From Pelagibacterium sp. (GTDB lineage: Bacteria > Pseudomonadota > Alphaproteobacteria > Rhizobiales > Devosiaceae), in the NCBI GenBank assembly GCA_002723255.1, contig PBNW01000070.1:1-64000 (forward strand): a stretch of 64,000 bases of DNA, read 5' to 3'. The stretch's first letter is position 1. The number at the start of each line of letters is the position of its first letter. Position numbers and translations under genes: made by a program. Below the pieces are notes generated by a model, which was not told the origin of the DNA, did no database searches, and worked only from the letters and a program-made list of their open reading frames with translations. This document shows, in pieces, positions 1-64,000 of this stretch.

Positions 1-161
1 AGATGACATCGGTCATCGTCACCACCAACCTCACCTTCGGCGAGTGGCCGACCGTCTTCGGTGACGCGAAGATGACGACGGCGCTTCTCGATCGGCTCAC
101 CCACCACTGCGACATTGTCGAAACCGGCAATGAGAGCTGGAGATTCAAGAACCGAGCCTGA
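1..161 (+). CDS. istB: IS21-family helper ATPase IstB, C-terminal end (partial)
   Basis: The frame is open from the window edge and ends in TGA at 159-161. It encodes about 52 residues typical of the IstB C-terminus, with [20 protein letters not shown], then [15 protein letters not shown], then SWRFKNRA. IstB is the AAA+ helper that works with the IstA transposase to choose targets and promote strand transfer. The ATPase core and istA must lie to the left of the window. The IS21 right-end repeats follow directly downstream, so this is the distal gene of the element. Confidence 0.85.
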
Positions 162-245
162 ACCCAGGCTCAGTGCCCCGCGGGTCAACCGGCTGCGCAA
201 CCCTGACCAGCTGCGCCGGTTGACCCGCTCCACAAAGGCGCAAAA

Positions 246-289
246 TGGGGGTCAATATTGGACGCCGATTGGGGGTCAATATTGGATGC
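246..289 (+). repeat. Tandem terminal repeats of the IS21 element
   Basis: TGGGGGTCAATATTGGACGC (246-265) and TGGGGGTCAATATTGGATGC (270-289) differ at one base and are offset by 24 bases. Multiple internal copies of the end sequence are a known IS21-family feature and are taken to be transposase (IstA) binding sites. They sit between the istB stop codon and the outer tip of the element. Confidence 0.75.
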
Positions 290-298
290 TGTTTGACA

Positions 299-1273
299 GT
301 CGACGATAGTCATCCCGCTGCCGCAGCTCCCGCACTGTGCGATGCCGCGCAGGAGATTCCGATGACTGTCGCTTGTCCGGCCGCGACCGAAGCCCCTCGA
401 TTTCGCAGCGCTTTGGGCGGCGAAGAACGTCTGCTCGTCGACCACGGCGGGGAAGTAACCATCGATCGTCTGCGCGCCGCCTGCGCCACCTGCAAGCTTC
501 GCGAGTGGCTCGAAGCGACCGAGAGCAGCAGGATTGCCCAAGATCTTCTGGATGTAGCTGTCGTGCCAGCGGCTGCCAGTTTTCTTGCCGACACCCCAGG
601 TTGGCACCTTCGCCTCATTAAGGCGCTTCTCGATCGTCCGGCGCCCAAGTCCTTCAATCGTGTCCGCAAAGATGCTGCGGACGATCTCTGCACGATCCTC
701 AATGACTTCGTATTTGCCCGACTTTGGACCGCCGACGAGCTTAAGCCACCCCGGGCAAATCGCGGTCATCGCCTGCCGATCCTCGACAGCGCGGCGGCGC
801 TTTTGCTCCCACGCCCTCGAGATGCGCTGTGATTTCGTCCTCGATTCGTCGTGAGCGCGAGCCATCACGGCGAGACTTATGACGAGCGGGGTCCAGTCAG
901 CGCGGAGGCGTTCTTGGCTATATTCCTGGCCATCACTCAAGGTGACCACGGTGACGCCGGCGCGGATGAGATCGAACAGCCGTGCGGCGGCATCGAGGAC
1001 AGCTTCACGCGACAGCCGGTCGAGGCTCTCAACGACAAGGTAGGAACCTTGCGGTACTTCACCTTGCTCGACGAGGTCGAGGAACGCGCGCAGCGCCCCG
1101 AATTGCGCATGCCGACCTTTGAACGCCGAACGGCCGAGATCGCGGAGGGTGTCATCAAGTTCAAGGCCGCGCTCAACACACCAACGACGTGCGGCTTCAA
1201 GCTGCCGCCGCAGGCTGTCGCCCTTCGCCTGTTCGGGGCTGGAGAATCTAATGTAGCTGTAGGCTTTCGTCAT
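299..1273 (-). pseudogene. Large serine recombinase, 3' end cut off by IS21
   Basis: The gene begins MTKAYSYIRFSSPEQ at 1273, with the resolvase-type catalytic Ser in YIRFSS near residue 10. The resolvase catalytic domain covers about residues 1-150 and includes VVESLDRLSRE. A Recombinase domain follows (VIEDRAEIVRSIFADTIEGL, then the SRWHDSYIQKILGNPAALGR stretch). The C-terminal zinc ribbon has just started (CGSCGSGMTIVD) when the reading frame runs into the IS21 tip at 298, after about 325 codons. Translation would continue through IS sequence to a stop at 185. Large serine recombinases integrate and excise mobile elements. This copy lacks most of the zinc-ribbon and coiled-coil end, so it is probably inactive in excision. 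An upstream ATG at 1291 is also possible. Confidence 0.85.
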
Positions 1274-1317
1274 GCACATATGACAGCGCATGCTTGGACA
1301 TTTGTAAACATGGTATT

Positions 1318-1958
1318 AAGAAATTGTGCCCGCCGGCGGCGGCGACTTCGAGAGCGCGGCGCGCCACCTCCTGGCCACGAATATCGGCGAGATCGGGGCC
1401 GGTGGCATTGGACAAGGCGCGGATGGGCTGGGGTCGGGCCGCCATCTGCCGTCCTGCCAGATGATTGACCAGCGCAAAAAGAGTGTCGATGGCGACGATA
1501 TCGATATTTTCGCCGGCCCAGGCGGCTTCCGCGCCGCAGGCGGCCGGGCATATGATGCCCAGATCGCGCGCATTGGCGGCAATGGCGGCGGGAAGGATGC
1601 CCGTGACCGGCGAAACGCGTCCATCGAGCGCCAATTCGCCCAGCACCATGAAGCGCTCCAGCATATCGCCGGGGATGGCGCCCATGGCAGCCATCAGCCC
1701 CAAAGCAATGGGCAGATCGTAATGACTGCCCTCCTTGGGCAGATCGGCCGGGGCGAGATTGACCGAAATATGCTTGGCCGGCAGCGCCAGACCCGAGGCG
1801 ATCAGCGCGGCGCGCACCCGCTCGCGGCTTTCGCCCACCGCCTTGTCGGGCAGACCCACGATATTGAACCGGGGCAGGCCGGGCGAAATCTGCACCTGCA
1901 CATCGACCGGCACGGCTTCGATGCCCAGAAAGGCTACTGTGGTGATCCGCGTTGCCAT
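1318..1958 (-). pseudogene. comM: comM/yifB Mg-chelatase-like ATPase, 5' part only
   Basis: The start is taken at 1958 (MATRITTVAFLGIEAVPV), just after a GGGGACGG ribosome site. The N-terminal ChlI-like domain is intact (ISPGLPRFNIVGLPDKAVGE, then SVNLAPADLPKEGSHYDLPI). Similarity stops after AAAGGHNFL at about 1317, exactly before the Walker A loop (normally IGPPGSGKS). The frame then runs into element sequence and stops at 1248. About 213 of an expected 500 residues remain. ComM is a hexameric helicase that promotes branch migration during natural transformation. Without the AAA+ core this copy cannot work. The missing 3' part should lie at the far left end of the inserted element. Confidence 0.85.
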
Positions 1959-2194
1959 GCCGTCCCCTTGCATGGATGAAAGTGACCCTGAAGCTAGCAA
2001 GAAACAAAAGCAAGAACAAGAACGTTTAGCGAACATGCGTTGACCGCATGGGCGATCACCAAGCTGTGCACGGCGCACAACGGAACGGATGAGTGACGGC
2101 GGCATTGGTATGGCGAACTGACCGGGTCGATAGCCGCGCCATGTGGCTCCAGTCCCGGCCTATTATCAACAAGCAGATCGGCGCGAACGAGGGC

Positions 2195-2222
2195 GCGGCC
2201 GATGGGCCGCTGCCTTGTTTTT
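2195..2222 (+). terminator. Hairpin plus T-run ahead of the response regulator gene
   Basis: GCGGCC (2195-2200) pairs with GGCCGC (2205-2210) across a 4-base loop, followed by TTGTTTTT. It lies 40 bases before the response regulator start and could act as an attenuator in its leader. The stem is short, so confidence is low. The rest of the 302-base divergent gap between comM and this gene (1959-2260) shows no gene that I can support. Confidence 0.3.
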
Positions 2223-2260
2223 CGTTCAGGCGGCGATTTGAGATTTTTGGAGACCACACG

Positions 2261-2623
2261 ATGTTACAGAGAAAGGACGCCCCGCTCATCCTTGTCGTCG
2301 AAGACGAGCCTCTGGTTCGTCTCGATATCACGCTGGCCATGGTCGATGCCGGATTTTCCGTGATCGAGGTGCCCGACGCCGAACAGGCTCTCGAACTGCT
2401 CGAGACGCGCGGTTCGATCGGGCTGGTGTTTACCGATGTCGAATTGGCCGGTGCGCTCAGCGGGTTCGATCTGGCCAACGCTGTCAAGGAACGCTGGCCA
2501 CACATTCCGGTGCTGGTGACGTCGGGCCGCGCTGCCCCGCGTGCCGATATCGCCGACAGTTTCATTGCCAAACCCTACGACACCAGCGCGGTCATTTCCC
2601 AAGCACGGGCACTGGCCGCCTGA
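2261..2623 (+). CDS. Single-domain response regulator (CheY-like receiver)
   Basis: The protein has 120 residues and consists of a receiver domain only. The acidic pair is in LVVEDEP (14-16), the phospho-acceptor is Asp59 in LVFTDVEL, the switch Thr/Ser is in VLVTSG (87-88), and Lys104 is in FIAKPY. No output domain follows. The start at 2261 is chosen because TTTTTGGAGA lies 8 bases upstream and the receiver begins at once; an upstream in-frame extension to 2093 looks non-coding. A stand-alone receiver usually passes phosphate on or acts by protein contact. No partner kinase is present nearby, so its pathway is unknown. Confidence 0.88.
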   Translation: MLQRKDAPLILVVEDEPLVRLDITLAMVDAGFSVIEVPDAEQALELLETRGSIGLVFTDVELAGALSGFDLANAVKERWPHIPVLVTSGRAAPRADIADSFIAKPYDTSAVISQARALAA

Positions 2624-2657
2624 TCCACAGGCTGCATGGCCGGATAGAAAAATCTGT

Positions 2658-2682
2658 GCCCCGGAGGCCACGCTTCCGGGGC
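2658..2682 (+). terminator. Intrinsic terminator after the response regulator
   Basis: GCCCCGGA (2658-2665) pairs perfectly with TCCGGGGC (2675-2682), with a 9-base loop, followed by TTTCGGTTTTG. It lies 34 bases past the stop codon. Confidence 0.7.
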
Positions 2683-2781
2683 TTTCGGTTTTGTTAACCA
2701 GGCTTGTGAGGGGAGCGTTAAGGAGAATTGGGTCAATACAATTTGAGATAGATTTTCCCAAATTGCCGAGTTTTCCGCTCC

Positions 2782-3621
2782 ATGCCCCTGCCGCGTTTTT
2801 TCCGCTCGCCCAAGCTGACCAAGACGATCCTGCCGCTTGCGGCCGGTCTCGCCCTCGTCGGGGTGCTGGCCGCCTGCGGGGCCAATTACTATCCCGCCAA
2901 GGGCGACAACAAGCCCCATCCGGGCGTGGCGCGCGCCCATTCGCTGCCCATCCACGGCATCGATGTATCGCGCCACCAGGGCAATATCGACTGGCGGGCC
3001 GTGGCGCAGGCGGGAACGCGCTTTGCCTATATCAAGGCCACCGATGGCGGGGACTATCTCGACCCCAATTTCCGCACCAATTGGGATCGGGCCCGGGCTG
3101 CCGGCATTCCACGCGGGGCGTATCATTTCATCTACTGGTGCCGTCCGGCCTCCGAACAGGTTGCCTGGTTTGCCGCCAATGTTCCGGCCGAAGCCGACGC
3201 GCTGCCGCCGGTGCTCGATCTCGAGTGGAACAATGGCTCGTCGTGCAAGCACGACCTGACCCGCGAAGAAGTGCTCGACAAGGTGCGCGTTCTTCTGGCC
3301 GGCATGGAGGCCCATACGGGCAAGGTGCCGGTGATCTATACCGACATCAATTTCCACCGCGACGTGCTTGAAGGGGTCCAGATCGATAACCCGATGTGGC
3401 TGCGTTCGGTGGCCGCCGATCCCCATGAGCGCTATTCGAACCGCCCCTTTACTTTCTGGCAGTACACACAGACCGGAACGGTGCCGGGCATCCGCACGGA
3501 AGTGGACCGCAATGCCTGGTTTGGGTCGGAAAGCGACTGGATTCAGTTCTTTTTGACCGGGTGCGACCCCCGCACCTATATGCGCCTCGCGGGTCAGGGC
3601 CGGTGCGCGCCGCTCAAATAG
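2782..3621 (+). CDS. GH25-family lysozyme, predicted lipoprotein
   Basis: The protein has 279 residues. The N-terminus has a basic stretch, a hydrophobic segment and the lipobox VLAAC (Cys32), so it is probably anchored to a membrane after export. The rest is a glycoside hydrolase family 25 domain: GIDVSRHQG with Asp61, FAYIKATDGG, YHFIYWCRP, and the catalytic DLEW motif (Asp146, Glu148). FTFWQYT and VDRNAW come near the end, as expected. GH25 enzymes cleave the beta-1,4 link of peptidoglycan. It stands alone, with its own terminator upstream. A role in wall remodelling is more likely than phage lysis because of the lipid anchor and the absence of phage genes. Confidence 0.88.
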   Translation: MPLPRFFRSPKLTKTILPLAAGLALVGVLAACGANYYPAKGDNKPHPGVARAHSLPIHGIDVSRHQGNIDWRAVAQAGTRFAYIKATDGGDYLDPNFRTNWDRARAAGIPRGAYHFIYWCRPASEQVAWFAANVPAEADALPPVLDLEWNNGSSCKHDLTREEVLDKVRVLLAGMEAHTGKVPVIYTDINFHRDVLEGVQIDNPMWLRSVAADPHERYSNRPFTFWQYTQTGTVPGIRTEVDRNAWFGSESDWIQFFLTGCDPRTYMRLAGQGRCAPLK

Positions 3622-3643
3622 TTTTTTCTGGAAACGCTCCGAA

Positions 3644-4279
3644 TCAGCCCGATCCGCCCAGAATCCCGCTGCTGCTGATGCCGTCGAAAACGAATTGGAC
3701 GGCCAATGCAGTCAGAAGAATCCCGACGACACGGGAAACCACGGACATGCCGGTGAGGCCCAGAATGCGCTGAATGGGAATGGCGATAAGAAGTGCCAGC
3801 CAGGCGAGGGCGAGAGTCGCGACAAGCGCGGCGATCACGATCCAGAATTCGAGATCGGTGTTGGCACCGGTGGTCAAAAGGATCACGGCCGAAATTGAGC
3901 CGGCCCCGGCCAGAAGCGGCATGGCAAGGGGAAAGACCGAAATATCGGTCCGCGACATCCCTTCTGCCTCTTCTTCGGACGTGGTGCCGGTGGCGCCCGA
4001 ATGGCGGGCAAACACCATGTCGATCGCGATCAAAAGCAGCAGGATGCCGCCGGCCACCCGCAGGGCCGGCAGGGTGATGCCGAAGATTTCGAGGATGGCG
4101 TTACCGGCAAAGGCAAAGAACAGCAGGATGCCGGTGGCGATCAGAACGCCGCGCGAGGCGAAGACGAAGCGCTGTCTGGCGGTATTGTTGCGCGTCAGTC
4201 CGGCGAAGATGAAGGCGATGTCGGCAACGCCGATCGTCGCAAAGAAAGTGGCAAACGCCACGAGAAAATTGCCCGACAT
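3644..4279 (-). CDS. MarC family integral membrane protein
   Basis: The protein has about 211 residues and six hydrophobic segments, beginning FLVAFATFFATIGVADIAFI and including ALRVAGGILLLLIAIDMVF and FPLAMPLLAGAGSISAVILL. The last of these matches the conserved MarC/UPF0056 signature PLA(M/I)PLLAGPG. A charged loop (about 99-113) separates the two halves. The molecular function of this inner-membrane family is not established; the old link to multiple antibiotic resistance was withdrawn. The ATG at 4279 is preferred over a TTG at 4294. Confidence 0.85.
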   Translation of the reverse strand: MSGNFLVAFATFFATIGVADIAFIFAGLTRNNTARQRFVFASRGVLIATGILLFFAFAGNAILEIFGITLPALRVAGGILLLLIAIDMVFARHSGATGTTSEEEAEGMSRTDISVFPLAMPLLAGAGSISAVILLTTGANTDLEFWIVIAALVATLALAWLALLIAIPIQRILGLTGMSVVSRVVGILLTALAVQFVFDGISSSGILGGSG

Positions 4280-4302
4280 CGTCCCGGCCCCCAATGTGCC
4301 GC

Positions 4303-4318
4303 TGTTCCACGTGAATCA
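4303..4318. promoter_or_regulatory. parS-like site (ParB binding), distal copy
   Basis: TGTTCCACGTGAATCA matches the bacterial parS consensus TGTTTCACGTGAAACA at 14 of 16 positions, including the whole CACGTGAA core. It lies between marC and gshB, about 33 kb from the candidate origin. The A-to-T change near the 3' end is shared with the two other distal copies. Confidence 0.55.
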
Positions 4319-4350
4319 GCGTCGACCATACCGGGGGCCGAAGCGCTTGA

Positions 4351-5292
4351 CTACCGGCGGCTTTCGATGGCGTCCCAGACCATGACCGCGATGTCGGGAC
4401 CGCCGAAGCGCTTGACCTCGCGGATGCCGGTGGGGGAGGTGACGTTGATTTCGGTGAGATAGCCGCCGATCACGTCGATGCCGACAAAGATCAGGTCGCG
4501 CTTTTTGAGTTCGGGGCCGATGATCTCGCAGATCTCGTGCTCGCGCGCCGTGAGCTCCGAAAGCTCGGGCCGCCCCCCCACATGCATGTTGGATCGCGAC
4601 TCGCCCTCGGCGGGGATGCGGTTGAGACCGGCCACCGGCTTGCCATCGACCAGAATGATGCGTTTGTCGCCCTTGCGCACATCGGGAAGATAGCGCTGGA
4701 TCATGAAGGGTTCGCGGAAGCTCGCGTTGAACATTTCCAGCAGCGAGCCGAGGTTCTCATCGCCCTCGCGGATGCGGAACACGCCGGCGCCGCCATTGCC
4801 GAACAGCGGCTTTAAAATGATGTCGCCGAATTCTTTGCGGAAATCGCGGATCTCGGTTTCATCGCGCGTGATCAGCGTATCGGGCATCAGCTCGGGGAAG
4901 CTGGTAACGAGGATTTTTTCGGGCGCATTGCGCACCTCTTTGGGGTGATTGACCACCAAGGTCTCGGGATGCACCAGCTCGAGCATGTGGGTGGTGGTTA
5001 TATAGTTCATGTCGAAGGGCGGGTCCTGGCGCAGCAGGATCACGTCGAACGTGGTGAGATCGGTTTTCTGCCAGTCTTCGAGCTTGAAGTGGAGGCCCTT
5101 TTCCTTGTCGTCGACTTTGACCCTGTGCACGCGCGCCGTCACCGTGCTGCCGCGCTGGGCGAGGGTGGAGGGCGTATAATAAGACAGCGTATGACCGCGC
5201 GCCTGTGCCTCGAGCATCAGAGCAAAGCTGGAATCGCCAGGCGGGTTGATGGCGTCGATGGGGTCCATCTGTACGGCGACGGAAAGGGACAT
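4351..5292 (-). CDS. gshB: Glutathione synthase
   Basis: The protein has 313 residues, the usual length for bacterial GshB. It joins gamma-glutamylcysteine and glycine using ATP, the last step of glutathione synthesis in the cytosol. The N-terminal domain has [20 protein letters not shown] and [16 protein letters not shown]. The ATP-grasp part has [16 protein letters not shown] (glycine-rich loop), [16 protein letters not shown] and [14 protein letters not shown]. The C-terminal end has [20 protein letters not shown]. yraN and rsmI lie directly upstream on the same strand with a 23-base gap, so it is probably the last gene of rsmI-yraN-gshB, a common order in Alphaproteobacteria. Confidence 0.95.
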
Positions 5293-5315
5293 GAAAAGAT
5301 CCTCAAAGAAAAGCG

Positions 5316-5702
5316 TCAGGCGGTAAAGGCATTGACCAGATGGTGCGGCCAGCGTCCCGGTGCAAGCGTTATCACGTCGAAACGGAAATCATAGGTTTGA
5401 TAGGCGGGGTGCGACGACTGAAACCATTCGGCGCAGCGCACGATGCGGGCGGTGTTGACCGAAGCGAGCGCCTGGTCGCGGGCGAGGGCATTGCCGGAGC
5501 GCTGCTTGACCTCGATGAAAACCACGGTGCGGCCCCTTCTGGCAACGATATCGATTTCGCCGACCGGGGTTTTGTAGCGCGTGGCAACGATACTGTAGAG
5601 CTTGAGACGCAGCAGCCAGCCCGCAAGCGTTTCCGCCGACCGCCCGGCGCGCTCGGCCCGGCGGCGCGGATCAGGCTTTGGCCTTGAGGGCGAGGGCGGC
5701 AT
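5316..5702 (-). CDS. YraN family protein (UPF0102), nuclease-fold
   Basis: The protein has 128 residues. The core has [19 protein letters not shown], then [21 protein letters not shown], a PD-(D/E)XK-like Asp...Glu-x-Lys arrangement (GEIDIV / FIEVK). The fold resembles Holliday-junction resolvases, but the cellular role is not established. Its start overlaps the end of rsmI by 32 bases, so the two are translationally coupled, the normal arrangement of this pair across Proteobacteria. Confidence 0.9.
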
Positions 5703-6555
5703 CGTAAACCTGTTTGCGTTTGAGACCGAACTGGACGGAGATCAGATCGACGGCGGCGCGTAGCGGCATCTGGGCCATCGCTTCGTCCAGCGCCGCTTCC
5801 CAATCGCCACCCGCCTGTGGTGCTGTTCCGTCCGAGCCGGCAACCAGGATTACGGCTTCGCCCTTGGTCTCTTCGGCAAAGGTTTCGGCCAGATCGGACA
5901 AAGTGCCGGTTTCGAAGCGCTCGAAGCGCTTGGTGAGTTCGAGCGCCACGACCGCCTGCCTCTCGGGGCCAAGGGCTTGGGCCATGTCAGCCAGCGCCGC
6001 ACCGAGGCGGCGGGGCGATTCGTAAAACACCAGCGTTTCAGGGCGAGCGATGAGCGGGGAGAGCGCATTGGTGCGCTGGCCGGTCTTGGAAGGCAGAAAA
6101 CCGAAGAACGCAAAGGAATCGGTAGGCAGGCCCGCGCCGGTGAGCGCAGCCAAAAGAGCCGAAGGGCCGGGCACGGGAAAGATATCGATGCCGGCTTCGC
6201 GCGCCGCGCGGACCAAGGGAAAGCCCGGATCGGACAACAAGGGGGTTCCGGCGTCCGAGATCAAGGCGATTGCCCTGCCTTGGCCGATCTGATCGAGGAT
6301 CGAATCGATGCGGGCGCGTTCATTGTGCTCGTGCAGAGCGGTGCGGGGGGTTTTTATGCCATAGGCATCGAACAGCCGGGCCGAATGACGGGTATCCTCG
6401 CATAAGACGAGATCGGCTCCGGCCAGTATATCGAGGGCGCGCAGAGTGATGTCGCGCAGATTGCCGATCGGGGTGGCCACCGGATAGAGGCCGGGCGCCG
6501 GGCTTTGAACGAAGACGCGGTGGCCCGATATCTGGTAGGATTTGTCCTGGCTCAC
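5671..6555 (-). CDS. rsmI: 16S rRNA (cytidine-1402-2'-O)-methyltransferase
   Basis: The protein has 294 residues. RsmI methylates the ribose of C1402 in the 30S decoding centre using S-adenosylmethionine. Visible tetrapyrrole-methylase-fold motifs are LYPVATPIGNLRDITLRA, LVLCEDTRHSARL, ALISDAGTPLLSDPG, VPGPSALLAALTGAGLP and FFGFLPSK. The gene is divergent from the LpoA-like lipoprotein, as is usual, and runs into yraN. Confidence 0.95.
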   Translation of the reverse strand: MSQDKSYQISGHRVFVQSPAPGLYPVATPIGNLRDITLRALDILAGADLVLCEDTRHSARLFDAYGIKTPRTALHEHNERARIDSILDQIGQGRAIALISDAGTPLLSDPGFPLVRAAREAGIDIFPVPGPSALLAALTGAGLPTDSFAFFGFLPSKTGQRTNALSPLIARPETLVFYESPRRLGAALADMAQALGPERQAVVALELTKRFERFETGTLSDLAETFAEETKGEAVILVAGSDGTAPQAGGDWEAALDEAMAQMPLRAAVDLISVQFGLKRKQVYDAALALKAKA

Positions 6556-6689
6556 GCTTGCCCCTTGGATTGACGCCCTTCTTTTACCATCGCAAGGGGG
6601 TTTGTCGAGGCGGGCGGTGGTTCTGTCCGGCGCGAATCAGAGACAGGATCTACGGCGGGGCACAGGGAAAGGGAGTGGGGTTGCAGCAC

Positions 6690-7931
6690 ATGTGGACACG
6701 GGCACTGTTGAGCGTTGTCCTATTGTTGGCGGTTGCCGCCTGCTCGACGGGCCAGACGGGCATGACGGCCCCGGGCCTTGCCCAGCCCACCGCTCCAGCC
6801 GGGCCGGTGCTGGCGCCGGCGCAGGGTGAAATCATCGGCACCGGGCCTGTGCGGGTGGCACTGATCCTGCCGCTTTCGGGCAACACGGGAGCGGTCGGGC
6901 GGGCCATGCTCAATGGCGCGCGGCTGGCCATGGACGAAACCGTCCGGACCGGAGGCCAGCACATTCATGTTGTGGTCAAGGATTCAGGCCCCGGCCCGGA
7001 AACGGCGCGCACCGCGACCCAGCAGGCGCTGGCCGAGGGGGCCGAACTGATTCTGGGTCCGTTGACCGCCGATGCCGTCGGGCTGGCGGGCGCGATCGCC
7101 AAATCCTACGACACCCCGCTGATCGGGTTTTCCTCCACTGCGAGCGTGGCCACCGATGGGGTCTATCTGCTTAGCGTATTGCCCGAAGCCGAGATCATGC
7201 GGGCCCTCACCTACGCACGGGCACAGGGCCGCAACACGATTGCCGCGATCATTCCCGATACCCCACTGGGCAACGCTCAGGCCGACGCTCTGCGACTGGC
7301 GGCAGGAGAAGCCGGCATGCAGATCGTTGCGATTGAAATGTTCGATGGCCAAGCACGGGCCCGAACCGCCGTCGAACGTCTCGCCCCGGCCATGCGCTCC
7401 AACCTGGTCGATACGCTCTATATTCCCGATCGCGCCACGGCGCCCAGTTTCGGCATATTGCTCGATGCGGCCCGGCTGCCGCGTGAGCGGGTGCTGATCG
7501 TGGGATCGGCAGACTGGGAGGGTGACGCAGCCATTCTCAACCAGCCCTTTCTGGCCGGCGCTGTCTATCCGGCAATCGATCCGGCGGGGCTTGAGGCGCT
7601 GACGCCGATCTATCGTTCGCGGTTCGGCGGCGAGCCGCATCAGTTGACGACCCTGGCCTATTCGGCGGTGCTGCTTGCCAACACGCCCAGCCTGAGCCTT
7701 GCAATGCCACCTTACGGGACCGGTCTGGTTTCACCAGCAGGGTTCACGGGGCGCGACGGGCCGTTCCGGCTCCATTTCGACGGGCGCGGAGAATATGGGC
7801 TGGTCATGCGGCAAGTGGGCGCGCAAGGCGCCGTCACCATCGACGCAGCCCGGCTGGGCGGCCTGCCGCTGGCTTCGAGCGGCGGAGCGAGCATTGATGC
7901 GGGCATTCCGCCGGCGGCGGAATTTCGCTAG
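6690..7931 (+). CDS. LpoA-like / periplasmic-binding-type lipoprotein (penicillin-binding protein activator)
   Basis: From 6690 the protein has 413 residues, with signal MWTRALLSVVLLLAVAACS and lipobox VAAC (Cys18). After a Pro/Ala linker comes a type-1 periplasmic binding fold: VRVALILPLSGNTGAVGRAMLNGA, then LILGPLTADAV and LIGFSSTASVA. In gamma-proteobacteria LpoA uses this fold to activate PBP1A. Here the position opposite rsmI-yraN supports the same label, but the PBP-activating role is inferred. A TTG at 6681 sits at better distance from GGGAGTGGGG and may be the true start, adding three residues. The 3' end overlaps the convergent hemW by 4 bases. Confidence 0.85.
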   Translation: MWTRALLSVVLLLAVAACSTGQTGMTAPGLAQPTAPAGPVLAPAQGEIIGTGPVRVALILPLSGNTGAVGRAMLNGARLAMDETVRTGGQHIHVVVKDSGPGPETARTATQQALAEGAELILGPLTADAVGLAGAIAKSYDTPLIGFSSTASVATDGVYLLSVLPEAEIMRALTYARAQGRNTIAAIIPDTPLGNAQADALRLAAGEAGMQIVAIEMFDGQARARTAVERLAPAMRSNLVDTLYIPDRATAPSFGILLDAARLPRERVLIVGSADWEGDAAILNQPFLAGAVYPAIDPAGLEALTPIYRSRFGGEPHQLTTLAYSAVLLANTPSLSLAMPPYGTGLVSPAGFTGRDGPFRLHFDGRGEYGLVMRQVGAQGAVTIDAARLGGLPLASSGGASIDAGIPPAAEFR

Positions 7932-9079
7932 GCGGCCAGATCGGCCACCACCGCATCGAGCACCGGCCAGCCCTTGTCGGTCACCCGCAGGCGGCCATTG
8001 GGAAGGGTTTCGATGAAGCCGATGGATTTGAGGAAATCGATCTGGGTGGCGGTGAGCGCGCGGCGGGCGAGGGCCTGATAGCGGGCCGGATCGATGCCTT
8101 CACGCAATCTCAGGCCCATGACGAGATATTCGTCGCCTTCCTCGTCCCAGGTCAGGGTATCGTCGGTGACCAGCCCATCGCCGGTCTCGATGACCTTTTC
8201 CCACCATTTGAACGGCATTTTTTCCGCCGCCGTGGCGTGGCGGGCGCCGCCCATGATCAGCCGGCCATGGGCGCCCGGGCCGATGCCGGCATATTCGCCA
8301 TAGCGCCAATAGATCAGGTTATGCCGGCTTTCCTGACCGGGGCGGGCGTGGTTGGAAATCTCATAGGCGGGCAGACCGTAGGACGCCGTCAAGTCCTGGG
8401 TCATTTCGAACATGTCGGCGGAAAGGTCTTCAGACGGCATTTTCAGTTTGCCGGCGTTGAACAGGTCGAAATAGCGCGTGCCCGATTCGATGGTGAGCTG
8501 GTAGAGCGAAAGATGGCCTTCCGAGAGCGCCAGGGCCTCGGTGAGCTCGTCTTCCCACTGGCCCAGCGTCTGGTCGGGGCGGGCATAGATGATATCAAAG
8601 CTCGAGCGATCGAAGATCGATTGCGCCAGCCGCACGGCGGCCACCGCATCCTCGACCGAATGCAGCCGCCCCAGGCGGGCCAGCGGCTCGGGGCGCAGCG
8701 ATTGTACGCCCAAAGACACGCGATTGACCCCGGCGGCGCGATACCCGCGGAAGCGCTCGGCTTCGACCGAGGTGGGGTTGGCTTCTAGGGTGATTTCGAC
8801 CGTGTCGGCGACCTGCCAATTTTTAGCGATGGCATCAAGAATTGTGCCGACCGAAGCCGGCTTCATCAGCGAAGGCGTGCCGCCGCCGAAAAATATCGAT
8901 TCGACCAGCCGCTCGGGCGCCCGCCGCGCGGTGGTCTCGATCTCTTTAACATAAGCGCTAACGAAGCTGTCTTCGTCGAACTTGCCGTGGTGAACATGGG
9001 AATTGAAGTCGCAATAGGGACATTTGGCCGCGCAGAACGGCCAATGGATATAGATCCCGAATGCATTATTGGCGCTCAA
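7928..9079 (-). CDS. hemW: Radical SAM heme chaperone HemW
   Basis: The protein has 383 residues. The N-terminal radical SAM motif is [10 protein letters not shown] (Cys16, Cys20, Cys23). Phe follows where true HemN oxidases carry a fourth Cys, which favours HemW (heme insertion chaperone) over coproporphyrinogen dehydrogenase. Further motifs are [35 protein letters not shown] and [20 protein letters not shown]. The C-terminal winged-helix-like domain is present. It is the last gene of rph-rdgB-hemW, each pair overlapping by 4 bases. Confidence 0.93.
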
Positions 9080-9708
9080 AGCACGTCCTTCACGAATTTG
9101 GCAAAGGCGCGGGCGCGATGGGACAGGCCTTCCTTGCCAGGGGCCCAGGAATGTTTTTCCTCGGCGCTCATCTGGCCGAACGTTTTCTCATATCCATCGG
9201 GCTTGAACATGGGGTCATAGCCGTGCCCCGAATCCCCGACGGGCGGCCAGACCAGCGTGCCGGGCGCCAGCCCCTCGAAAATCATGTCGGTACCGTCGGG
9301 TAGGGCGAGGCAGAGGACGGCATTGAACTGGGCCGTGCGTTGATTGGGCTCGGTCGCGCCCTTTTCGACGAGCAGATCCTGCACCTTTTGCATGGCGTTG
9401 GTGAAATTGCGCGGCACACCGGCCCAGTCGGCGGTGTAAACCCCGGGCTGGCCGTCGAGCGCGTCGACCGAAATGCCCGAATCGTCGGAAAGGGCGATTT
9501 CGCCTGTGGCTTTCGCGGCTGCATGGGCTTTGAGGCGCGCATTCTCGATGAATGTGGTGCCGGTTTCTTCAGGCTCAGGCAGGCCCAGATCGCCGGCCGA
9601 GACGATATCGAGGCCGAAGTCTTTCAGCATGTCCTGAAATTCGACCAGCTTGCCCTTGTTGTGGGTGGCCAGAACCAGCCGGTCGCCGCGCTTGAGCCTG
9701 ATGGTCAT
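9076..9708 (-). CDS. rdgB: RdgB/HAM1 non-canonical purine NTP pyrophosphatase
   Basis: The protein has 210 residues. It hydrolyses ITP, dITP and XTP to monophosphates to keep deaminated purines out of nucleic acids. Family motifs are [18 protein letters not shown] (substrate-binding TxNxxK), [34 protein letters not shown] (catalytic Asp region), [15 protein letters not shown] and [10 protein letters not shown]. Its start overlaps rph and its stop overlaps hemW (ATGA in both cases), so the three are one operon. Confidence 0.95.
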
Positions 9709-10424
9709 GACGCCCCCAACACGGCGCGCTGGAGTTCGACCAGTTCGGCGATGCCTTTCTGGGCAAGCCCGATCAGTTCGGCCAGCTCCTGGGTGGAAAA
9801 GGGCTCGGCTTCGGCCGTCCCCTGGATTTCGACGAACTTGCCCGAGCCGGTCAGAACGAAATTGGCGTCGGTATCGGCCTCGCTGTCTTCGAGATAATCG
9901 AGATCAAGCACCGGGGTGCCGCGATAGACACCGCACGAGACGGCAGCCACATGGTCGCGGATCGGATCGCCCTTCAACAGCGAGCGTTCCTTCATCCAGA
10001 AGACCGCTTCCGAGAGCGCAACAAAGGCGCCGGTGATCGACGCTGTGCGCGTGCCGCCATCGGCTTCAAGCACGTCGCAGTCGAGAACGATCTGGTTTTC
10101 GCCCAAAGCCTGCATGTCGACAACGGCACGCAGGGAGCGCCCGATCAGACGCTGGATCTCCTGGGTGCGGCCCGATTGTTTGCCCGCGGTCGCCTCGCGG
10201 CGGGTGCGCGAGCCGGTGGCACGGGGCAGCATGCCGTATTCGGCCGTCACCCAACCAAGACCCTGTCCGCGCCGCCAGGGCGGAAGCGAGGTCTCGACGC
10301 TGGCGGTGCACAGAACGCGGGTGCGCCCGAATGCAACGAGGCACGAGCCCTCCGCCTGCGGCGCGACGCCCCGTTCAATCGTTACATCGCGCATCTGATC
10401 GCTTGCCCGTCCGCTTGGCCGCAT
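9705..10424 (-). CDS. rph: Ribonuclease PH
   Basis: The protein has 239 residues. It is a phosphorolytic 3'-5' exoribonuclease that trims tRNA 3' ends. Motifs are [54 protein letters not shown] (phosphate site), [30 protein letters not shown] and [18 protein letters not shown]. It is divergent from hrcA, the standard neighbour in Rhizobiales. It is the first gene of rph-rdgB-hemW. Confidence 0.96.
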
Positions 10425-10507
10425 AAAAACTGTCTTCCCGGTGTCTGTTGGCTGATATGGTTACCAGCCTCTTAACCGTTCGAGAAGGCCGGAACAAGCG
10501 CGCCTCA

Positions 10508-10538
10508 CTTGGCGGTACCCTGGTTTTCTCCTACTTAG
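10508..10538 (+). promoter_or_regulatory. Candidate RpoH (sigma-32) promoter for hrcA
   Basis: CTTG (10508-10511) is followed after 18 bases by CCTACTTAG (10530-10538), 6 of 7 positions of the alphaproteobacterial heat-shock -10 form CYTATNT. It lies 110 bases before hrcA. It is the weakest of the three heat-shock-like promoters here but has the same 18-base spacing. No CIRCE operator was seen next to it. Confidence 0.4.
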
Positions 10539-10647
10539 TTAATGGCAATCGAAACAAAGACAGCTTGCGGCGCCACGGCATGGCATCTTGAGTGGGTCGC
10601 GCGGTCGAACCGAAAAAACCTGCAACTTTTTCTGACCGCGCTCCGGA

Positions 10648-11745
10648 ATGGTGAATATGGACAGAAACACGATAAATTCGTCAGAATTTTTAGAGGCACT
10701 TTCGACACGCAGTCAGGACATCTTCCGGCGGCTGGTCGAGCGTTATCTGGAAACCGGCGAACCCATCGGGTCGCGGGCCATTTCCAAGATGCTCGACATG
10801 CAGCTTTCCCCGGCCTCGGTGCGCAATGTGATGGCCGACCTCGAGGAGCTGGGCCTGATTGCCGCGCCGCACACTTCGGCGGGGCGGGCTCCCACCCAGG
10901 AGGGGTTGCGGTTTTTCGTCGACGCCATGCTCGAAGTGGGGGCCGTGGACGAAACCGAGCGCGACCAGATCTCGCGCACCGTTTCGGGTGGAAGCCGGTC
11001 GGGACGGGTCGAGGACCTGCTCAACGAAGCGAGCGCCCTGCTTTCAGGCCTTTCGCACGGCGCGGGCATGGTCATTGCCGCAAAGGCCGACATGGTGCTC
11101 AAGCATGTCGAATTCGTCCGGCTCGATCCTGAGCGGGCCATGGCCATTCTTGTGGGAGAAGACGGACAGGTCGAAAACCGCATCATCGCCCTGCCGCCGG
11201 GGCTGACGGCGAGCGCCCTGACCCAGGCGTCCAATTTTCTCGCCCATCATATCGTGGGCAAGACGCTGCAGCAGGCGCGCGATTCGATCCGCCAGCAATC
11301 GGAAAACCAGCGCGCCGAACTCGATGCCATCGCGCAACGGCTTGTGGATTCCGGGCTCGCCTCGATGATCGAGGCCGATACGTCCGCTCCGACGCTGATC
11401 GTGCGGGGCCGGGCCAACCTGATCGATGACACGATGGCGTCCGACGATCTGGCCCGGGTGCGCCAATTGTTCGACGAGATCGAAACCAAGCAGGGGTTGA
11501 TCGATCTGTTGAACGATGCGGAAACCGCCCAGGGGGTGCGCATCTTTATCGGTTCGGAAAACAAGCTGTTTTCGCTCTCGGGCTCGTCGGTCGTGCTTTC
11601 GCCCTACAAGGACGCCAATGACAAGGTTGTGGGGGTGCTGGGGGTTATCGGGCCGACACGGCTCAATTATGCGCGCATCGTCCCGGTAGTCGATTACACG
11701 GCGCATGTGGTTTCAAAGCTGATTTCGCGAAAGGGCGAGCTTTAG
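10648..11745 (+). CDS. hrcA: Heat-inducible transcription repressor HrcA
   Basis: The protein has 365 residues, full length for alphaproteobacterial HrcA. It represses chaperonin genes by binding CIRCE operators. The N-terminal winged helix shows RSQDIFRRLVERYLETGEPIGS, SRAISKMLDMQLSPASVRNVMADLEELGLI and HTSAGRAPTQEGLRFFVDAM. The C-terminal HrcA domain ends GVLGVIGPTRLNYARIVPVVDYTA. The ATG at 10648 is kept; an ATG at 10657 would remove three residues. It heads the block hrcA-grpE-dnaK-dnaJ. Confidence 0.95.
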   Translation: MVNMDRNTINSSEFLEALSTRSQDIFRRLVERYLETGEPIGSRAISKMLDMQLSPASVRNVMADLEELGLIAAPHTSAGRAPTQEGLRFFVDAMLEVGAVDETERDQISRTVSGGSRSGRVEDLLNEASALLSGLSHGAGMVIAAKADMVLKHVEFVRLDPERAMAILVGEDGQVENRIIALPPGLTASALTQASNFLAHHIVGKTLQQARDSIRQQSENQRAELDAIAQRLVDSGLASMIEADTSAPTLIVRGRANLIDDTMASDDLARVRQLFDEIETKQGLIDLLNDAETAQGVRIFIGSENKLFSLSGSSVVLSPYKDANDKVVGVLGVIGPTRLNYARIVPVVDYTAHVVSKLISRKGEL

Positions 11746-11791
11746 GGCCTGTCAGGCTCGAGCTTTGATTTGTCGGCTTTTTGCCACGAGG

Positions 11792-11822
11792 CTTGAAAAA
11801 TTTCCGCCCTTGGCCGATATGG
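11792..11822 (+). promoter_or_regulatory. Candidate RpoH promoter for grpE
   Basis: CTTGAAAA begins at 11792 and CCGATATGG at 11814, 18 bases after CTTG. The -35 matches the CTTGAA heat-shock consensus fully and the -10 fits CYTATNT at 6 of 7 positions. It lies about 40 bases before the grpE start codon, just past the hrcA stop. Confidence 0.6.
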
Positions 11823-11861
11823 CAGCCAAGCTTAATTTCCCCAATCGTTGAAAGAGCAATG

Positions 11862-12488
11862 ATGAGCGACGACAACACGACGCCAGAGCCGAACGACGAC
11901 ATCGATCCGCGCCCCGACGCCGAAGAGGCCGAAGCGGTTTCCACCGAGCCGACGGCTGAAGAGCGCATTGCCCAGCTCGAGGCCGAAAAGGACCAGCTGC
12001 GTGACCAGGTGCTGCGCACCGCCGCTGAAATGGACAATCTGCGCAAGCGCACCGAGCGTGAAGTTTCCGACACGCGCTCTTATGCCATTGCCGGGTTTGC
12101 CCGCGACATGCTGGTGGCCACCGACAATCTCTCGCGTGCCCTTATGGTCATTCCCGCCGAATTGCGGGAAAACGCCGACGGGACACTCAAATCCCTGATC
12201 GAGGGGATCGAGATGACCGAGCGCGAAATGCAGCGGCTCTTGCAAAAGAACGGCGTGACACCGATCGTGGCGGAGGGCGAAAAGTTCGATCCCCACCGCC
12301 ATCAGGCCATGTTTGAGGTGCCCGATGCCTCGGTGCCCGAGGGCACTGTGGTTCAGGTGGTCCAGACCGGATACGCCATCGGCGAGCGCGTGTTGCGCCC
12401 GGCCATGGTGGGAGTCGCCAAGGGCGGCAACAAACCGGCCCCCAAACCCGACGCCGAACCCGGTGAAGGGCTCGACACATCGGCCTGA
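11862..12488 (+). CDS. grpE: Nucleotide exchange factor GrpE
   Basis: The protein has 208 residues. It releases ADP from DnaK and acts as a thermosensor. It has an acidic N-terminal tail, then a coiled coil ([19 protein letters not shown] and [20 protein letters not shown]) and the beta-domain with [32 protein letters not shown] and AMVGVAKG. The start is taken at ATG 11862 in an ATGATG pair after GAAAGAG. A longer frame back to 11781 overlaps the promoter and is not supported. Confidence 0.95.
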
Positions 12489-12516
12489 CAAAATTTGATG
12501 CAAAGCGGGGGGCGTG

Positions 12517-12547
12517 CTTGAAGGGCCCTCCCCCCCTCCTTATATAG
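12517..12547 (+). promoter_or_regulatory. Candidate RpoH promoter for dnaK
   Basis: CTTGAA (CTTG at 12517-12520), an 18-base spacer, and CTTATATAG (12539-12547), a perfect CYTATNT -10. It lies about 140 bases before dnaK, leaving a long leader. It is the best of the three heat-shock-like promoters in this block. Confidence 0.65.
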
Positions 12548-12687
12548 CCAGCAAGCCCGGGAAACCGGGCCAAATCCATCCCCCAGAGGGGTCCGGCACG
12601 ACCGATCAATGCGATGCCGCAACGTGAATGGGCGCGTTGAGGGGTCAGGGCCAAATTTAGGACTCGCTCGAGAAATGAGGTTTCGGA

Positions 12688-14601
<1,914 letters not shown>

Positions 14602-14623
14602 AGCCTTTGCCCTGAAACCGATC

Positions 14624-14645
14624 AGTGCCGCCTTCGGGCGGCACT
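14624..14645 (+). terminator. Intrinsic terminator after dnaK
   Basis: AGTGCCGCC (14624-14632) pairs with GGGCGGCACT around a TTC loop, followed by TGTTATTT. It lies 23 bases past the dnaK stop, so dnaJ may be mostly transcribed separately or by read-through. Confidence 0.65.
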
Positions 14646-14661
14646 GTTATTTCCGGGCGCC

Positions 14662-14677
14662 AGTTTCACGTGAATCA
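14662..14677. promoter_or_regulatory. parS-like site, distal copy
   Basis: AGTTTCACGTGAATCA matches the parS consensus at 14 of 16 positions with an intact CACGTGAA core. It lies in the dnaK-dnaJ gap, about 22 kb from the candidate origin. Confidence 0.5.
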
Positions 14678-14700
14678 CCGGTGAGCGCTGGTCTTTTCGC

Positions 14701-14722
14701 CGCTGCCTATGGTAACAGGCAG
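14701..14722. repeat. Perfect hairpin in the dnaK-dnaJ gap
   Basis: GCTGCCT (14701-14707) and AGGCAGC (14716-14722) form a 7-base stem with an 8-base loop. No T-run follows, so it is not an obvious terminator. It could be an operator or a leader structure for dnaJ. Confidence 0.35.
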
Positions 14723-14873
14723 CAACGATGATTACCTAAGCGCACGACGGGTTCTGACCGTTGCCGGTCCCAAGAGAGATGCGTCATGACAAGAACGGTT
14801 GGTTTGGCACAAGAGATGATCTTGCATCCGTCCATTTTCTGCCCCTGCCGTGACACGGGGATAAACTAATCTC

Positions 14874-15998
14874 ATGAGCAAAGCCGATTTCTATTCCGTG
14901 CTCGGGGTCGAAAAAACCTGTGACGCCGCCGGGCTCAAATCCGCCTATCGCAAGCTGGCCATGCAGTATCACCCGGATCGCAATCCGGGGGACACCGAGG
15001 CCGAGCACAAGTTCAAGGAAGTTTCCGAAGCCTACGACACGCTCAAGGACCCGCAAAAGCGCGCGGCCTATGACCGGTTTGGCCACGCGGCTTTCAATGG
15101 CGGCGGTGGCGGTGCCCAGGGGTTCGGGAATGATTTTTCCTCCTCGATGTCCGATATTTTCGAGGACATTTTCGGGGAATTCATGGGTGGCGCACGCGGC
15201 CAGCGTTCCCGCGACGGCCGCCAGCGCGGCTCGGATCTGCGCTACAATCTCGAAATCACCCTCGAAGACGCCTTTGCGGGCACCACTGTCGATATCGACG
15301 TGCCATCCCTGATCGGGTGCGAGACGTGCGAGGGGACGGGCGCCAAGCCGGGCACCGGGTTTTCGACCTGCCGCATGTGCGGCGGGCACGGCAAGGTGCG
15401 CGCAGCGCAAGGATTCTTTACCATTCAGCAGACCTGCCCCCAATGCCACGGGCGTGGGGAAACCATGGACCAGCCTTGCACCGACTGCCACGGGCAAGGC
15501 CGCCGGCAGACCTCGCGTACGCTCTCGGTCGATGTTCCCAAGGGAATCGAGGACGGCACGCGCATTCGTCTGGGTGGGGAAGGCGAGGCGGGATTGCGCG
15601 GCGGACCGGCCGGCGATCTCTACATCTTCGTTTCAGTCAGACCGCACCAGCTGTTCCAGCGCGACGGCGCCGATCTTTTCGCCAAGGTGCCCATTTCGAT
15701 GATCACAGCGGCCCTGGGCGGCGAGTTCGAAGTGCCGACGCTCGAAGGCAGCCGTGCCAAGGTCAAGGTCAACGAAGGCACCCAGCCCGGCCAGCGCGTG
15801 CGGCTCAAGGGCAAGGGCATGCCGGTGCTGCGCAGCCAGCAGGTTGGTGACCTTTACGTCCAGCTCGAGGTGGAAACCCCGCAAAAACTCTCAAAGCGGC
15901 AGCGCGAACTGCTCGAAGAATTCGAAACGCTTTCCAACCGCGACACCTCGCCGGGTTCGGAAGGGTTTTTCGACAAGCTCAAGACAATGTTCCACTGA
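14874..15998 (+). CDS. dnaJ: Chaperone DnaJ (Hsp40, type I)
   Basis: The protein has 374 residues. The J domain (about 1-68) has [10 protein letters not shown], the YHPDRNPGD motif carrying HPD, and [21 protein letters not shown] Gly/Phe-rich stretch follows ([18 protein letters not shown]). The zinc-binding domain holds four CxxCxGxG modules ([32 protein letters not shown]). The C-terminal substrate domains include [22 protein letters not shown]. It stimulates DnaK ATPase and delivers clients. Confidence 0.97.
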
Positions 15999-16022
15999 CG
16001 TCGGTTGGCTGGACCTTTTTTC

Positions 16023-16052
16023 AAAAGCCCTTCGCGTTGCGGAGGGCTTTTT
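16023..16052 (+). terminator. Intrinsic terminator after dnaJ
   Basis: AAAAGCCCTTCGC (16023-16035) pairs with GCGGAGGGCTTTTT around a short loop, with one G-T pair, and ends in a T-run. It lies 25 bases past the dnaJ stop. Confidence 0.85.
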
Positions 16053-16118
16053 GTATGTGAGCGGTTGCGGCGATCCAAATGGCCCGCTTAACTGCCGCCC
16101 ATCAACAAGGAGACACCA

Positions 16119-16670
16119 ATGGCTAGCGCCCTTACCCTTTGCGGCTCGATCCGCGCCGGATCGGTCAACAAGACGCTTCAGGACGCGGTGGACGCAAAGC
16201 TCAGCGAAGCCGGGGTCGCGGTCAATTCGATCACGCTCAAAGATTTCGAGATGCCGGTTTTCAATCAGGATCTCGAGCCTGACAATGTGCCCGAGGCCGC
16301 AGGACAACTGGCCGATCTGTTCCGATCCCACGACATCGTGTTTATCGCCACGCCCGAATACAATGGCGGGCTGCCGCCGCTGGTCGTCAACACGATCGCA
16401 TGGCTTTCCCGGCAAAAGCCTTCGCCCTTCCGGCATGCGGTGTTCGGGATCGGCGGGGTGTCCTCGGGGCGCTACGGGACCATATGGGCCCAGAGCCATT
16501 TGCGCGATTCGCTCTCCAAGATCGGCGCGCTGGTCGTGCCGACCCTGCTCGGCGTCGGTCCGGCTTCGAGCGCTTTCGCCGAGGACGGCTCGGTGGCAGA
16601 ATCGGGGGTCAGCACCAAGATCGACCAGCTGGTCAAAGAACTCACCCATTTTTCACGCGGCGGGATTTAG
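16119..16670 (+). CDS. NAD(P)H-dependent FMN reductase
   Basis: The protein has 183 residues with a flavodoxin-like fold: [18 protein letters not shown] (phosphate-binding loop), [25 protein letters not shown] (flavin-binding PEYN motif) and [21 protein letters not shown]. Members reduce FMN or quinones with NAD(P)H; the true substrate cannot be read from sequence. It is preceded by a terminator and a ribosome site (AAGGAG), and stands 71 bases ahead of pyrF. Confidence 0.88.
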
Positions 16671-16741
16671 AGCCGGAGCTTGCGCTCGGGCCCAACTCAT
16701 GGCATCGAGCCTTGATACACCAAAGCACGCGGAGACATGGA

Positions 16742-17428
16742 ATGGCCGGTGACCTGATTGTCGGGCTCGATGTCGGGACACGCCGTGAAGCCGAGGACAT
16801 GATTTCCCGGCTCGATGGCATCGTCGATTTCTACAAGATCGGCTATCAGCTTTTCTATGGCGGCGACGGGCTGATCGTGGGCAAGGAATTGCTCAGGGCC
16901 GGCAAGCGCGTGTTTTTCGACCTCAAGCTCCTCGATATCGACAACACGATTGCAAAGGGCGTCGCGGCCATTGCCGAAACCGGCGCGACCATGCTCACGC
17001 TCCATGCCTATCCCAAGGCGATGGCGGCTGCAGTCAAGGCAGCCGAAGGGTCGTCGCTCTGCCTGCTGGGCGTCACCGTCCTCACCTCGATGGATCAGGC
17101 CGATCTCGATGATGCCGGCTATGGCGTTTCGGTTGCCGAGCTCGTGGCGCGTCGGGCGCGCCAGGCACGCGATGCGGGCATGGGCGGCGTCGTGGCCTCG
17201 GCCTTCGAGGCGCGGGCGGTGCGTGAGATCGTCGGGCCCGACATGGCCGTGGTGACCCCCGGTATCCGACCTGCCGGCGCGGACAGGGGAGACCAGAAGC
17301 GTGTGATGACACCGGCCGATGCGCTGGCGGCGGGCGCATCCCATCTTGTTGTGGCGCGGCCCATCATTGCCGCACCCAGCCCGCGCCAGAGCGCGCAGGC
17401 GGTGCTGGCCGAAATGCAGGCGGCGTAA
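16742..17428 (+). CDS. pyrF: Orotidine 5'-phosphate decarboxylase
   Basis: The protein has 228 residues, the last enzyme of UMP synthesis. The start is ATG 16742 after GCGGAGA, which gives [20 protein letters not shown]. Catalytic motifs are [31 protein letters not shown] (the Asp-Lys-Asp charge network), GVTVLTSMD and [20 protein letters not shown]. The longer frame upstream is read-through of the previous gene's region. dapB starts 12 bases after its stop. Confidence 0.96.
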
Positions 17429-17440
17429 AGGGAAAACAGC

Positions 17441-18280
17441 ATGGCATTGAAAATCGGGGTTGTGGGCGCGGGCGGGCGCATGGGACAGACGGTTATCCGC
17501 GCCGTCGCGGCCCATGCCGGCATGACGCTCACAGCGGCTGCCGACCGGGACAATTCGAGCGTTTTGGGCAAGGATGCCGGCAGCCTTGTGGGGCTCGAAC
17601 CGCTGGGCGTTGCCATCGGGGACACGCCACTCGATATAGCCGACCATGTCGATGCCATCATCGATTTCACGGCGCCGCAATTGAGCGTCGCGCTGGCCCG
17701 TCGGGCCGCAGAGCGCAAGCTGATCCATATCATAGGGACAACCGGGTGTTCACCCGAGGACGATGCAGCGATCGCCAGAGCAGGGGGCGATGGCGCGCGG
17801 ATTGTCAAATCGGGCAATATGAGCCTTGGGGTGAACCTTTTGGCCGCATTGGTCAAAAGGACAGCGGCGAGCCTCGACATCGATTTCGACATCGAGATCC
17901 TTGAAATGCACCACCGCCACAAGGTGGACGCGTCTTCGGGCACAGCGCTGCTTCTGGGCGAGGCGGCGGCCGAGGGGCGCGGCATCGATCTGGCCGACCA
18001 TTCGGTCAAGGTGCGCGACGGGCACACCGGCGCGCGTGAACCTGGCTCCATCGGCTTTGCCACATTGCGCGGCGGCGGCATCGTGGGCGAGCATTCGGTT
18101 TTGTTTTCATCGATGGCCGAAACCCTTACCCTGTCCCATTCTGCGCGCGACCGGACGCTGTTTGCCGATGGAGCGCTTCGGGCTGCGCTGTGGGCCGCAG
18201 AACAGCCGGCGGGCCTTTATTCCATGGCCGATGTGCTCGGCCTGATCTGTAATGACCGCGTTATCGAACACGCGCAATGA
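17441..18280 (+). CDS. dapB: 4-hydroxy-tetrahydrodipicolinate reductase
   Basis: The protein has 279 residues. It makes tetrahydrodipicolinate in lysine and diaminopimelate synthesis. The Rossmann loop is [16 protein letters not shown]; further motifs are [56 protein letters not shown] (catalytic His and Lys) and [15 protein letters not shown]. It lies between pyrF and gpmA on the same strand with short gaps, so probably in one transcript. Confidence 0.96.
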
Positions 18281-18293
18281 CAAGGACTGATTT

Positions 18294-18908
18294 ATGACCG
18301 GCACGCTGATCCTCGTTCGCCATGGCCAGAGCGAATGGAATTTGAAAAACCTGTTCACCGGCTGGAAGAATCCCGGGCTGACCGATCTGGGGATCGAGGA
18401 AGCCAAAAAAGCCGGACAGGCCCTCAAGGCACGCGGGACCGTCCCGGACGCCTATTTCACATCCGCGCTGAGCCGCGCCCAGCGCACGCTCGACCTGATG
18501 CTCGAGGAAATGGGGATCACCGATCTCACCATCGTGCGCAGTCACAAACTCAACGAGCGTGACTATGGCGACCTTTCGGGGCTCAATAAGGACGATGCGC
18601 GGGAAAAATGGGGCGAGGAGCAGGTCCATATCTGGCGCCGCTCCTATGACGTGCCCCCGCCGGGCGGCGAAAGCCTCAAAGACACCGCGGCGCGGGTTCT
18701 GCCCTATTACGAAGCCGAGATCGCGCCGCTGCTCAAGGCCGGCAAGACCGTTCTGGTCACGGCGCATGGCAATTCGCTGCGGGCGCTTGTCATGAAACTT
18801 GAAGGGCTCGACGAAGAAGCGATCCTCAAGCGCGAAATCGCCACCGGGGCGCCCATCGTTTACGGGATCGACGAGAGCGGCGACCGGGTTTCGACCGAAG
18901 AGCTTTAA
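18294..18908 (+). CDS. gpmA: 2,3-bisphosphoglycerate-dependent phosphoglycerate mutase
   Basis: The protein has 204 residues, the short alphaproteobacterial form. The catalytic His is in [52 protein letters not shown] and [12 protein letters not shown] mark the dPGM subfamily, and [13 protein letters not shown] holds the second His. It interconverts 3- and 2-phosphoglycerate. Its 3' end overlaps the convergent permease gene by 4 bases. Confidence 0.95.
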
Positions 18909-19921
18909 TCGACCTTTTCGGGCGTATCGCCCAGAACGTCACGGACATAAAGTTCAAGCACCAGCACGCGCAGCGCCGCAAGCAGGGGTGTGCCCAGCGC
19001 CACCCCGAGCGGCCCGAGGGCCACGCCCATAAACAGCAGGAAGATGATGGTCAGGGCCGGGGCGAGATTGACCACCCGATCCTGGATCAGCGGCGTTGTG
19101 ACATTGGCATCGAACTGCTGGATCAGGGTATAGCCGCCCAGAACGATCAGTGCCGTCGTCCAGTCCTGGCCGATCATCGACAGACCGATGGGAACGAAAG
19201 CAAGTATCGGCCCGACAAAGGGGATGAAGTTGAGAAGCCCCGCGATCAGACCGAGCGTTAGCCCATAAGACACGCCCATCACCAAAAGCAGCACCGTTGT
19301 CAGACCTCCGACGATGGCCATCAGCGCCAACTGGCCGACCAGCCAATGCTGTAGCGTCGTGCCGGCCTTGGCCAGCACCTCACGCGCCCGCGGGCGTGCC
19401 TCGATGGGCAGCAGGATGGCAAGCCCATCGCGATAGCGTTTGGGATCGATGGCAAGGAATATCCCTGTGAGAAAGACGATCACCATATTGGAGAGCAAAC
19501 CAAACCCGGTGCCCAGCACGGCACCGGCCCCGCCAAAGATCGTCTGGGGTTCGGGAATGGCTTCGACGATGTCGGTGACATCGAAGGTGCGCGCCACCGG
19601 CAGACCCCAATCGTTGAGCTGGCTCGCCACCATGTCCCAGGCTTCGGCCAATGCTCTTGAAAGCGCATCGAACTGGGTGACAATGGTCACCCCGCCGCCA
19701 ATCGCGGCGACAATGACGAGCACCACGACAAAAATCAGGGTCAGGATCACGGCGACGGCGCGCGGCAGAATGGGTACGAGCCGCATCAGGAGCCGGATGA
19801 GCGCGTCGAGAACAGCGGCCACGAGGACCGCCGCGAAAACGAGCATGATGATGTGCGCATAGAGCGCGGCAAGCACCAGCGCCAGAAGTCCGATAAATGC
19901 CAAAAAAATCGCGCGCGCCAA
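18905..19921 (-). CDS. AI-2E family transporter (TqsA/PerM-like permease)
   Basis: The protein has 338 residues with about eight membrane segments: three near the N-terminus, a soluble stretch (about 80-150), then five more. The hallmark of the family is [22 protein letters not shown] followed by [25 protein letters not shown] and [20 protein letters not shown]. Substrates differ among members (autoinducer-2, ions) and cannot be told here. Confidence 0.88.
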
Positions 19922-19981
19922 ATCAGCTCTCCGCCCCTTACGAAAAGCTAAGACTCGTGGGGCCCAAGAGTTCCAATTGCG

Positions 19982-20863
19982 CTATTGCGCCGAGACCAGC
20001 CCCGCTTCCCAGCCCAGAATGGCGCGCTTGCGCACGATGCCCCAATGGTAGCCGGTGAGCGCCCCGGTCGAACCCACGATGCGATGGCAGGGGACAACGA
20101 AGGAGATGGGGTTGCGCCCCACCGCCCGGCCAATGGCGCGGGCAGCATTGGGCCGGCCGACAGCGCGGGCCACCTCGCCATAGGTCGCGGCACGCCCGGC
20201 CGGAACCTTGAGCAGGGTTTCCCAGACCTTGATTTCGAACTGGGAGCCGATCATCACCAGCCGGATGGGCTGGTCGGGATCCCAGCGGTCGGGATCGAAG
20301 ATGCGGGCGGCGATGGGGGCAATGGCGGCATCGTCGCGCTTGTAGGCGGCATTGGGCCAGCGATTGGCCAGATCCTCGAACGCGTATTGTTCCTTGCCAT
20401 CATCGGCAAAGGAAATGCCGGCCACCCCATACTGGGTGACCATCAGGCACACCTTTCCGAACGGGGAGGGCGCATAGCCCCAGGCGACCTCCAGCCCCGC
20501 GCCCCTGGCACGGTAAACGCCCGGTGGCACCGCATCATAGGTCACGAACAGATCGTGAAGGCGTGACGGTCCGGAAAGACCCAGCTCGTAGGTCGTATCG
20601 AGCACGCTCATATTGTCACGCAGAAGTTTTCGCGCGTGGTCGAGGGCCACGGCCTGGGCAAAGCTTTTCGGCGTCAGCCCGCACCAGCGGCGGAACATAT
20701 CGACCAGCTGGCGCTCGGTCATCGAGAGCGCATTGGCCAGTCCGGCGATATCGGATGCTTCGGGGCCGGGCATCGAGAGGTATTCGATGGCCTGCGCGAT
20801 GGTGCGATAGGTCTCGTCGGTGGTCATATCGGGAAGCTGTGAAATTGCTGTCATCTCGTTCAT
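19982..20863 (-). CDS. Ada-like protein: AraC-type HTH fused to O6-alkylguanine-DNA alkyltransferase
   Basis: The protein has 293 residues. It has an AraC-type helix-turn-helix (about 18-118: ALSMTERQLVDMFRRWCGLTPKSF, then SVLDTTYELGLSGPSRLHDLF), followed by a methyltransferase N-domain and the C-terminal alkyl-acceptor domain (VWETLLKVPAGRAATYGEVA, then the PCHRIV active site with Cys259). It lacks the N-terminal zinc domain of E. coli Ada that takes methyl groups from phosphotriesters, so it should repair O6-methylguanine but may be regulated differently. Confidence 0.9.
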   Translation of the reverse strand: MNEMTAISQLPDMTTDETYRTIAQAIEYLSMPGPEASDIAGLANALSMTERQLVDMFRRWCGLTPKSFAQAVALDHARKLLRDNMSVLDTTYELGLSGPSRLHDLFVTYDAVPPGVYRARGAGLEVAWGYAPSPFGKVCLMVTQYGVAGISFADDGKEQYAFEDLANRWPNAAYKRDDAAIAPIAARIFDPDRWDPDQPIRLVMIGSQFEIKVWETLLKVPAGRAATYGEVARAVGRPNAARAIGRAVGRNPISFVVPCHRIVGSTGALTGYHWGIVRKRAILGWEAGLVSAQ

Positions 20864-20915
20864 GGGTTCACACTATCGACCGATGGCCCGCCCGACGACC
20901 CGATTTTTACACCGA

Positions 20916-21383
20916 TCAGCGCTTGGCCCTGCTTAGGGCATGACCGAAGGCGTCGGCAAAGCTGGCCTTGTCGTCGGGGGTCAAGAACCGCCCGATTTCC
21001 ACCTCGCCTTCGCGGGTTAGGATCTTGAGCGCGGTCACCCGGCCCTCTTTGTCGCGGATCACCGAAAAGCGGATGAAAAACGGATTGAACGAGAGGGCGG
21101 TCTCCCGCCCCTTCTTGGTGACATGGCGAATATCGAGGGTGTCGGGCCAGAGAGTGATCTCCTCGAACATCTCGGTATCCCTGAGCGAAGCAGTGAGCGC
21201 CCAATAGAGCAGGAGCACATCGAGCCCCAGAAGGCCGACGACGGGCCAGGCCCCCATGGCGTAAAACGCGATGCCGGGAATCGAGGCCATCACACAGGTG
21301 AACGCGATCACCCAGCGGATGCCCTTGGGCGAGAGGGAGCGGTGCGGGGTCAGCAATGCGGCAAAGAGCGGGCTTTGGGTCAT
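20916..21383 (-). CDS. DUF2244 domain membrane protein
   Basis: The protein has 155 residues. Two hydrophobic segments (about 23-45 and 48-66: WVIAFTCVMASIPGIAFYAM, VVGLLGLDVLLLYWALTA) are followed by a soluble C-terminal half with EEITLWPDTLDIRHV and FNPFFIRFSV, typical of DUF2244. No function is established. It is divergent from nth, a frequent neighbour in Rhizobiales. Confidence 0.82.
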   Translation of the reverse strand: MTQSPLFAALLTPHRSLSPKGIRWVIAFTCVMASIPGIAFYAMGAWPVVGLLGLDVLLLYWALTASLRDTEMFEEITLWPDTLDIRHVTKKGRETALSFNPFFIRFSVIRDKEGRVTALKILTREGEVEIGRFLTPDDKASFADAFGHALSRAKR

Positions 21384-21460
21384 CTCGACTTGCCTTTTGG
21401 CCTTGGCGCCATTCTAAGAGGATTGTCCGCACACAAATCAAATCAATTATCGGCGCACCC

Positions 21461-22108
21461 ATGCCCAAGCCACTGACCCGGGCCGAGATCGAAAAGATCT
21501 TCGAGGCCTTCTCGCTTCACGATCCCGAGCCCAGGGGCGAGCTCGATTACGTCAATGTCTTTACACTGCTGGTCGCCGTGGTTCTGAGCGCTCAAGCCAC
21601 CGATGTGGGGGTCAACAAGGCGACAAAGGCGCTGTTTGCCATTGCCGACACGCCCGAAAGGATGGTGGCACTGGGTGAAGACGCCATCCGCGAGCACATA
21701 AAGACCATCGGGCTTTATCGCAACAAGGCCAAAAACGTCTTTCTTTTGAGCCAGATGCTGATCGAAAAGCACGCAAGCGAAGTCCCAGACACGCGCGAGG
21801 CACTGGAATCTTTACCCGGCGTGGGGCGGAAGACGGCCAATGTCGTGCTCAATATCGGGTTCGGCCAACCCACGATCGCTGTCGATACCCATCTGTTCCG
21901 GGTGGGAAACCGCACGGGGATCGCCCCGGGCAAGACGCCGCTGGCGGTGGAGCTGGCCCTGCTCAAGCGGGTCCCCAAGCACTATCTGTTGCACGCCCAT
22001 CACTGGCTGATCCTGCATGGGCGCTATGTGTGCAAGGCGCGCAAGCCAGAATGTTATCGCTGCATCATTGCCCAGTGGTGCCGCTATCCGGCAAAGACCG
22101 CCGGCTAG
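21461..22108 (+). CDS. nth: Endonuclease III
   Basis: The protein has 215 residues, a DNA glycosylase/AP lyase for oxidised pyrimidines. The start is ATG 21461 (MPKPLTRAEIEKIF). It has LLVAVVLSAQATDVGVNKAT, the helix-hairpin-helix LPGVGRKTANVVL with catalytic Lys124, VDTHLFRV with Asp142, and the 4Fe-4S loop Cys191, Cys198, Cys201, Cys207. The TAG stop lies inside the left arm of a long inverted repeat. Confidence 0.95.
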   Translation: MPKPLTRAEIEKIFEAFSLHDPEPRGELDYVNVFTLLVAVVLSAQATDVGVNKATKALFAIADTPERMVALGEDAIREHIKTIGLYRNKAKNVFLLSQMLIEKHASEVPDTREALESLPGVGRKTANVVLNIGFGQPTIAVDTHLFRVGNRTGIAPGKTPLAVELALLKRVPKHYLLHAHHWLILHGRYVCKARKPECYRCIIAQWCRYPAKTAG

Positions 22109-22252
22109 GACCAATCGACATTCAGCTTAGGGTGAGCCGAAAACGGCGGTTTTCGAGAACCGGAGCGGAGCGTACGTTCGGGTACGTGAGCACCGGAAGC
22201 GCAGAAAACTGCCATTTGCAGGCCGCCATCATCTGAATGTCGATTGGTCCTA
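22106..22252. repeat. Nested inverted-repeat element between nth and adenosine kinase
   Basis: TAGGACCAATCGACATTCAG (22106-22125) and its exact reverse complement (22233-22252) are perfect 20-base arms enclosing 107 bases. Inside, GGCGGTTTTC pairs with GAAAACTGCC at 9 of 10 positions, and CGTAC pairs with GTACG around GTTCGG at the tip. The whole 147-base unit can fold into one long cruciform. It looks like a small non-autonomous mobile or REP-type element; no second full copy is in the window. Confidence 0.7.
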
Positions 22253-22323
22253 GACCGGTTGCGCCTCCGGCCGCTATGGCTTAAGCGGGGGGCAGTATCC
22301 ATGACAGTTTATGCGGAGCGCCG

Positions 22324-23325
22324 ATGACCACGCGGTTCGACGTCCTGACCATCGGCAATGCCATCGTCGATGTGATCGCCCCGATCGATGACAAATTCCT
22401 TGTCGATGAGAGTTTACGCAAATCGATCATGCATCTTGTCGATGCCGATCGCTCGGCGGACCTGTACGCCAAGATGCCCGAGACCAAGTCGATCATTCCC
22501 GGCGGCAGCTCGGCCAACACGGCAGCGGGCGTTGCGGCGCTCGGCGGGCGCGCGGCGTTTGTGGGCAAGGTTGCCGAAGACGAGCTTGGGCTTGTGTTCC
22601 GCGACGATTTCGACACCAAGGGCATTCACTACGAAACCGCGTATCTGCGCGACGATGTGGCCACCGCCCGCTCGATGATTCTGGTCACGCCCGATGGCGA
22701 GCGCACCATGAACACCTATCTGGGCGCCTGCCAGCACCTGACCGAAGACGATATCGTCGAGGAAACGGTCGGTGCTTCGGCCATCACCTATATGGAAGGC
22801 TATCTGTGGGACCCCCCGCAGGCCAAGAAGGCCTTTATCATGGCGGCCCATTACGCCCACAAGAACGAGCGCGCCGCGGCGATCACGCTGTCGGACCCGT
22901 TCTGTGTCAACCGCTTCCGCAACGAGTTTCTCGATCTGATCAAGTCAAAGACCATGGATTACGTCTTTGCCAATATCGAAGAGGTCAAGGCGCTCTATGA
23001 GACCGACGACCTCAATGTCGCGGTGCGCCAGCTTGCCGAAGACGCCGAAATCGCAGCGGTGACCATGGGCGCGCGCGGAGCCATGGCGATCAAGAACGGG
23101 GAAATCGTTTCCGTGCCGGCGTTTCCTGTCAGCAATGTTGTCGATGTGACCGGCGCGGGCGATCTGTTCGCCTCGGGATTCCTTCTGGCCACGGCGCGCG
23201 GGCAATCGATGGAAGAAGCGCTCAAGCTGGGGTGTCTTGCCGCCTCGGAGGTGATTTCGCACTATGGCGCCCGCCCGGTCGCCGATCTCAAGGCGCTGGC
23301 ACGAGGCGAGGGGATTGCGGTTTAG
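22324..23325 (+). CDS. Adenosine kinase (PfkB family)
   Basis: The protein has 333 residues. Family motifs are [66 protein letters not shown] and the anion hole and catalytic base [18 protein letters not shown]. It phosphorylates adenosine to AMP in purine salvage; other nucleosides or sugars are possible for PfkB enzymes, but the alphaproteobacterial relatives are called adenosine kinase. Its stop overlaps the convergent coaA by 4 bases. Confidence 0.9.
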
Positions 23326-24266
23326 ACCTTCCGCAACGCCACTTCGTGAATGGAGTGGTCGGCGCCTTTCTTGAGAATCAGATCTGCTCGCCCACGGGTG
23401 GGCAGAATGTTTTCGCGCAGGTTCGGCAAATTGATCGATTGCCAGATGGATTTGGCCGTCGAAATCGCCGTCAGTTCCGACAGTTCGGAAAAGCGTTTGA
23501 AAAAGCTTTGCGGATCGCGGAACGCGGTTTCGCGCAGCTTCATGAAGCGCTCGACATACCAGGCCTCGAGCACATGCTCGTCGGCGTCGATATAGACCGA
23601 GAAATCGATGAAATCGGACGCAAAGACGATTGGATTGCCGGTTCTGGGCAATTCACCGGGCTGAAGAATGTTGAGCCCCTCGACGATCAGAATGTCGGGG
23701 CTTTCGACGACCACACGCTCGCCGGGCACAATGTCATAGACCAGGTGGGAATAGGTCGGCGCGCTGACACGCGGCTTGCCCGATTTGATCGCTGCAAGAA
23801 ACTCGACGAAGGCAGACCGGTCATAGCTTTCGGGAAACCCCTTGCGCTGCATCAGCCCGCGTTTTTCCAGCACCGCGTTTGGATACAGAAACCCGTCGGT
23901 GGTGATGAGATCGACCTTGGGCGAACTCGGCCAGCGGCGCAGAAGGGCACTCAGAATGCGTGCGGTGGTCGATTTGCCGACGGCCACCGATCCGGCGACG
24001 CCGATGATGAACGGCACCTTGGCGCCATTGTGCCCGAGAAACCGGGTCGAGGCATGATGAATGGCCTGAATGGCTTCGACGTAGAACGAGAGCAGGCGGG
24101 TCAGCGGCAGATAGACGATTTCAGCTTCGGCGAGGGAAATCGGATCGTTGAGCGCCCGAAGATGTTCGATGTCCTCGCGATCGAGCGTCATGGGCTCGTC
24201 GGCGCGCAACCGCGCCCATTCCTCGATCGTAAAGCTCAGATAAGGCGTGTAGGTAATCCTGGCCAT
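23322..24266 (-). CDS. coaA: Pantothenate kinase, type I
   Basis: The protein has 314 residues from ATG 24266 ([18 protein letters not shown]). It catalyses the first step of CoA synthesis. P-loop [19 protein letters not shown], then [50 protein letters not shown] and [10 protein letters not shown]. It starts 2 bases after the hisE stop, so it is probably carried on the his transcript. Confidence 0.96.
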
Positions 24267-24268
24267 TG

Positions 24269-24589
24269 TCAGTCCCCGGACCTTGCGGCCTTTTCGGCCA
24301 GGCCCGATTGCGCCGTGCGCCGGTCGAGTTCCTCGGACACCTCCGAGAGCGCAACGCCCTCCGAGCGCAACAGCACCAAAAGGTGATAGACCAGATCGGC
24401 GCTTTCCTTGACCAGCTCTTCGCGATCCCCGCTCATCGCCGCGATCACGGTTTCGACCGCCTCTTCGCCAAGCTTCTGGGCACATTTGGCGGTGCCTTTG
24501 GCGATCAGCCTTGCCGTATAGGAGACCTCGGGCGAGGTGCCGGCCCGCTCGGCCAGACGCGCGTCAAGCGCTTCGATACTCAATGTCAT
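24269..24589 (-). CDS. hisE: Phosphoribosyl-ATP pyrophosphatase
   Basis: The protein has 106 residues from ATG 24589 ([17 protein letters not shown]). It carries out the second step of histidine synthesis as a separate protein, not fused to HisI. The MazG-like motif is [18 protein letters not shown] followed by [17 protein letters not shown], with the metal-binding Glu/Asp set visible. It lies 72 bases after hisF. Confidence 0.93.
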
Positions 24590-24661
24590 GAAATTGTGCC
24601 TCCGTCTCCGCGCCATCCGTCTAACCATTGCCGGGGGCGGGGTGCAAGCAATCAAAAAGGG

Positions 24662-25426
24662 TTAGTCGAGTCGCATGGGAATGCCGGCCGCCGCCATATG
24701 CGCCTTGGCCTGGCCAATGGTGAACGTGCCGAAATGGAAGATCGAGGCGGCCAGAACGGCGGTCGCATGACCCTCTTTTATGCCATCGACAAGATGATCG
24801 AGGGTGCCCACGCCACCCGAGGCAATGACCGGCACGTCCACGGCGTCGGCGATGGTGCGTGTCAATTCGAGATCGAAGCCCGATTTGGTTCCGTCGCGGT
24901 CCATGGAGGTGACCAGCAATTCGCCGGCGCCGCGCTCGACGGCGCCAATGGCAAACTCGACGGCGTTGAGCCCGGTCGGCTTGCGCCCGCCATGGGTGAA
25001 AATTTCCCAGGTGCCGGAGTCGCCGCGCTTGGCATCGACCGAAACGACGATACACTGATTGCCGAATTTGTCGGCGGCTCGTGCCACGAAATCGGGATCG
25101 TTGACCGCCGCCGAATTGATCGAGACCTTGTCGGCGCCGGACAACAGCAGCTTGCGGATATCGTCATTGGTGCGCACGCCACCGCCCACGGTGACCGGCA
25201 TGAAGCAATGTTCGGCGGTGCGGGCAACGACGTCGAAAATGGTATCGCGGCCCTCGTGAGAGGCGGCGATATCGAGAAAGCAGAGTTCGTCCGCTCCGGC
25301 CGCGTCATAGGCGATGGCCGCTTGCACGGGATCGCCTGCGTCGACCAGATCGACGAAATTGATGCCCTTGACGACGCGGCCGTCCTTGACGTCAAGGCAG
25401 GGAATAATGCGAGCTTTAAGTGTCAT
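24662..25426 (-). CDS. hisF: Imidazole glycerol phosphate synthase, cyclase subunit
   Basis: The protein has 254 residues. A (beta/alpha)8 barrel takes PRFAR plus ammonia from HisH to IGP and AICAR. It begins [21 protein letters not shown] (catalytic Asp11). Other motifs are [58 protein letters not shown] (catalytic Asp near 130) and [17 protein letters not shown]. The ATG overlaps the stop codon of a duplicated hisF 5' end just upstream. Confidence 0.96.
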
Positions 25427-25536
25427 CGGACGCCCGCTCCTTTTTTCGAATTCGCTGTCCCCGCGGCTGCGCCACTGCGGGCAAGCTGGCCGTCCTTGAC
25501 GTCAAGGCAGAGAATGATGCGGGCCTTGAGGGTCAT
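25423..25536 (-). pseudogene. Duplicated hisF 5' end forming a 37-codon ORF between hisA and hisF
   Basis: ATG at 25536 overlaps the hisA stop (ATGA), and TGA at 25425-25423 overlaps the real hisF start (ATGA). The first 16 residues, [16 protein letters not shown], copy the hisF N-terminus with one change (Leu for the conserved Pro9) and several synonymous differences. The remaining 21 residues ([20 protein letters not shown] and a final R) resemble nothing I know. The sequence suggests that hisF once started here, coupled to hisA, and that a duplication moved the functional start 110 bases downstream. It may act now only as a leader that keeps hisF translation coupled to hisA. Confidence 0.75.
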
Positions 25537-26267
25537 GCCGCTTCGCCCTTCAATATGGCCAGTGCTTCACGTGAATCAATGCGCCCGTCATAGAGCGCCC
25601 GGCCCGAAATCGCACCTTCGAGGATTTGCGCATCGGGCTCGGTCATGCGGCGGATGTCTTCTATTCCGGCCAGACCGCCAGAGGCGATGACCGGAATGGA
25701 CGTGGCATTGGCCAGTTCCAGCGTCGAGGGCCAGTTGATGCCCTTCAATACTCCGTCGCGGTCGATATCGGTATAGATGATCGCTGCGACGCCGGCGCCC
25801 TCGAAGCGGCGGGCAAGGTCGATGGCAGAGAGTTCGGAGGTTTCCGCCCAGCCCTCGACGGCCACCTTGCCGCCGCGCGCATCGATGCCGACGGCGACCT
25901 GTCCGGGAAAGGCTTTGCAGGCGGCCTTGACCAGTTCGGGATCGCGCACGGCGACGGTGCCCAGGATCACCCGGGCCAGGCCTTTGTCGAGCCAGTTTTC
26001 AATATGGGCCAGCGTCCGGATGCCGCCGCCGAGCTGCACGGGAAAATCGACGGCCTTGAGGATCGCGTCCACAGCAGCGCCATTGACGCTCTCACCGGCA
26101 AACGCGCCATTGAGATCGACGACGTGCAGATACTCAAATCCCTGACCCTCAAACAGCTTGGCCTGAGCGGCGGGATCGTCGTTGAAGACGGTGGCCTGCT
26201 CCATATCGCCGAGTTTGAGCCGGACGCATTGACCGTCCTTGAGATCGATGGCGGGAAACAGGATCAT
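25533..26267 (-). CDS. hisA: Phosphoribosylformimino-AICAR ribotide isomerase
   Basis: The protein has 244 residues from ATG 26267, which overlaps the hisH stop (ATGA) and gives the family start [17 protein letters not shown] (catalytic Asp). Further motifs are [62 protein letters not shown] and [13 protein letters not shown]. An ATG at 26276 is an alternative. A parS-like site lies within its 3' end. Confidence 0.95.
25563..25578. promoter_or_regulatory. parS-like site inside hisA
   Basis: TGCTTCACGTGAATCA matches parS at 14 of 16 positions. It lies in the coding sequence near the HisA C-terminus (the DSREALAIL stretch), about 11 kb from the candidate origin. It shares the AATCA ending with the copies at 4303 and 14662. 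Confidence 0.5.
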
Positions 26268-26914
26268 GGGCGCCATTTCAGAAAGTTCGCGATCAGGGCC
26301 AGCCCGAGGGACTGGCTCTTTTCAGGGTGGAACTGGGTGCCGAAAATATTGTCGCGGCCGACAATGGCCGTGATGGCGCCACCGTAATCGGCGGTGGCGA
26401 TCACCTCGCTAAGGTTCTCGGCTTTCATGTGATAGGAATGGACGAAATAAGCGTGCAGTCCGGTTTCGCCTGTCTCTATGCCGTCGAGCAGGGCATGGGG
26501 ACGGGAAACGCTCAGCGTGTTCCAGCCCATATGCGGCACCTTCAGTGCGGGGTCGGAGGGCTCGATCGTTTCGATGGCGCCAGCGATCCAGCCCAGCCCT
26601 TTCGTTACGATCTTTTCGCGACCGACGCTGGCTAAAAGCTGCATGCCCACGCAGACGCCCAGGAACGGTGTGCCGCCGGCCATCACCTTTTCATTGAGCA
26701 CGTCGTGCATCCCCGGCACCGCATCGAGCCCGGCCATGCAATCGGCAAAGGCGCCGACGCCGGGCAGGACGATCCGGTCGGCCTTGCGGACAAGATCGGC
26801 ATCGGAGGTGACGATGATCTCGGCCCCGGTTCCCTCGGCGGCACGGGCGAAGGCCTTTTGCGCCGATTTGAGATTGCCGGCGCCATAATCGATGATTGCA
26901 ACGGTTTGGCTCAT
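26264..26914 (-). CDS. hisH: Imidazole glycerol phosphate synthase, glutaminase subunit
   Basis: The protein has 216 residues from ATG 26914 ([20 protein letters not shown]). It is a class-I glutamine amidotransferase: oxyanion region VLPGVGAF, nucleophile Cys88 in [11 protein letters not shown], and the His-Glu pair in [13 protein letters not shown]. It supplies ammonia to HisF. A membrane-protein gene (DUF2628) separates it from hisB by short gaps. Confidence 0.95.
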
Positions 26915-26919
26915 GGGCG

Positions 26920-27279
26920 CTATCCGTAGTTTCGGTTCAACCAAATCCGCTCGGCAGAGACGGTGCTGTCGGCTGCAAGTTCGCCGCTGGGGATCCAGTT
27001 GCGGCCTTCCAGTGCGCGGCCGGCGATCGACGCGGCTGCAAAGCCGGTCCACAGCGCAAAGATCAGATAAAGAAGCACTGCAAGTTCATCCCCGAATTGG
27101 GGCGCGAGCATAACAAGGCCAAGCGTCACCACAAGCCAGAGCACAAGATAGGCCATGGCGCCGCGGGCGAGCGCCCAGATCGGCGCAAACAGAAAGGCCG
27201 CCCAACTGAACTTCTCGGGCAGAACCCAAATGGCGTCGGGGCCGTTTTCCGGCTTGGCGTAGATTGTATAGAGGGTCAT
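26920..27279 (-). CDS. DUF2628 family membrane protein within the his cluster
   Basis: The protein has 119 residues. The N-terminal part ([20 protein letters not shown], then [17 protein letters not shown]) is the DUF2628 signature. Two or three hydrophobic segments follow ([36 protein letters not shown]). The function is unknown. It sits between hisB and hisH, 5 bases from the hisH start, a placement also known from other Rhizobiales, so it is probably co-transcribed with the his genes. Confidence 0.8.
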
Positions 27280-27318
27280 GAGACCGGTCCGTAACGGGGC
27301 CTTGCCCCAGCCTAAATC

Positions 27319-27915
27319 CTACAACACGCCCTTGGTCGAGGGCACCTGATCGGCAGCGCGGGTGTCGATTTCGACCGCCTGACGCAACGCGCGCGCCAAA
27401 GCCTTGAACAGGCTTTCGGCGATATGGTGGTTGTTGTCGCCATAGTGGGTTTCGGCGTGCAGCGTGATCCCGGCATTGATGGCAATCGCCTGGAAAAACT
27501 CGCGCACCAGTTCTGTATCGAAAGTGCCGATCGTGGGTGATGTGAACTGGACGCGCCAGACAAGGAACGGCCGGCCCGAAACATCGAGCGCCACCGTGGA
27601 TTTGGTGCCGTCCATGACCAGGTCGCACGCCCCGTAGCGGACAATGCCTTTCTTGTCGCCCAGCGCATCCTTGAGCGCCTGACCGATGGCAATGCCCACA
27701 TCCTCGACCGTGTGGTGATCGTCGATGTGCAGATCGCCCTTGGCGTGGATCGCCATGTCGATCAGGAAATGGCGCGAAAGCTGGTCGAGCATGTGATCGA
27801 AAAAGCCGACCCCGGTTTCGATCTGCCGCACGCCATTGCCATCGAGATCGACGGCGACGGCGATCTCGGTCTCGTTGGTCTTGCGATCGAGCTTTGCCTT
27901 GCGCATTGGGTCCAT
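27319..27915 (-). CDS. hisB: Imidazoleglycerol-phosphate dehydratase
   Basis: The protein has 198 residues, the monofunctional dehydratase form without a phosphatase domain. The manganese-binding His-rich motifs are [12 protein letters not shown] and [21 protein letters not shown], then [26 protein letters not shown]. It is the first gene of hisB-DUF2628-hisH-hisA-hisF-hisE-coaA and divergent from hslV. Confidence 0.96.
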
Positions 27916-27986
27916 CCCCTGGGAAACTCGGGCCTTGCATTAACAGCTTGAGGGGCGGCGGGAAAGCCCGGCATGGTGCCCTCGCA

Positions 27987-28014
27987 TTGCATTTAGCCCA
28001 GCCAATCCTAAATA
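27987..28014 (+). promoter_or_regulatory. Weak sigma-70-like promoter candidate before hslV
   Basis: TTGCAT (27987-27992) and TAAATA (28009-28014) are 16 bases apart in the hisB-hslV divergent gap. No heat-shock CTTG...CYTATNT pair of good quality was seen here, although hslVU is heat-inducible in many bacteria. Confidence 0.25.
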
Positions 28015-28057
28015 AAGGCCAACACGCGTTTTAATGTGAAAGGCATTTGAGTTTCAA

Positions 28058-28585
28058 ATGACGACAATCGTTTCAGTACGCAAGGGCAATCAGGTCGTGG
28101 TGGCGGGTGACGGGCAGGTCTCACTCGGCCAGACCGTCATGAAACATTCCGCCAGGAAGGTCCGTCGGCTGGCAGGCGGGTCGGTGATCGCCGGATTTGC
28201 CGGCGCCACCGCCGACGCCTTCACACTTTCCGAGCGGCTCGAAGCCAAGCTCGAACAATATCCCGGCCAGTTGATGCGCGCCTGCGTGGAGCTGGCCAAG
28301 GACTGGCGCACCGATCGGTATCTGCGCCGGCTCGAAGCCATGATGATCGTGGTCGACAAGTCCGATTCGCTGATCCTGACCGGGACTGGTGATGTTCTGT
28401 CCCCCGAGGACGGGATCGCGGCCATCGGCTCGGGAGGCAATTATGCCCTTTCGGCAGCGCGGGCGCTCATCGACAGCGACAAGAGTGCCGAAGATATCGC
28501 CCGCAGATCGATGGCGATCGCCGCCGATATCTGCGTTTACACCAATGCCGATGTGACGGTCGAAACGATCGAGCTCGAATCTTGA
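28058..28585 (+). CDS. hslV: ATP-dependent protease subunit HslV
   Basis: The protein has 175 residues. The mature N-terminus is [21 protein letters not shown], with the catalytic Thr directly after Met. Further motifs are [27 protein letters not shown] and [19 protein letters not shown]. It forms a proteasome-like double ring with HslU. The TGA stop overlaps the next gene's TTG start. Confidence 0.96.
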
Positions 28586-29088
28586 GCCTTTCGATCCGCC
28601 AGATTGGACCTGATGAGGCCGAGGCCTATCGGACGATCAGGCTGATCGCGCTGGAGGGCGATCCGGCATCGTTTGCATCGGACGTCCAGACCGAGCGGGA
28701 TCGCCCGCTCGACTGGTATGCGCAAGGCACGCGCGACGCGGCGATCTTTGTGGCGTTCGAAGACGATCGACCGGTAGGGATGGCGGGAGTGTTCGTTTCC
28801 GACCGGGACAAGACCAGCCATATCGGAACGATATTCGGCGTTTACGTTCTCCCCCAATACCGGAGGGCCGGGCTGGCGGTCGCACTGATGGACACCGTAA
28901 TCGCCCGTGCGAAAACCAAGGCCCGGCAGGTTCATCTCGGCGTCGCCGTGGACAATTGCGCCGCCCTCAAACTCTATCATCGGCTCGGTTTCCAGACCTA
29001 TGGCACCGAGCCGCGCGCCCTCAATGTCGATGGGCGTTTCATCGACGAGCACCTGATGGTGCGGTTTCTGGACAAAGAAGACAGATAA
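28582..29088 (+). CDS. GNAT family N-acetyltransferase between hslV and hslU
   Basis: The protein has 168 residues. The acetyl-CoA-binding motif is [25 protein letters not shown], followed by [31 protein letters not shown], both standard for GNAT. TTG at 28582 (overlapping the hslV stop) is the only well-placed start. Its stop overlaps the hslU start (TAATG), so all three genes are translationally linked. The substrate is unknown; the setting suggests a link to protein quality control, but that is inference. Confidence 0.85.
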
Positions 29089-30398
29089 TGACTGACAGAA
29101 GTTTTTCCCCCCGCGAGATCGTTTCCGAGCTTGACCGCTACATCGTCGGGCAGTCCGACGCCAAGCGGGCCGTGGCCATTGCGCTGCGCAACCGCTGGCG
29201 CCGTCAGCAATTGCCCGAGGATATCCGCCGCGAGGTTTCCCCCAAGAACATCCTGATGATCGGGCCGACCGGCGTGGGCAAGACCGAAATTTCACGTCGC
29301 CTCGCCCGGCTGGCCCAGGCGCCTTTCGTCAAGGTCGAAGCCACCAAGTTCACCGAGGTTGGCTATGTGGGCCGCGACGTCGAGCAGATGATCCGCGATC
29401 TTGTCGAAGCCGGCATCGTGATCCTCAAGGACCGCAAGCGGGCCGAAGTGAAGGCCAAGGCTCATCTCAACGCCGAGGAGCGGGTGATCGACGCGCTGGT
29501 GGGGCAGTCGGCGACGCCCTCGACCCGCGAGGCATTCCGCAAAAAGCTGCGCGACAACGAACTCGACGACAAGGAAATCGAGATCGAGGTGCCCGCCACT
29601 TCGGGCATGCCGATGTTCGATATTCCCGGCATGCCGGGCGCCGGGGCGGGGATGATCAACCTGTCCGACATGTTCGGCAAGGCGTTCGGCGGCAAGACCC
29701 AGAAGCGCAGCGTCAAGGTCAAGGACAGCTACGAAATCCTCATCAATCAGGAGGCCGACAAGCTGCTCGATCAGGACAAGATCAATGCCGAGGCCATCGA
29801 GCTGGTGGAAAATCACGGCATCGTCTTTATCGACGAGATCGACAAGGTGGCTGCCAAGGAAGGCGGAGTGACCGGTGGGCCGAGCCGGGAAGGCGTGCAG
29901 CGCGATCTGTTGCCGCTGATCGAAGGCACCACGGTTTCGACCAAATACGGTCCGGTCAACACCGACCATATCCTGTTCATCGCCTCGGGCGCCTTCCACG
30001 TTTCAAAGCCGTCCGATCTTCTGCCCGAACTTCAGGGCCGCCTGCCCATCCGGGTGGAGTTGCGCGCCCTGACGCGCGAGGATTTCATCAAGATCCTCTC
30101 GGACACCGAATATTCGCTGATCCGGCAATATGTGGCGCTGATGGGCACTGAAGGGGTGACGCTCGAATTTACCCCTGACGCCATCGAGGAAGTGGCCAGC
30201 ATCGCGGTCTCGGTCAATTCGACCATCGAAAACATCGGCGCCCGGCGTTTGCAGACGGTGCTGGAAAAGCTGGTCGAGGACATCTCGTTTGAAGCCCCCG
30301 ACAAGTCCGGAACCACTCTGACCATCGATGGCGAGCGTGTGCGCGAGACCGTGGGCAAGATGGCCGGCGATACCGATCTGAGCCGGTATATTCTTTAA
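29088..30398 (+). CDS. hslU: HslU ATPase, unfoldase of the HslVU protease
   Basis: The protein has 436 residues from ATG 29088 ([22 protein letters not shown]). Walker A is [20 protein letters not shown], Walker B is [12 protein letters not shown], sensor region [12 protein letters not shown], and the C-terminus that docks into HslV ends DLSRYIL. The inserted I-domain is present (about 110-240). Residues before 29088 in the longer frame belong to the GNAT gene in another frame. Confidence 0.97.
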
Positions 30399-30422
30399 GG
30401 AGCGCCCCGAGCCACCACACAT

Positions 30423-30452
30423 CCATCCTCTCCCCGACCGGGGAGGGGATGG
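30423..30452. terminator. Hairpin between convergent hslU and VOC gene
   Basis: CCATCCTCTCCCC (30423-30435) pairs with GGGGAGGGGATGG (30440-30452) with one mismatch and a 4-base loop. There is no T-run. Its place between two convergent genes suggests a shared transcript end. Confidence 0.4.
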
Positions 30453-30464
30453 GCGGGCCGGAAC

Positions 30465-30866
30465 CTAGCGGCGCGGTTCGATGAGGTCCCACAGATTGCC
30501 GAATGCGTCCTCGAAAACGGCGACTATTCCATAGTCCTCGTTTCGGGGTGGCTCGCGAAACTTAACGCCCCTGGCACTATAGAGCGCGTGGTCAGCGGCA
30601 AAATCGCTGGTGTGAAGAAACAGAAAGACCCGGCCACCGGCCTGGTCGCCGATCGCGGTCTCCTGGCGCGAGCCTACCGCACGGGCCAGAAGCAGGCAAA
30701 ATCCTGAGCCGTCGCCTGGGCTGACACGCACCCAGCGCTTGCCGTTTTCCAGCGGGGTGTCTTCGCAGAGCGTGAATCCCAGAATGCCACAGTAATAATC
30801 GATCCCGGCCTGATAATCTGGCACCAGGATAGAGACCATGGCGATGGTGCGCCGTGGATCGGTCAT
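30465..30866 (-). CDS. VOC (glyoxalase/bleomycin resistance) family protein
   Basis: The protein has 133 residues. A single vicinal-oxygen-chelate unit shows AMVSILVPDYQAGIDYYCGILGFTL, GSGFCLLLARAV, VFLFLHTSDFAADHALYSARGVKF and VAVFEDAFGNLWDLIEPR with the C-terminal metal-ligand Glu region. The substrate is unknown. It overlaps the HTH gene by 4 bases and is probably the last gene of a small operon smr-HTH-VOC. Confidence 0.85.
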   Translation of the reverse strand: MTDPRRTIAMVSILVPDYQAGIDYYCGILGFTLCEDTPLENGKRWVRVSPGDGSGFCLLLARAVGSRQETAIGDQAGGRVFLFLHTSDFAADHALYSARGVKFREPPRNEDYGIVAVFEDAFGNLWDLIEPRR

Positions 30867-31231
30867 TGCCGTTTCACCGCCCTTTTCATGATTTCATCGC
30901 GGATCGCCTTGCAGTCCTCTGGAGACAAATTGCCCATTTCCCGACCCAGAACATTTGTCAATTCGGTCGCCTCGGGCGCCATGCCGGCGGTATCAATGGC
31001 CATTTTGGGGTCGGAGATTTCCGCCAGGCGCTGGATTTCCTCGGCCTCGTCCCAGATCACGTTGAAATAGGCGATCATGCGCTGCACCAGAAACCAGGTG
31101 GGCTTGCCGCGCTTGCCGTGTTCGAGGGCCGAGAGATAGGCGCTCGACACATTGAGGGCTTTGGCCATGTCCTTGAGCGCGATGCCGCGATCGGCGCGCA
31201 GCTTGCGCAATTTGGCTCCCAGCGGGGTCAC
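30863..31231 (-). CDS. XRE-family helix-turn-helix regulator
   Basis: The protein has 122 residues. The Cro/C1-type HTH is at about 5-65 (LGAKLRKLRADRGIALKDMA, then LNVSSAYLSALEHGKRG). The C-terminal half is helical with no recognised domain. It overlaps smr upstream and the VOC gene downstream by 4 bases each, so it may control or be part of that operon. Confidence 0.85.
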   Translation of the reverse strand: MTPLGAKLRKLRADRGIALKDMAKALNVSSAYLSALEHGKRGKPTWFLVQRMIAYFNVIWDEAEEIQRLAEISDPKMAIDTAGMAPEATELTNVLGREMGNLSPEDCKAIRDEIMKRAVKRQ

Positions 31232-31839
31232 ATCTGCCTCTTGCGTTTGAGCCGGACATAAAGCGCGCCGCCTCCGCCATGGCTCTGGTGGGCGGGATCG
31301 ATCCCGGCAACCATGGGGGCAAGCTCTTTGGCATTGAGCCAGAGCGGCACCATTTCGCGGAGCACGCCCTTTTGCTCGAGCTGCAGATATCCGGTCTTTT
31401 TGATTCCCTTGCCGGTGATGACAAGTACCGTCCTGTCGCCGCGCGCCGCGCGGGCAGGGATGAAGCGCTCAACGGCCGCGCGCGCCTGATCCTGGGTCAT
31501 GCCGTGCAGATCAAGGGTTGCATCGATCGGTTCGTGCCCGCGCGCCAGCCGCCGCTTGAGATTGGGCTCGATCGATTTTTCCCAGGCCGGGACCTTGGAC
31601 GCCGCGATCATCGGGCCGGCCGAGGGCAGGGGCGGACGAGCGAACCGCGGAGCGGTGTCGATGGGCCTGGCCGCTTCGGGCTCCTCGACTGCATTTTCGA
31701 GCGCTTCGAGCACGGCCTTGGGGTCGGTGCTCTTGCGCCGCAACAGCGGGTCGACTGTGTTGCCCACAGCATTCCACAGGTGCCAGTCGCGCACCGGCCC
31801 GGATTTTTTCGGGCGGGGTCCGGGCGGTTTGCGCGCCAT
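31228..31839 (-). CDS. Smr/MutS2-type domain protein
   Basis: The protein has 203 residues from ATG 31839 (MARKPPGPRPKKSGPV). The first 110 residues are basic, Pro-rich and probably disordered. The C-terminal Smr domain shows ATLDLHGMTQDQARAAVERFI (LDLHG motif), VLVITGKGIKKTGYL (TGKG motif) and PAHQSHGGGGALYVRLKR. Smr domains bind or nick DNA or RNA; the role of stand-alone Smr proteins in these bacteria is not settled. Confidence 0.88.
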   Translation of the reverse strand: MARKPPGPRPKKSGPVRDWHLWNAVGNTVDPLLRRKSTDPKAVLEALENAVEEPEAARPIDTAPRFARPPLPSAGPMIAASKVPAWEKSIEPNLKRRLARGHEPIDATLDLHGMTQDQARAAVERFIPARAARGDRTVLVITGKGIKKTGYLQLEQKGVLREMVPLWLNAKELAPMVAGIDPAHQSHGGGGALYVRLKRKRQM

Positions 31840-31859
31840 GGCAAGTCTGCCTTTTTGGC

Positions 31860-32576
31860 CTAGTCGAGGTCGTTGGTCGCGACGAGCTTCCAGTTGGGAT
31901 CGCGCGACCTTGTGTTGCGCATGAAGGTCCATTCGTCGGCGATCGCCACGACCTGGCCCGGCGTACCCTCGACGATCTCGCCTTCACGATCCTTGGTGAT
32001 CGAAACCACTTCGGCGTCGATCCTGAGGGTAACGACGGCATTGCGCTTGTCGAGTTCGGCTTCGACGAACGCAATGTTGGAAAGGCCCACAAAGGTAAAG
32101 TCGACGGTATGACCCGCTGCTTCGCGTTCGGAGATGGCGCTGTCGAAACTGTCATAGACATCCTTGTCGAGCAGCATCTTCAAATTCTTGCGGTCACCCG
32201 ACGCATAGGCCGAAACGATCATTTCGTAGGCCGATTTGGCGCCCTCGAGGAACTGCTTGGGTGAAAAGGCGGGATCGGCTGCCGCGATGGCGCGCAGCCC
32301 TTCTTCGATCTCGGTCTTGCCGGATCCGAATTTTTCGATCTCGGCTTCGAGCTTGCGCTGGACCCTTTCAGCCTCTTCGGCATCCTGGGGATTGCGCCGC
32401 GGCATCGGAACCACTGTATCGTCGTTGTCCGACTTGGTGCGCGATATCGACTCGTAGCGCGTCGAGGGCGGGCGCTCATTGCCGGTGCGGGTGCCCAGAA
32501 CCGAGCGGAGACGCAGGAGCACTACGATGGCCACCACGATGACGATAAGGGTGGGAAAGTCGAGAAATTCGCCCAT
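31860..32576 (-). CDS. Tim44/TimA family membrane-associated protein
   Basis: The protein has 238 residues from ATG 32576 (MGEFLDFPTLIVIVVAIVVLLRLRSVLG), an N-terminal membrane anchor. A charged linker follows, then a Tim44-like domain from about 90 on (DPAFSPKQFLEGAKSAYEMIV, LLDKDVYDSFDSAISERE, IADEWTFMRNTRSRDPNWKL). Alphaproteobacterial TimA is a relative of the mitochondrial import factor Tim44. It lies opposite fxsA and near secB. Confidence 0.88.
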   Translation of the reverse strand: MGEFLDFPTLIVIVVAIVVLLRLRSVLGTRTGNERPPSTRYESISRTKSDNDDTVVPMPRRNPQDAEEAERVQRKLEAEIEKFGSGKTEIEEGLRAIAAADPAFSPKQFLEGAKSAYEMIVSAYASGDRKNLKMLLDKDVYDSFDSAISEREAAGHTVDFTFVGLSNIAFVEAELDKRNAVVTLRIDAEVVSITKDREGEIVEGTPGQVVAIADEWTFMRNTRSRDPNWKLVATNDLD

Positions 32577-32690
32577 GAGTGAAATTCTGGCTCCAAAATG
32601 AAAGGTTCTGTCCACCGCCCGATCCGCAACACCAGTTGACTGGCGGGGGATCGGGGCGGTTCGCAATCTGGTTGTCGTGACCTATATATA

Positions 32691-32720
32691 TGCAAACGCG
32701 CCCTGCAAACCAGTTTGCAG
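32691..32720. promoter_or_regulatory. Palindromic operator candidate between timA and fxsA
   Basis: CTGCAAAC (32703-32710) and GTTTGCAG (32713-32720) form a perfect 18-base palindrome with a CA centre. A further TGCAAAC half-site lies at 32691-32697, next to an AT-rich CTATATATATG stretch in the divergent gap. The layout looks like a dimeric regulator site beside a promoter; the regulator is unknown. Confidence 0.4.
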
Positions 32721-32803
32721 TGGCATTATTGTGATCGAAGGGTTTGCCCGGCACGATCGGTGCACGGTGGCGAACCCGACAAACCACAGGGAGCTTGCTC
32801 GGC

Positions 32804-33232
32804 GTGGGACGTTTCATACTTCTTGGAATTTTGCTGCTGCCATTTCTCGAAATCGCCGGATTCATCTGGGTCGGCGGGCAGATCGGTATTCTCTCGACCC
32901 TTGCCGCCATCGTCGGAACGGCCGTAGCCGGTGTCCTGATCGTCCGGTGGCAGGGGCTGGGCATGGTGCTCGACAGCCGGGCCATGATGGCGCGGGGCGA
33001 GATGCCACAGCGCCAGTTTGCTGAAATGATGATGATCGCGGTGGCGGGGCTGTTTCTTCTGGTCCCCGGTTTCATCACCGATGCCAGCGGCTTTGCGCTG
33101 CTCATCCCGCCGGTGCGGCACTGGCTTTACGGACAGATGAGCCGGAACATGGTGGTGGTCACCACCTATCGGCCCTCCCAGCCCGGTCCGGCCCATAAAT
33201 CGATCGACCTCGACAATGACGATTACCGCTAA
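32804..33232 (+). CDS. fxsA: FxsA family membrane protein
   Basis: The protein has 142 residues if translation starts at GTG 32804, 10 bases after AGGGAG; a longer frame to 32744 is unlikely. Motifs are FILLGILLLPFLEIAGFIWVG, ILSTLAAIVGTAVAGVLIVR, GLFLLVPGFITDASGFALLIPPVR (the conserved PGFxTD motif) and a soluble tail. E. coli FxsA modifies phage exclusion when overproduced; its normal job is unknown. Confidence 0.87.
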   Translation: MGRFILLGILLLPFLEIAGFIWVGGQIGILSTLAAIVGTAVAGVLIVRWQGLGMVLDSRAMMARGEMPQRQFAEMMMIAVAGLFLLVPGFITDASGFALLIPPVRHWLYGQMSRNMVVVTTYRPSQPGPAHKSIDLDNDDYR

Positions 33233-33334
33233 TGCGGGTCGAGCAGAACGGAACCGGGTTTGCGGCTCGGACACGCGAGAAATCAAAGGTTTGGAGCCGG
33301 GGACTTGATTCAATCAGATCCTGACACGCTCCAG
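33233..33334 (-). repeat. Dispersed intergenic repeat, copy A
   Basis: Read on the minus strand it runs GTCAGGATCTGATTGAATC, then GGCTCCAAACCTTTGATTTC, then TCGCGTGTCCGAGCCGCAAA, and closely follows copy B at 52351. It starts directly after the fxsA stop codon. It includes a palindromic segment (GATCTGATTGAATCAAGTC). Confidence 0.7.
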
Positions 33335-33455
33335 CCGATTTTGCGCGTCTGTGCGCCAAACCTTGTGAGCCGGCCACAAAAGTGCTAGCCAAACGGCAAA
33401 TTTGCGGTCCTTGCCGGGCCGCTCTGGCGAACCGGAGATAGGGACATATTGGCCA

Positions 33456-33989
33456 ATGGCTGACGACAACACAAACAACGATGCGGCCGCCGCCGCCGGG
33501 CCGGAAGGAACTGCCCCCGCTTTTGGTATCGTGGGACAGTATGTGCGCGACCTGAGCTTTGAGAATCCCAACGCACCGGCTTCGCTCGTGCCTGGACAGG
33601 TCAATCCCGGTTCCAACGTCAACATCAACGTTCAGGTCAAAAAGCAGGGCGATGACGTTTATGCCGTCGAAATCGGGCTCAACGTCAAGACCGAACGCGA
33701 GGGCACTGTGCTCTATGCGGTCGAGTTGGTCTATGGCGGCCTGTTCCGCACCCGCAACATACCCGAAAACCAGCTCGGCGCGCTCTTGATGGTCGAAGCG
33801 CCGCGGCTGATCTTCCCGTTCGCGCGTCAGGTTCTGGCCTCGACGATCCAGGCGGGCGGCTTTCCGCCGCTGTTGCTCGAGCCTGTCGATTTTCTTGCGC
33901 TTTACCGCCGCAATCTGGCAGCGGCAGCCGACAAGAACAAGACCGAGGGCACAGCCGACGCCACCGAGGTCAAGCCGACCGTCAACTGA
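33456..33989 (+). CDS. secB: Protein-export chaperone SecB
   Basis: The protein has 177 residues from ATG 33456 (MADDNTNNDAAAAAG). The SecB core has GIVGQYVRDLSFENPNAP, VNINVQVKKQGDDVYAVEIGL, YAVELVYGGLFRTRNIP and LIFPFARQVLASTIQAGGFPPLLLEPVDFLALYRR. The tetramer keeps preproteins unfolded for SecA. An intrinsic terminator follows. Confidence 0.96.
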   Translation: MADDNTNNDAAAAAGPEGTAPAFGIVGQYVRDLSFENPNAPASLVPGQVNPGSNVNINVQVKKQGDDVYAVEIGLNVKTEREGTVLYAVELVYGGLFRTRNIPENQLGALLMVEAPRLIFPFARQVLASTIQAGGFPPLLLEPVDFLALYRRNLAAAADKNKTEGTADATEVKPTVN

Positions 33990-34012
33990 GCAGTTTCAAC
34001 CGCACAGATGCG

Positions 34013-34040
34013 AAAGCCCCGGGAAAACCGGGGCTTTTTT
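34013..34040 (+). terminator. Intrinsic terminator after secB
   Basis: AAAGCCCCGG (34013-34022) pairs with CCGGGGCTTT around GAAAA, ending in a run of six T. It lies 24 bases past the secB stop and faces the convergent dnaQ. Confidence 0.9.
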
Positions 34041-34066
34041 GTTTCCGGCCGGCAAAAAAGCCAGGC

Positions 34067-34783
34067 CTATTCGACCTCGACGTCCAGCGTTTCGTATTTG
34101 AGCCACACGGCGCTGTCCCCCATCTGAGCGATAAAGGCCGCATGTGCCAGCTTTTCTGGCGCCGTCAGGCGCGCAGGCAGGGGCGTGGGGCGCTGGCGGG
34201 CCGGCGGACGGGTTCCCGCCCCCCGTATCGAGGTTTCGGCCTCAGCGGACAGGGCAAGCGCCACCTGCCGGCCACCGATCAGCTCGAGATAGACTTCGGC
34301 AAGGATCTCGCTGTCGAGCAGCGCGCCGTGCAAGCTGCGGCGTGAATTGTCGATGCCGTAATGCTTGCACAGGGCATCGAGGCTGACGCGGGCGCCGGGG
34401 TGAATCTTTCTGGCCAGCATCACCGTGTCGATGACTTCATTGGCAAGGCGCCCGCGGCCGGCCGCTTCGAGCTCGGCGTTCAAGAACCCCATGTCAAAGG
34501 GCGCATTGTGGATGATGAGGGTGTCTTCGCCGACAAAGTCGGCAAAGGCCTGCGCCACCTCGGCGAATTTGGGCTTGTCGCGCAGGAAGTCTTCGGACAG
34601 CCCGTGCACGCGAAACGCCTCTTCGGGCATGTCGCGCTCGGGATTGATATAGACATGGTAGTGACGGCCGGTCGGAACGTGGTTGATCAGCTCGACGCAG
34701 CCGATTTCCACCAGCCTGTCGCCATTGGCCGCCGAAAGGCCGGTGGTTTCGGTGTCGAGGACGATTTCGCGCAAAAGGCTCAT
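34067..34783 (-). CDS. dnaQ: DNA polymerase III epsilon subunit (3'-5' proofreading)
   Basis: The protein has 238 residues. The DEDDh exonuclease motifs are EIVLDTETTGLSAANGDRLVEIG (Exo I), IIHNAPFDMGFLNAEL (Exo II) and RRSLHGALLDSEILAEVYLEL (Exo III, His and Asp). A C-terminal tail for binding the polymerase alpha subunit follows. It overlaps coaE by 4 bases. Confidence 0.95.
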   Translation of the reverse strand: MSLLREIVLDTETTGLSAANGDRLVEIGCVELINHVPTGRHYHVYINPERDMPEEAFRVHGLSEDFLRDKPKFAEVAQAFADFVGEDTLIIHNAPFDMGFLNAELEAAGRGRLANEVIDTVMLARKIHPGARVSLDALCKHYGIDNSRRSLHGALLDSEILAEVYLELIGGRQVALALSAEAETSIRGAGTRPPARQRPTPLPARLTAPEKLAHAAFIAQMGDSAVWLKYETLDVEVE

Positions 34784-35373
34784 GCCCGGACCTCTTCAAG
34801 CAGGGCGTCGATGACGGCATCGGTGCGCGCGATGGTGTCGTCTATGGTTCCCGAGGTATCGATGGCGTAATCGGCCCTTGCCCGTTTTTCGTCCTGGCTG
34901 AGTTGGCGCGAGAGGATGAAATCGAGCTTTTCGCTGCTCATGCCCGGGCGGGCAAGCACCCGCTGGCGCTGGATCTGGGGATCACAATGGATGGTCACGA
35001 CCTTGTCGATGGAATATTTGACGCCGGTTTCAAAAAACAGCGGGATTTCGATGACGGCCAGATCATGGCCTGCCGCTTCTACCTCGTCCATGAATTCAAG
35101 CGCCTTTTCGCGCACCATCGGGTGGATGACTTCCTCGAGTTCGGAAATCCGGTGGGGTTCTGCCGCAATCGCGGCGCTGAGCGCTTTGCGATCCACCATG
35201 CCGTCGCGCACGGTGCCGGGGAAAAGCGTCTCGACCAGCGCTGCGGCCTGTCCGGCGTAAAGTTCGTGGACGGCCTGGTCTGCCGAATAGGTTGGAAAAC
35301 CCCGCTCGCCAAAGCGGGCAAGCACTGTCGATTTCCCCGTGGCGATGGAACCGGTGACCACAACGCGCAGCAT
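34780..35373 (-). CDS. coaE: Dephospho-CoA kinase
   Basis: The protein has 197 residues from ATG 35373. P-loop MLRVVVTGSIATGKSTVLARF, then FPTYSADQAVHELYAG, VIHPMVREKALEFM, AVIEIPLFFETGVKYSIDKVV and RQRVLARPGMSSEKLDFILSRQ. It performs the last step of CoA synthesis. It belongs to the co-directional run maf-aroE-coaE-dnaQ. Confidence 0.95.
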   Translation of the reverse strand: MLRVVVTGSIATGKSTVLARFGERGFPTYSADQAVHELYAGQAAALVETLFPGTVRDGMVDRKALSAAIAAEPHRISELEEVIHPMVREKALEFMDEVEAAGHDLAVIEIPLFFETGVKYSIDKVVTIHCDPQIQRQRVLARPGMSSEKLDFILSRQLSQDEKRARADYAIDTSGTIDDTIARTDAVIDALLEEVRA

Positions 35374-35395
35374 TTTTCCCTCGAAAACTTCTCTC

Positions 35396-36223
35396 TTACT
35401 GCCCGAGTGCGGCCAGAACACGGTTTCTGAGCGTTTCGGTTACGGCCGGCGCGACGCCGAACCACGCGCGAAACCCCGGAACCGCCTGATGGAGCAGCAT
35501 ACCCAGCCCATCGACGCTGGCAAACCCCTCGGCCCGAGCCTGGGCCAAAAGGGGGGTAATGAGCGGTGTATAAACGATATCTGTGACCACCGCCCCCTGC
35601 GCCAGAGGCGACAGATCGAGCCCATTGAACTGTGTGCCCTTCATGCCGACCGCGCTCGTGTTGACGAGCAGCCCCGCGCCCGCCATTCGCGAGCCGATCT
35701 CAGAAAGCGGCCCCGGCACGATCGTCGGGCCGAATTCGTCTGCCAGCGCCCGGGCCCGGCCCAATGTGCGGTTGATGAGCTCTATACGCGGCACGCCGCG
35801 GTCGACCAGGGCGGCCAGGATGGCCCGCGATGCGCCGCCGGCCCCGATCACCACCGCCGATCCAAGCGCCTCGTCCCAGCCCGATGCCTGGGCATCGAGA
35901 TTGGCGAGAAACCCTATATAATCGGTGTTCGTTCCCCAGATCTTGCCGTTGTCGGCCACCAGGGTATTGACCGCACCGATCCGTCTGGCCAGCGGATCGA
36001 CCTCATCGATCAGCCCCATCACCGCTTCCTTGTGGGGGATGGTGACATTGCCGCCCACGAATTCACCCGCGCGCAGCCGGGCTACCAAGCCGGCAAGATC
36101 GGACGGCGCAATTTCGATCGCTTCATAGCTGGCCTCGAGCCCATGCTCGGCAATCCAGCTCTGATGGATCAGGGGGGATTTGGAATGGGCGATGGGGTGA
36201 CCGATGACAAAGGCTTTTTTCAT
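35396..36223 (-). CDS. aroE: Shikimate dehydrogenase
   Basis: The protein has 275 residues. Substrate-binding residues are in VIGHPIAHSKSPLIHQSWI (SxS), GGNVTIPHKEAVM (catalytic Lys), and GAVNTLVADNGKIWGTNTDYIGF. The NADP-binding loop is VVIGAGGASRAILAALVDRG. It reduces 3-dehydroshikimate in aromatic amino acid synthesis. It overlaps maf by 4 bases. Confidence 0.95.
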   Translation of the reverse strand: MKKAFVIGHPIAHSKSPLIHQSWIAEHGLEASYEAIEIAPSDLAGLVARLRAGEFVGGNVTIPHKEAVMGLIDEVDPLARRIGAVNTLVADNGKIWGTNTDYIGFLANLDAQASGWDEALGSAVVIGAGGASRAILAALVDRGVPRIELINRTLGRARALADEFGPTIVPGPLSEIGSRMAGAGLLVNTSAVGMKGTQFNGLDLSPLAQGAVVTDIVYTPLITPLLAQARAEGFASVDGLGMLLHQAVPGFRAWFGVAPAVTETLRNRVLAALGQ

Positions 36224-36822
36224 GATCCCGGCTCAAAGCTTTCCGGCGCATGCTGTTCGAGCGCTGCCAGAAGCGGCAGAAGCGGCAGGCCCAGAATGGT
36301 GAAATAATCGCCCTCGATGCTCTCGAACAGGCGGATCGAGGGCCCTTCGAGCCTATAGGCAGCGACCGAATCAAAAATTGCCTCGCCCTCGAGATCGAGC
36401 ACGCGATCAACGGTTTTTCGGGTAAAGGACTTAAAGGTCAGCACCGCGGTTTCGACAGTGCTCCAGACGATTTTTCCCCCGCGGGCCAGCGCAACACCGG
36501 AATGGAGCTGATGGGACTTGCCCGCCATGGCCATCAGCCGCTCGGCGGCATCTTCGCGGTCAAGCGGCTTGTGGAGGCCCTGGTCCTGGAAAGCAATCGT
36601 CTGATCGGCCCCGATCACAAGCGCCTGGGGTGTCATGGCGCTAACGGCAAGCGCCTTGGCCTGTGCCAAAAGAGATGCAAGGCCCGCGCGATTCTCGCCG
36701 CGGGTCAAGGCCGCCTGTTCGATTTCACGCTCGTCGACCCCGGCGCTGGCCACCGAAAACCGCAAGCCCGCGTTCTCGAGAAGGCTTTTCCGCGTTGTGC
36801 TTTTGGAGGCAAGGATCAACAT
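36220..36822 (-). CDS. maf: Maf family nucleotide pyrophosphatase
   Basis: The protein has 200 residues from ATG 36822 (MLILASKSTTRKSLLENAGL). Motifs are LASKSTTR, VIGADQTIAFQDQGLHKP (catalytic Asp) and GEAIFDSVAAYRLEGPSIRLFESIEGDYFTILGLPL. Maf proteins hydrolyse modified or canonical NTPs and restrain division in some bacteria. It is the gene on the left of the candidate origin, the same place as in Caulobacter and Rickettsia. Confidence 0.93.
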   Translation of the reverse strand: MLILASKSTTRKSLLENAGLRFSVASAGVDEREIEQAALTRGENRAGLASLLAQAKALAVSAMTPQALVIGADQTIAFQDQGLHKPLDREDAAERLMAMAGKSHQLHSGVALARGGKIVWSTVETAVLTFKSFTRKTVDRVLDLEGEAIFDSVAAYRLEGPSIRLFESIEGDYFTILGLPLLPLLAALEQHAPESFEPGS

Positions 36823-36855
36823 GGCCGGGCTTTTGCGATTGGAGACGGAACGAGC

Positions 36856-36864
36856 TTTTCCACA
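36856..36864 (+). promoter_or_regulatory. DnaA box, near consensus
   Basis: TTTTCCACA differs at one position from TTATCCACA. It lies 34 bases upstream of the maf start codon, inside the candidate origin. Confidence 0.5.
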
Positions 36865-37023
36865 TGCGCTCTCACAGTTAAAGCCCATTTCGAGTTCCGG
36901 CCGTGCGGGGGCGAAGTTTTCCCCAAAGGGCGATAATGGGTTAACAGTTGGTGAACTGGGGACAGCGCAGCCGGCCTGGGGACAAGACCGGGGAAAACCG
37001 TTCGCTGCGGCACCGGCTCAACG

Positions 37024-37038
37024 TTAATCTTTCATTAA
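37024..37038. promoter_or_regulatory. CtrA box 1 in the candidate origin
   Basis: TTAA-TCTTTCA-TTAA is a perfect match to the CtrA recognition sequence TTAA-N7-TTAA. CtrA bound at such boxes blocks initiation at Caulobacter oriC. Confidence 0.7.
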
Positions 37039-37058
37039 GGATGTGCACAGGCGATCTC

Positions 37059-37073
37059 TTAACGAAACGTTAA
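37059..37073. promoter_or_regulatory. CtrA box 2 in the candidate origin
   Basis: TTAA-CGAAACG-TTAA is a second perfect TTAA-N7-TTAA match, 35 bases from the first (start to start), putting the two boxes on roughly the same face of the helix. Confidence 0.7.
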
Positions 37074-37266
37074 CGAAACCGGCGCGCCCTGATCTTTCGT
37101 CCCCGTTTTTCCGACAGGGTCCACACCCGTTCTGCCGCGCGAAACTGACGCAAGCCGATTTGGACGGGCCCGGTTGTGGGCTCGAAACAATTGGTGCAAA
37201 ACACAGCTATAAAGAAGAAGAAGACTCTTAAAGACAGATTCCTTACAGACCGAAGAGTTCCGGCAA

Positions 37267-38316
37267 TTGCAGTCTCCCTCACCCAAAATTCCAAGCGGAA
37301 AGCCGCTTCTCGATGCAGCGCATGGGATTCGGCAAAACCGCCCCCCTGTCTGGATCATGCGCCAGGCGGGACGCTACCTTCCCGAATATCGTGAGGTGCG
37401 CGAAAAGGCCGGAAGCTTTCTCGATCTTTGCTATTCGCCTGCTCTTGCCACCGAAGTCACGCTCCAGCCGTTACGCCGGTTCGATCTTGATGCGGCGATC
37501 CTTTTTTCCGATATCCTGGTGATCCCCCATGCGCTGGGCCAGGATGTCCGCTTTGCGCCGGGTGAGGGACCCATCCTCGATCCGATCGACGAGACCACGA
37601 TTGCAACGCTCAGGCCGGAAAAGGCTCTGGACAATCTCGAGAAGGTCCTTGAAGCGATTGATCGGATCAAGCTGGCTCTGAGCGAGAACAAGACGTTGAT
37701 CGGGTTCTGTGGCGCCCCCTGGACGGTAGCAACCTACATGATCGGCGGCCGCGGCTCGCCCGACCAGGCTGCGGCGCGCCTGTTTGCGCTCCACCACCCG
37801 AAGGCCTTTGCCGCGCTGATCGATATTCTGGTCGAGGTTTCGGCCCAATATCTTGTCGCCCAGTTTCGCGCTGGAGCGGACATGGTGCAGCTTTTTGAAA
37901 GCTGGGCGCTCAACCTCGATGAAGACGCCTTTCGTACCCATGTGATCGAACCCAACCGGCGGATCGTCGAAAAGGTGCGCAGTTTTGTTCCCGATGCCCC
38001 GATCACCGGATTTCCGCGCGGCGCGGCAGGCATGCTTGCCGAATATGCGCAAAGGACGGGGGTGAGCGTGTTGGGGCTCGATTTTGCTACGCCTCTGGCT
38101 TTCGCGTCATCGAACCTGCCCAAAACGTTGCCCGTACAGGGCAATCTCGATCCCCTGCGACTGGTTGCGGGCGGCGCGCAGATGGAAGAGCGCACCAACG
38201 CGATCATCGAGGCGTTTTCCGACCGGCCGCATATCTTCAATCTGGGCCATGGCATTGTGCCGCAAACCCCGATTGCACATGTTTCACGCCTTGTCGATGT
38301 CGTTCACGGGCGCTAA
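37267..38316 (+). CDS. hemE: Uroporphyrinogen decarboxylase
   Basis: The protein has 349 residues. It starts at TTG 37267, 9 bases after GAAGAG; no in-frame ATG lies nearby. Motifs are PPVWIMRQAGRYLPEYREVR (active-site Arg), AAILFSDILVIPHALGQDV (Asp), LIGFCGAPWTVATYMIGG, GADMVQLFESWA and HIFNLGHGIVPQTPI. It makes coproporphyrinogen III. It marks the right border of the candidate origin and is followed by hemJ. Confidence 0.96.
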   Translation: MQSPSPKIPSGKPLLDAAHGIRQNRPPVWIMRQAGRYLPEYREVREKAGSFLDLCYSPALATEVTLQPLRRFDLDAAILFSDILVIPHALGQDVRFAPGEGPILDPIDETTIATLRPEKALDNLEKVLEAIDRIKLALSENKTLIGFCGAPWTVATYMIGGRGSPDQAAARLFALHHPKAFAALIDILVEVSAQYLVAQFRAGADMVQLFESWALNLDEDAFRTHVIEPNRRIVEKVRSFVPDAPITGFPRGAAGMLAEYAQRTGVSVLGLDFATPLAFASSNLPKTLPVQGNLDPLRLVAGGAQMEERTNAIIEAFSDRPHIFNLGHGIVPQTPIAHVSRLVDVVHGR

Positions 38317-38343
38317 GCAGGCGCATGATCAAGGGAGAGCACG

Positions 38344-38772
38344 ATGCTGGAATGGGTCAAGGCGCTTCACGTGATTTCGGTCATCGCCTGGATGGCGGGA
38401 ATGCTCTATCTGCCGCGGCTGTTCGTCTATCACGCCGATGCCGAAAAAGGTTCTGCCCAGTCTGAAACCTTCAAGGTGATGGAGCGCCGGCTCTACCGGG
38501 CCATCATGACGCCCGCGATGATTGCCACCTGGGTGTTCGGGCTCTGGATGATCCACCTTTACGGCATGGGCATTTTCGCCATGGGCTGGATCTGGGTCAA
38601 ACTGGCTTTCGTTTTTACCCTTTCCGGCTTTCACGGCTTTCTGGGCAAAAACCTGCGGGCCTTTGCCGGCGACGAGAATGCGCGGCCGGCCAAATTCTTC
38701 CGCGCCATCAACGAAGTGCCCACGGTGATGATGATCGTCATCGTCATCATGGTGATCGTAAAGCCATTCTAG
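38344..38772 (+). CDS. hemJ: Protoporphyrinogen IX oxidase HemJ
   Basis: The protein has 142 residues and four membrane helices. Family motifs are LHVISVIAWMAGMLYLPRLFVYH (conserved His and Arg), ERRLYRAIMTPAMIATWVFG, WIWVKLAFVFTLSGFHG and INEVPTVMMIVIVIMVIVKPF. It oxidises protoporphyrinogen to protoporphyrin in bacteria without HemG or HemY. It lies 27 bases after hemE, a heme synthesis pair. Confidence 0.93.
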   Translation: MLEWVKALHVISVIAWMAGMLYLPRLFVYHADAEKGSAQSETFKVMERRLYRAIMTPAMIATWVFGLWMIHLYGMGIFAMGWIWVKLAFVFTLSGFHGFLGKNLRAFAGDENARPAKFFRAINEVPTVMMIVIVIMVIVKPF

Positions 38773-38829
38773 CCCCTTTGGCCGTCAGGGTTCCGGTTGT
38801 GCTTGCAATGGACGCCCTGAATGGTTTAT

Positions 38830-38903
38830 GAGAAGCGGGCAACTCACCCGTTCGCGGTGAGATGGGTGGCAAATTGCTCCGCCCCGCTTCTCCCTCCTTT
38901 TTT
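38830..38903 (+). terminator. Terminator or attenuator structure in the rho leader
   Basis: GAGAAGCGGG (38830-38839) pairs perfectly with CCCGCTTCTC (38883-38892). Inside, CTCACC pairs with GGTGAG. A run of six T follows at 38898-38903, 5 bases after the stem, and the rho start codon is at 38940. It may end the hemEJ transcript, or act as a regulated stop before rho. Confidence 0.5.
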
Positions 38904-38939
38904 AAGTTTATCCCGACCATCCCCCTAAGAAGGCTGATC

Positions 38940-40205
38940 ATGGAATTCATGAAGCTCAGGGACCTCAAGGCCAAATCACCGGCCGAGTTGCAGTCCTTTG
39001 CCGAAGAGCTCGACGTCGAAAATGCCAATACACTGCGCAAGCAGGAATTGATGTTCGCCATCCTCAAGCAATTGGCGACCCGCGATGTGGAAATAACCGG
39101 CGAAGGCGTTGTCGAGGTCCTGCCCGATGGTTTCGGCTTCCTGCGCTCTCCCGATGCCAATTATCTGCCCGGTCCTGACGACATCTATGTCAGCCCCTCC
39201 CAGATTCGCCGTTTCGGGCTGCGCACCGGCGACACGGTCGAAGGCCAGATCCGCTCTCCCAAGGAAGGCGAGCGCTATTTTGCGCTGCTCAAGGTCAACA
39301 CAATCAATTTCGAGGACCCCGAACGGGTCCGCCACAAGATCAATTTCGACAACCTCACCCCGCTCTATCCCGATGAGCGGCTGAACATGGAACTTGCCGA
39401 TCCCACAACCAAGGATCGCTCGGCCCGCGTCATCGATCTGGTTGCACCGCTCGGCAAGGGCCAGCGCGCCCTGATCGTTGCTCCGCCGCGTACCGGTAAA
39501 ACGGTATTGTTGCAAAATATTGCACAATCGATCGCCACCAATCATCCCGAATGCTATCTGATCGTGCTTCTGATCGACGAACGTCCCGAAGAAGTGACCG
39601 ACATGCAGCGCTCGGTGAAGGGGGAAGTGATTTCCTCGACCTTTGACGAGCCGGCTTCGCGCCACGTTCAAGTTGCTGAAATGGTTATCGAAAAGGCCAA
39701 GCGACTTGTCGAGCACAAACGCGACGTCGTAATTCTCCTCGATTCGATCACGCGCCTTGGCCGTGCCTACAACACAGTCGTTCCATCATCGGGCAAGGTT
39801 TTGACCGGTGGTGTGGATGCCAATGCGCTTCAGCGTCCCAAGCGCTTTTTCGGTGCGGCGCGCAATATCGAGGACGGTGGCTCGCTGACCATCATTTCGA
39901 CGGCGCTGATCGACACCGGCAGTCGCATGGACGAAGTGATCTTTGAAGAGTTCAAGGGCACGGGCAACTCCGAAATCGTGCTTGACCGCAAGGTTTCCGA
40001 CAAGCGCGTCTTCCCGGCCATCGACGTTACAAAGTCGGGCACCCGCAAGGAAGAACTGCTGGTCGAATCCGATATCTTGCGCAAGATGTATGTTCTGCGC
40101 CGGATCCTCAATCCGATGGGCACCGTCGATGCCATGGAATTCCTGCTCGACAAGCTGCGGCAGACCAAGACAAATGCCGAGTTCTTCGAGTCGATGAACA
40201 CCTGA
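38940..40205 (+). CDS. rho: Transcription termination factor Rho
   Basis: The protein has 421 residues from ATG 38940, 6 bases after AAGAAGG. The N-terminal RNA-binding domain has [21 protein letters not shown] and [37 protein letters not shown]. Walker A is [22 protein letters not shown], then [32 protein letters not shown] (Walker B), [30 protein letters not shown]. The hexameric helicase ends transcription. The neighbourhood of hemE and mnmE is typical. Confidence 0.97.
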
Positions 40206-40234
40206 TTTCGGCCCGCTTCGGCTACATTTTTTGA

Positions 40235-40264
40235 GGCCGCGCGTGGCGTTGACACGGCGCGGCC
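40235..40264 (+). terminator. Hairpin between rho and mnmE
   Basis: GGCCGCGC (40235-40242) pairs with GCGCGGCC (40257-40264); the stem extends imperfectly with GTG and CAC. No good T-run follows. Confidence 0.35.
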
Positions 40265-40285
40265 TTGCTGCATTCTGACCCCGGA

Positions 40286-41605
40286 ATGACTTTGATGCAG
40301 ACCAGCACAACCATTGCCGCGCTATCCACGGGCAGCCTGCCTTCAGGCGTTGCAATTATCAGGCTGTCCGGTCCAAAGACCTTTGCGGCGGTCGAGGCTC
40401 TGTGCGGCAGTCTGCCGGCGCCCCGCACACTGGCGCGAAAGACGCTGATCCATCCGGAAACGGGGGAAGCCCTCGACCAGGGCCTTGTTGCCGTTTTCCC
40501 CGGGCCCCATTCCTTCACCGGGCAGGATTGTGCCGAGTTTCAGGTTCATGGTTCACCGGCCGGCGTAAAGGCCATTTTGTCCACGCTGACCACCTGTTGC
40601 GGCCTTGAATTGGCCGGGGCCGGCGATTTCACCCGCCGCGCCTTTGAAAACGGCAAGCTCGATCTTACGGCCGTTGAGGGTCTTGGTGACCTCTTGGCGG
40701 CCGAAACCGAATCCCAGCGACGTCAGGCCCTCTCGCGCCTGGAAGGCGGTCTGGCCGATCAAGTCATGATCTGGCGGGCGTTGTTGCTGGACGCGCGAGC
40801 CGAGATCGAAGCGCGTCTCGATTTTTCAGACGAAGACGACGTACCATTCGCCTTGCCGCATCATTTTATCGCCGATTTGCAGGCGCTTGGCCGCAAGCTC
40901 GCCGACGCACTGGCGAGCTATGACAGGGGCCGCATCGTCCGGGAGGGTTTCCGCATCGTTCTGGCCGGCGCGCCCAACGCCGGCAAATCGAGCCTGCTCA
41001 ATCGCCTGGCCGGCTCCGAGGTCGCGATCGTCACCGCTGAAGCCGGTACCACGCGCGATACCAAGGATGTCGCCATCGATCTCGGCGGTCAGCTCATCAC
41101 GCTCACCGATACCGCCGGATTGCGCGAGACAGACAGTCTGGCGGAAGGCGAAGGCATCAGACGGGCAAAAAAGGCTATGGAAAGCGCCGATCTCGTCCTC
41201 TGGCTGCTTGCTCCGGACGCAGTAAGTGCACCGGACATTGAAATGGACGTTCCCGTCTGGCGTCTGGGCACAAAATCGGATCTGGGGCAGGGGGCCTTTG
41301 TGGTCGATCTGTCGCTGTCGGTCACCAGCGGAGAGGGTATCGAAACCTTGCTAAAGCGCATCGAAAGCCATATTGAAGGCCGCCTCGGTGCGAGTGAATC
41401 AAGTCTGGTCAGCCATCTGCGCGACAAAGACGCGCTCGAGCGGGCGATCGTCAGCGTTGAAACGGCATTGGAGCGGATCGACCAGCCCGAACTCTGCGCT
41501 GAAGACTTGCGCCGGGCTGCCGACACTCTGGCCGGATTGATCGGGCTTATGGACAATGAAGCGGTTTTGGACCGACTGTTTGCCGGTTTTTGCATCGGGA
41601 AGTGA
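40286..41605 (+). CDS. mnmE: tRNA modification GTPase MnmE
   Basis: The protein has 439 residues from ATG 40286 (ATG 40295 is possible). The formyl-THF-binding N-domain has TIAALSTGSLPSGVAIIRLSG and FTGQDCAEFQVHGSPAGV. The inserted G domain has VLAGAPNAGKSSLLNRLAGSEVAIVTAEAGTTRD and LTDTAGLRETD. The C-terminal catalytic Cys is in FCIGK. With MnmG it installs the carboxymethylaminomethyl group at U34 of some tRNAs. Confidence 0.96.
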   Translation: MTLMQTSTTIAALSTGSLPSGVAIIRLSGPKTFAAVEALCGSLPAPRTLARKTLIHPETGEALDQGLVAVFPGPHSFTGQDCAEFQVHGSPAGVKAILSTLTTCCGLELAGAGDFTRRAFENGKLDLTAVEGLGDLLAAETESQRRQALSRLEGGLADQVMIWRALLLDARAEIEARLDFSDEDDVPFALPHHFIADLQALGRKLADALASYDRGRIVREGFRIVLAGAPNAGKSSLLNRLAGSEVAIVTAEAGTTRDTKDVAIDLGGQLITLTDTAGLRETDSLAEGEGIRRAKKAMESADLVLWLLAPDAVSAPDIEMDVPVWRLGTKSDLGQGAFVVDLSLSVTSGEGIETLLKRIESHIEGRLGASESSLVSHLRDKDALERAIVSVETALERIDQPELCAEDLRRAADTLAGLIGLMDNEAVLDRLFAGFCIGK

Positions 41606-41618
41606 TTCACGTGAAACA
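41603..41618. promoter_or_regulatory. parS site 1 (mnmE-mnmG gap)
   Basis: TGATTCACGTGAAACA matches TGTTTCACGTGAAACA at 15 of 16 positions. It overlaps the mnmE stop codon and is the first of three tandem copies in 90 bases. Confidence 0.85.
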
Positions 41619-41638
41619 CGCCGCACCCTTGTCGCGAG

Positions 41639-41654
41639 GGATTCACGTGAAACA
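41639..41654. promoter_or_regulatory. parS site 2 (mnmE-mnmG gap)
   Basis: GGATTCACGTGAAACA matches parS at 14 of 16 positions, 36 bases after site 1 (start to start). Confidence 0.8.
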
Positions 41655-41675
41655 GGGGGCGCCAATGCGGGCAAG

Positions 41676-41691
41676 AGATTCACGTGAAACA
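41676..41691. promoter_or_regulatory. parS site 3 (mnmE-mnmG gap)
   Basis: AGATTCACGTGAAACA matches parS at 14 of 16 positions, 37 bases after site 2 and 18 bases before the mnmG start. Confidence 0.8.
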
Positions 41692-41708
41692 CCATCGAGA
41701 GTGCAATC

Positions 41709-43574
41709 ATGACTGACTATGGCGTCATCATCGTTGGCGGGGGACACGCGGGAGCGGAAGCGGCGGCCGCTTCGGCACGCCTGGGGGTGGCAACCGCGCT
41801 GGTCACGCATCGGTTCGCAACCATTGGTGAAATGAGCTGCAATCCGGCCATCGGTGGTCTGGGCAAAGGCCATCTGGTCCGCGAAATTGACGCCCTCGAT
41901 GGCGTCATGGGCCGCATCGCCGACAAGGGCGGCATTCAGTTCCGTGTCCTCAATCGCCGAAAAGGTCCGGCCGTGCGTGGGCCCCGTGCGCAGCAGGACC
42001 GCAAGCTTTATCGCGAGGCCATGCAGGCCGAACTGTCTGCAACGCCCAATCTCGACATTATCGAAGGCGAAGTTGACGATCTCCTGGTGACCGAGGGCGT
42101 GGTCAGCGGCGTCGTTCTGCTCGACGGTCGCCAGATTTCGACCAGAGCCGTGGTTCTGACGACCGGCACATTCCTGCGCGGTCTTATCCATCGTGGTGAG
42201 GAAACCATTCCGGCGGGCCGGGCCGGGGAAAAGCCGGTTCTGGGCCTTTCGGTCCGTCTTGAAGCGCTCGGGCTCAAGCTGGGCCGCCTCAAGACCGGCA
42301 CGCCGCCGCGGCTCGATGCCAACACCATAGATTTCTCGGTGCTGGGCGAACAGCTTGGCGACGAACCGCCCGAGCCGTTTTCCGCACTGACCGACGCCAT
42401 CACAACCCGGCAGATTTCGTGTTTTGAAACCCGCACGACACCCGAGGCGCATCGGATCATCGCCGATAATCTTTCAAAATCAGCGATGTATTCGGGACGC
42501 ATCCAGTCGCGCGGGCCGCGCTATTGCCCTTCGATCGAAGACAAGATCGTGCGCTTTGCCGACAAGGACAGTCATCTGGTTTTCCTGGAGCCCGAGGGGC
42601 TCGACGATCCCACGATCTATCCCAATGGCCTTTCGACGTCCCTGCCGGCCGATGTGCAGCTGGAATTCCTGCAGGCCATGCCAGGGCTTGAAAATGTGGT
42701 GATCAAGCGTCCCGGCTATGCCATCGAATATGATCACGTCGATCCGCGCGAACTGGCGCCAAGCCTCATGCTGCGCGCCCTGCCGGGGCTTTACCTGGCA
42801 GGTCAGATCAATGGCACGACGGGCTATGAAGAGGCTGCCGCGCAGGGCCTTTTGGCCGGTGCCAACGCTGCATTGGCCGCCCTCGGGCGCACCCCACTCA
42901 TCCTCTCGCGCACCAATTCCTATCTTGGCGTCATGATCGACGATCTGATTTCCCGCGGGGTGACCGAGCCTTATCGCATGTTCACCTCGCGCGCCGAGTT
43001 CCGTCTGCAGCTGAGGGTCGACAACGCCGACCAGCGCCTGACGCAGCTTGGAATAGACACCGGCATCGTCTCCAAAGAGCGTGAGCAGCATTTCCGCGTC
43101 CGTATGGAGCGGCTGGACGGAGCCAAGGCGCTTTTGCATTCCCTATGGGTAACCCCGACCGAAGCGCGCAAAGTCGGCGTGAACGTCAATGCGGATGGCG
43201 TGCGGCGTACCGCCTTTGAACTGATGAGCTACCCAACCACCACGCGGCAAGATCTTGAAGCCGTATGGCCTGGGATTTCAGACATGGAATCAAAGACTTA
43301 TGAGCAGGTGGCCATCGACGCGCAATATGCTGTCTATCTGGAGCGCCAGCAGGCGGACGTTGAGGCCGTAAAGCGAGACGAAGCGCGTGCAATTCCCGAA
43401 TGGCTCGATTACAGCCTTCTGCCCGGGCTATCGAACGAAATGAAGCAAAAGCTCATTGCGGCCCGTCCCCAAACCATCGCCCAGGCCCAGCGCATCGAGG
43501 GCGTGACTCCGGCGGCACTGACATTGGTCCTGGCGGTTATCCGTCGTGGCCGTATCGACCGGAAGGCGTCATGA
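41709..43574 (+). CDS. mnmG: tRNA uridine-5-carboxymethylaminomethyl modification enzyme MnmG (GidA)
   Basis: The protein has 621 residues. The FAD-binding loop is [21 protein letters not shown], followed by [65 protein letters not shown] and [24 protein letters not shown]. The C-terminal helical domain ends [15 protein letters not shown] and [19 protein letters not shown]. It overlaps rsmG by 4 bases. Confidence 0.97.
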
Positions 43575-44230
43575 CCGGTGATTCGCAGCGTTTGGCGGAC
43601 CTTGAGCGCCACGGTGCGCCAATGTTCGGCAATGTTGAGGTTATTTTCACTCAACTCCATAGATTTTCGGACCATCTTTTGCGCTGGCAGAAGGTTCAGA
43701 ATCTGGTTTCACGTGAAACACCGGGGGATCTGTGGTCGCGCCATATCCTTGATTCGCTTCAGATTTTGCCGCTGATCGGCCCAATTTCCGGGCCATTGCG
43801 CATTCTCGATATCGGCAGCGGCGGGGGTTTTCCCGCGATTCCCCTGGCCATCGCGTTGCAGGACGTCGATTTTTCCATGCATCTGATCGAATCCAACACA
43901 CGAAAATGTGCGTTCCTGCGGGCCGCGGCGCGCGAATTTGACCTGCCGATCACAGTTCATACTGCCAGAATAGAGGCGGTTCCGCCCGAAATTGTTGGGG
44001 TAGTCGATCTTTTTACCTCCCGGGCCCTAGCGCCCTTACCCTTGCTCTTGACCTATATCCACCGTTTTTGGAGCCCGCAAAGCCGCGCCATTCTGCATAA
44101 AGGGCGCGAAAATGGGGAAGAACTGAAATCAGCGGATTCAGATTGGGTTTACGATGTGTTAAAGCATCAAAGTGCGACGGACAAAGACGGCGTTCTGCTC
44201 GAGTTTTCCCATCTGAGGCCTCGCACCTAA
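43571..44230 (+). CDS. rsmG: 16S rRNA (guanine-527-N7)-methyltransferase RsmG (GidB)
   Basis: The protein has 219 residues from ATG 43571, overlapping the mnmG stop. SAM-binding loop [21 protein letters not shown], then [22 protein letters not shown] and [17 protein letters not shown]. It methylates G527 near the decoding site; loss gives low-level streptomycin resistance in other bacteria. A parS site lies inside its coding sequence at codons 45-50. Confidence 0.94.
43705..43720. promoter_or_regulatory. parS site 4, inside rsmG
   Basis: GGTTTCACGTGAAACA matches parS at 15 of 16 positions and contains the full 14-base palindrome TTTCACGTGAAA. It encodes the VSRET residues of RsmG. Confidence 0.85.
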
Positions 44231-44267
44231 CCTAAGTGTTTGAAGCCGTGACGGTTTCGGAGGTCAG

Positions 44268-45068
44268 ATGCATCCGCGTATCATTACACTCGCCAATCAA
44301 AAGGGTGGTGTCGGCAAGACGACGACGGCCATTAACCTTGCAACTGCCCTCGCCGCGATTGGTGAGCGTGTTCTGATCGTCGATCTCGATCCGCAGGGCA
44401 ATGCCTCCACCGGGCTTGGGCTCGGCCGCCAGCAGCGTGAGCGCTCGTCCTATGACCTGCTGCTCAACGAATCGACCGTCAAGGACGCGGCGGTGCTTAC
44501 CAATGTACCCAACGTTGCGATCGTTCCCTCGACCATGGATCTGCTGGGTGTGGAATTGATGATCGCCGCCGAGCGGGATCGGGCGTTTCGTTTGAAGTCG
44601 GCATTGGATAACGTTGCCGAAGTGACCATCGACAATAAGCCGATCACCTATGTGCTGATCGACTGCCCGCCGTCGCTGAATCTGCTCACCATCAACGCGC
44701 TCACCGCTGCCGACGCGGTGCTTGTGCCGTTGCAGTGCGAATTTTTCGCGCTGGAGGGTCTGAGCCAATTGCTTCAAACCATTGAGCAAATCCGCTCGAC
44801 ACTCAATCCGCGGCTGTCGATCCAGGGCGTGGTGATGACCATGTTCGACAAGCGCAACAATCTGTCCGAGCAGGTGCTCAGCGATGTGCGCGAGCATATG
44901 GGAACGCTGGTCTACGACACCGTCATTCCTCGCAATGTGCGTCTTTCCGAGGCGCCCAGCTATGGCAAGCCGGCTTTGCTGTATGACCTTAAATGCGCCG
45001 GAAGTCAGGCCTATCTTCGATTGGCCACCGAAGTAATCAAGCGCGAACGCCAGTTGCGGGCGGCCTGA
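44268..45068 (+). CDS. parA: Chromosome partitioning ATPase ParA
   Basis: The protein has 266 residues. The deviant Walker A is IITLANQKGGVGKTTTAINLATALA (signature Lys), then VLIVDLDPQGNASTGLG, YVLIDCPPSLNLLTINALTAADAVLVPLQCEFFALEGL. It binds DNA non-specifically in the ATP form and moves ParB-parS complexes. ParB follows with a stop-start overlap or short gap. Confidence 0.97.
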   Translation: MHPRIITLANQKGGVGKTTTAINLATALAAIGERVLIVDLDPQGNASTGLGLGRQQRERSSYDLLLNESTVKDAAVLTNVPNVAIVPSTMDLLGVELMIAAERDRAFRLKSALDNVAEVTIDNKPITYVLIDCPPSLNLLTINALTAADAVLVPLQCEFFALEGLSQLLQTIEQIRSTLNPRLSIQGVVMTMFDKRNNLSEQVLSDVREHMGTLVYDTVIPRNVRLSEAPSYGKPALLYDLKCAGSQAYLRLATEVIKRERQLRAA

Positions 45069-45079
45069 TGGAGAAGACC

Positions 45080-45964
45080 ATGAACGATAAACCCACTCGT
45101 CTCGGCCGCGGTCTGGCCGCGCTGATCGGCGATATGCAGCCTCTTGAAGCCGCGCCCCGCCAGGCAGAAGCCTCCACAGGCACCCGCCGGCTGCCCGTCG
45201 AATTCATAATTGCCAACCGGGCCAACCCGCGTAAGGATTTCGACGCCGAGCTGCTCGAGGATCTGACCAATTCAATTCGTGAAAAAGGCGTCATGCAGCC
45301 GCTTCTGGTGCGCCCGAGCGATCAGGGGCCAGATGTCTTTGAAATCATCGCCGGAGAGCGGCGCTGGCGCGCAGCGCAGCGCGCAGGACTGCACGAGGTT
45401 CCCGTCATCATCCGTGAGGTCGATGACAAGGAAGCGCTTGAGCTGGCAATCATCGAAAACGTCCAGCGCGCCGACCTCAATCCGCTTGAAGAAGCCCAAG
45501 GCTATGGGCAGCTGATCGAACAGTTCGACTATACCCAAAACGATCTGGCGCACGTCATTGGCAAGTCCCGCTCCCATGTTGCCAACACGCTCAGGTTGTT
45601 GCGGCTGCCCGACGAGGTCCAGCACATGCTCGAGCGCGGCGAGCTTACCGCGGGGCATGCCAGAACGTTGATTACGTCGGATGATCCATTGGCTTTGGCA
45701 CGCCGAATCGTTGACGCGGGGCTGTCGGTGCGCGAAGCCGAAGCGCTGCATCAGCAGGGCGCTGAAGCGCGTCGACCGCAACCGGCCGGCGAAAAGCGGC
45801 CGGCGTCGAAAGACGCGGACACACTGGCCCTGGAAAAGCAGCTATCGGACGCCTTGGGCCTTTCGGTGACGCTCGATCACAAGGATCGTGGCGGAAAACT
45901 GGAAATCCGCTACAAAACGCTTGAGCAGCTCGACGGAATTTGCGCGCGCCTCATGCCGCATTGA
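45080..45964 (+). CDS. parB: Chromosome partitioning protein ParB
   Basis: The protein has 294 residues. ATG 45080 is preferred because GGAGAAG lies 4 bases upstream; ATG 45068 overlaps the parA stop and is the alternative. It has the N-terminal ParA-contact motif LGRGLAALIGD, the CTPase/spreading motif IIAGERRWRAAQRAGL (GERRxR), IIENVQRADLNPLEEAQGY, and the HTH that reads parS (YTQNDLAHVIGKSRSHVANTLRLL), then the C-terminal dimer domain. parS sites lie on both sides. Confidence 0.97.
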   Translation: MNDKPTRLGRGLAALIGDMQPLEAAPRQAEASTGTRRLPVEFIIANRANPRKDFDAELLEDLTNSIREKGVMQPLLVRPSDQGPDVFEIIAGERRWRAAQRAGLHEVPVIIREVDDKEALELAIIENVQRADLNPLEEAQGYGQLIEQFDYTQNDLAHVIGKSRSHVANTLRLLRLPDEVQHMLERGELTAGHARTLITSDDPLALARRIVDAGLSVREAEALHQQGAEARRPQPAGEKRPASKDADTLALEKQLSDALGLSVTLDHKDRGGKLEIRYKTLEQLDGICARLMPH

Positions 45965-45968
45965 GCGG

Positions 45969-45984
45969 CGTTGCACGTGAAACA
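45969..45984. promoter_or_regulatory. parS site 5, after parB
   Basis: CGTTGCACGTGAAACA matches parS at 14 of 16 positions and starts 5 bases past the parB stop. Confidence 0.75.
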
Positions 45985-46009
45985 TCTGCCTAAGTTGCTG
46001 ATATCTCTT

Positions 46010-46136
46010 GATCCATTCTGGATTTAATAGGTCGGGTCGCCGGCTCTAGAATTTTGTTTTGTCCCGTATCCGAGTCGCACAACCGATTCCATGCGCCATG
46101 GCGTCGCGGACAGGTTTGTGCTCGACAGGTTCTATC
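46010..46136 (+). repeat. Dispersed intergenic repeat, copy C
   Basis: It contains TTGTCCCGTATCCGAGTCGC, then CCGATTCCATGCGCCATGGC, GTCGCGGACAGGTTTGTGCT, matching copy B in order with many substitutions. It ends GGTTCTAT; the CTA at 46132-46134 is the stop codon of holA on the other strand. Confidence 0.6.
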
Positions 46137-47154
46137 GTCTGGCCGCGGCCATGCATATGGCAAGCAGCGCCTGGCGGCCTATGGCCGGCGCCAGTGGCCC
46201 CGATTTGCGGCTGTCGAGGATGGCGGCGGCCAGACGATTGCAGGCTGCCGCCAGCCCATCATCGTTCCAGAGCCTGAGTTGTTGCTCGAAACCGGCCTTG
46301 CGCGAAAAATGGATGCGTGGCGTTGCCCGGCTGACGATCTGGTCGACGCTTGCTCCGGCATCGATTTCAGCACGCATGGCACGCAGCCTGGAAAAATGCT
46401 GCATTGCGACGATCAGCAGGCGCTGTGCGTCGGTTCCGGCGGCCGCCGCGCGCGTCATGGCATCGTCGAAGCGACGGGCATGGCCGGTGGCGATGGAATC
46501 GACGACAGCATCGATGGCCAAGGCCGCGTTATCACCGCACAATCGCATGACGTCGTCCCGGGTCAACCTGCCACCGTCCCCGGCATAAAGAACGAGTTTT
46601 TGCAGTTCGCTGCGCGTTACCTGGCGGTCGTTGCCAAGCATGTCGCGCAGCATCGGCGCCAGATCGGCCTCCAGCGCAATATTGGCCGCGGCAAATGTTT
46701 CGCGGATCAATGTATCGATTGTCTGGCCGGTGTCGGCATAACAGGGCAATGCCCTGGCATCCCTGCGCGCTTCGGCATGCTTGCGCAGGGCGTCGGAGGG
46801 CTTTAGGTCGGCGCCTTCTACGACAAAGAGGGCCTGGGCTCCTTCGTCGAGGAGTTCGACAAGGGTGGGCGCCAGTTTGTTTGTCGCCGCGCGAATGCGA
46901 ATAGTGGTCTGACCGCCAAACAAGGATGGGCTGCGCGCCAGAATACCCAGTCTTTGGGGATCGGCGTCGATCTCGCTCATATGCAATTGCGACAGGCTTT
47001 CGGGATCTGGCGGGTCGCCGGCGAAATGCTTGACCAGCCGGGCCGCATTCTCGCTGACCAGCCCGGTATCGGGACCATAAACCAGCACAAGGCCCGAGGT
47101 CAGGTCGGGGCGCGCGAGAAACTTCTCGATGTCGCGCCCCTTAAGTGCGCTCAT
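46132..47154 (-). CDS. holA: DNA polymerase III delta subunit
   Basis: The protein has 340 residues from ATG 47154, overlapping the lptE stop (ATGA). HolA is the clamp-loader subunit that opens the beta clamp. Motifs are [79 protein letters not shown] and the C-terminal collar domain with AMQHFSRLRAM. The order leuS-lptE-holA is standard. The stop codon comes from repeat copy C. Confidence 0.93.
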   Translation of the reverse strand: MSALKGRDIEKFLARPDLTSGLVLVYGPDTGLVSENAARLVKHFAGDPPDPESLSQLHMSEIDADPQRLGILARSPSLFGGQTTIRIRAATNKLAPTLVELLDEGAQALFVVEGADLKPSDALRKHAEARRDARALPCYADTGQTIDTLIRETFAAANIALEADLAPMLRDMLGNDRQVTRSELQKLVLYAGDGGRLTRDDVMRLCGDNAALAIDAVVDSIATGHARRFDDAMTRAAAAGTDAQRLLIVAMQHFSRLRAMRAEIDAGASVDQIVSRATPRIHFSRKAGFEQQLRLWNDDGLAAACNRLAAAILDSRKSGPLAPAIGRQALLAICMAAARR

Positions 47155-47645
47155 CGTGTCTGCAGGTCGGCCAGCAAAGCCAGACGAACAGTTTCCGCCG
47201 CCGCCTTTGCCGCCTGTTCTTCCGCTGCCGTCCGCGCAGCATCGTCGGCGACGATCTGGCCCGTCGTGCGATAGCCGGCGGTGGCCGAGCGCGCGCCGCC
47301 GGCGAGGCTCATGCCATCGTCGATGACGAGATAAGTTATTGTGATCGTGAGCTGATTTTCCGTTATTGGCCCCGATATACTGGATAGGCCAATGCGCGTG
47401 GTGTTGGACGAAACCTGGGCAGAAAACTGCGGTGCGCCCGCGACGTTCGGCCCAAGTCGATCCGAAAGCGTTCGATAAACCACTTGCTCCAGGCGCGTTT
47501 CCGGTTCCGCATAGCTCAGGGCGAGGCTCGCGTTCGCCGCGTTCGCACCGCCGTAAATCGGCGTCAGTGTGCAGCCGGCCAAAGAGACGGCCGCTGTTAG
47601 GGCCGTACCAAGGCACAAGGCACGAAGACCTCTAGCAAACCACAT
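47151..47645 (-). CDS. lptE: LPS-assembly lipoprotein LptE
   Basis: The protein has 164 residues with signal [20 protein letters not shown] and lipobox SLAGC (Cys25). TPIYGG after the Cys is typical of LptE. The rest has [22 protein letters not shown] and an Ala-rich C-terminal helix. LptE plugs the LptD barrel that places LPS in the outer membrane. It overlaps leuS by 14 bases and holA by 4. Confidence 0.92.
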
Positions 47646-50253
47646 TGACGATCCTGTTGGGCACGACGATCACCTTTCGGGGTGGATTGCCTTCGAGAAT
47701 GCGGACAACCGCGTCCAGTGACAAGGCCGCAGCTTCGGCCTGGGCCGAAGGCGCGTCTTTGGGCATTTCGATCTCACCACGCCGTTTTCCGTTGACCTGA
47801 ACTGCCAATACAACCGTGTCATCAACAAGGTAGTTCGGGTCAGCTTCCGGCCAGGGCGTGTCGCAGATCATCGTCTGGTGACCCAGATTGGCCCAACAGC
47901 TTTCGGCCAGATGGGGCATCATGGGAGCGATGAACTGCACGAAGCGTTCGATGGCCGTGCGCAGCGCGGTGATATTGGCCAGAGAGGGTGATTCGCTTAC
48001 GGCCGGAATGAACTTCTGGATCGCATTGGCCAGTTCGTAGATCTGGGCGACGGCACGATTGAACCGCAGCCCCGCCAGATCGGCCTCGATCAGGGCCGTG
48101 GCCTTATGGGCGGCCTTGAGGATTTCGACAGTGTGCGGCTCCTCACCGTCGATTATGGCCGGGTCGAGCGAAAGCAGCTCGCGCGCCTCGACGACCAGCT
48201 TGTAGGCCCGTTGGGTAAAGCGCCAAGCACCCTCGATGCCTGCTTCGGTCCACTGCACGTCGCGTTCGGGTGGCGAATCGGAAAGCACGAACCAGCGCAC
48301 CGTATCGGCGCCATACGTGGCAATCATATCGTCGGGATCGATGACGTTACGCTTGGATTTACTCATCTTTTCAATGGAGCCGATGACCACAGGCTCCCCG
48401 GTCACCGAAGAGGTTGCCACGCGTCGGCCATCGGATGCCTGCACCATGACTTCGGTGGGCGGCACCCAATTGCCCTGGGCGTCCTTGTAGGTTTCGTGAG
48501 TCACCATGCCTTGGGTGAACAGGCCTTTGAAGGGCTCATCGACATCCATGTGCCCGGTGCGGCTCATGGCCCGGGCGAAAAAGCGCGAATACAGCAGGTG
48601 CAAAATGGCGTGTTCGATGCCGCCGATGTACTGATCGACCGGCAGCCATTCGTTGGCCATCTCCGGAATCGTCGGATTGTCGGCGCGCGGTGCTGTAAAG
48701 CGAGCGAAATACCACGAGGAATCGACAAATGTATCCATCGTGTCGGTTTCCCGGCGCGCCTTGGAGCCGCATGATGGGCAATCGACGTATTTGAAGCTCG
48801 GGTGGCGGTCCAGCGGATTGCCCGGCGTGTCGAACTCGACATCGGCCGGCAGACGGACCGGCAATTGATCCTTGGGCACGGGAACGATGCCGCAGGTGTC
48901 GCAATGGATGACGGGGATCGGGCAACCCCAATAGCGCTGACGCGAGATGCCCCAGTCGCGCAGGCGATAATTGACCTGGCGGACACCCTGAGGCTTGCCT
49001 TCGACCTTTTCGGTTTCCAGAAAGCGGGCGATCGCATCCTTGGCGGCGTCGACATCCATACCGTCGAGAAATCCGGAATTAAAAGCGACCCCGGGACCGG
49101 TATAGGCTTCATCTTCAACGGAAAACACCTCGGCGTCCGTGTTTGGCGGCAAAACGACGGGGATGACCGGGAGGTCGTATTTGCGGGCAAAATCGAGGTC
49201 GCGCTGGTCATGGGCCGGACAGCCGAAAATTGCGCCTGTGCCGTAATCCATCAAGACGAAATTGGCGACATAGACGGGCAGGGTTGCGCCTTCTATTACC
49301 GGATGGGTCACGGTAATTGTCGTGCGATAGCCCCGCTTTTCGGCAGTTTCGATCACTTCGGCCGAGGTGCCCATGCGGTGACACTCGGCGATGAATTCGG
49401 CCAGAGCCGGATCGGACTGGGCCAGATGGGCAGCCATGGGGTGGTCGGGCGAAAGGGCAACAAAGGAAGCGCCAAACAGCGTATCGGGCCGCGTGGTAAA
49501 AATCTCGACGCTGTCCTGACCCGCATCACCCGAAGCGACGCCAAACAGGATGCGCAGCCCTTCGGACCGTCCGATCCAGTTGCGCTGCATCAGTCGGACT
49601 TTTTCAGGCCAATCGGTCAGGCCGTCGATCGCGGAGAGCAGATCTTCGGCAAAATCGGAAATCTTGAAAAACCACTGGGTCAATTCGCGCTGCTCGACCA
49701 GCGCGCCCGAGCGCCAACCGCGGCCGTCGATCACCTGTTCGTTGGCCAGAACCGTATGGTCGACGGGGTCCCAGTTGACCTTGGAAGACTTGCGCGTGAC
49801 CAGACCCGCTTCAAGCATATCGATGAACAGCATTTGCTGTCGGTGGTAATATTGTTCGTCACAGGTCGCAAATTCCCTGCTCCAGTCGAGCGAAAAACCC
49901 ATCGATTGCAATTGCTTGCGCATTGCCGCGATATTGTCATAGGTCCACTCGCGCGGGTGGACCTTGTTGGCCATCGCCGCGTTTTCGGCGGGCATGCCAA
50001 ACGCATCTCAACCCATTGGGTGGAGGACTTTTTTACCCTTGGCCCGCTGGAACCGTGCAACCACGTCGCCCATGGTGTAGTTGCGCACATGGCCGACGTG
50101 GATGCGGCCCGAGGGGTAGGGAAACATCTCGAGCACATAGTAGGGCTCACGCGGATCGTCGTTGGACGTTTCGAAGGTTTTGTTCTCCGCCCAGACCTTT
50201 TGCCAATGAGGTTCTTGTTCGCGCGGATTGTAGCGCTCGGAAGCGTTTGCCAT
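47632..50253 (-). CDS. leuS: Leucyl-tRNA synthetase, interrupted by one in-frame TGA
   Basis: The full frame from ATG 50253 ([20 protein letters not shown]) to 47632 is 873 codons, normal for LeuRS, but codon 82 (50010-50008) is TGA. The reading is KKVLHPMG[16 protein letters not shown], where nearly all LeuRS have Trp (GWDAFG). One base change TGG to TGA explains it. The remainder is intact: [19 protein letters not shown] (HIGH motif), zinc region, the editing domain ([12 protein letters not shown]), [28 protein letters not shown] (KMSKS motif), anticodon-binding and C-terminal domains. LeuRS is essential, so this is either a sequence error, a read-through site, or a real lesion covered by another leuS. 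Confidence 0.9.
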
Positions 50254-50346
50254 AGAAAGTACCGGTGGCCGCCCTATACTTGAGAAGAGATGAGAAATTG
50301 GGTAGGCGACCATCACCAGAAAAGCGCCGGAAGGTCAACCATTGCC

Positions 50347-51021
50347 ATGAGCCCAAACGCCCCGGAAACCGCTGCCCAACGGCTCGCGGACATCAAGACC
50401 CGCATGGATCGAGCCGCCGGGCGGCTTGAAGGGGGCGCTCGCGCCAATCTGGTAGCCGTTTCCAAGACCTTCGATGCTTCGGCGATCGCTCCGGTCATTG
50501 AGGCCGGACAGCGTCATTTCGGTGAAAACCGTGTCCAGGAGGCGCAGGGCAAATGGCCCGCCCTGAAATCGGCATATCGCGATATCGTATTGCATCTGAT
50601 TGGGCCGCTGCAGACCAACAAGGCGGGCGATGCGGTTGGATTGTTCGATGTCATCGAAAGCGTGGACCGCGACAAGCTGGCCAGGGTGCTCTCGGGTGAG
50701 ATGGAAAAACAGAATCGGCATCTGCCTTGCTTCGTGCAGGTCAATATCGGGGGCGAAGAGCAAAAAGCGGGGGTGGCGGTATCGGAAACAGTCGCCTTCG
50801 TTGCCCGCTGCAGGGATCAATATGGGCTCGATATCGTTGGTTTGATGTGTATTCCCCCGGTCGAGGACGCTCCAGGGCCCTATTTTGCGCAGCTGGCGCG
50901 TTTGGCAACAGAGGCCGGCGTTTCTCAATTGTCCATGGGAATGAGTTCGGATTTCGAGACGGCAATACTGATGGGAGCAACGCAGGTTCGGGTGGGTTCG
51001 GCGCTTTTCGGGGCTCGATAA
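50347..51021 (+). CDS. yggS: YggS family pyridoxal-phosphate-binding protein
   Basis: The protein has 224 residues from ATG 50347. PLP-lysine region NLVAVSKTFDASAIAPVIEAG, then HFGENRVQEAQGKWPAL, LHLIGPLQTNKAGDAVGLFDVIESVD, PCFVQVNIGGEEQKAGV and SMGMSSDFETAILMGATQVRVGSALFG. The family controls PLP homeostasis and has no known enzyme activity. It is divergent from leuS. Confidence 0.94.
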   Translation: MSPNAPETAAQRLADIKTRMDRAAGRLEGGARANLVAVSKTFDASAIAPVIEAGQRHFGENRVQEAQGKWPALKSAYRDIVLHLIGPLQTNKAGDAVGLFDVIESVDRDKLARVLSGEMEKQNRHLPCFVQVNIGGEEQKAGVAVSETVAFVARCRDQYGLDIVGLMCIPPVEDAPGPYFAQLARLATEAGVSQLSMGMSSDFETAILMGATQVRVGSALFGAR

Positions 51022-51126
51022 CGCGCATGTGATTGGCGAATGCCTCACTCAAGCTAGATTGAATCGTATGTCACTTCGAAAGACAGGTGTTTGCCGCTTG
51101 TCAGGAAAGAAGCGGGAGTTTTGCTG

Positions 51127-51810
51127 ATGAACAAGCGCCGTTTGCTGGTCGTCGACGACGACACCGATCTGCGGGCCGCATTGGTGGGGCAGCTCGAACC
51201 CTATCGCGAGTTCGACATCACGGAAGCGGGAACGGCCTCCGGAGCGCGTGAAACCGCCCGGGCGGGCCATTTCGATCTTATGCTGCTTGATGTCGGCCTG
51301 CCCGACATGGATGGCCGGGAAGCCCTCAAGATCATGCGCAGCGACGGATTTAGGGCGCCGGTCATCATGCTGACGGGGCAGGACAGCGAGTCCGACGAAA
51401 TTCGTGGACTTGAAAGCGGTGCAAACGACTATGTCACCAAGCCATTCCGCTTTTCGGTGCTTCTGGCGCGCATGCGTGCCGCGCTGCGCCAGCACGATCA
51501 GAGCGAGGATGTGGTTTTCACCATCGGGCCCTACAGCTTCCAGCCTGCGGCCAAGACACTGGAAAATGGCGATGGTTCGAAGATCCGTCTGACCGACAAG
51601 GAAACCTCGATCCTCAAATTCCTGTACCGGCAGGGTGCCAAGACCATTTCACGCGATGTCCTGCTCGCCGAAGTCTGGGGATACAACAATCGCGTCACAA
51701 CCCATACGCTCGAGACCCATATCTACCGTTTGCGCCAAAAGATCGAACGCGACCCGTCAAATGCACGTCTTTTGGTCACTGAAGAAGGCGGATACCGGCT
51801 GGTTCCCTGA
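51127..51810 (+). CDS. cenR: OmpR/PhoB-type response regulator, CenR-like
   Basis: The protein has 227 residues from ATG 51127. The receiver domain has LLVVDDDTDLRAALV, phospho-Asp in LMLLDVGLPDMDG, VIMLTGQD (Thr) and DYVTKPFR (Lys). The winged-helix output domain has IRLTDKETSILKFLYRQGAKTIS, LAEVWGYNNRVTTHTLETHIYRLRQKIE and LLVTEEGGYRLVP. The output domain is very close to alphaproteobacterial CenR, an essential cell-envelope regulator in Caulobacter. No sensor kinase lies next to it, so the name rests on sequence alone. Confidence 0.8.
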   Translation: MNKRRLLVVDDDTDLRAALVGQLEPYREFDITEAGTASGARETARAGHFDLMLLDVGLPDMDGREALKIMRSDGFRAPVIMLTGQDSESDEIRGLESGANDYVTKPFRFSVLLARMRAALRQHDQSEDVVFTIGPYSFQPAAKTLENGDGSKIRLTDKETSILKFLYRQGAKTISRDVLLAEVWGYNNRVTTHTLETHIYRLRQKIERDPSNARLLVTEEGGYRLVP

Positions 51811-51894
51811 TTTCCTCGGGGCCAGATCGGTCTAAGCCTTTGCGCGCGCGGTAATATATGCCAATCATACGCCCTCAACGCGCCGGGGGCATGT

Positions 51895-52347
51895 ATGGAC
51901 GAAGCGGCGGCAGTGGCCGCGTTCGCAGAACTCGATTTTTTTTCCAGCTTTTCTGATGAACAGCTGCGCCTTCTGGCGTTCGTTTGCGAAGACGTTTCGC
52001 TTTCTCCTGGTGATGTTCTCTATACGGCAGGTGATGTTGCCGACGGCGGCTATGTCCTTGTGTCCGGCGCTCTTGAGACAACGGACTCGCCAGTTGAGGA
52101 CAGTGGGCGGTTTCGCATCGATCCCGTCGCGCTGGTGGGAGAGCTCGGCCTGATGCTGACCCGTCCGCGCGGCGCATCGCTCCGGGCGGCGCGATCGAGC
52201 ACATTGCTGTTTGTGCCGCGCGGACCTTTTCTGAAACTGCTGAGAAGCCATCCCGAACTTGCCGAAGATGTCGCGGCAACAATCAGGGCCGAACTTTCGC
52301 GCTATCTCGATTCCATTACCCGTCTGGGCGAGCGGTTTTCAGACTGA
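51895..52347 (+). CDS. Stand-alone cyclic nucleotide-binding domain protein
   Basis: The protein has 150 residues and is a single cNMP-binding (Crp N-terminal type) fold: AELDFFSSFSDEQLRLLAFVCEDVSLSPGDVLYTAGDVADGGYVLVSG and IDPVALVGELGLMLTRPRGASLRAARSSTLLFVPR. The phosphate-binding cassette seems partly kept (VGELGLMLTRPRGAS). There is no HTH, so it is not a Crp-type regulator. It follows cenR on the same strand by 84 bases. The ligand and role are unknown. Confidence 0.82.
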   Translation: MDEAAAVAAFAELDFFSSFSDEQLRLLAFVCEDVSLSPGDVLYTAGDVADGGYVLVSGALETTDSPVEDSGRFRIDPVALVGELGLMLTRPRGASLRAARSSTLLFVPRGPFLKLLRSHPELAEDVAATIRAELSRYLDSITRLGERFSD

Positions 52348-52350
52348 CAT

Positions 52351-52480
52351 CTAGAGCCGTTCAGGATTTGATTAAATCAAATCCTGGGCTCCAAACCCTT
52401 GCTTTGTCGCGTGTCCGAACCGCAAAATCGTTTCCATCCCCGATCGCGTCGGGGACATGGTTTTGCTGGATACGCTCTAG
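52351..52480 (+). repeat. Dispersed intergenic repeat, copy B (fullest copy)
   Basis: It runs from CTAGAGC (52351) to CTCTAG (52480). It contains the perfect palindrome GGATTTGATT-A-AATCAAATCC, then GGGCTCCAAACCCTTGCTTT, GTCGCGTGTCCGAACCGCAA and CCATCCCCGATCGCGTCGGG. The CTA at 52477-52479 is the xthA stop codon on the other strand. Confidence 0.75.
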
Positions 52481-53277
52481 GCGAAATCAACGATTACCGG
52501 CACATGGTCGGAGGGTTTTTCCGACCATCCGCGGGCCGGGCGCAGGATATGGGCTGCTTTTGCGTGGGCCGCGATGTCGCGTGTCGCCCATATGTGATCG
52601 AGCCGGCGGCCGCGGTCGGACATGTCCCAATCCTTGGCTCTGTAGCTCCACCAGGAATAGACTTTTTCCTCGATCGGTATGTGCTGGCGCACAAGATCGA
52701 CCCAATTGCGCCGGGAGAGCAGGCGGTCGAGGGCCTCGGTTTCGACTGGCGTATGGGAAACCACTTTGAGGAGCTGCTTATGGCTCCAGACGTCGTTTTC
52801 ATGGGGCGCCACGTTGAAATCGCCGCAAATCAGCTGGCGCTCGTCGAAAACCAGATCGTCGAACCAATCTTCCATCTCGGCCAGAAAGTCGAGCTTGTGG
52901 CGGAATTTGGGGTTGATTTCGGGGTTTGGCTCGTCGCCGCCAGCGGGAACGTAGAAATTGTGTACGGTGAGCGGGCCTTTGCCGAAGTCGAGCCGGGCCG
53001 AAACGTGGCGGCAGTCAGGTATGTCGCAAAAGCCGCGCGCCGTGATTTCGTCAAGGGGATGTTTCGAAAGTATGGCCACCCCGTGATAGCCCTTTTGTCC
53101 GTGAACGGCCTGGTGGGGATAGCCGGCATCGGCGAAGGCTGAGCGGGGGAACTGATCGTTCATGCATTTGATCTCCTGCAGACACAGGACATCAGGGCCG
53201 TACTGGGAGAGAAAATCGAGGACGATGGGCAGGCGCAGCCGCACCGAGTTGATGTTCCAGGTGGCAAGCGAAGGCAT
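52477..53277 (-). CDS. xthA: Exodeoxyribonuclease III (AP endonuclease)
   Basis: The protein has 266 residues from ATG 53277. Motifs of the EEP fold are LATWNINSVRLRLPIVLDFL, DVLCLQEIKCMNDQFP (metal Glu), TVHNFYVPAGGDEPNPEIN, LICGDFNVAPHENDVW and the C-terminal KDWDMSDRGRRLDHIWAT and SDHVPVIVDF. It repairs abasic sites. Its stop codon lies in repeat copy B. Confidence 0.94.
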   Translation of the reverse strand: MPSLATWNINSVRLRLPIVLDFLSQYGPDVLCLQEIKCMNDQFPRSAFADAGYPHQAVHGQKGYHGVAILSKHPLDEITARGFCDIPDCRHVSARLDFGKGPLTVHNFYVPAGGDEPNPEINPKFRHKLDFLAEMEDWFDDLVFDERQLICGDFNVAPHENDVWSHKQLLKVVSHTPVETEALDRLLSRRNWVDLVRQHIPIEEKVYSWWSYRAKDWDMSDRGRRLDHIWATRDIAAHAKAAHILRPARGWSEKPSDHVPVIVDFA

Positions 53278-53358
53278 AAGCAACTCTGAAGGACGGGTAG
53301 GGGTGACGCCTTTATGACGGCCCGGCCCGGCGCGGTAAAGCCCCGAGCCCATTCTCTC

Positions 53359-53988
53359 TCAGTTCGCGTTGACCGACCGGTAGGTGGGATCGATGCGGAA
53401 ATACTGATCGGGAATATCGACGCCCTTTTCGGTCTCGGTAATCGAAAACGTGGTTTCCACGCCGGAGGGCTCGATGAGGCTCCACTGGACGAGATCGAGT
53501 GACTCGCGATCAAAGATCAGCGAAACCTGCACAGTACCGATGGGGCTTTCATCAACAATCATTACCGATACGTGGGTTTCCGAGAGCACGACGTCGGAGA
53601 GGTTGGAGTTGATCAGGCTGACCTCATCGCCGAGAAACTGGCGCAGCGGCACATTGTCCTGCGGATAGGCGTATTGGGTGCGCTCCTGACGGTCGATGAC
53701 ATAAAATCCGCGACCCTGCGAAATGATCTCTTCCCGACTTGGCGGGGCATAGCGGAAGCGCACCATGTCGGGGCGCTTGAGCCAGAATGTGCCCTCGATT
53801 TGCCCGCCCTGGCTGTCGATCTGGACAAAGCGACCAGCCATGGTGCGAATTTCGGTGTTGTGGGCCGAAATCTCTTGAAGGAGAAACTCTTCATCCGGGG
53901 TCAGAACGCGTGACTGCGCATTGACGGGCATGGCCAGTGCGAGCGCGCAAATGCCCGCTGTCAAGAGTGCGGCGACAATGCGAATCAT
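53359..53988 (-). CDS. lolA: LolA-like outer-membrane lipoprotein carrier
   Basis: The protein has 209 residues from ATG 53988 with signal MIRIVAALLTAGICALALAM, cleavage near NAQS. The body has TMAGRFVQIDSQGGQIEGTFWLKRPDMVRFRYAPPSREEIISQGRGFYVIDRQERTQYAYP in LolA order. It should carry lipoproteins across the periplasm. The place between ftsK and xthA is standard in Rhizobiales. An upstream frame extension to 54207 is not coding. Confidence 0.9.
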   Translation of the reverse strand: MIRIVAALLTAGICALALAMPVNAQSRVLTPDEEFLLQEISAHNTEIRTMAGRFVQIDSQGGQIEGTFWLKRPDMVRFRYAPPSREEIISQGRGFYVIDRQERTQYAYPQDNVPLRQFLGDEVSLINSNLSDVVLSETHVSVMIVDESPIGTVQVSLIFDRESLDLVQWSLIEPSGVETTFSITETEKGVDIPDQYFRIDPTYRSVNAN

Positions 53989-54123
53989 TTCAGGACTCCG
54001 TTTCGGTACAACAAGGGTCTGCCCCTTGAATGGTCGAGGTAAATCCCAATTGCGGCAAGAGCGCGAAACCGGACGACCCGGCGGTAAACTCATCGTGTAA
54101 CGGTGAGGTTCCTTGTCGGCGTC

Positions 54124-54240
54124 AGAGCATGTCCGCTTTTCTCCGAATCGCGAAAATCCTCCAAGTCTTTGTTTTGGCGCGTTTCCGAACCGCAAAACCG
54201 CTTCCATCCCCGATCGCGTCGAGTGCTGGACACACCCTAG
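54124..54240 (+). repeat. Dispersed intergenic repeat, copy D
   Basis: It runs AGAGCATG...CCCTAG and shares TTTCCGAACCGCAAAACCGC and CTTCCATCCCCGATCGCGTC with copy B. The CTA at 54237-54239 is the ftsK stop codon on the other strand. Confidence 0.7.
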
Positions 54241-56840
54241 TAGCCGTCGGCATTGTCGCCGATCAGCACTTCGCGTTTGCCCGCATGGTTGGCCGGGGAA
54301 ATGATGCCTTCGTGCTCCATGCGTTCGATCAGTGTCGCGGCCTTGTTGTAGCCCACCGAAAGCCGGCGCTGAATGTAGGAGGTCGATGCCTTCTTGTCGG
54401 AGAGCACGATATTGACGGCCTTGTCGTAAAGCTCGTCGCCCGATCCGCCGAAGCCGCCGTCTTCGTCGATGCTGCCCTGGCCGTCATCGTCTTCGGCGGT
54501 TATCGATTCGAGATATTCGGGCGTACCCTGGCTCTTGAGATGGGCGACGATGTCCTCGACTTCGTTGTCGGCCACGAAGGCGCCATGGAGTCGCTTTATG
54601 CGCCCGCCACCGGCCATGTAAAGCATGTCGCCATTGCCAAGCAGCTGCTCGGCCCCCTGCTCGCCCAGGATGGTGCGCGAATCGATCTTGGAGGTCACCT
54701 GGAACGAGACGCGCGTGGGGAAGTTGGCCTTGATGGTGCCGGTGATCACGTCGACCGAGGGGCGTTGGGTCGCCATGATGATGTGGATGCCGGCGGCGCG
54801 CGCCATCTGGGCCAGCCGCTGGATCGTGCCTTCGATGTCCTTTCCCGCCACCATCATCAGGTCGGCCATTTCATCGACAATGACCACGATGAAGGGGAGC
54901 GGTTCGAGATCGAATTGTTCGCTCTCAAAGATCGCTTCGCCGGTTTCACGATCAAAGCCGGTCTGAACGGTGCGCGCGAGCACTTCTCCCTTGGCGGCCG
55001 ATTCGGCAACGCGGGCGTTGAACCCATCGATGTTGCGCACACCGATCTTGCTCATCTTCTTGTAGCGGTCTTCCATCTCGCGGACGGCCCATTTGAGGGC
55101 GACGACCGCCTTGGCGGGGTCGGTGACGACTGGGGTCAAAAGGTGTGGAATGCCGTCATAGACCGAGAGCTCGAGCATTTTGGGATCGATCATGATGAGC
55201 CGGCACTGTTCCGGGCTCATCTTGTAGAGCAGGGAGAGGATCATCGTGTTGATCCCGACCGATTTGCCCGAGCCGGTCGTGCCGGCAATGAGCAGATGGG
55301 GCATGCGCGCCAGATCGACGATGATGGGTTCGCCCCCGATGGTCTTTCCCAGGCAGATGGGAAGCTTGGCCTTGGCCTTGTCGAAATCGTTGGAGGCGAG
55401 CAGTTCGCGCAGGAATACGGTTTCGCGCGTCTTGTTGGGCAATTCGATGCCGATGGCGTTGCGGCCCGGCACCACGGCCACACGGGCCGAAATGGCGCTC
55501 ATTGAGCGCGCAATGTCGTCGGCCAGCGAGATGACGCGGCTCGATTTGATGCCCGGCGCAGGTTCGAGTTCGTAGAGCGTGACAACCGGGCCAGGACGCA
55601 CATTGATGATATCGCCCTTGACGCCAAAATCTTCCAGAACGCCTTCGAGGCGCTTGGCGTTGGCTTCGAGCGCTTCAGGATTGTGCTCCGGCAGGACCTG
55701 CGTCGAGCTGGGAGCAGCGAGCAGTTCGAGCGGCGGCAGTTCGAACCCGTCGGTTGGCAGAAATGACGCCTGGGCCTCGCGTATCTGGCGCGGGGAGGGG
55801 GCGGGACGGGGAGCCGGCGCCGCCACGCGGGCGCGTCCCCCCGAAGGTTGCTCGACGATCATGCGGGCAATGTCGTCAGCCTCGCGTCGAGGAGATGCTT
55901 CGGGCGCGTATGCGTCCTCATAATCGTCGTAGGCGCTTTCGTCCCAATCGCGAGGGGACTGGGGTTCAGGATCTGATTGTTGCCGATCAAATGGGATGGA
56001 TTTGTCGAGCTGGGGTTCGAAATCATTGGTTTGCCAGTTGCGGGCCGGCATCTGGTCGGATGGCTTGCGGCGGAAAACCCGCTTTATCGCGGCCCGGGCA
56101 CCATAGAGGGTATGGGCGAGAAAGCCGATCGCAATATCGAAAAGCCCGTTGGAATCGGGTGTGTCGTCAATTTCAGGCTCGGGCTCGGCGGCTTTCTTCC
56201 GGCGCGCAGTGGTCTTGGCCGGAACCGGCAAATCGCTCTCGAATGCGGGTCGCGACCGCGCAGAAAGCCAGACCAGACCAAGCGCGGGAATGCCAAGCAG
56301 GACCGCATAAAGAATGGCGCCCCAGCCCTGCGGCGCATCGCCGGCCAGGGTGATGAACAGATTGGTGAATCCGGTGCCCACAAACCCGCCCAGACCAAGC
56401 GGCAGGGGCCAGCTTTCCGGCGAAGGAAAGCAGGCAAACATGCCCGTTGCCAGCACCGTGCCCAGCAACCAGCCCGTCAGGCGCAGTCCGAGATAAGAGG
56501 GAACGATGCGACGGATCATCGACCAGGACCACAGCAGCGGCGGCAAAAGCAACAGCGGCGCGCCAAGCCCCAGAAGCTGAAAGCCGATATCGGCGATCGC
56601 CGCGCCGGCAAAGCCCAGCCAGTTTTCGACAGGTTTGTCGGTGGCATAGGAAAAGGACGGGTCATCGACCGACCAGGACGCGAGGGCCACGAGCGCCAGT
56701 GCACAGACCAGCGCGACCACGATACCGATGATTCGCACGGGGATGGTGATCGAAAGCACCGGGGTTGAGCGGTGGCTGTCGTCCAGATGCGGAGAAGGAT
56801 GCAGGGTCATCGAGCGGCCGGTCGGTTTACGCAATACCAT
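54237..56840 (-). CDS. ftsK: DNA translocase FtsK
   Basis: The protein has 867 residues. The N-terminus has four membrane helices (about 28-190), followed by an acidic, Pro-rich linker (about 190-370). The motor has [14 protein letters not shown], Walker [44 protein letters not shown], Walker [17 protein letters not shown] and [26 protein letters not shown]. The gamma domain that reads KOPS is at the C-terminus ([25 protein letters not shown]). It pumps chromosome ends through the septum. A CtrA-like box lies just upstream. Confidence 0.97.
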
Positions 56841-56862
56841 TTGGCGACAACCCTAGTCGTGC

Positions 56863-56881
56863 ATGGTTAACCTTGGATTAG
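56863..56881 (-). promoter_or_regulatory. CtrA-like box upstream of ftsK
   Basis: Read on the minus strand: CTAA-TCCAAGG-TTAACCAT. It keeps one full TTAACCAT half and a 3-of-4 second half at the correct N7 spacing. It is 22-41 bases upstream of the ftsK start codon. Confidence 0.5.
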
Positions 56882-56910
56882 CGCATTGAGGTAATTTGAC
56901 ACCAAAACAA

Positions 56911-56934
56911 GGCCTCGCCGGGACGGGCGGGGCC
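56911..56934 (-). terminator. Intrinsic terminator of glnK-amtB
   Basis: On the minus strand GGCCCCGCC pairs with GGCGAGGCC (one mismatch), followed by TTGTTTTGG. It lies 140 bases past the amtB stop, after a larger inverted repeat, and before the ftsK start. Confidence 0.6.
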
Positions 56935-56940
56935 AGCAGG

Positions 56941-57035
56941 CGCTGAAGAGGGGATGCAGCCCATATCATTTGCGAGTGGGAAGGCCTCTATGATGTGGGG
57001 TCAAGAGGGATATGGGCTGCATGCCGTCTTCAGCG
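56941..57035. repeat. Long inverted repeat in the amtB 3' region
   Basis: The 27-base arm at 56941-56967 (CGCTGAAGAG...GCAGCCCATATC) is matched by its reverse complement at 57009-57035 with two mismatches, around a 41-base loop. It lies in the trailing part of the amtB transcript. It may stabilise the mRNA end or be a small repeat element. Confidence 0.65.
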
Positions 57036-57073
57036 GGCAAGGCCCAGGCCTGCGCCCGGACCTTGAGGTTCGA

Positions 57074-58447
57074 TTACCGGAATTCGGGATAGGCTTCGAC
57101 GCCGACTTCGGCCTTGTCGAGCCCCAGAACTTCGTCATCTTCCGTGGGCCGCAGGCCCATGGTGGCCTTGAGGATCAGCCACACGACGAAGCTGGCCACG
57201 AAGGTGAAGATGCCCACCACGATGATCGAGATAAGCTGAACGCCAAGGTTCGCATCGGAGTTGGTGAAGATGACCGCGATGGTACCCCAGATGCCGGCCA
57301 GCAAATGGACCGGAATGGCGCCGACGACGTCGTCGATCTTGAGCCTGTCGAGGAGCGGGACCGCAAAGACGACGATGACGCCGCCGACTGCACCGATCAG
57401 CGAGGCAGTGCCCAGGCCTGGGGTCAGAGGCTCGGCGGTAACCGAAACCAGGCCGGCAAGAGCCCCGTTGAGCACGAAGGTCAGATCGACCTTCTTGTAG
57501 ATGATTGCGGTGAGGATCAGAGCGGCAATCGCGCCGCCGGCAGCACCGGCATTGGTGTTTGCCATGATCCGGCCCACGTCGGCCACGTCGCCGACCGAGC
57601 CCATCGCTAGCTGGGATGCGCCGTTAAAGCCGAACCAGCCCATCCAGAGGATGAAGGTGCCGAGCGTGGCCAGAGGCATGGACGACCCGGGCATCGCATT
57701 TACGGTGCCGTCGGGGTTGTACTTGCCGATGCGGGCACCAAGCAGGATGGCGCCGGCCAGGGCAGCCCAGCCGCCGACCGAGTGAACGACGGTCGAGCCG
57801 GCAAAATCGAGAAAGCCCATCGCATCGAGGAAGCCGCCGCCCCACTTCCAGGAAGCCTGGATCGGGTAGATCAGACCCGTCAGGACGACGGTGAAGATCA
57901 GGAACGGCAGGATCTTGATCCGTTCAGCCAGCGTGCCCGATACGATCGAGGCTGTGGTCGCGCAGAACATGACCTGGAAGAAGAAGTCCGAGCTGGTCGC
58001 GGCATACCCGAAATCGTCTGCACCATCGGCCGTGACACCGACAGCTTCGAGAATACCAATACCGAAGGCACCCAGATATCCACCGGTATCATCGGAGCCG
58101 ATGGTCCAGTTGCCGAGCGGATACATCAGGTTATAGCCGATGAGGTAGTAAAAGATCGCAGCGATCGCAAAGAGCGAAATGTTCTTCAAAAGCTGCATCG
58201 ATACGTTCTTGGTGCGCACCAGACCGGCTTCGAGCATGGCAAAGCCGGCAGCCATCCACATCACCAGCACGCCGCCGAAGATCATCAGGAACGAATTGAG
58301 AATAAACACAACATCGGCCGAGACACCCTCGGACACGGTTTCGACCACTTCCTCGGCCGCCGCGGCGTCCTGCCCCAGTGCGGGCAGTGCAATGAGCAGG
58401 GAGGCTAGCGCCGCCGCACCCAGCAATTTGCTTGTCTTGAAATTCAT
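57074..58447 (-). CDS. amtB: Ammonium transporter AmtB
   Basis: The protein has 457 residues. A signal peptide (LLGAAALASLLIALPALGQ) is followed by an acidic stretch and eleven membrane segments. Conserved features are FFLMIFGG-like segment MIFGGVLVMWMAAGFAMLEAG, AFFQVMFCATTASIVSGTLAER (FFQ gate region), DFAGSTVVHSVGGWAAL (pore His) and a second pore His in GAIPVHLLAGIWGTIAV. It lies 32 bases after glnK, the typical pair. Confidence 0.95.
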   Translation of the reverse strand: MNFKTSKLLGAAALASLLIALPALGQDAAAAEEVVETVSEGVSADVVFILNSFLMIFGGVLVMWMAAGFAMLEAGLVRTKNVSMQLLKNISLFAIAAIFYYLIGYNLMYPLGNWTIGSDDTGGYLGAFGIGILEAVGVTADGADDFGYAATSSDFFFQVMFCATTASIVSGTLAERIKILPFLIFTVVLTGLIYPIQASWKWGGGFLDAMGFLDFAGSTVVHSVGGWAALAGAILLGARIGKYNPDGTVNAMPGSSMPLATLGTFILWMGWFGFNGASQLAMGSVGDVADVGRIMANTNAGAAGGAIAALILTAIIYKKVDLTFVLNGALAGLVSVTAEPLTPGLGTASLIGAVGGVIVVFAVPLLDRLKIDDVVGAIPVHLLAGIWGTIAVIFTNSDANLGVQLISIIVVGIFTFVASFVVWLILKATMGLRPTEDDEVLGLDKAEVGVEAYPEFR

Positions 58448-58479
58448 GATTGTCCTTCTCCTAGTTGGACGCCAGGCTC

Positions 58480-58818
58480 TCAGAGGGCTTCCGTTCCGGT
58501 TTCACCGGTACGGATGCGGATGGCCTGTTCGAGATCGAGAATGAAAATCTTGCCGTCGCCGATACGACCCGTCTGCGCGGAGTCCTTGATGGCGCTGGCA
58601 ACCGCGTCGATCTGAGCGGCGTCAACGGCGATCTCAACCTTGAGCTTGGGGAGGAAGTGAACGGCGTATTCAGTACCGCGGTAGATCTCGGAGTGACCCT
58701 TCTGACGTCCATACCCCTTGACCTCTGTTACGGTCATGCCGTGCACATCGAGCGAATTGAGGGCCTGACGGACCTCCTCGAGCCGCGATGGCTTAATAAT
58801 GGCTATTAGCAGTTTCAT
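58480..58818 (-). CDS. glnK: PII nitrogen regulatory protein GlnK
   Basis: The protein has 112 residues from ATG 58818. It begins MKLLIAIIKPSRLEEVRQAL. The T-loop GYGRQKGHSEIYRGTEY carries Tyr51, the uridylylation site, and the B and C loops follow (TGRIGDGKIFILDLEQAIRIRTGE). GlnK blocks AmtB when nitrogen is plentiful. The upstream gap has a sigma-54-type promoter, fitting NtrC control. Confidence 0.96.
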   Translation of the reverse strand: MKLLIAIIKPSRLEEVRQALNSLDVHGMTVTEVKGYGRQKGHSEIYRGTEYAVHFLPKLKVEIAVDAAQIDAVASAIKDSAQTGRIGDGKIFILDLEQAIRIRTGETGTEAL

Positions 58819-58862
58819 GGGTGCTCCTTTCCGAATTCCGCACCTGACACGGGACACATGGA

Positions 58863-58879
58863 CTCAAGAGCCGTGCCAA
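58863..58879 (-). promoter_or_regulatory. Candidate sigma-54 promoter of glnK-amtB
   Basis: On the minus strand TTGGCACGGCTCTTGAG: a perfect -24 element (TGGCACG) with correct spacing to a -12 element TTGAG that differs from TTGC(A/T) by A for C. It lies 45 bases before the glnK start codon. Confidence 0.55.
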
Positions 58880-58965
58880 CCTGCTTTTTTTCTGATTAAG
58901 CATTTGATTAATAAGGCATTTTTCCGTGGCCGATGATGGCGTCAAATTCCTGACACAATTCGGCA

Positions 58966-58982
58966 TGCCTAAAAAATAGGCA
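58966..58982. promoter_or_regulatory. Palindrome upstream of the glnK promoter
   Basis: TGCCTA-AAAAA-TAGGCA is a perfect 17-base inverted repeat about 90 bases upstream of the sigma-54 candidate, at a usual distance for an NtrC-type enhancer. The identity of the binding protein is inferred. Confidence 0.4.
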
Positions 58983-59111
58983 AGTTTGGTTCGATCTTTT
59001 AACGAATGGTGAATTTAAATGCACGGATGCCGATAGCGGTGCGGCAATCGTTTCCTTGCGTCATGGGAACTGCAGACGCATGCTCGGACCAAACGATCGG
59101 GAGCATGCATC

Positions 59112-60335
59112 ATGGCAGGCAGCAATCAGGTACAATCGTTCGACGTTCTGATTGTCGGCGGTGGGCCTGTTGGCCTTTCGCTGGGCATCGCATTGGCGCG
59201 ATTTGTTCCCGGCATAAATGTGGGCCTGCTTGACCGGCGCGCCCTCACGGTGCCCAGGGATTCGCGGGCTTCGGCGATCGCGGCAGGCGTGCGGCATCTG
59301 TTCACGGCTATCGGGGTCTGGGATGGTATGGCTCAAGCGGCCAATCCGATCGCGGAAATGAAAATCACCGATTCGGGGCGTGCCGATATCAGCCGCCCCG
59401 TGCTTCTCGATTTTGTCGGCCCAGGGGCCCCGAGTGAACCCTTTGCGCACATGGTGCCCAATACAGCCAGTGCCGCCAGCCTCATCGCAGCGGCTCAGGA
59501 CCTCGTGACCATTGTCGAGCCAGGTGCTGTTTCCGCTTTCAGTGCCGGGCCAGCGCATGGCCTGGTTACCCTCGACGATGGGCGAAGCCTCTCGGCAGGG
59601 TTGATCGTGGCCGCCGATGGCGGCAGGTCGATGCTGCGCGGCCTGGCTGGAATCAGGACGCTTTCCCATGACTATCGTCAGTCGGGGCTGGTAACGACGA
59701 TCAGTCATGCCCAGCCGCATCATGATGTTGCCTATGAGCATTTCCGGCCCGCCGGCCCCTTTGCTTCGCTGCCTTTGGCGGGCAACCGGTCGTCATTGGT
59801 ATGGACTGAAAAACCCGAGGCCGCGCAGGATCTTATGGCCATGTCGCCCGGTGATCTGGCGCATCGCATCGAATCGGCCATGGGCTCTGTTCTCGGACCG
59901 GTCGAAATCGTGGAAACCGTTCAAAGCTTTCCCCTGAACCTGGTTCTTGCTCATCGGCTCGCTGCCCCACGGCTGGCACTGGTGGGCGATGCGGCTCACG
60001 TGATCCATCCCCTCGCGGGGCAGGGGCTCAATCTGGGATTGCGCGATGTTGCGGTTCTCGCCGAGGTTCTGGTCGATGCCATCAGGCTGGGCCAAGATCC
60101 GGGATCGATGGCGGTGCTCGAGCGCTATGAGGGCCGACGGCGCACCGATACCGCGCTTATGGCGCTGGCGACGGATGGGCTCAACCGTCTTTTTTCCAAC
60201 GATGTTGCGCCTGTCAGGGCTGTGCGTGATTTCGGCCTTTCGCTTGTCGACCGTATCGATCCGCTCAAGGATGGCTTCATGACCCAGGCGGCAGGTGCGT
60301 CTGGCGCCAAGCTGCTCAAGGGCATCGCGCTCTAG
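59112..60335 (+). CDS. UbiH/UbiF-type FAD-dependent hydroxylase (ubiquinone synthesis)
   Basis: The protein has 407 residues. The FAD loop is FDVLIVGGGPVGLSLGIAL, then RASAIAAGVRHLFTAIGVWD, GLIVAADGGRSMLRGLAGI (DG motif) and the second FAD motif [33 protein letters not shown]. These define the UbiH/Coq6 group that adds hydroxyls to the ubiquinone ring. Which position it hydroxylates cannot be told. It is convergent with the Trm112 gene. Confidence 0.9.
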   Translation: MAGSNQVQSFDVLIVGGGPVGLSLGIALARFVPGINVGLLDRRALTVPRDSRASAIAAGVRHLFTAIGVWDGMAQAANPIAEMKITDSGRADISRPVLLDFVGPGAPSEPFAHMVPNTASAASLIAAAQDLVTIVEPGAVSAFSAGPAHGLVTLDDGRSLSAGLIVAADGGRSMLRGLAGIRTLSHDYRQSGLVTTISHAQPHHDVAYEHFRPAGPFASLPLAGNRSSLVWTEKPEAAQDLMAMSPGDLAHRIESAMGSVLGPVEIVETVQSFPLNLVLAHRLAAPRLALVGDAAHVIHPLAGQGLNLGLRDVAVLAEVLVDAIRLGQDPGSMAVLERYEGRRRTDTALMALATDGLNRLFSNDVAPVRAVRDFGLSLVDRIDPLKDGFMTQAAGASGAKLLKGIAL

Positions 60336-60344
60336 GTCTCGAAC

Positions 60345-60602
60345 CTAGTTGTCGGGACCGGGACGGGTGCGCAGCGCTTCAGCTTCTTCTTCATCGATGC
60401 GCCGCGCGGCATCGATCACGAGCAATGGGACACCTTTGCGGATGGGAAAGGCGTAGCGGGCGACAATCGAGATCAGCTCCGTTCCGTCTGCAGAGAGGGT
60501 CAAACGTGTCTTGGTGACCGGACAAACCAGCATTTCGATAGTGCGGGGATCGACCCTGTAGCGTGGATTGCCCTCCGGTGACGGCGCGTCGTCGGATGTC
60601 AT
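60345..60602 (-). CDS. Trm112 family protein
   Basis: The protein has 85 residues. TIEMLVCPVTKTRLTLSADGTELIS, then ARYAFPIRKGVPLLVIDAARRID is the Trm112/UPF0434 signature. It lacks the full zinc Cys set (one CP only), as in many bacterial members. Eukaryotic Trm112 activates methyltransferases; the bacterial role is unclear. It overlaps the Lon-domain gene by 4 bases. Confidence 0.88.
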   Translation of the reverse strand: MTSDDAPSPEGNPRYRVDPRTIEMLVCPVTKTRLTLSADGTELISIVARYAFPIRKGVPLLVIDAARRIDEEEAEALRTRPGPDN

Positions 60603-61258
60603 TGCAAGACGACACCCGACCGGGCCCGCGCCATTTCGATTTCCGCCAGGGCCATCAGGGTTTCCGCGCGTTCGACAAGGGTGCGCGCTTCGAGCAGGGC
60701 CTGCTTTTCGGGTGCACCATAGGGGCCGAGCATGGCAGCAAGATCGACCAGTTCGCCGGTCGCCATGTCCTCGATTTCATCCCAGTCGACCTCGATGTCG
60801 GAAAATTCGGCATGCGCCCGCAACACTTTAAGCAGGCGCGGGCGGTCCACGGCGTCTTCGCCCAGCTCGGGGGTAAAGTCTGCGGAAAATTGGGACGTGT
60901 CGATCCGGGCCTGCCGATACGGCGTCGCAGTGGTCAATTCCTCGATCGGCGCGAAGCGGCAAACACCTTCGAGAATTATGAAATAGCGGCCCTCGGCCTG
61001 TTCCTCAAAATGGGTGATGCGACCGATGCAGCCGACTTTTTCCAGCGGCACCGGCCCGCGCGGGGCTTCCTCGGCGCTATCGCGCGGCTGAATCAGGCCG
61101 ATCATGCGGTTTCCCGCCAACGCATCATCGACCATCGCGACGAAGCGTGGTTCGAAAACGTTGAGCGGTCGGTGCGAGCCGGGCAGGAGCAGGGCGCGGC
61201 TCAAGGGAAAGAGCGCGAGCATGTCCGGCAGTTCCGATATAGAGGCCGGGCGGCGCAT
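60599..61258 (-). CDS. Lon N-terminal (substrate-binding) domain protein
   Basis: The protein has 219 residues. It matches the LON substrate-binding domain only: LFPLSRALLLPGSHRPLNVFEPRFVAMVDDALAGNRMIGLIQP, VGCIGRITHFEEQAEGRYFIILEGVCRF, then a helical end. There is no ATPase or protease domain. It is a widespread pair with the Trm112 gene in Alphaproteobacteria. Function is unknown. Confidence 0.88.
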   Translation of the reverse strand: MRRPASISELPDMLALFPLSRALLLPGSHRPLNVFEPRFVAMVDDALAGNRMIGLIQPRDSAEEAPRGPVPLEKVGCIGRITHFEEQAEGRYFIILEGVCRFAPIEELTTATPYRQARIDTSQFSADFTPELGEDAVDRPRLLKVLRAHAEFSDIEVDWDEIEDMATGELVDLAAMLGPYGAPEKQALLEARTLVERAETLMALAEIEMARARSGVVLQ

Positions 61259-61282
61259 GGCATATCCTCTCTTGCTTGTGTC

Positions 61283-61345
61283 CTAAAGCCATTCCGGATC
61301 TAACGAAGATGGCCAGGTCCAATCTTGTTGCGCGTTTCGCCCTAG
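61283..61345 (+). repeat. Dispersed intergenic repeat, short diverged copy E
   Basis: It begins CTAAAGCCATTCCGGATCTA and ends TTGCGCGTTTCGCCCTAG, in the same order as the start and middle of copy B but shorter and more diverged. The CTA at 61342-61344 is the stop codon of the thioredoxin gene on the other strand. Confidence 0.4.
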
Positions 61346-62277
61346 CGAAACAGGAGCGCGGACAACATGCGACGCCCCTTGAGCGTCGCAGGATCCTTAG
61401 GCCCCCAGGCTTCGAAAAATTCGAGCAGTTTCTTGCGCGCGCCATCGTCTTGCCATTCGCGATCGCGCTCCATGATGGCGATCAACGACTGCACAGCGGC
61501 AAGCCTGTCGCCCTTGGCGTTGCGAATCATCGCCACGTCGAAACGGGCCTGATGGTCATCGGGGTCGGCCGCAAGCGCTGCTTCGAGCTGGGTGGCATCG
61601 CCGAGCTTTTCGGCCTCCTGCTCAAGCGACATGGCCTTTTCCAGCGCGTCGGCGCCGGCGTGGCTCTTGTCCTCGGGCAGCATCGATAGCGTTTCGCGAG
61701 CGCCGTCGCGATCGCCGGTCCGGAACAGAACGGTAGCCACACCGACCAGCGCATCGAGATTGTCAGGAGCATGGCGCAATACGGTGGCAAAAATCTGGTA
61801 GGCGCGCTCGAAATCTTCGGCCTCGAGTGCCGCCTGGGCCGCTTCCATGGCGGCTGCGATCTGGCTTTCTTCTTCCGACGGGCCTCCGATACCGGCCTTG
61901 GCCGCCATGTCGAGGAGCTTTTGAGCAAAGCGGGCGACTTCGCTTTCCGGTAGCGCACCCATAAAACCATCGGCCGGGCGGCCGCCGACAAAGCCAAAGA
62001 CCGCAGGGATCGACTGTACGCCCATCTGTCCGGCAAGGGCCTGGTTTTCGTCGACATTGATCTTGACGAGCGCGACCTTGCCGCCGAGAGATGTGACCAC
62101 TTTCTCCAATGCGGGGGTCAGCTGCTTGCAGGGGCCGCACCAGGGCGCCCAGAAATCGACGAGGACCGGGCGCTGCATGGACGCCTCAAGCACGTCGGCC
62201 TGAAAGCGTGCCGTCGAGGATTCGATGATCAGCCCTTCGTGGGTCTGAGCCTGTGGTGCGTTGAGATTGAGGTCCAT
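61342..62277 (-). CDS. CnoX-like thioredoxin with TPR region
   Basis: The protein has 311 residues from ATG 62277. The thioredoxin domain (about 15-130) has VLVDFWAPWCGPCKQLTPALEKV with the CGPC redox pair Cys47/Cys50, and QSIPAVFGFVGGRPADGFMG (cis-Pro). The C-terminal part is TPR-like (AAQAALEAEDFERAYQIFATVLRHAP, DDHQARFDVAMIRNAKGD). This layout is that of CnoX/YbbN, a chaperone-thioredoxin for DnaK and GroEL clients. Confidence 0.92.
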   Translation of the reverse strand: MDLNLNAPQAQTHEGLIIESSTARFQADVLEASMQRPVLVDFWAPWCGPCKQLTPALEKVVTSLGGKVALVKINVDENQALAGQMGVQSIPAVFGFVGGRPADGFMGALPESEVARFAQKLLDMAAKAGIGGPSEEESQIAAAMEAAQAALEAEDFERAYQIFATVLRHAPDNLDALVGVATVLFRTGDRDGARETLSMLPEDKSHAGADALEKAMSLEQEAEKLGDATQLEAALAADPDDHQARFDVAMIRNAKGDRLAAVQSLIAIMERDREWQDDGARKKLLEFFEAWGPKDPATLKGRRMLSALLFR

Positions 62278-62495
62278 CGGGTGTTGCCTTTTCTGGCCCT
62301 TCGGTTGCGTGCCGATATTTGCGACGAGCCTTACACCAAGGTGGGCGCTGGTGCAAAAGCCCAAAGCGATCGCTGGTCTTGTGTCGCGTCATCGCCGTTG
62401 CGGTAAAGGGCAAAAATATGGGTTGCAATTGTCATTTCGGTTGGGCATATAGGCGCCCATCGCGGTGCCGCCAAGAGGCGGGCCGGGATTGGAGT

Positions 62496-62570
62496 GCGGG
62501 CGTAGCTCAGGGGTAGAGCATAACCTTGCCAAGGTTAGGGTCGTGAGTTCGAATCTCATCGCCCGCTCCA
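62496..62570 (+). tRNA. tRNA-Gly (anticodon GCC)
   Basis: GCGGGCG at the 5' end pairs with CGCCCGC at the 3' end (7-base acceptor stem), followed by T and an encoded CCA. The D arm has TAGCTCAGGGGTAGAGC, the anticodon arm TAACC-TTGCCAA-GGTTA with GCC at the centre, and the T arm GTGAGTTCGAATCTCAT. It is 75 bases long including CCA. Confidence 0.96.
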
Positions 62571-62686
62571 AAAATTCAAGGCTTTTCAAGCCGATTCTAT
62601 ATTTCAGCCATTCACAAAACCACCCTGCTTTTCACACGCCTTGTGTGAACGGCTTGGCAAGGTGCGCACAGCTTCGCTGTGGCAGG

Positions 62687-62713
62687 TATGCTCTACCCCT
62701 GAGCTACGCCCGC
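62687..62713 (-). repeat. Inverted copy of the tRNA-Gly 5' end
   Basis: The 27 bases are the exact reverse complement of 62496-62522, the first 27 bases of the tRNA-Gly gene. The match stops before the anticodon arm; a TTGGCAAGGT fragment of that arm appears again at 62653-62662, separated by a CACAGCTTCGCTGTG hairpin. It looks like a broken second tRNA gene or the trace of an integration event. Confidence 0.8.
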
Positions 62714-62724
62714 AACTCATGCCA

Positions 62725-64000
62725 TTACATAGCCAGCTGCTTGAAGAATCCTTCGTTGCGCAAACGAGCGTCCTTGAGGACGTACCTGTAGCTTAGAACT
62801 TGGATAAACGCCCGATAGTCATCGTTGTAGCCATAGAAGCCGCCGCCTCCGGGGAGAGGCACATTGATCTGTGCCATGCGGAGCCAGCTCCTTAACTTCG
62901 GCGTCAGGTCAGCCACGATGTAGCAGAAGAACGGGGTTTCGGGTGACACCTCTTGGATGGTTCCTCCCCATTTATCAGCCACACGACCTTGGCGAAGCTC
63001 ATCGATGTAGCCGTAAATCTGGGTAAAGGGATTCTCGTCATCGGAATAGTCGCCTCTGGCCGGCTTCTTGAACTCGATGATTACGACGGGTTGATCAGTC
63101 CCAGGCCGATGAAAAGCTGTTCGTCCTCCGAATAGCAACACGTCAGGCCGATCGTTCGAAGTCGAATTCTCGATGGTTTTCTTGAGAGACTTATCTGATG
63201 CCCAATGTTCGTAGTACGTGAGCTTGTCGTCCAAAATCCACAGATTGTGTTTATCGATGTGGACATCTTTGTTCTGCACACGCATTGGCACCACAAAGCT
63301 GTGTAACGCCTCTTCGGCAAAATGCTTCATGGTACCGTCTTGCTTGTAACCTAGTCTACGCTCTAGCAAGTCGAGTATAACTTTGCGACGGACCGTGTAG
63401 TCTGCCAAAACAGAAAACTCCTGCGCCGTCATTCTTCCTAGAATGGTAGCTACCCCTTCTTCCACGGGGTTAGCGTTCTCTTCTTCATTCTTTGCAGACT
63501 TGGAGAGAGCTTCCACTTTCCGCTCAATGTCCCGGTTCTCGCGATAGTCGAAGATGGCAAGCTGTTGATAAATTTGTTCGGCGGTGCGGAAGTTGCGGGG
63601 AACTCGTTTTTCTACGAATGTCCGGGGGTCATCGACGATGTAGGCGTATCGTGGGTACTTTTTAATGACACTCCGCGTCAGATCAGTTTGCTGCTCAATG
63701 ACGCGCTCGATCTGTGGTCCTAAAATGCTGCGTATCTGCGCCAGCGCAGCCCGTTGAATCTCTTCGATCACCTCGTCATCGAGGTCAAATGCTGTTCTCT
63801 CTGAATTGACGTTCTCGTCCAGCAGTTCCCCTGAAAGCACACCAGCGTAAGCAAAAGCAGCACCTTCGCGCTCCATTAAGGTGTGCAGTCCCAAGGCTTG
63901 GCCGATGTCGAACTCGTGCACGACTCGTCCGTTCGCAGATAGGTAGAGTTTGTGACTCGCCTTACCTTCAACTAGCCCCTTCTCAAGCAGGTTGTGCTCT
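62725..64000 (-). CDS. Large protein with C-terminal PD-(D/E)XK-like motif (5' part outside window)
   Basis: The frame is open to the window end, so the 424 or so visible residues are only the C-terminal part; the GTG at 63921 is internal. A nuclease-like motif is visible: NDRPDVLLF, then 20 residues later PVVIIEFKKP (Glu-x-Lys), then QIYGYIDEL (Q-x3-Y), as in PD-(D/E)XK enzymes. The HNLWILDDKLTYYEHWASDK stretch upstream resembles, to my memory, bacterial GHKL/Hsp90-like ATPases with nuclease tails, but the ATPase part is not in view. GC content is clearly lower than in the neighbours, and a tRNA remnant lies at its 3' end, so transfer is likely. A defence role is possible but not shown. Confidence 0.65.
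   Translation of the reverse strand, partial: EHNLLEKGLVEGKASHKLYLSANGRVVHEFDIGQALGLHTLMEREGAAFAYAGVLSGELLDENVNSERTAFDLDDEVIEEIQRAALAQIRSILGPQIERVIEQQTDLTRSVIKKYPRYAYIVDDPRTFVEKRVPRNFRTAEQIYQQLAIFDYRENRDIERKVEALSKSAKNEEENANPVEEGVATILGRMTAQEFSVLADYTVRRKVILDLLERRLGYKQDGTMKHFAEEALHSFVVPMRVQNKDVHIDKHNLWILDDKLTYYEHWASDKSLKKTIENSTSNDRPDVLLFGGRTAFHRPGTDQPVVIIEFKKPARGDYSDDENPFTQIYGYIDELRQGRVADKWGGTIQEVSPETPFFCYIVADLTPKLRSWLRMAQINVPLPGGGGFYGYNDDYRAFIQVLSYRYVLKDARLRNEGFFKQLAM

Follow-up and report, generated by a model that had tools for sequence, protein, structure and literature searches.

A putative chromosome origin with CtrA boxes between maf and hemE in a Pelagibacterium-type bacterium of the Devosiaceae

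Among described systems, Cori of Caulobacter crescentus lies between hemE and COG1806 and combines, over about 400 bp, CtrA boxes set among weak DnaA and W-type (TCCCCA) boxes with an AT-rich stretch (PMC1914354, PMC4285127, PMC4468827; papers are cited in this text for particular parts of their content). The putative origins of Rickettsia and Wolbachia also have hemE as a flank together with predicted DnaA and CtrA sites, although these are AT-rich genomes of intracellular bacteria and the sites are predictions of PMC1914354. A 2015 review, in the part cited, states that no origin but that of Caulobacter, and possibly that of Rickettsia, shows CtrA sites (PMC4468827), while such sites had been predicted in Wolbachia and relatives (PMC1914354), and a CtrA ChIP-seq signal adjoining the origin was later reported for Hyphomonas neptunium (PMC7200025), which is outside Hyphomicrobiales and is placed in Caulobacterales (PMC8116508). 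Within Hyphomicrobiales, the CtrA work that we found rests on Sinorhizobium meliloti, whose origin is described in the cited part of PMC4433202 as having no CtrA motifs and as unbound by CtrA, and on Brucella, where CtrA of B. abortus does not bind the origin according to the part of PMC2877005 cited. Among the titles of open-access papers found on CtrA and oriC, none concerned an origin of the Devosiaceae.

In this paper we describe the gap between maf and hemE in a stretch of 64,000 nucleotides (the window), which is contig C70 of a draft Pelagibacterium genome (G000; 3.02 Mb, 80 contigs, 84% complete). Over the 470 bp upstream of hemE, G007 and G004, which are grouped in the same genus as G000, do not differ from Pelagibacterium luteolum and P. 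montanilacus, so that the genus is Pelagibacterium or its GTDB equivalent. The gap resembles Cori in its hemE flank, its CtrA boxes among weak DnaA and W-type boxes, its AT-rich stretch and its length, and differs from it in that ppsR (COG1806) is not found between maf and hemE, a clear IHF site is lacking, the DnaA boxes are of the TTTTCCACA/TTATCCCC type and not of the TGATCCACA G-box type, perfect CtrA boxes number two against the five bound sites of Cori, and an element, CAAAACAC, occurs only in Devosiaceae. It is in all likelihood the chromosome origin of this Pelagibacterium-type bacterium, a hemE-type origin of known kind, made a variant by the occurrence of CtrA boxes in a member of Hyphomicrobiales, the missing ppsR flank and the private CAAAACAC. 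With the Devosiaceae the order would have members suited to a test of direct CtrA control of the origin, and the patchy distribution of the boxes allows one to ask when such control was gained or lost.

Features of the maf-hemE gap

A preliminary description of this DNA had taken the gap for a probable origin from its neighbourhood and a handful of motifs. The gene order that it gave holds on the left (maf, aroE, coaE and dnaQ, with secB over its cut-off) and on the right, where hemE is followed by a UPF0093 gene, rho, mnmE, mnmG and, over their cut-offs, rsmG and parB; its parA stands less firmly, as the NCBIfam matches of that gene fall under their cut-offs. The two perfect TTAA-N7-TTAA boxes 35 bp apart were recovered, as were the degenerate third box (one mismatch), the near-perfect DnaA box (one mismatch against TTATCCACA) and both GANTC sites (Table 1). 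The gap also has three weak TCCCCA W-type DnaA sites (36917, 36957 and 36977) that had not been listed. Its least stable part ranks second lowest in the window at 50 and 80 bp and third at 100 bp.

For IHF we searched with the consensus WATCAANNNNTTR; the gap has no site within one mismatch of it, and such a site occurs in 25 of the 40 Devosiaceae gaps, a count made without a shuffle control. By the origin features used in PMC1914354, hemE (that source accepts hemE or COG1806) is the direct neighbour, DnaA and CtrA sites both lie in the intergenic DNA, the AT content of the gap is above that of the window, which stood in for the genome, and an IHF site is missing from the gap. Under simplified rules for the DnaA-trio module (a DnaA box at most 16 bp from at least three NAN trios; PMC8287927) no candidate was found in the gap, and two or more GAN trios occurred in 2 of 46 Devosiaceae loci.

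Table 1. Features of the maf-hemE gap and its surroundings (positions in the 64,000-nucleotide window)
Feature	Position	Strand	Basis or remark
parS-like site left of gap	25563..25578		motif scan; others at 14662 and 4303
aroE	35396..36223	-	left flank
maf	36220..36822	-	start set at ATG 36822, adjoining the beginning of the Pfam match
Putative chromosome origin, maf-hemE gap	36823..37266		444 bp, gene-free; GC 0.547 against 0.607 in window
DnaA box TTTTCCACA, conserved block B1	36856..36864	+	motif scan, alignment
Weak DnaA/W-type box TTTTCCCCA, block B2	36917..36925	+	W-box consensus TCCCCA (PMC4285127, part cited)
Degenerate CtrA box TTAACAGTTGGTGAA, block B3	36941..36955		perfect CtrA box in four relatives; DnaA-type core in 12/40
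Weak DnaA/W-type box CTGTCCCCA	36957..36965	-	motif scan
Weak DnaA/W-type box TTGTCCCCA	36977..36985	-	motif scan
DnaA-like site TTTTCCCCG, block B4	36989..36997	-	TTATCCCC-type in many relatives
Perfect CtrA box TTAATCTTTCATTAA	37024..37038		motif scan
Perfect CtrA box TTAACGAAACGTTAA, block B5	37059..37073		box kept across family
Block B6, TTGTGGG on plus strand, probable weak DnaA site	37174..37180	-	TTGTGGA/TTGTGGG in 32/40
Conserved element CAAAACAC, Devosiaceae only, block B7	37197..37204		alignment, word counts
Least stable part of gap, probable DNA-unwinding region	37198..37248		duplex stability scan
GANTC (GACTC), candidate CcrM methylation site	37223..37227		motif scan
GANTC (GATTC), candidate CcrM methylation site	37237..37241		motif scan
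hemE	37267..38316	+	TTG start
Three parS-like sites (41603, 41639, 41676), mnmE-mnmG junction	41603..41691		motif scan
parS-like site	43705..43720		motif scan
parA-type ATPase gene	44268..45068	+	NCBIfam matches shown fall under their cut-offs
parB	44993..45964	+	match over cut-off
parS-like site directly after parB	45969..45984		motif scan

The two perfect CtrA boxes of the gap are the only ones in the 64 kb (shuffle mean 0.09; at least two perfect boxes in 1 of 100 shuffles of the window). The gap is also the top 450-bp stretch of the window for DnaA plus CtrA sites, and it tops the same ranking in a sample of about 800 kb of a complete relative (G009; 3.93 Mb). Genome-wide, CtrA boxes exceed the reversed pattern modestly (25 against 20 in G000, 29 against 20 in G009 and 29 against 12 in G001), so that the argument is built on how the boxes are paired, where they lie and how well they are kept, and not on the motif alone. 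The absence of a CtrA gene would have counted against the origin proposed in the preliminary description, and the genome has an orthologue on contig C59 (NF045991, 426.7 bits against a cut-off of 350), whose receiver domain is identical at 110 of 118 residues to that of the solved CtrA 4qpj. Genes for GcrA and DnaA are both present as well.

Conservation and spread of the CtrA boxes

Regions upstream of hemE were taken from 46 Devosiaceae loci, with the window counted once, and reduced to 40 distinct gaps by merging identical ones and dropping L005 as the same as L001; boxes were counted in the last 420 bp before hemE. Sixty perfect CtrA boxes lie in 37 of the 40 gaps, up to three in each (shuffle mean 0.34, and no more than 4 in any of 300 shuffles). 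The three gaps that have none are L023, L031 and L032, and with one mismatch allowed all 40 have a box. Alternative spacers of 3-6 and 8-12 gave 0-2 matches each, and 43 of the 60 perfect boxes begin 170-270 bp upstream of hemE, in 33 gaps. Since the Devosiaceae sequences are akin, these counts are not independent trials, and the same applies to the DnaA-type cores (TCCACA 75 against 7.1 in shuffles, TCCCCA 63 against 11.7, TTWTCCMC 74 against 4.1) and to GANTC in the last 90 bp before hemE (58 against 13.7). In the alignment the motifs persist as islands amid variable DNA. At block B3 the gaps have TTAACA (19), TCCACA or TCCCCA (12), TCAACA (4), TGCACA (4) or another word (1), and we read this as a place where CtrA and DnaA sites are swapped between species, a pattern that fits competition without proving it. 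The element CAAAACAC lies no more than 160 bp upstream of hemE in 33 of the 40 gaps and in none of 181 comparison regions (78 from the rest of the order, 40 from other orders and 63 named loci).

Where measured, maf-hemE gaps of the family are 405-584 bp long, and neither these nor the gap of the window have ppsR, the usual second flank of an origin, between the two genes. CtrA boxes are kept in five distinct gaps in which maf was not found (L024, L027, L029, L034 and L045). In four of these the flank is aroE by Pfam match, while for L027 and its duplicate L050 the chosen frame gave only CoaE. With aroE as the flank and the boxes kept, the boxes of those four gaps are not parts of a maf promoter, and such a role is weakened for the boxes in general.

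The preliminary description had left it unclear how widely Hyphomicrobiales use CtrA boxes at the origin. At the level of motifs the boxes are near-universal in Devosiaceae and patchy in the rest of the order. For the latter, 78 of the 113 genomes outside Devosiaceae with a hemE match were used, from 43 families; L117, which has no box, and L134 were left out as irregular or too short. Perfect CtrA boxes were found in 27 of these 78 genomes and 15 of the 43 families (32 boxes; shuffle mean 1.5, maximum 5 in 200 shuffles). From other orders of the same class 40 of the 77 genomes with a hemE match were used, mostly the better matches, so that outlying orders are undersampled and Caulobacterales are possibly absent; 2 of the 40 have a perfect box, which is the level of the shuffles (mean 0.4, maximum 2). 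Of 63 named loci from members of the order other than Devosiaceae, five have perfect boxes, all of them in Bartonella or Cohaesibacter (genomes with a box in shuffles: mean 0.6, maximum 3), and there are none in the remaining 58, which include Rhizobium, Mesorhizobium, Brucella and Phyllobacterium; the box-bearing locus L098 is unassigned and was left out (6 of 64 with it). With one mismatch allowed, the counts against shuffles are 83 against 22.5 in the order, 5 against 6 in other orders and 22 against 12.7 (maximum 24) in the named loci. The named loci are thus at chance level, their one-mismatch count being under the shuffle maximum, in agreement with the parts of PMC4433202 and PMC2877005 cited. 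Upstream of hemE the commonest 8-mers in all three of these sets are mostly of DnaA type, with GANTC-type words, and those in Devosiaceae are of DnaA, CtrA and GANTC type, beside CAAAACAC, which speaks for an origin at this place.

A wider reading of this distribution is tentative and, taken whole, somewhat doubtful: direct CtrA control of initiation would recur in Hyphomicrobiales and would not be peculiar to Caulobacter. Nearly all Devosiaceae would have it, roughly one in three of the other sampled families would have retained or reacquired it, and the rhizobia and Brucella through which the order has been studied would be without it. CtrA and DnaA cores would interchange between species at one site, and the family-specific CAAAACAC beside the unwinding region would be the site of a novel origin factor.

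Position of the gap on the chromosome

The expectation of a GC-skew switch at about 37 kb did not hold: there is no clean one in the window, nor one at the gap in G009, where the skew is mostly positive on either side of hemE. Of 40 windows of 20 kb sampled around the complete G009 chromosome, 35 show positive skew, which we judge unusual, and GC skew was accordingly discarded as an uninformative locator of the origin. According to PMC1914354, in the part cited, GC skew alone is insufficient in several alphaproteobacteria. Strand-biased words derived from the G009 arms, of which GGGCAGGG is the most biased octamer, were dominated by GC skew and were set aside too.

KOPS-like words were scored by strand. 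In the window, GGGNAGGG occurs six times on the plus strand and once on the minus strand left of the gap, and six times and never, respectively, right of it. The origin-side switch of GGGNAGGG in G009, near 3.865-3.871 Mb, is separated from the gap by 174-180 kb. In G032 the switch of AGGGCAGGG on this side is 78-104 kb from hemE, and in G012 it is near hemE, where the sign changes (positions of AGGGCAGGG cover all of G032 and 64 of 66 places of G012). Over 20 kb left of hemE, plus and minus counts are 5/0 in G001, 2/0 in G017, 5/1 in G028 and 0/2 in G012; in G001, G017 and G028 the word is on the plus strand right of hemE and mixed beyond the nearest 20 kb on the left. The origin-side switch thus has a different place in each genome: close to hemE in G012, between dnaA and hemE in G032 and beyond dnaA in G009. 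For this reason we ascribe its displacement to erosion or rearrangement in the vicinity of the origin and do not read it as a second origin; on this side the words were rejected as unreliable, and they were used on the terminus side. There, the antipode of the switch falls at 105-180 kb in G009 (gap at 115 kb), at 1.87-1.98 Mb in G012 (hemE at 1.966 Mb) and at about 3.56-3.63 Mb in G032, of which the length is known only as 3.8 Mb (hemE at 3.586 Mb). Thus hemE is opposite the terminus-side switch in all three genomes in which it could be placed. In addition, 66 of the 68 distinct parS-like sites of six complete Devosiaceae genomes are within 100 kb of hemE, with one at about 145 kb and one elsewhere.

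The dnaA region was also considered. No DnaA-type or W box was found over the 880-980 bp that precede the dnaA frame of G000, G001, G012, G017 and G021, and the region was ruled out as the origin on this ground; L177 was omitted because the frame chosen there was not dnaA-like. One perfect CtrA box lies upstream of dnaA in L183, and likewise in L175, which is of another family. In the second-best G009 stretch for DnaA boxes, which is near 4.9 kb, both boxes fall within an open frame of 844 codons. The DnaA ATPase family has 18 other matches in G009, many of equal score and in frames of 303 or 384 codons; these are probably IstB-type insertion-sequence helper genes.

Possible control of initiation and alternative readings

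Family-wide conservation of the boxes, the layout of DnaA sites, GANTC and unstable DNA, the clustering of parS and a position opposite the terminus-side switch make an origin with CtrA boxes, as first proposed, the best reading of the gap. Its fullest form, a bidirectional origin at which CtrA hinders DnaA assembly, has in our estimate a probability of about 0.7. Under this model replication would run in both directions from the maf-hemE gap. DnaA would load on the stronger box at 36856 and on a number of weak ones, and would open the unstable stretch beside hemE (37198-37248), whose GANTC sites may be methylated. Phosphorylated CtrA would occupy the boxes at 37024 and 37059, and probably the degenerate one at 36941, between DnaA sites, and would hinder DnaA assembly, so that, as in Caulobacter, high levels of CtrA~P would keep initiation silent. 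That CtrA binds boxes in the gap is very likely; that its binding restrains initiation is, by analogy, probable. Exclusion of DnaA by CtrA~P in particular is suggested by Cori (PMC4468827, PMC4285127).

It is unlikely that the gap is the origin and that its CtrA boxes merely serve transcription of hemE or its neighbours, with no restraint of initiation. CtrA is a transcription factor, 23 of the 25 boxes of G000 are located elsewhere in the genome, the S. meliloti origin is given without a CtrA site in the cited part of PMC4433202, and the preferred distance of the boxes from hemE, seen in 33 of 40 gaps, would suit a promoter. Against such a purely transcriptional role, boxes stand among DnaA-type sites, up to three per gap, block B3 alternates a CtrA half-site with a DnaA core, and boxes are kept where maf was not found. 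The discussion of Caulobacter in PMC4468827 sets a promoter role alongside DnaA exclusion, and a part in transcription is therefore compatible with an origin restrained by CtrA.

Very improbable, in our view, is a true origin 80-180 kb away on the maf/dnaA side, with the gap as a conserved regulatory region only. The displaced KOPS-like switches of G009 and G032, the GC skew without a switch at the gap and the plus-strand words on both sides of it in the window would suit such a location, but the switch has no fixed locus among G012, G032 and G009, the parS sites and the terminus antipode both indicate hemE, the dnaA upstream regions of five genomes have no DnaA-type or W box, and the runner-up DnaA stretch of G009 lies inside a long open frame. 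Most improbable of all is that the boxes are chance matches in AT-rich DNA or sites of another TTAA-binding protein. The small excess over the reversed pattern in G000 and G009 would suit this reading, whereas the strict 7-bp spacer, conservation at one position and the CtrA orthologue in the genome argue for CtrA boxes.

CtrA boxes were also seen elsewhere in these genomes. Two boxes with one mismatch lie upstream of ctrA in G000 and in G009 each. The G009 copy of a second tandem pair (3850630/3850647), near the KOPS-like switch, was rejected as an origin, since the first 2.5 kb scanned held no DnaA-type box. This pair, with its boxes 17 bp apart, is conserved (C18:64164-64195 in G000, 3850630-3850661 in G009 and 252529-252560 in G001), and in G000 and G009 it is about 3 kb from the gene of a response regulator, presumably ChvI-like.
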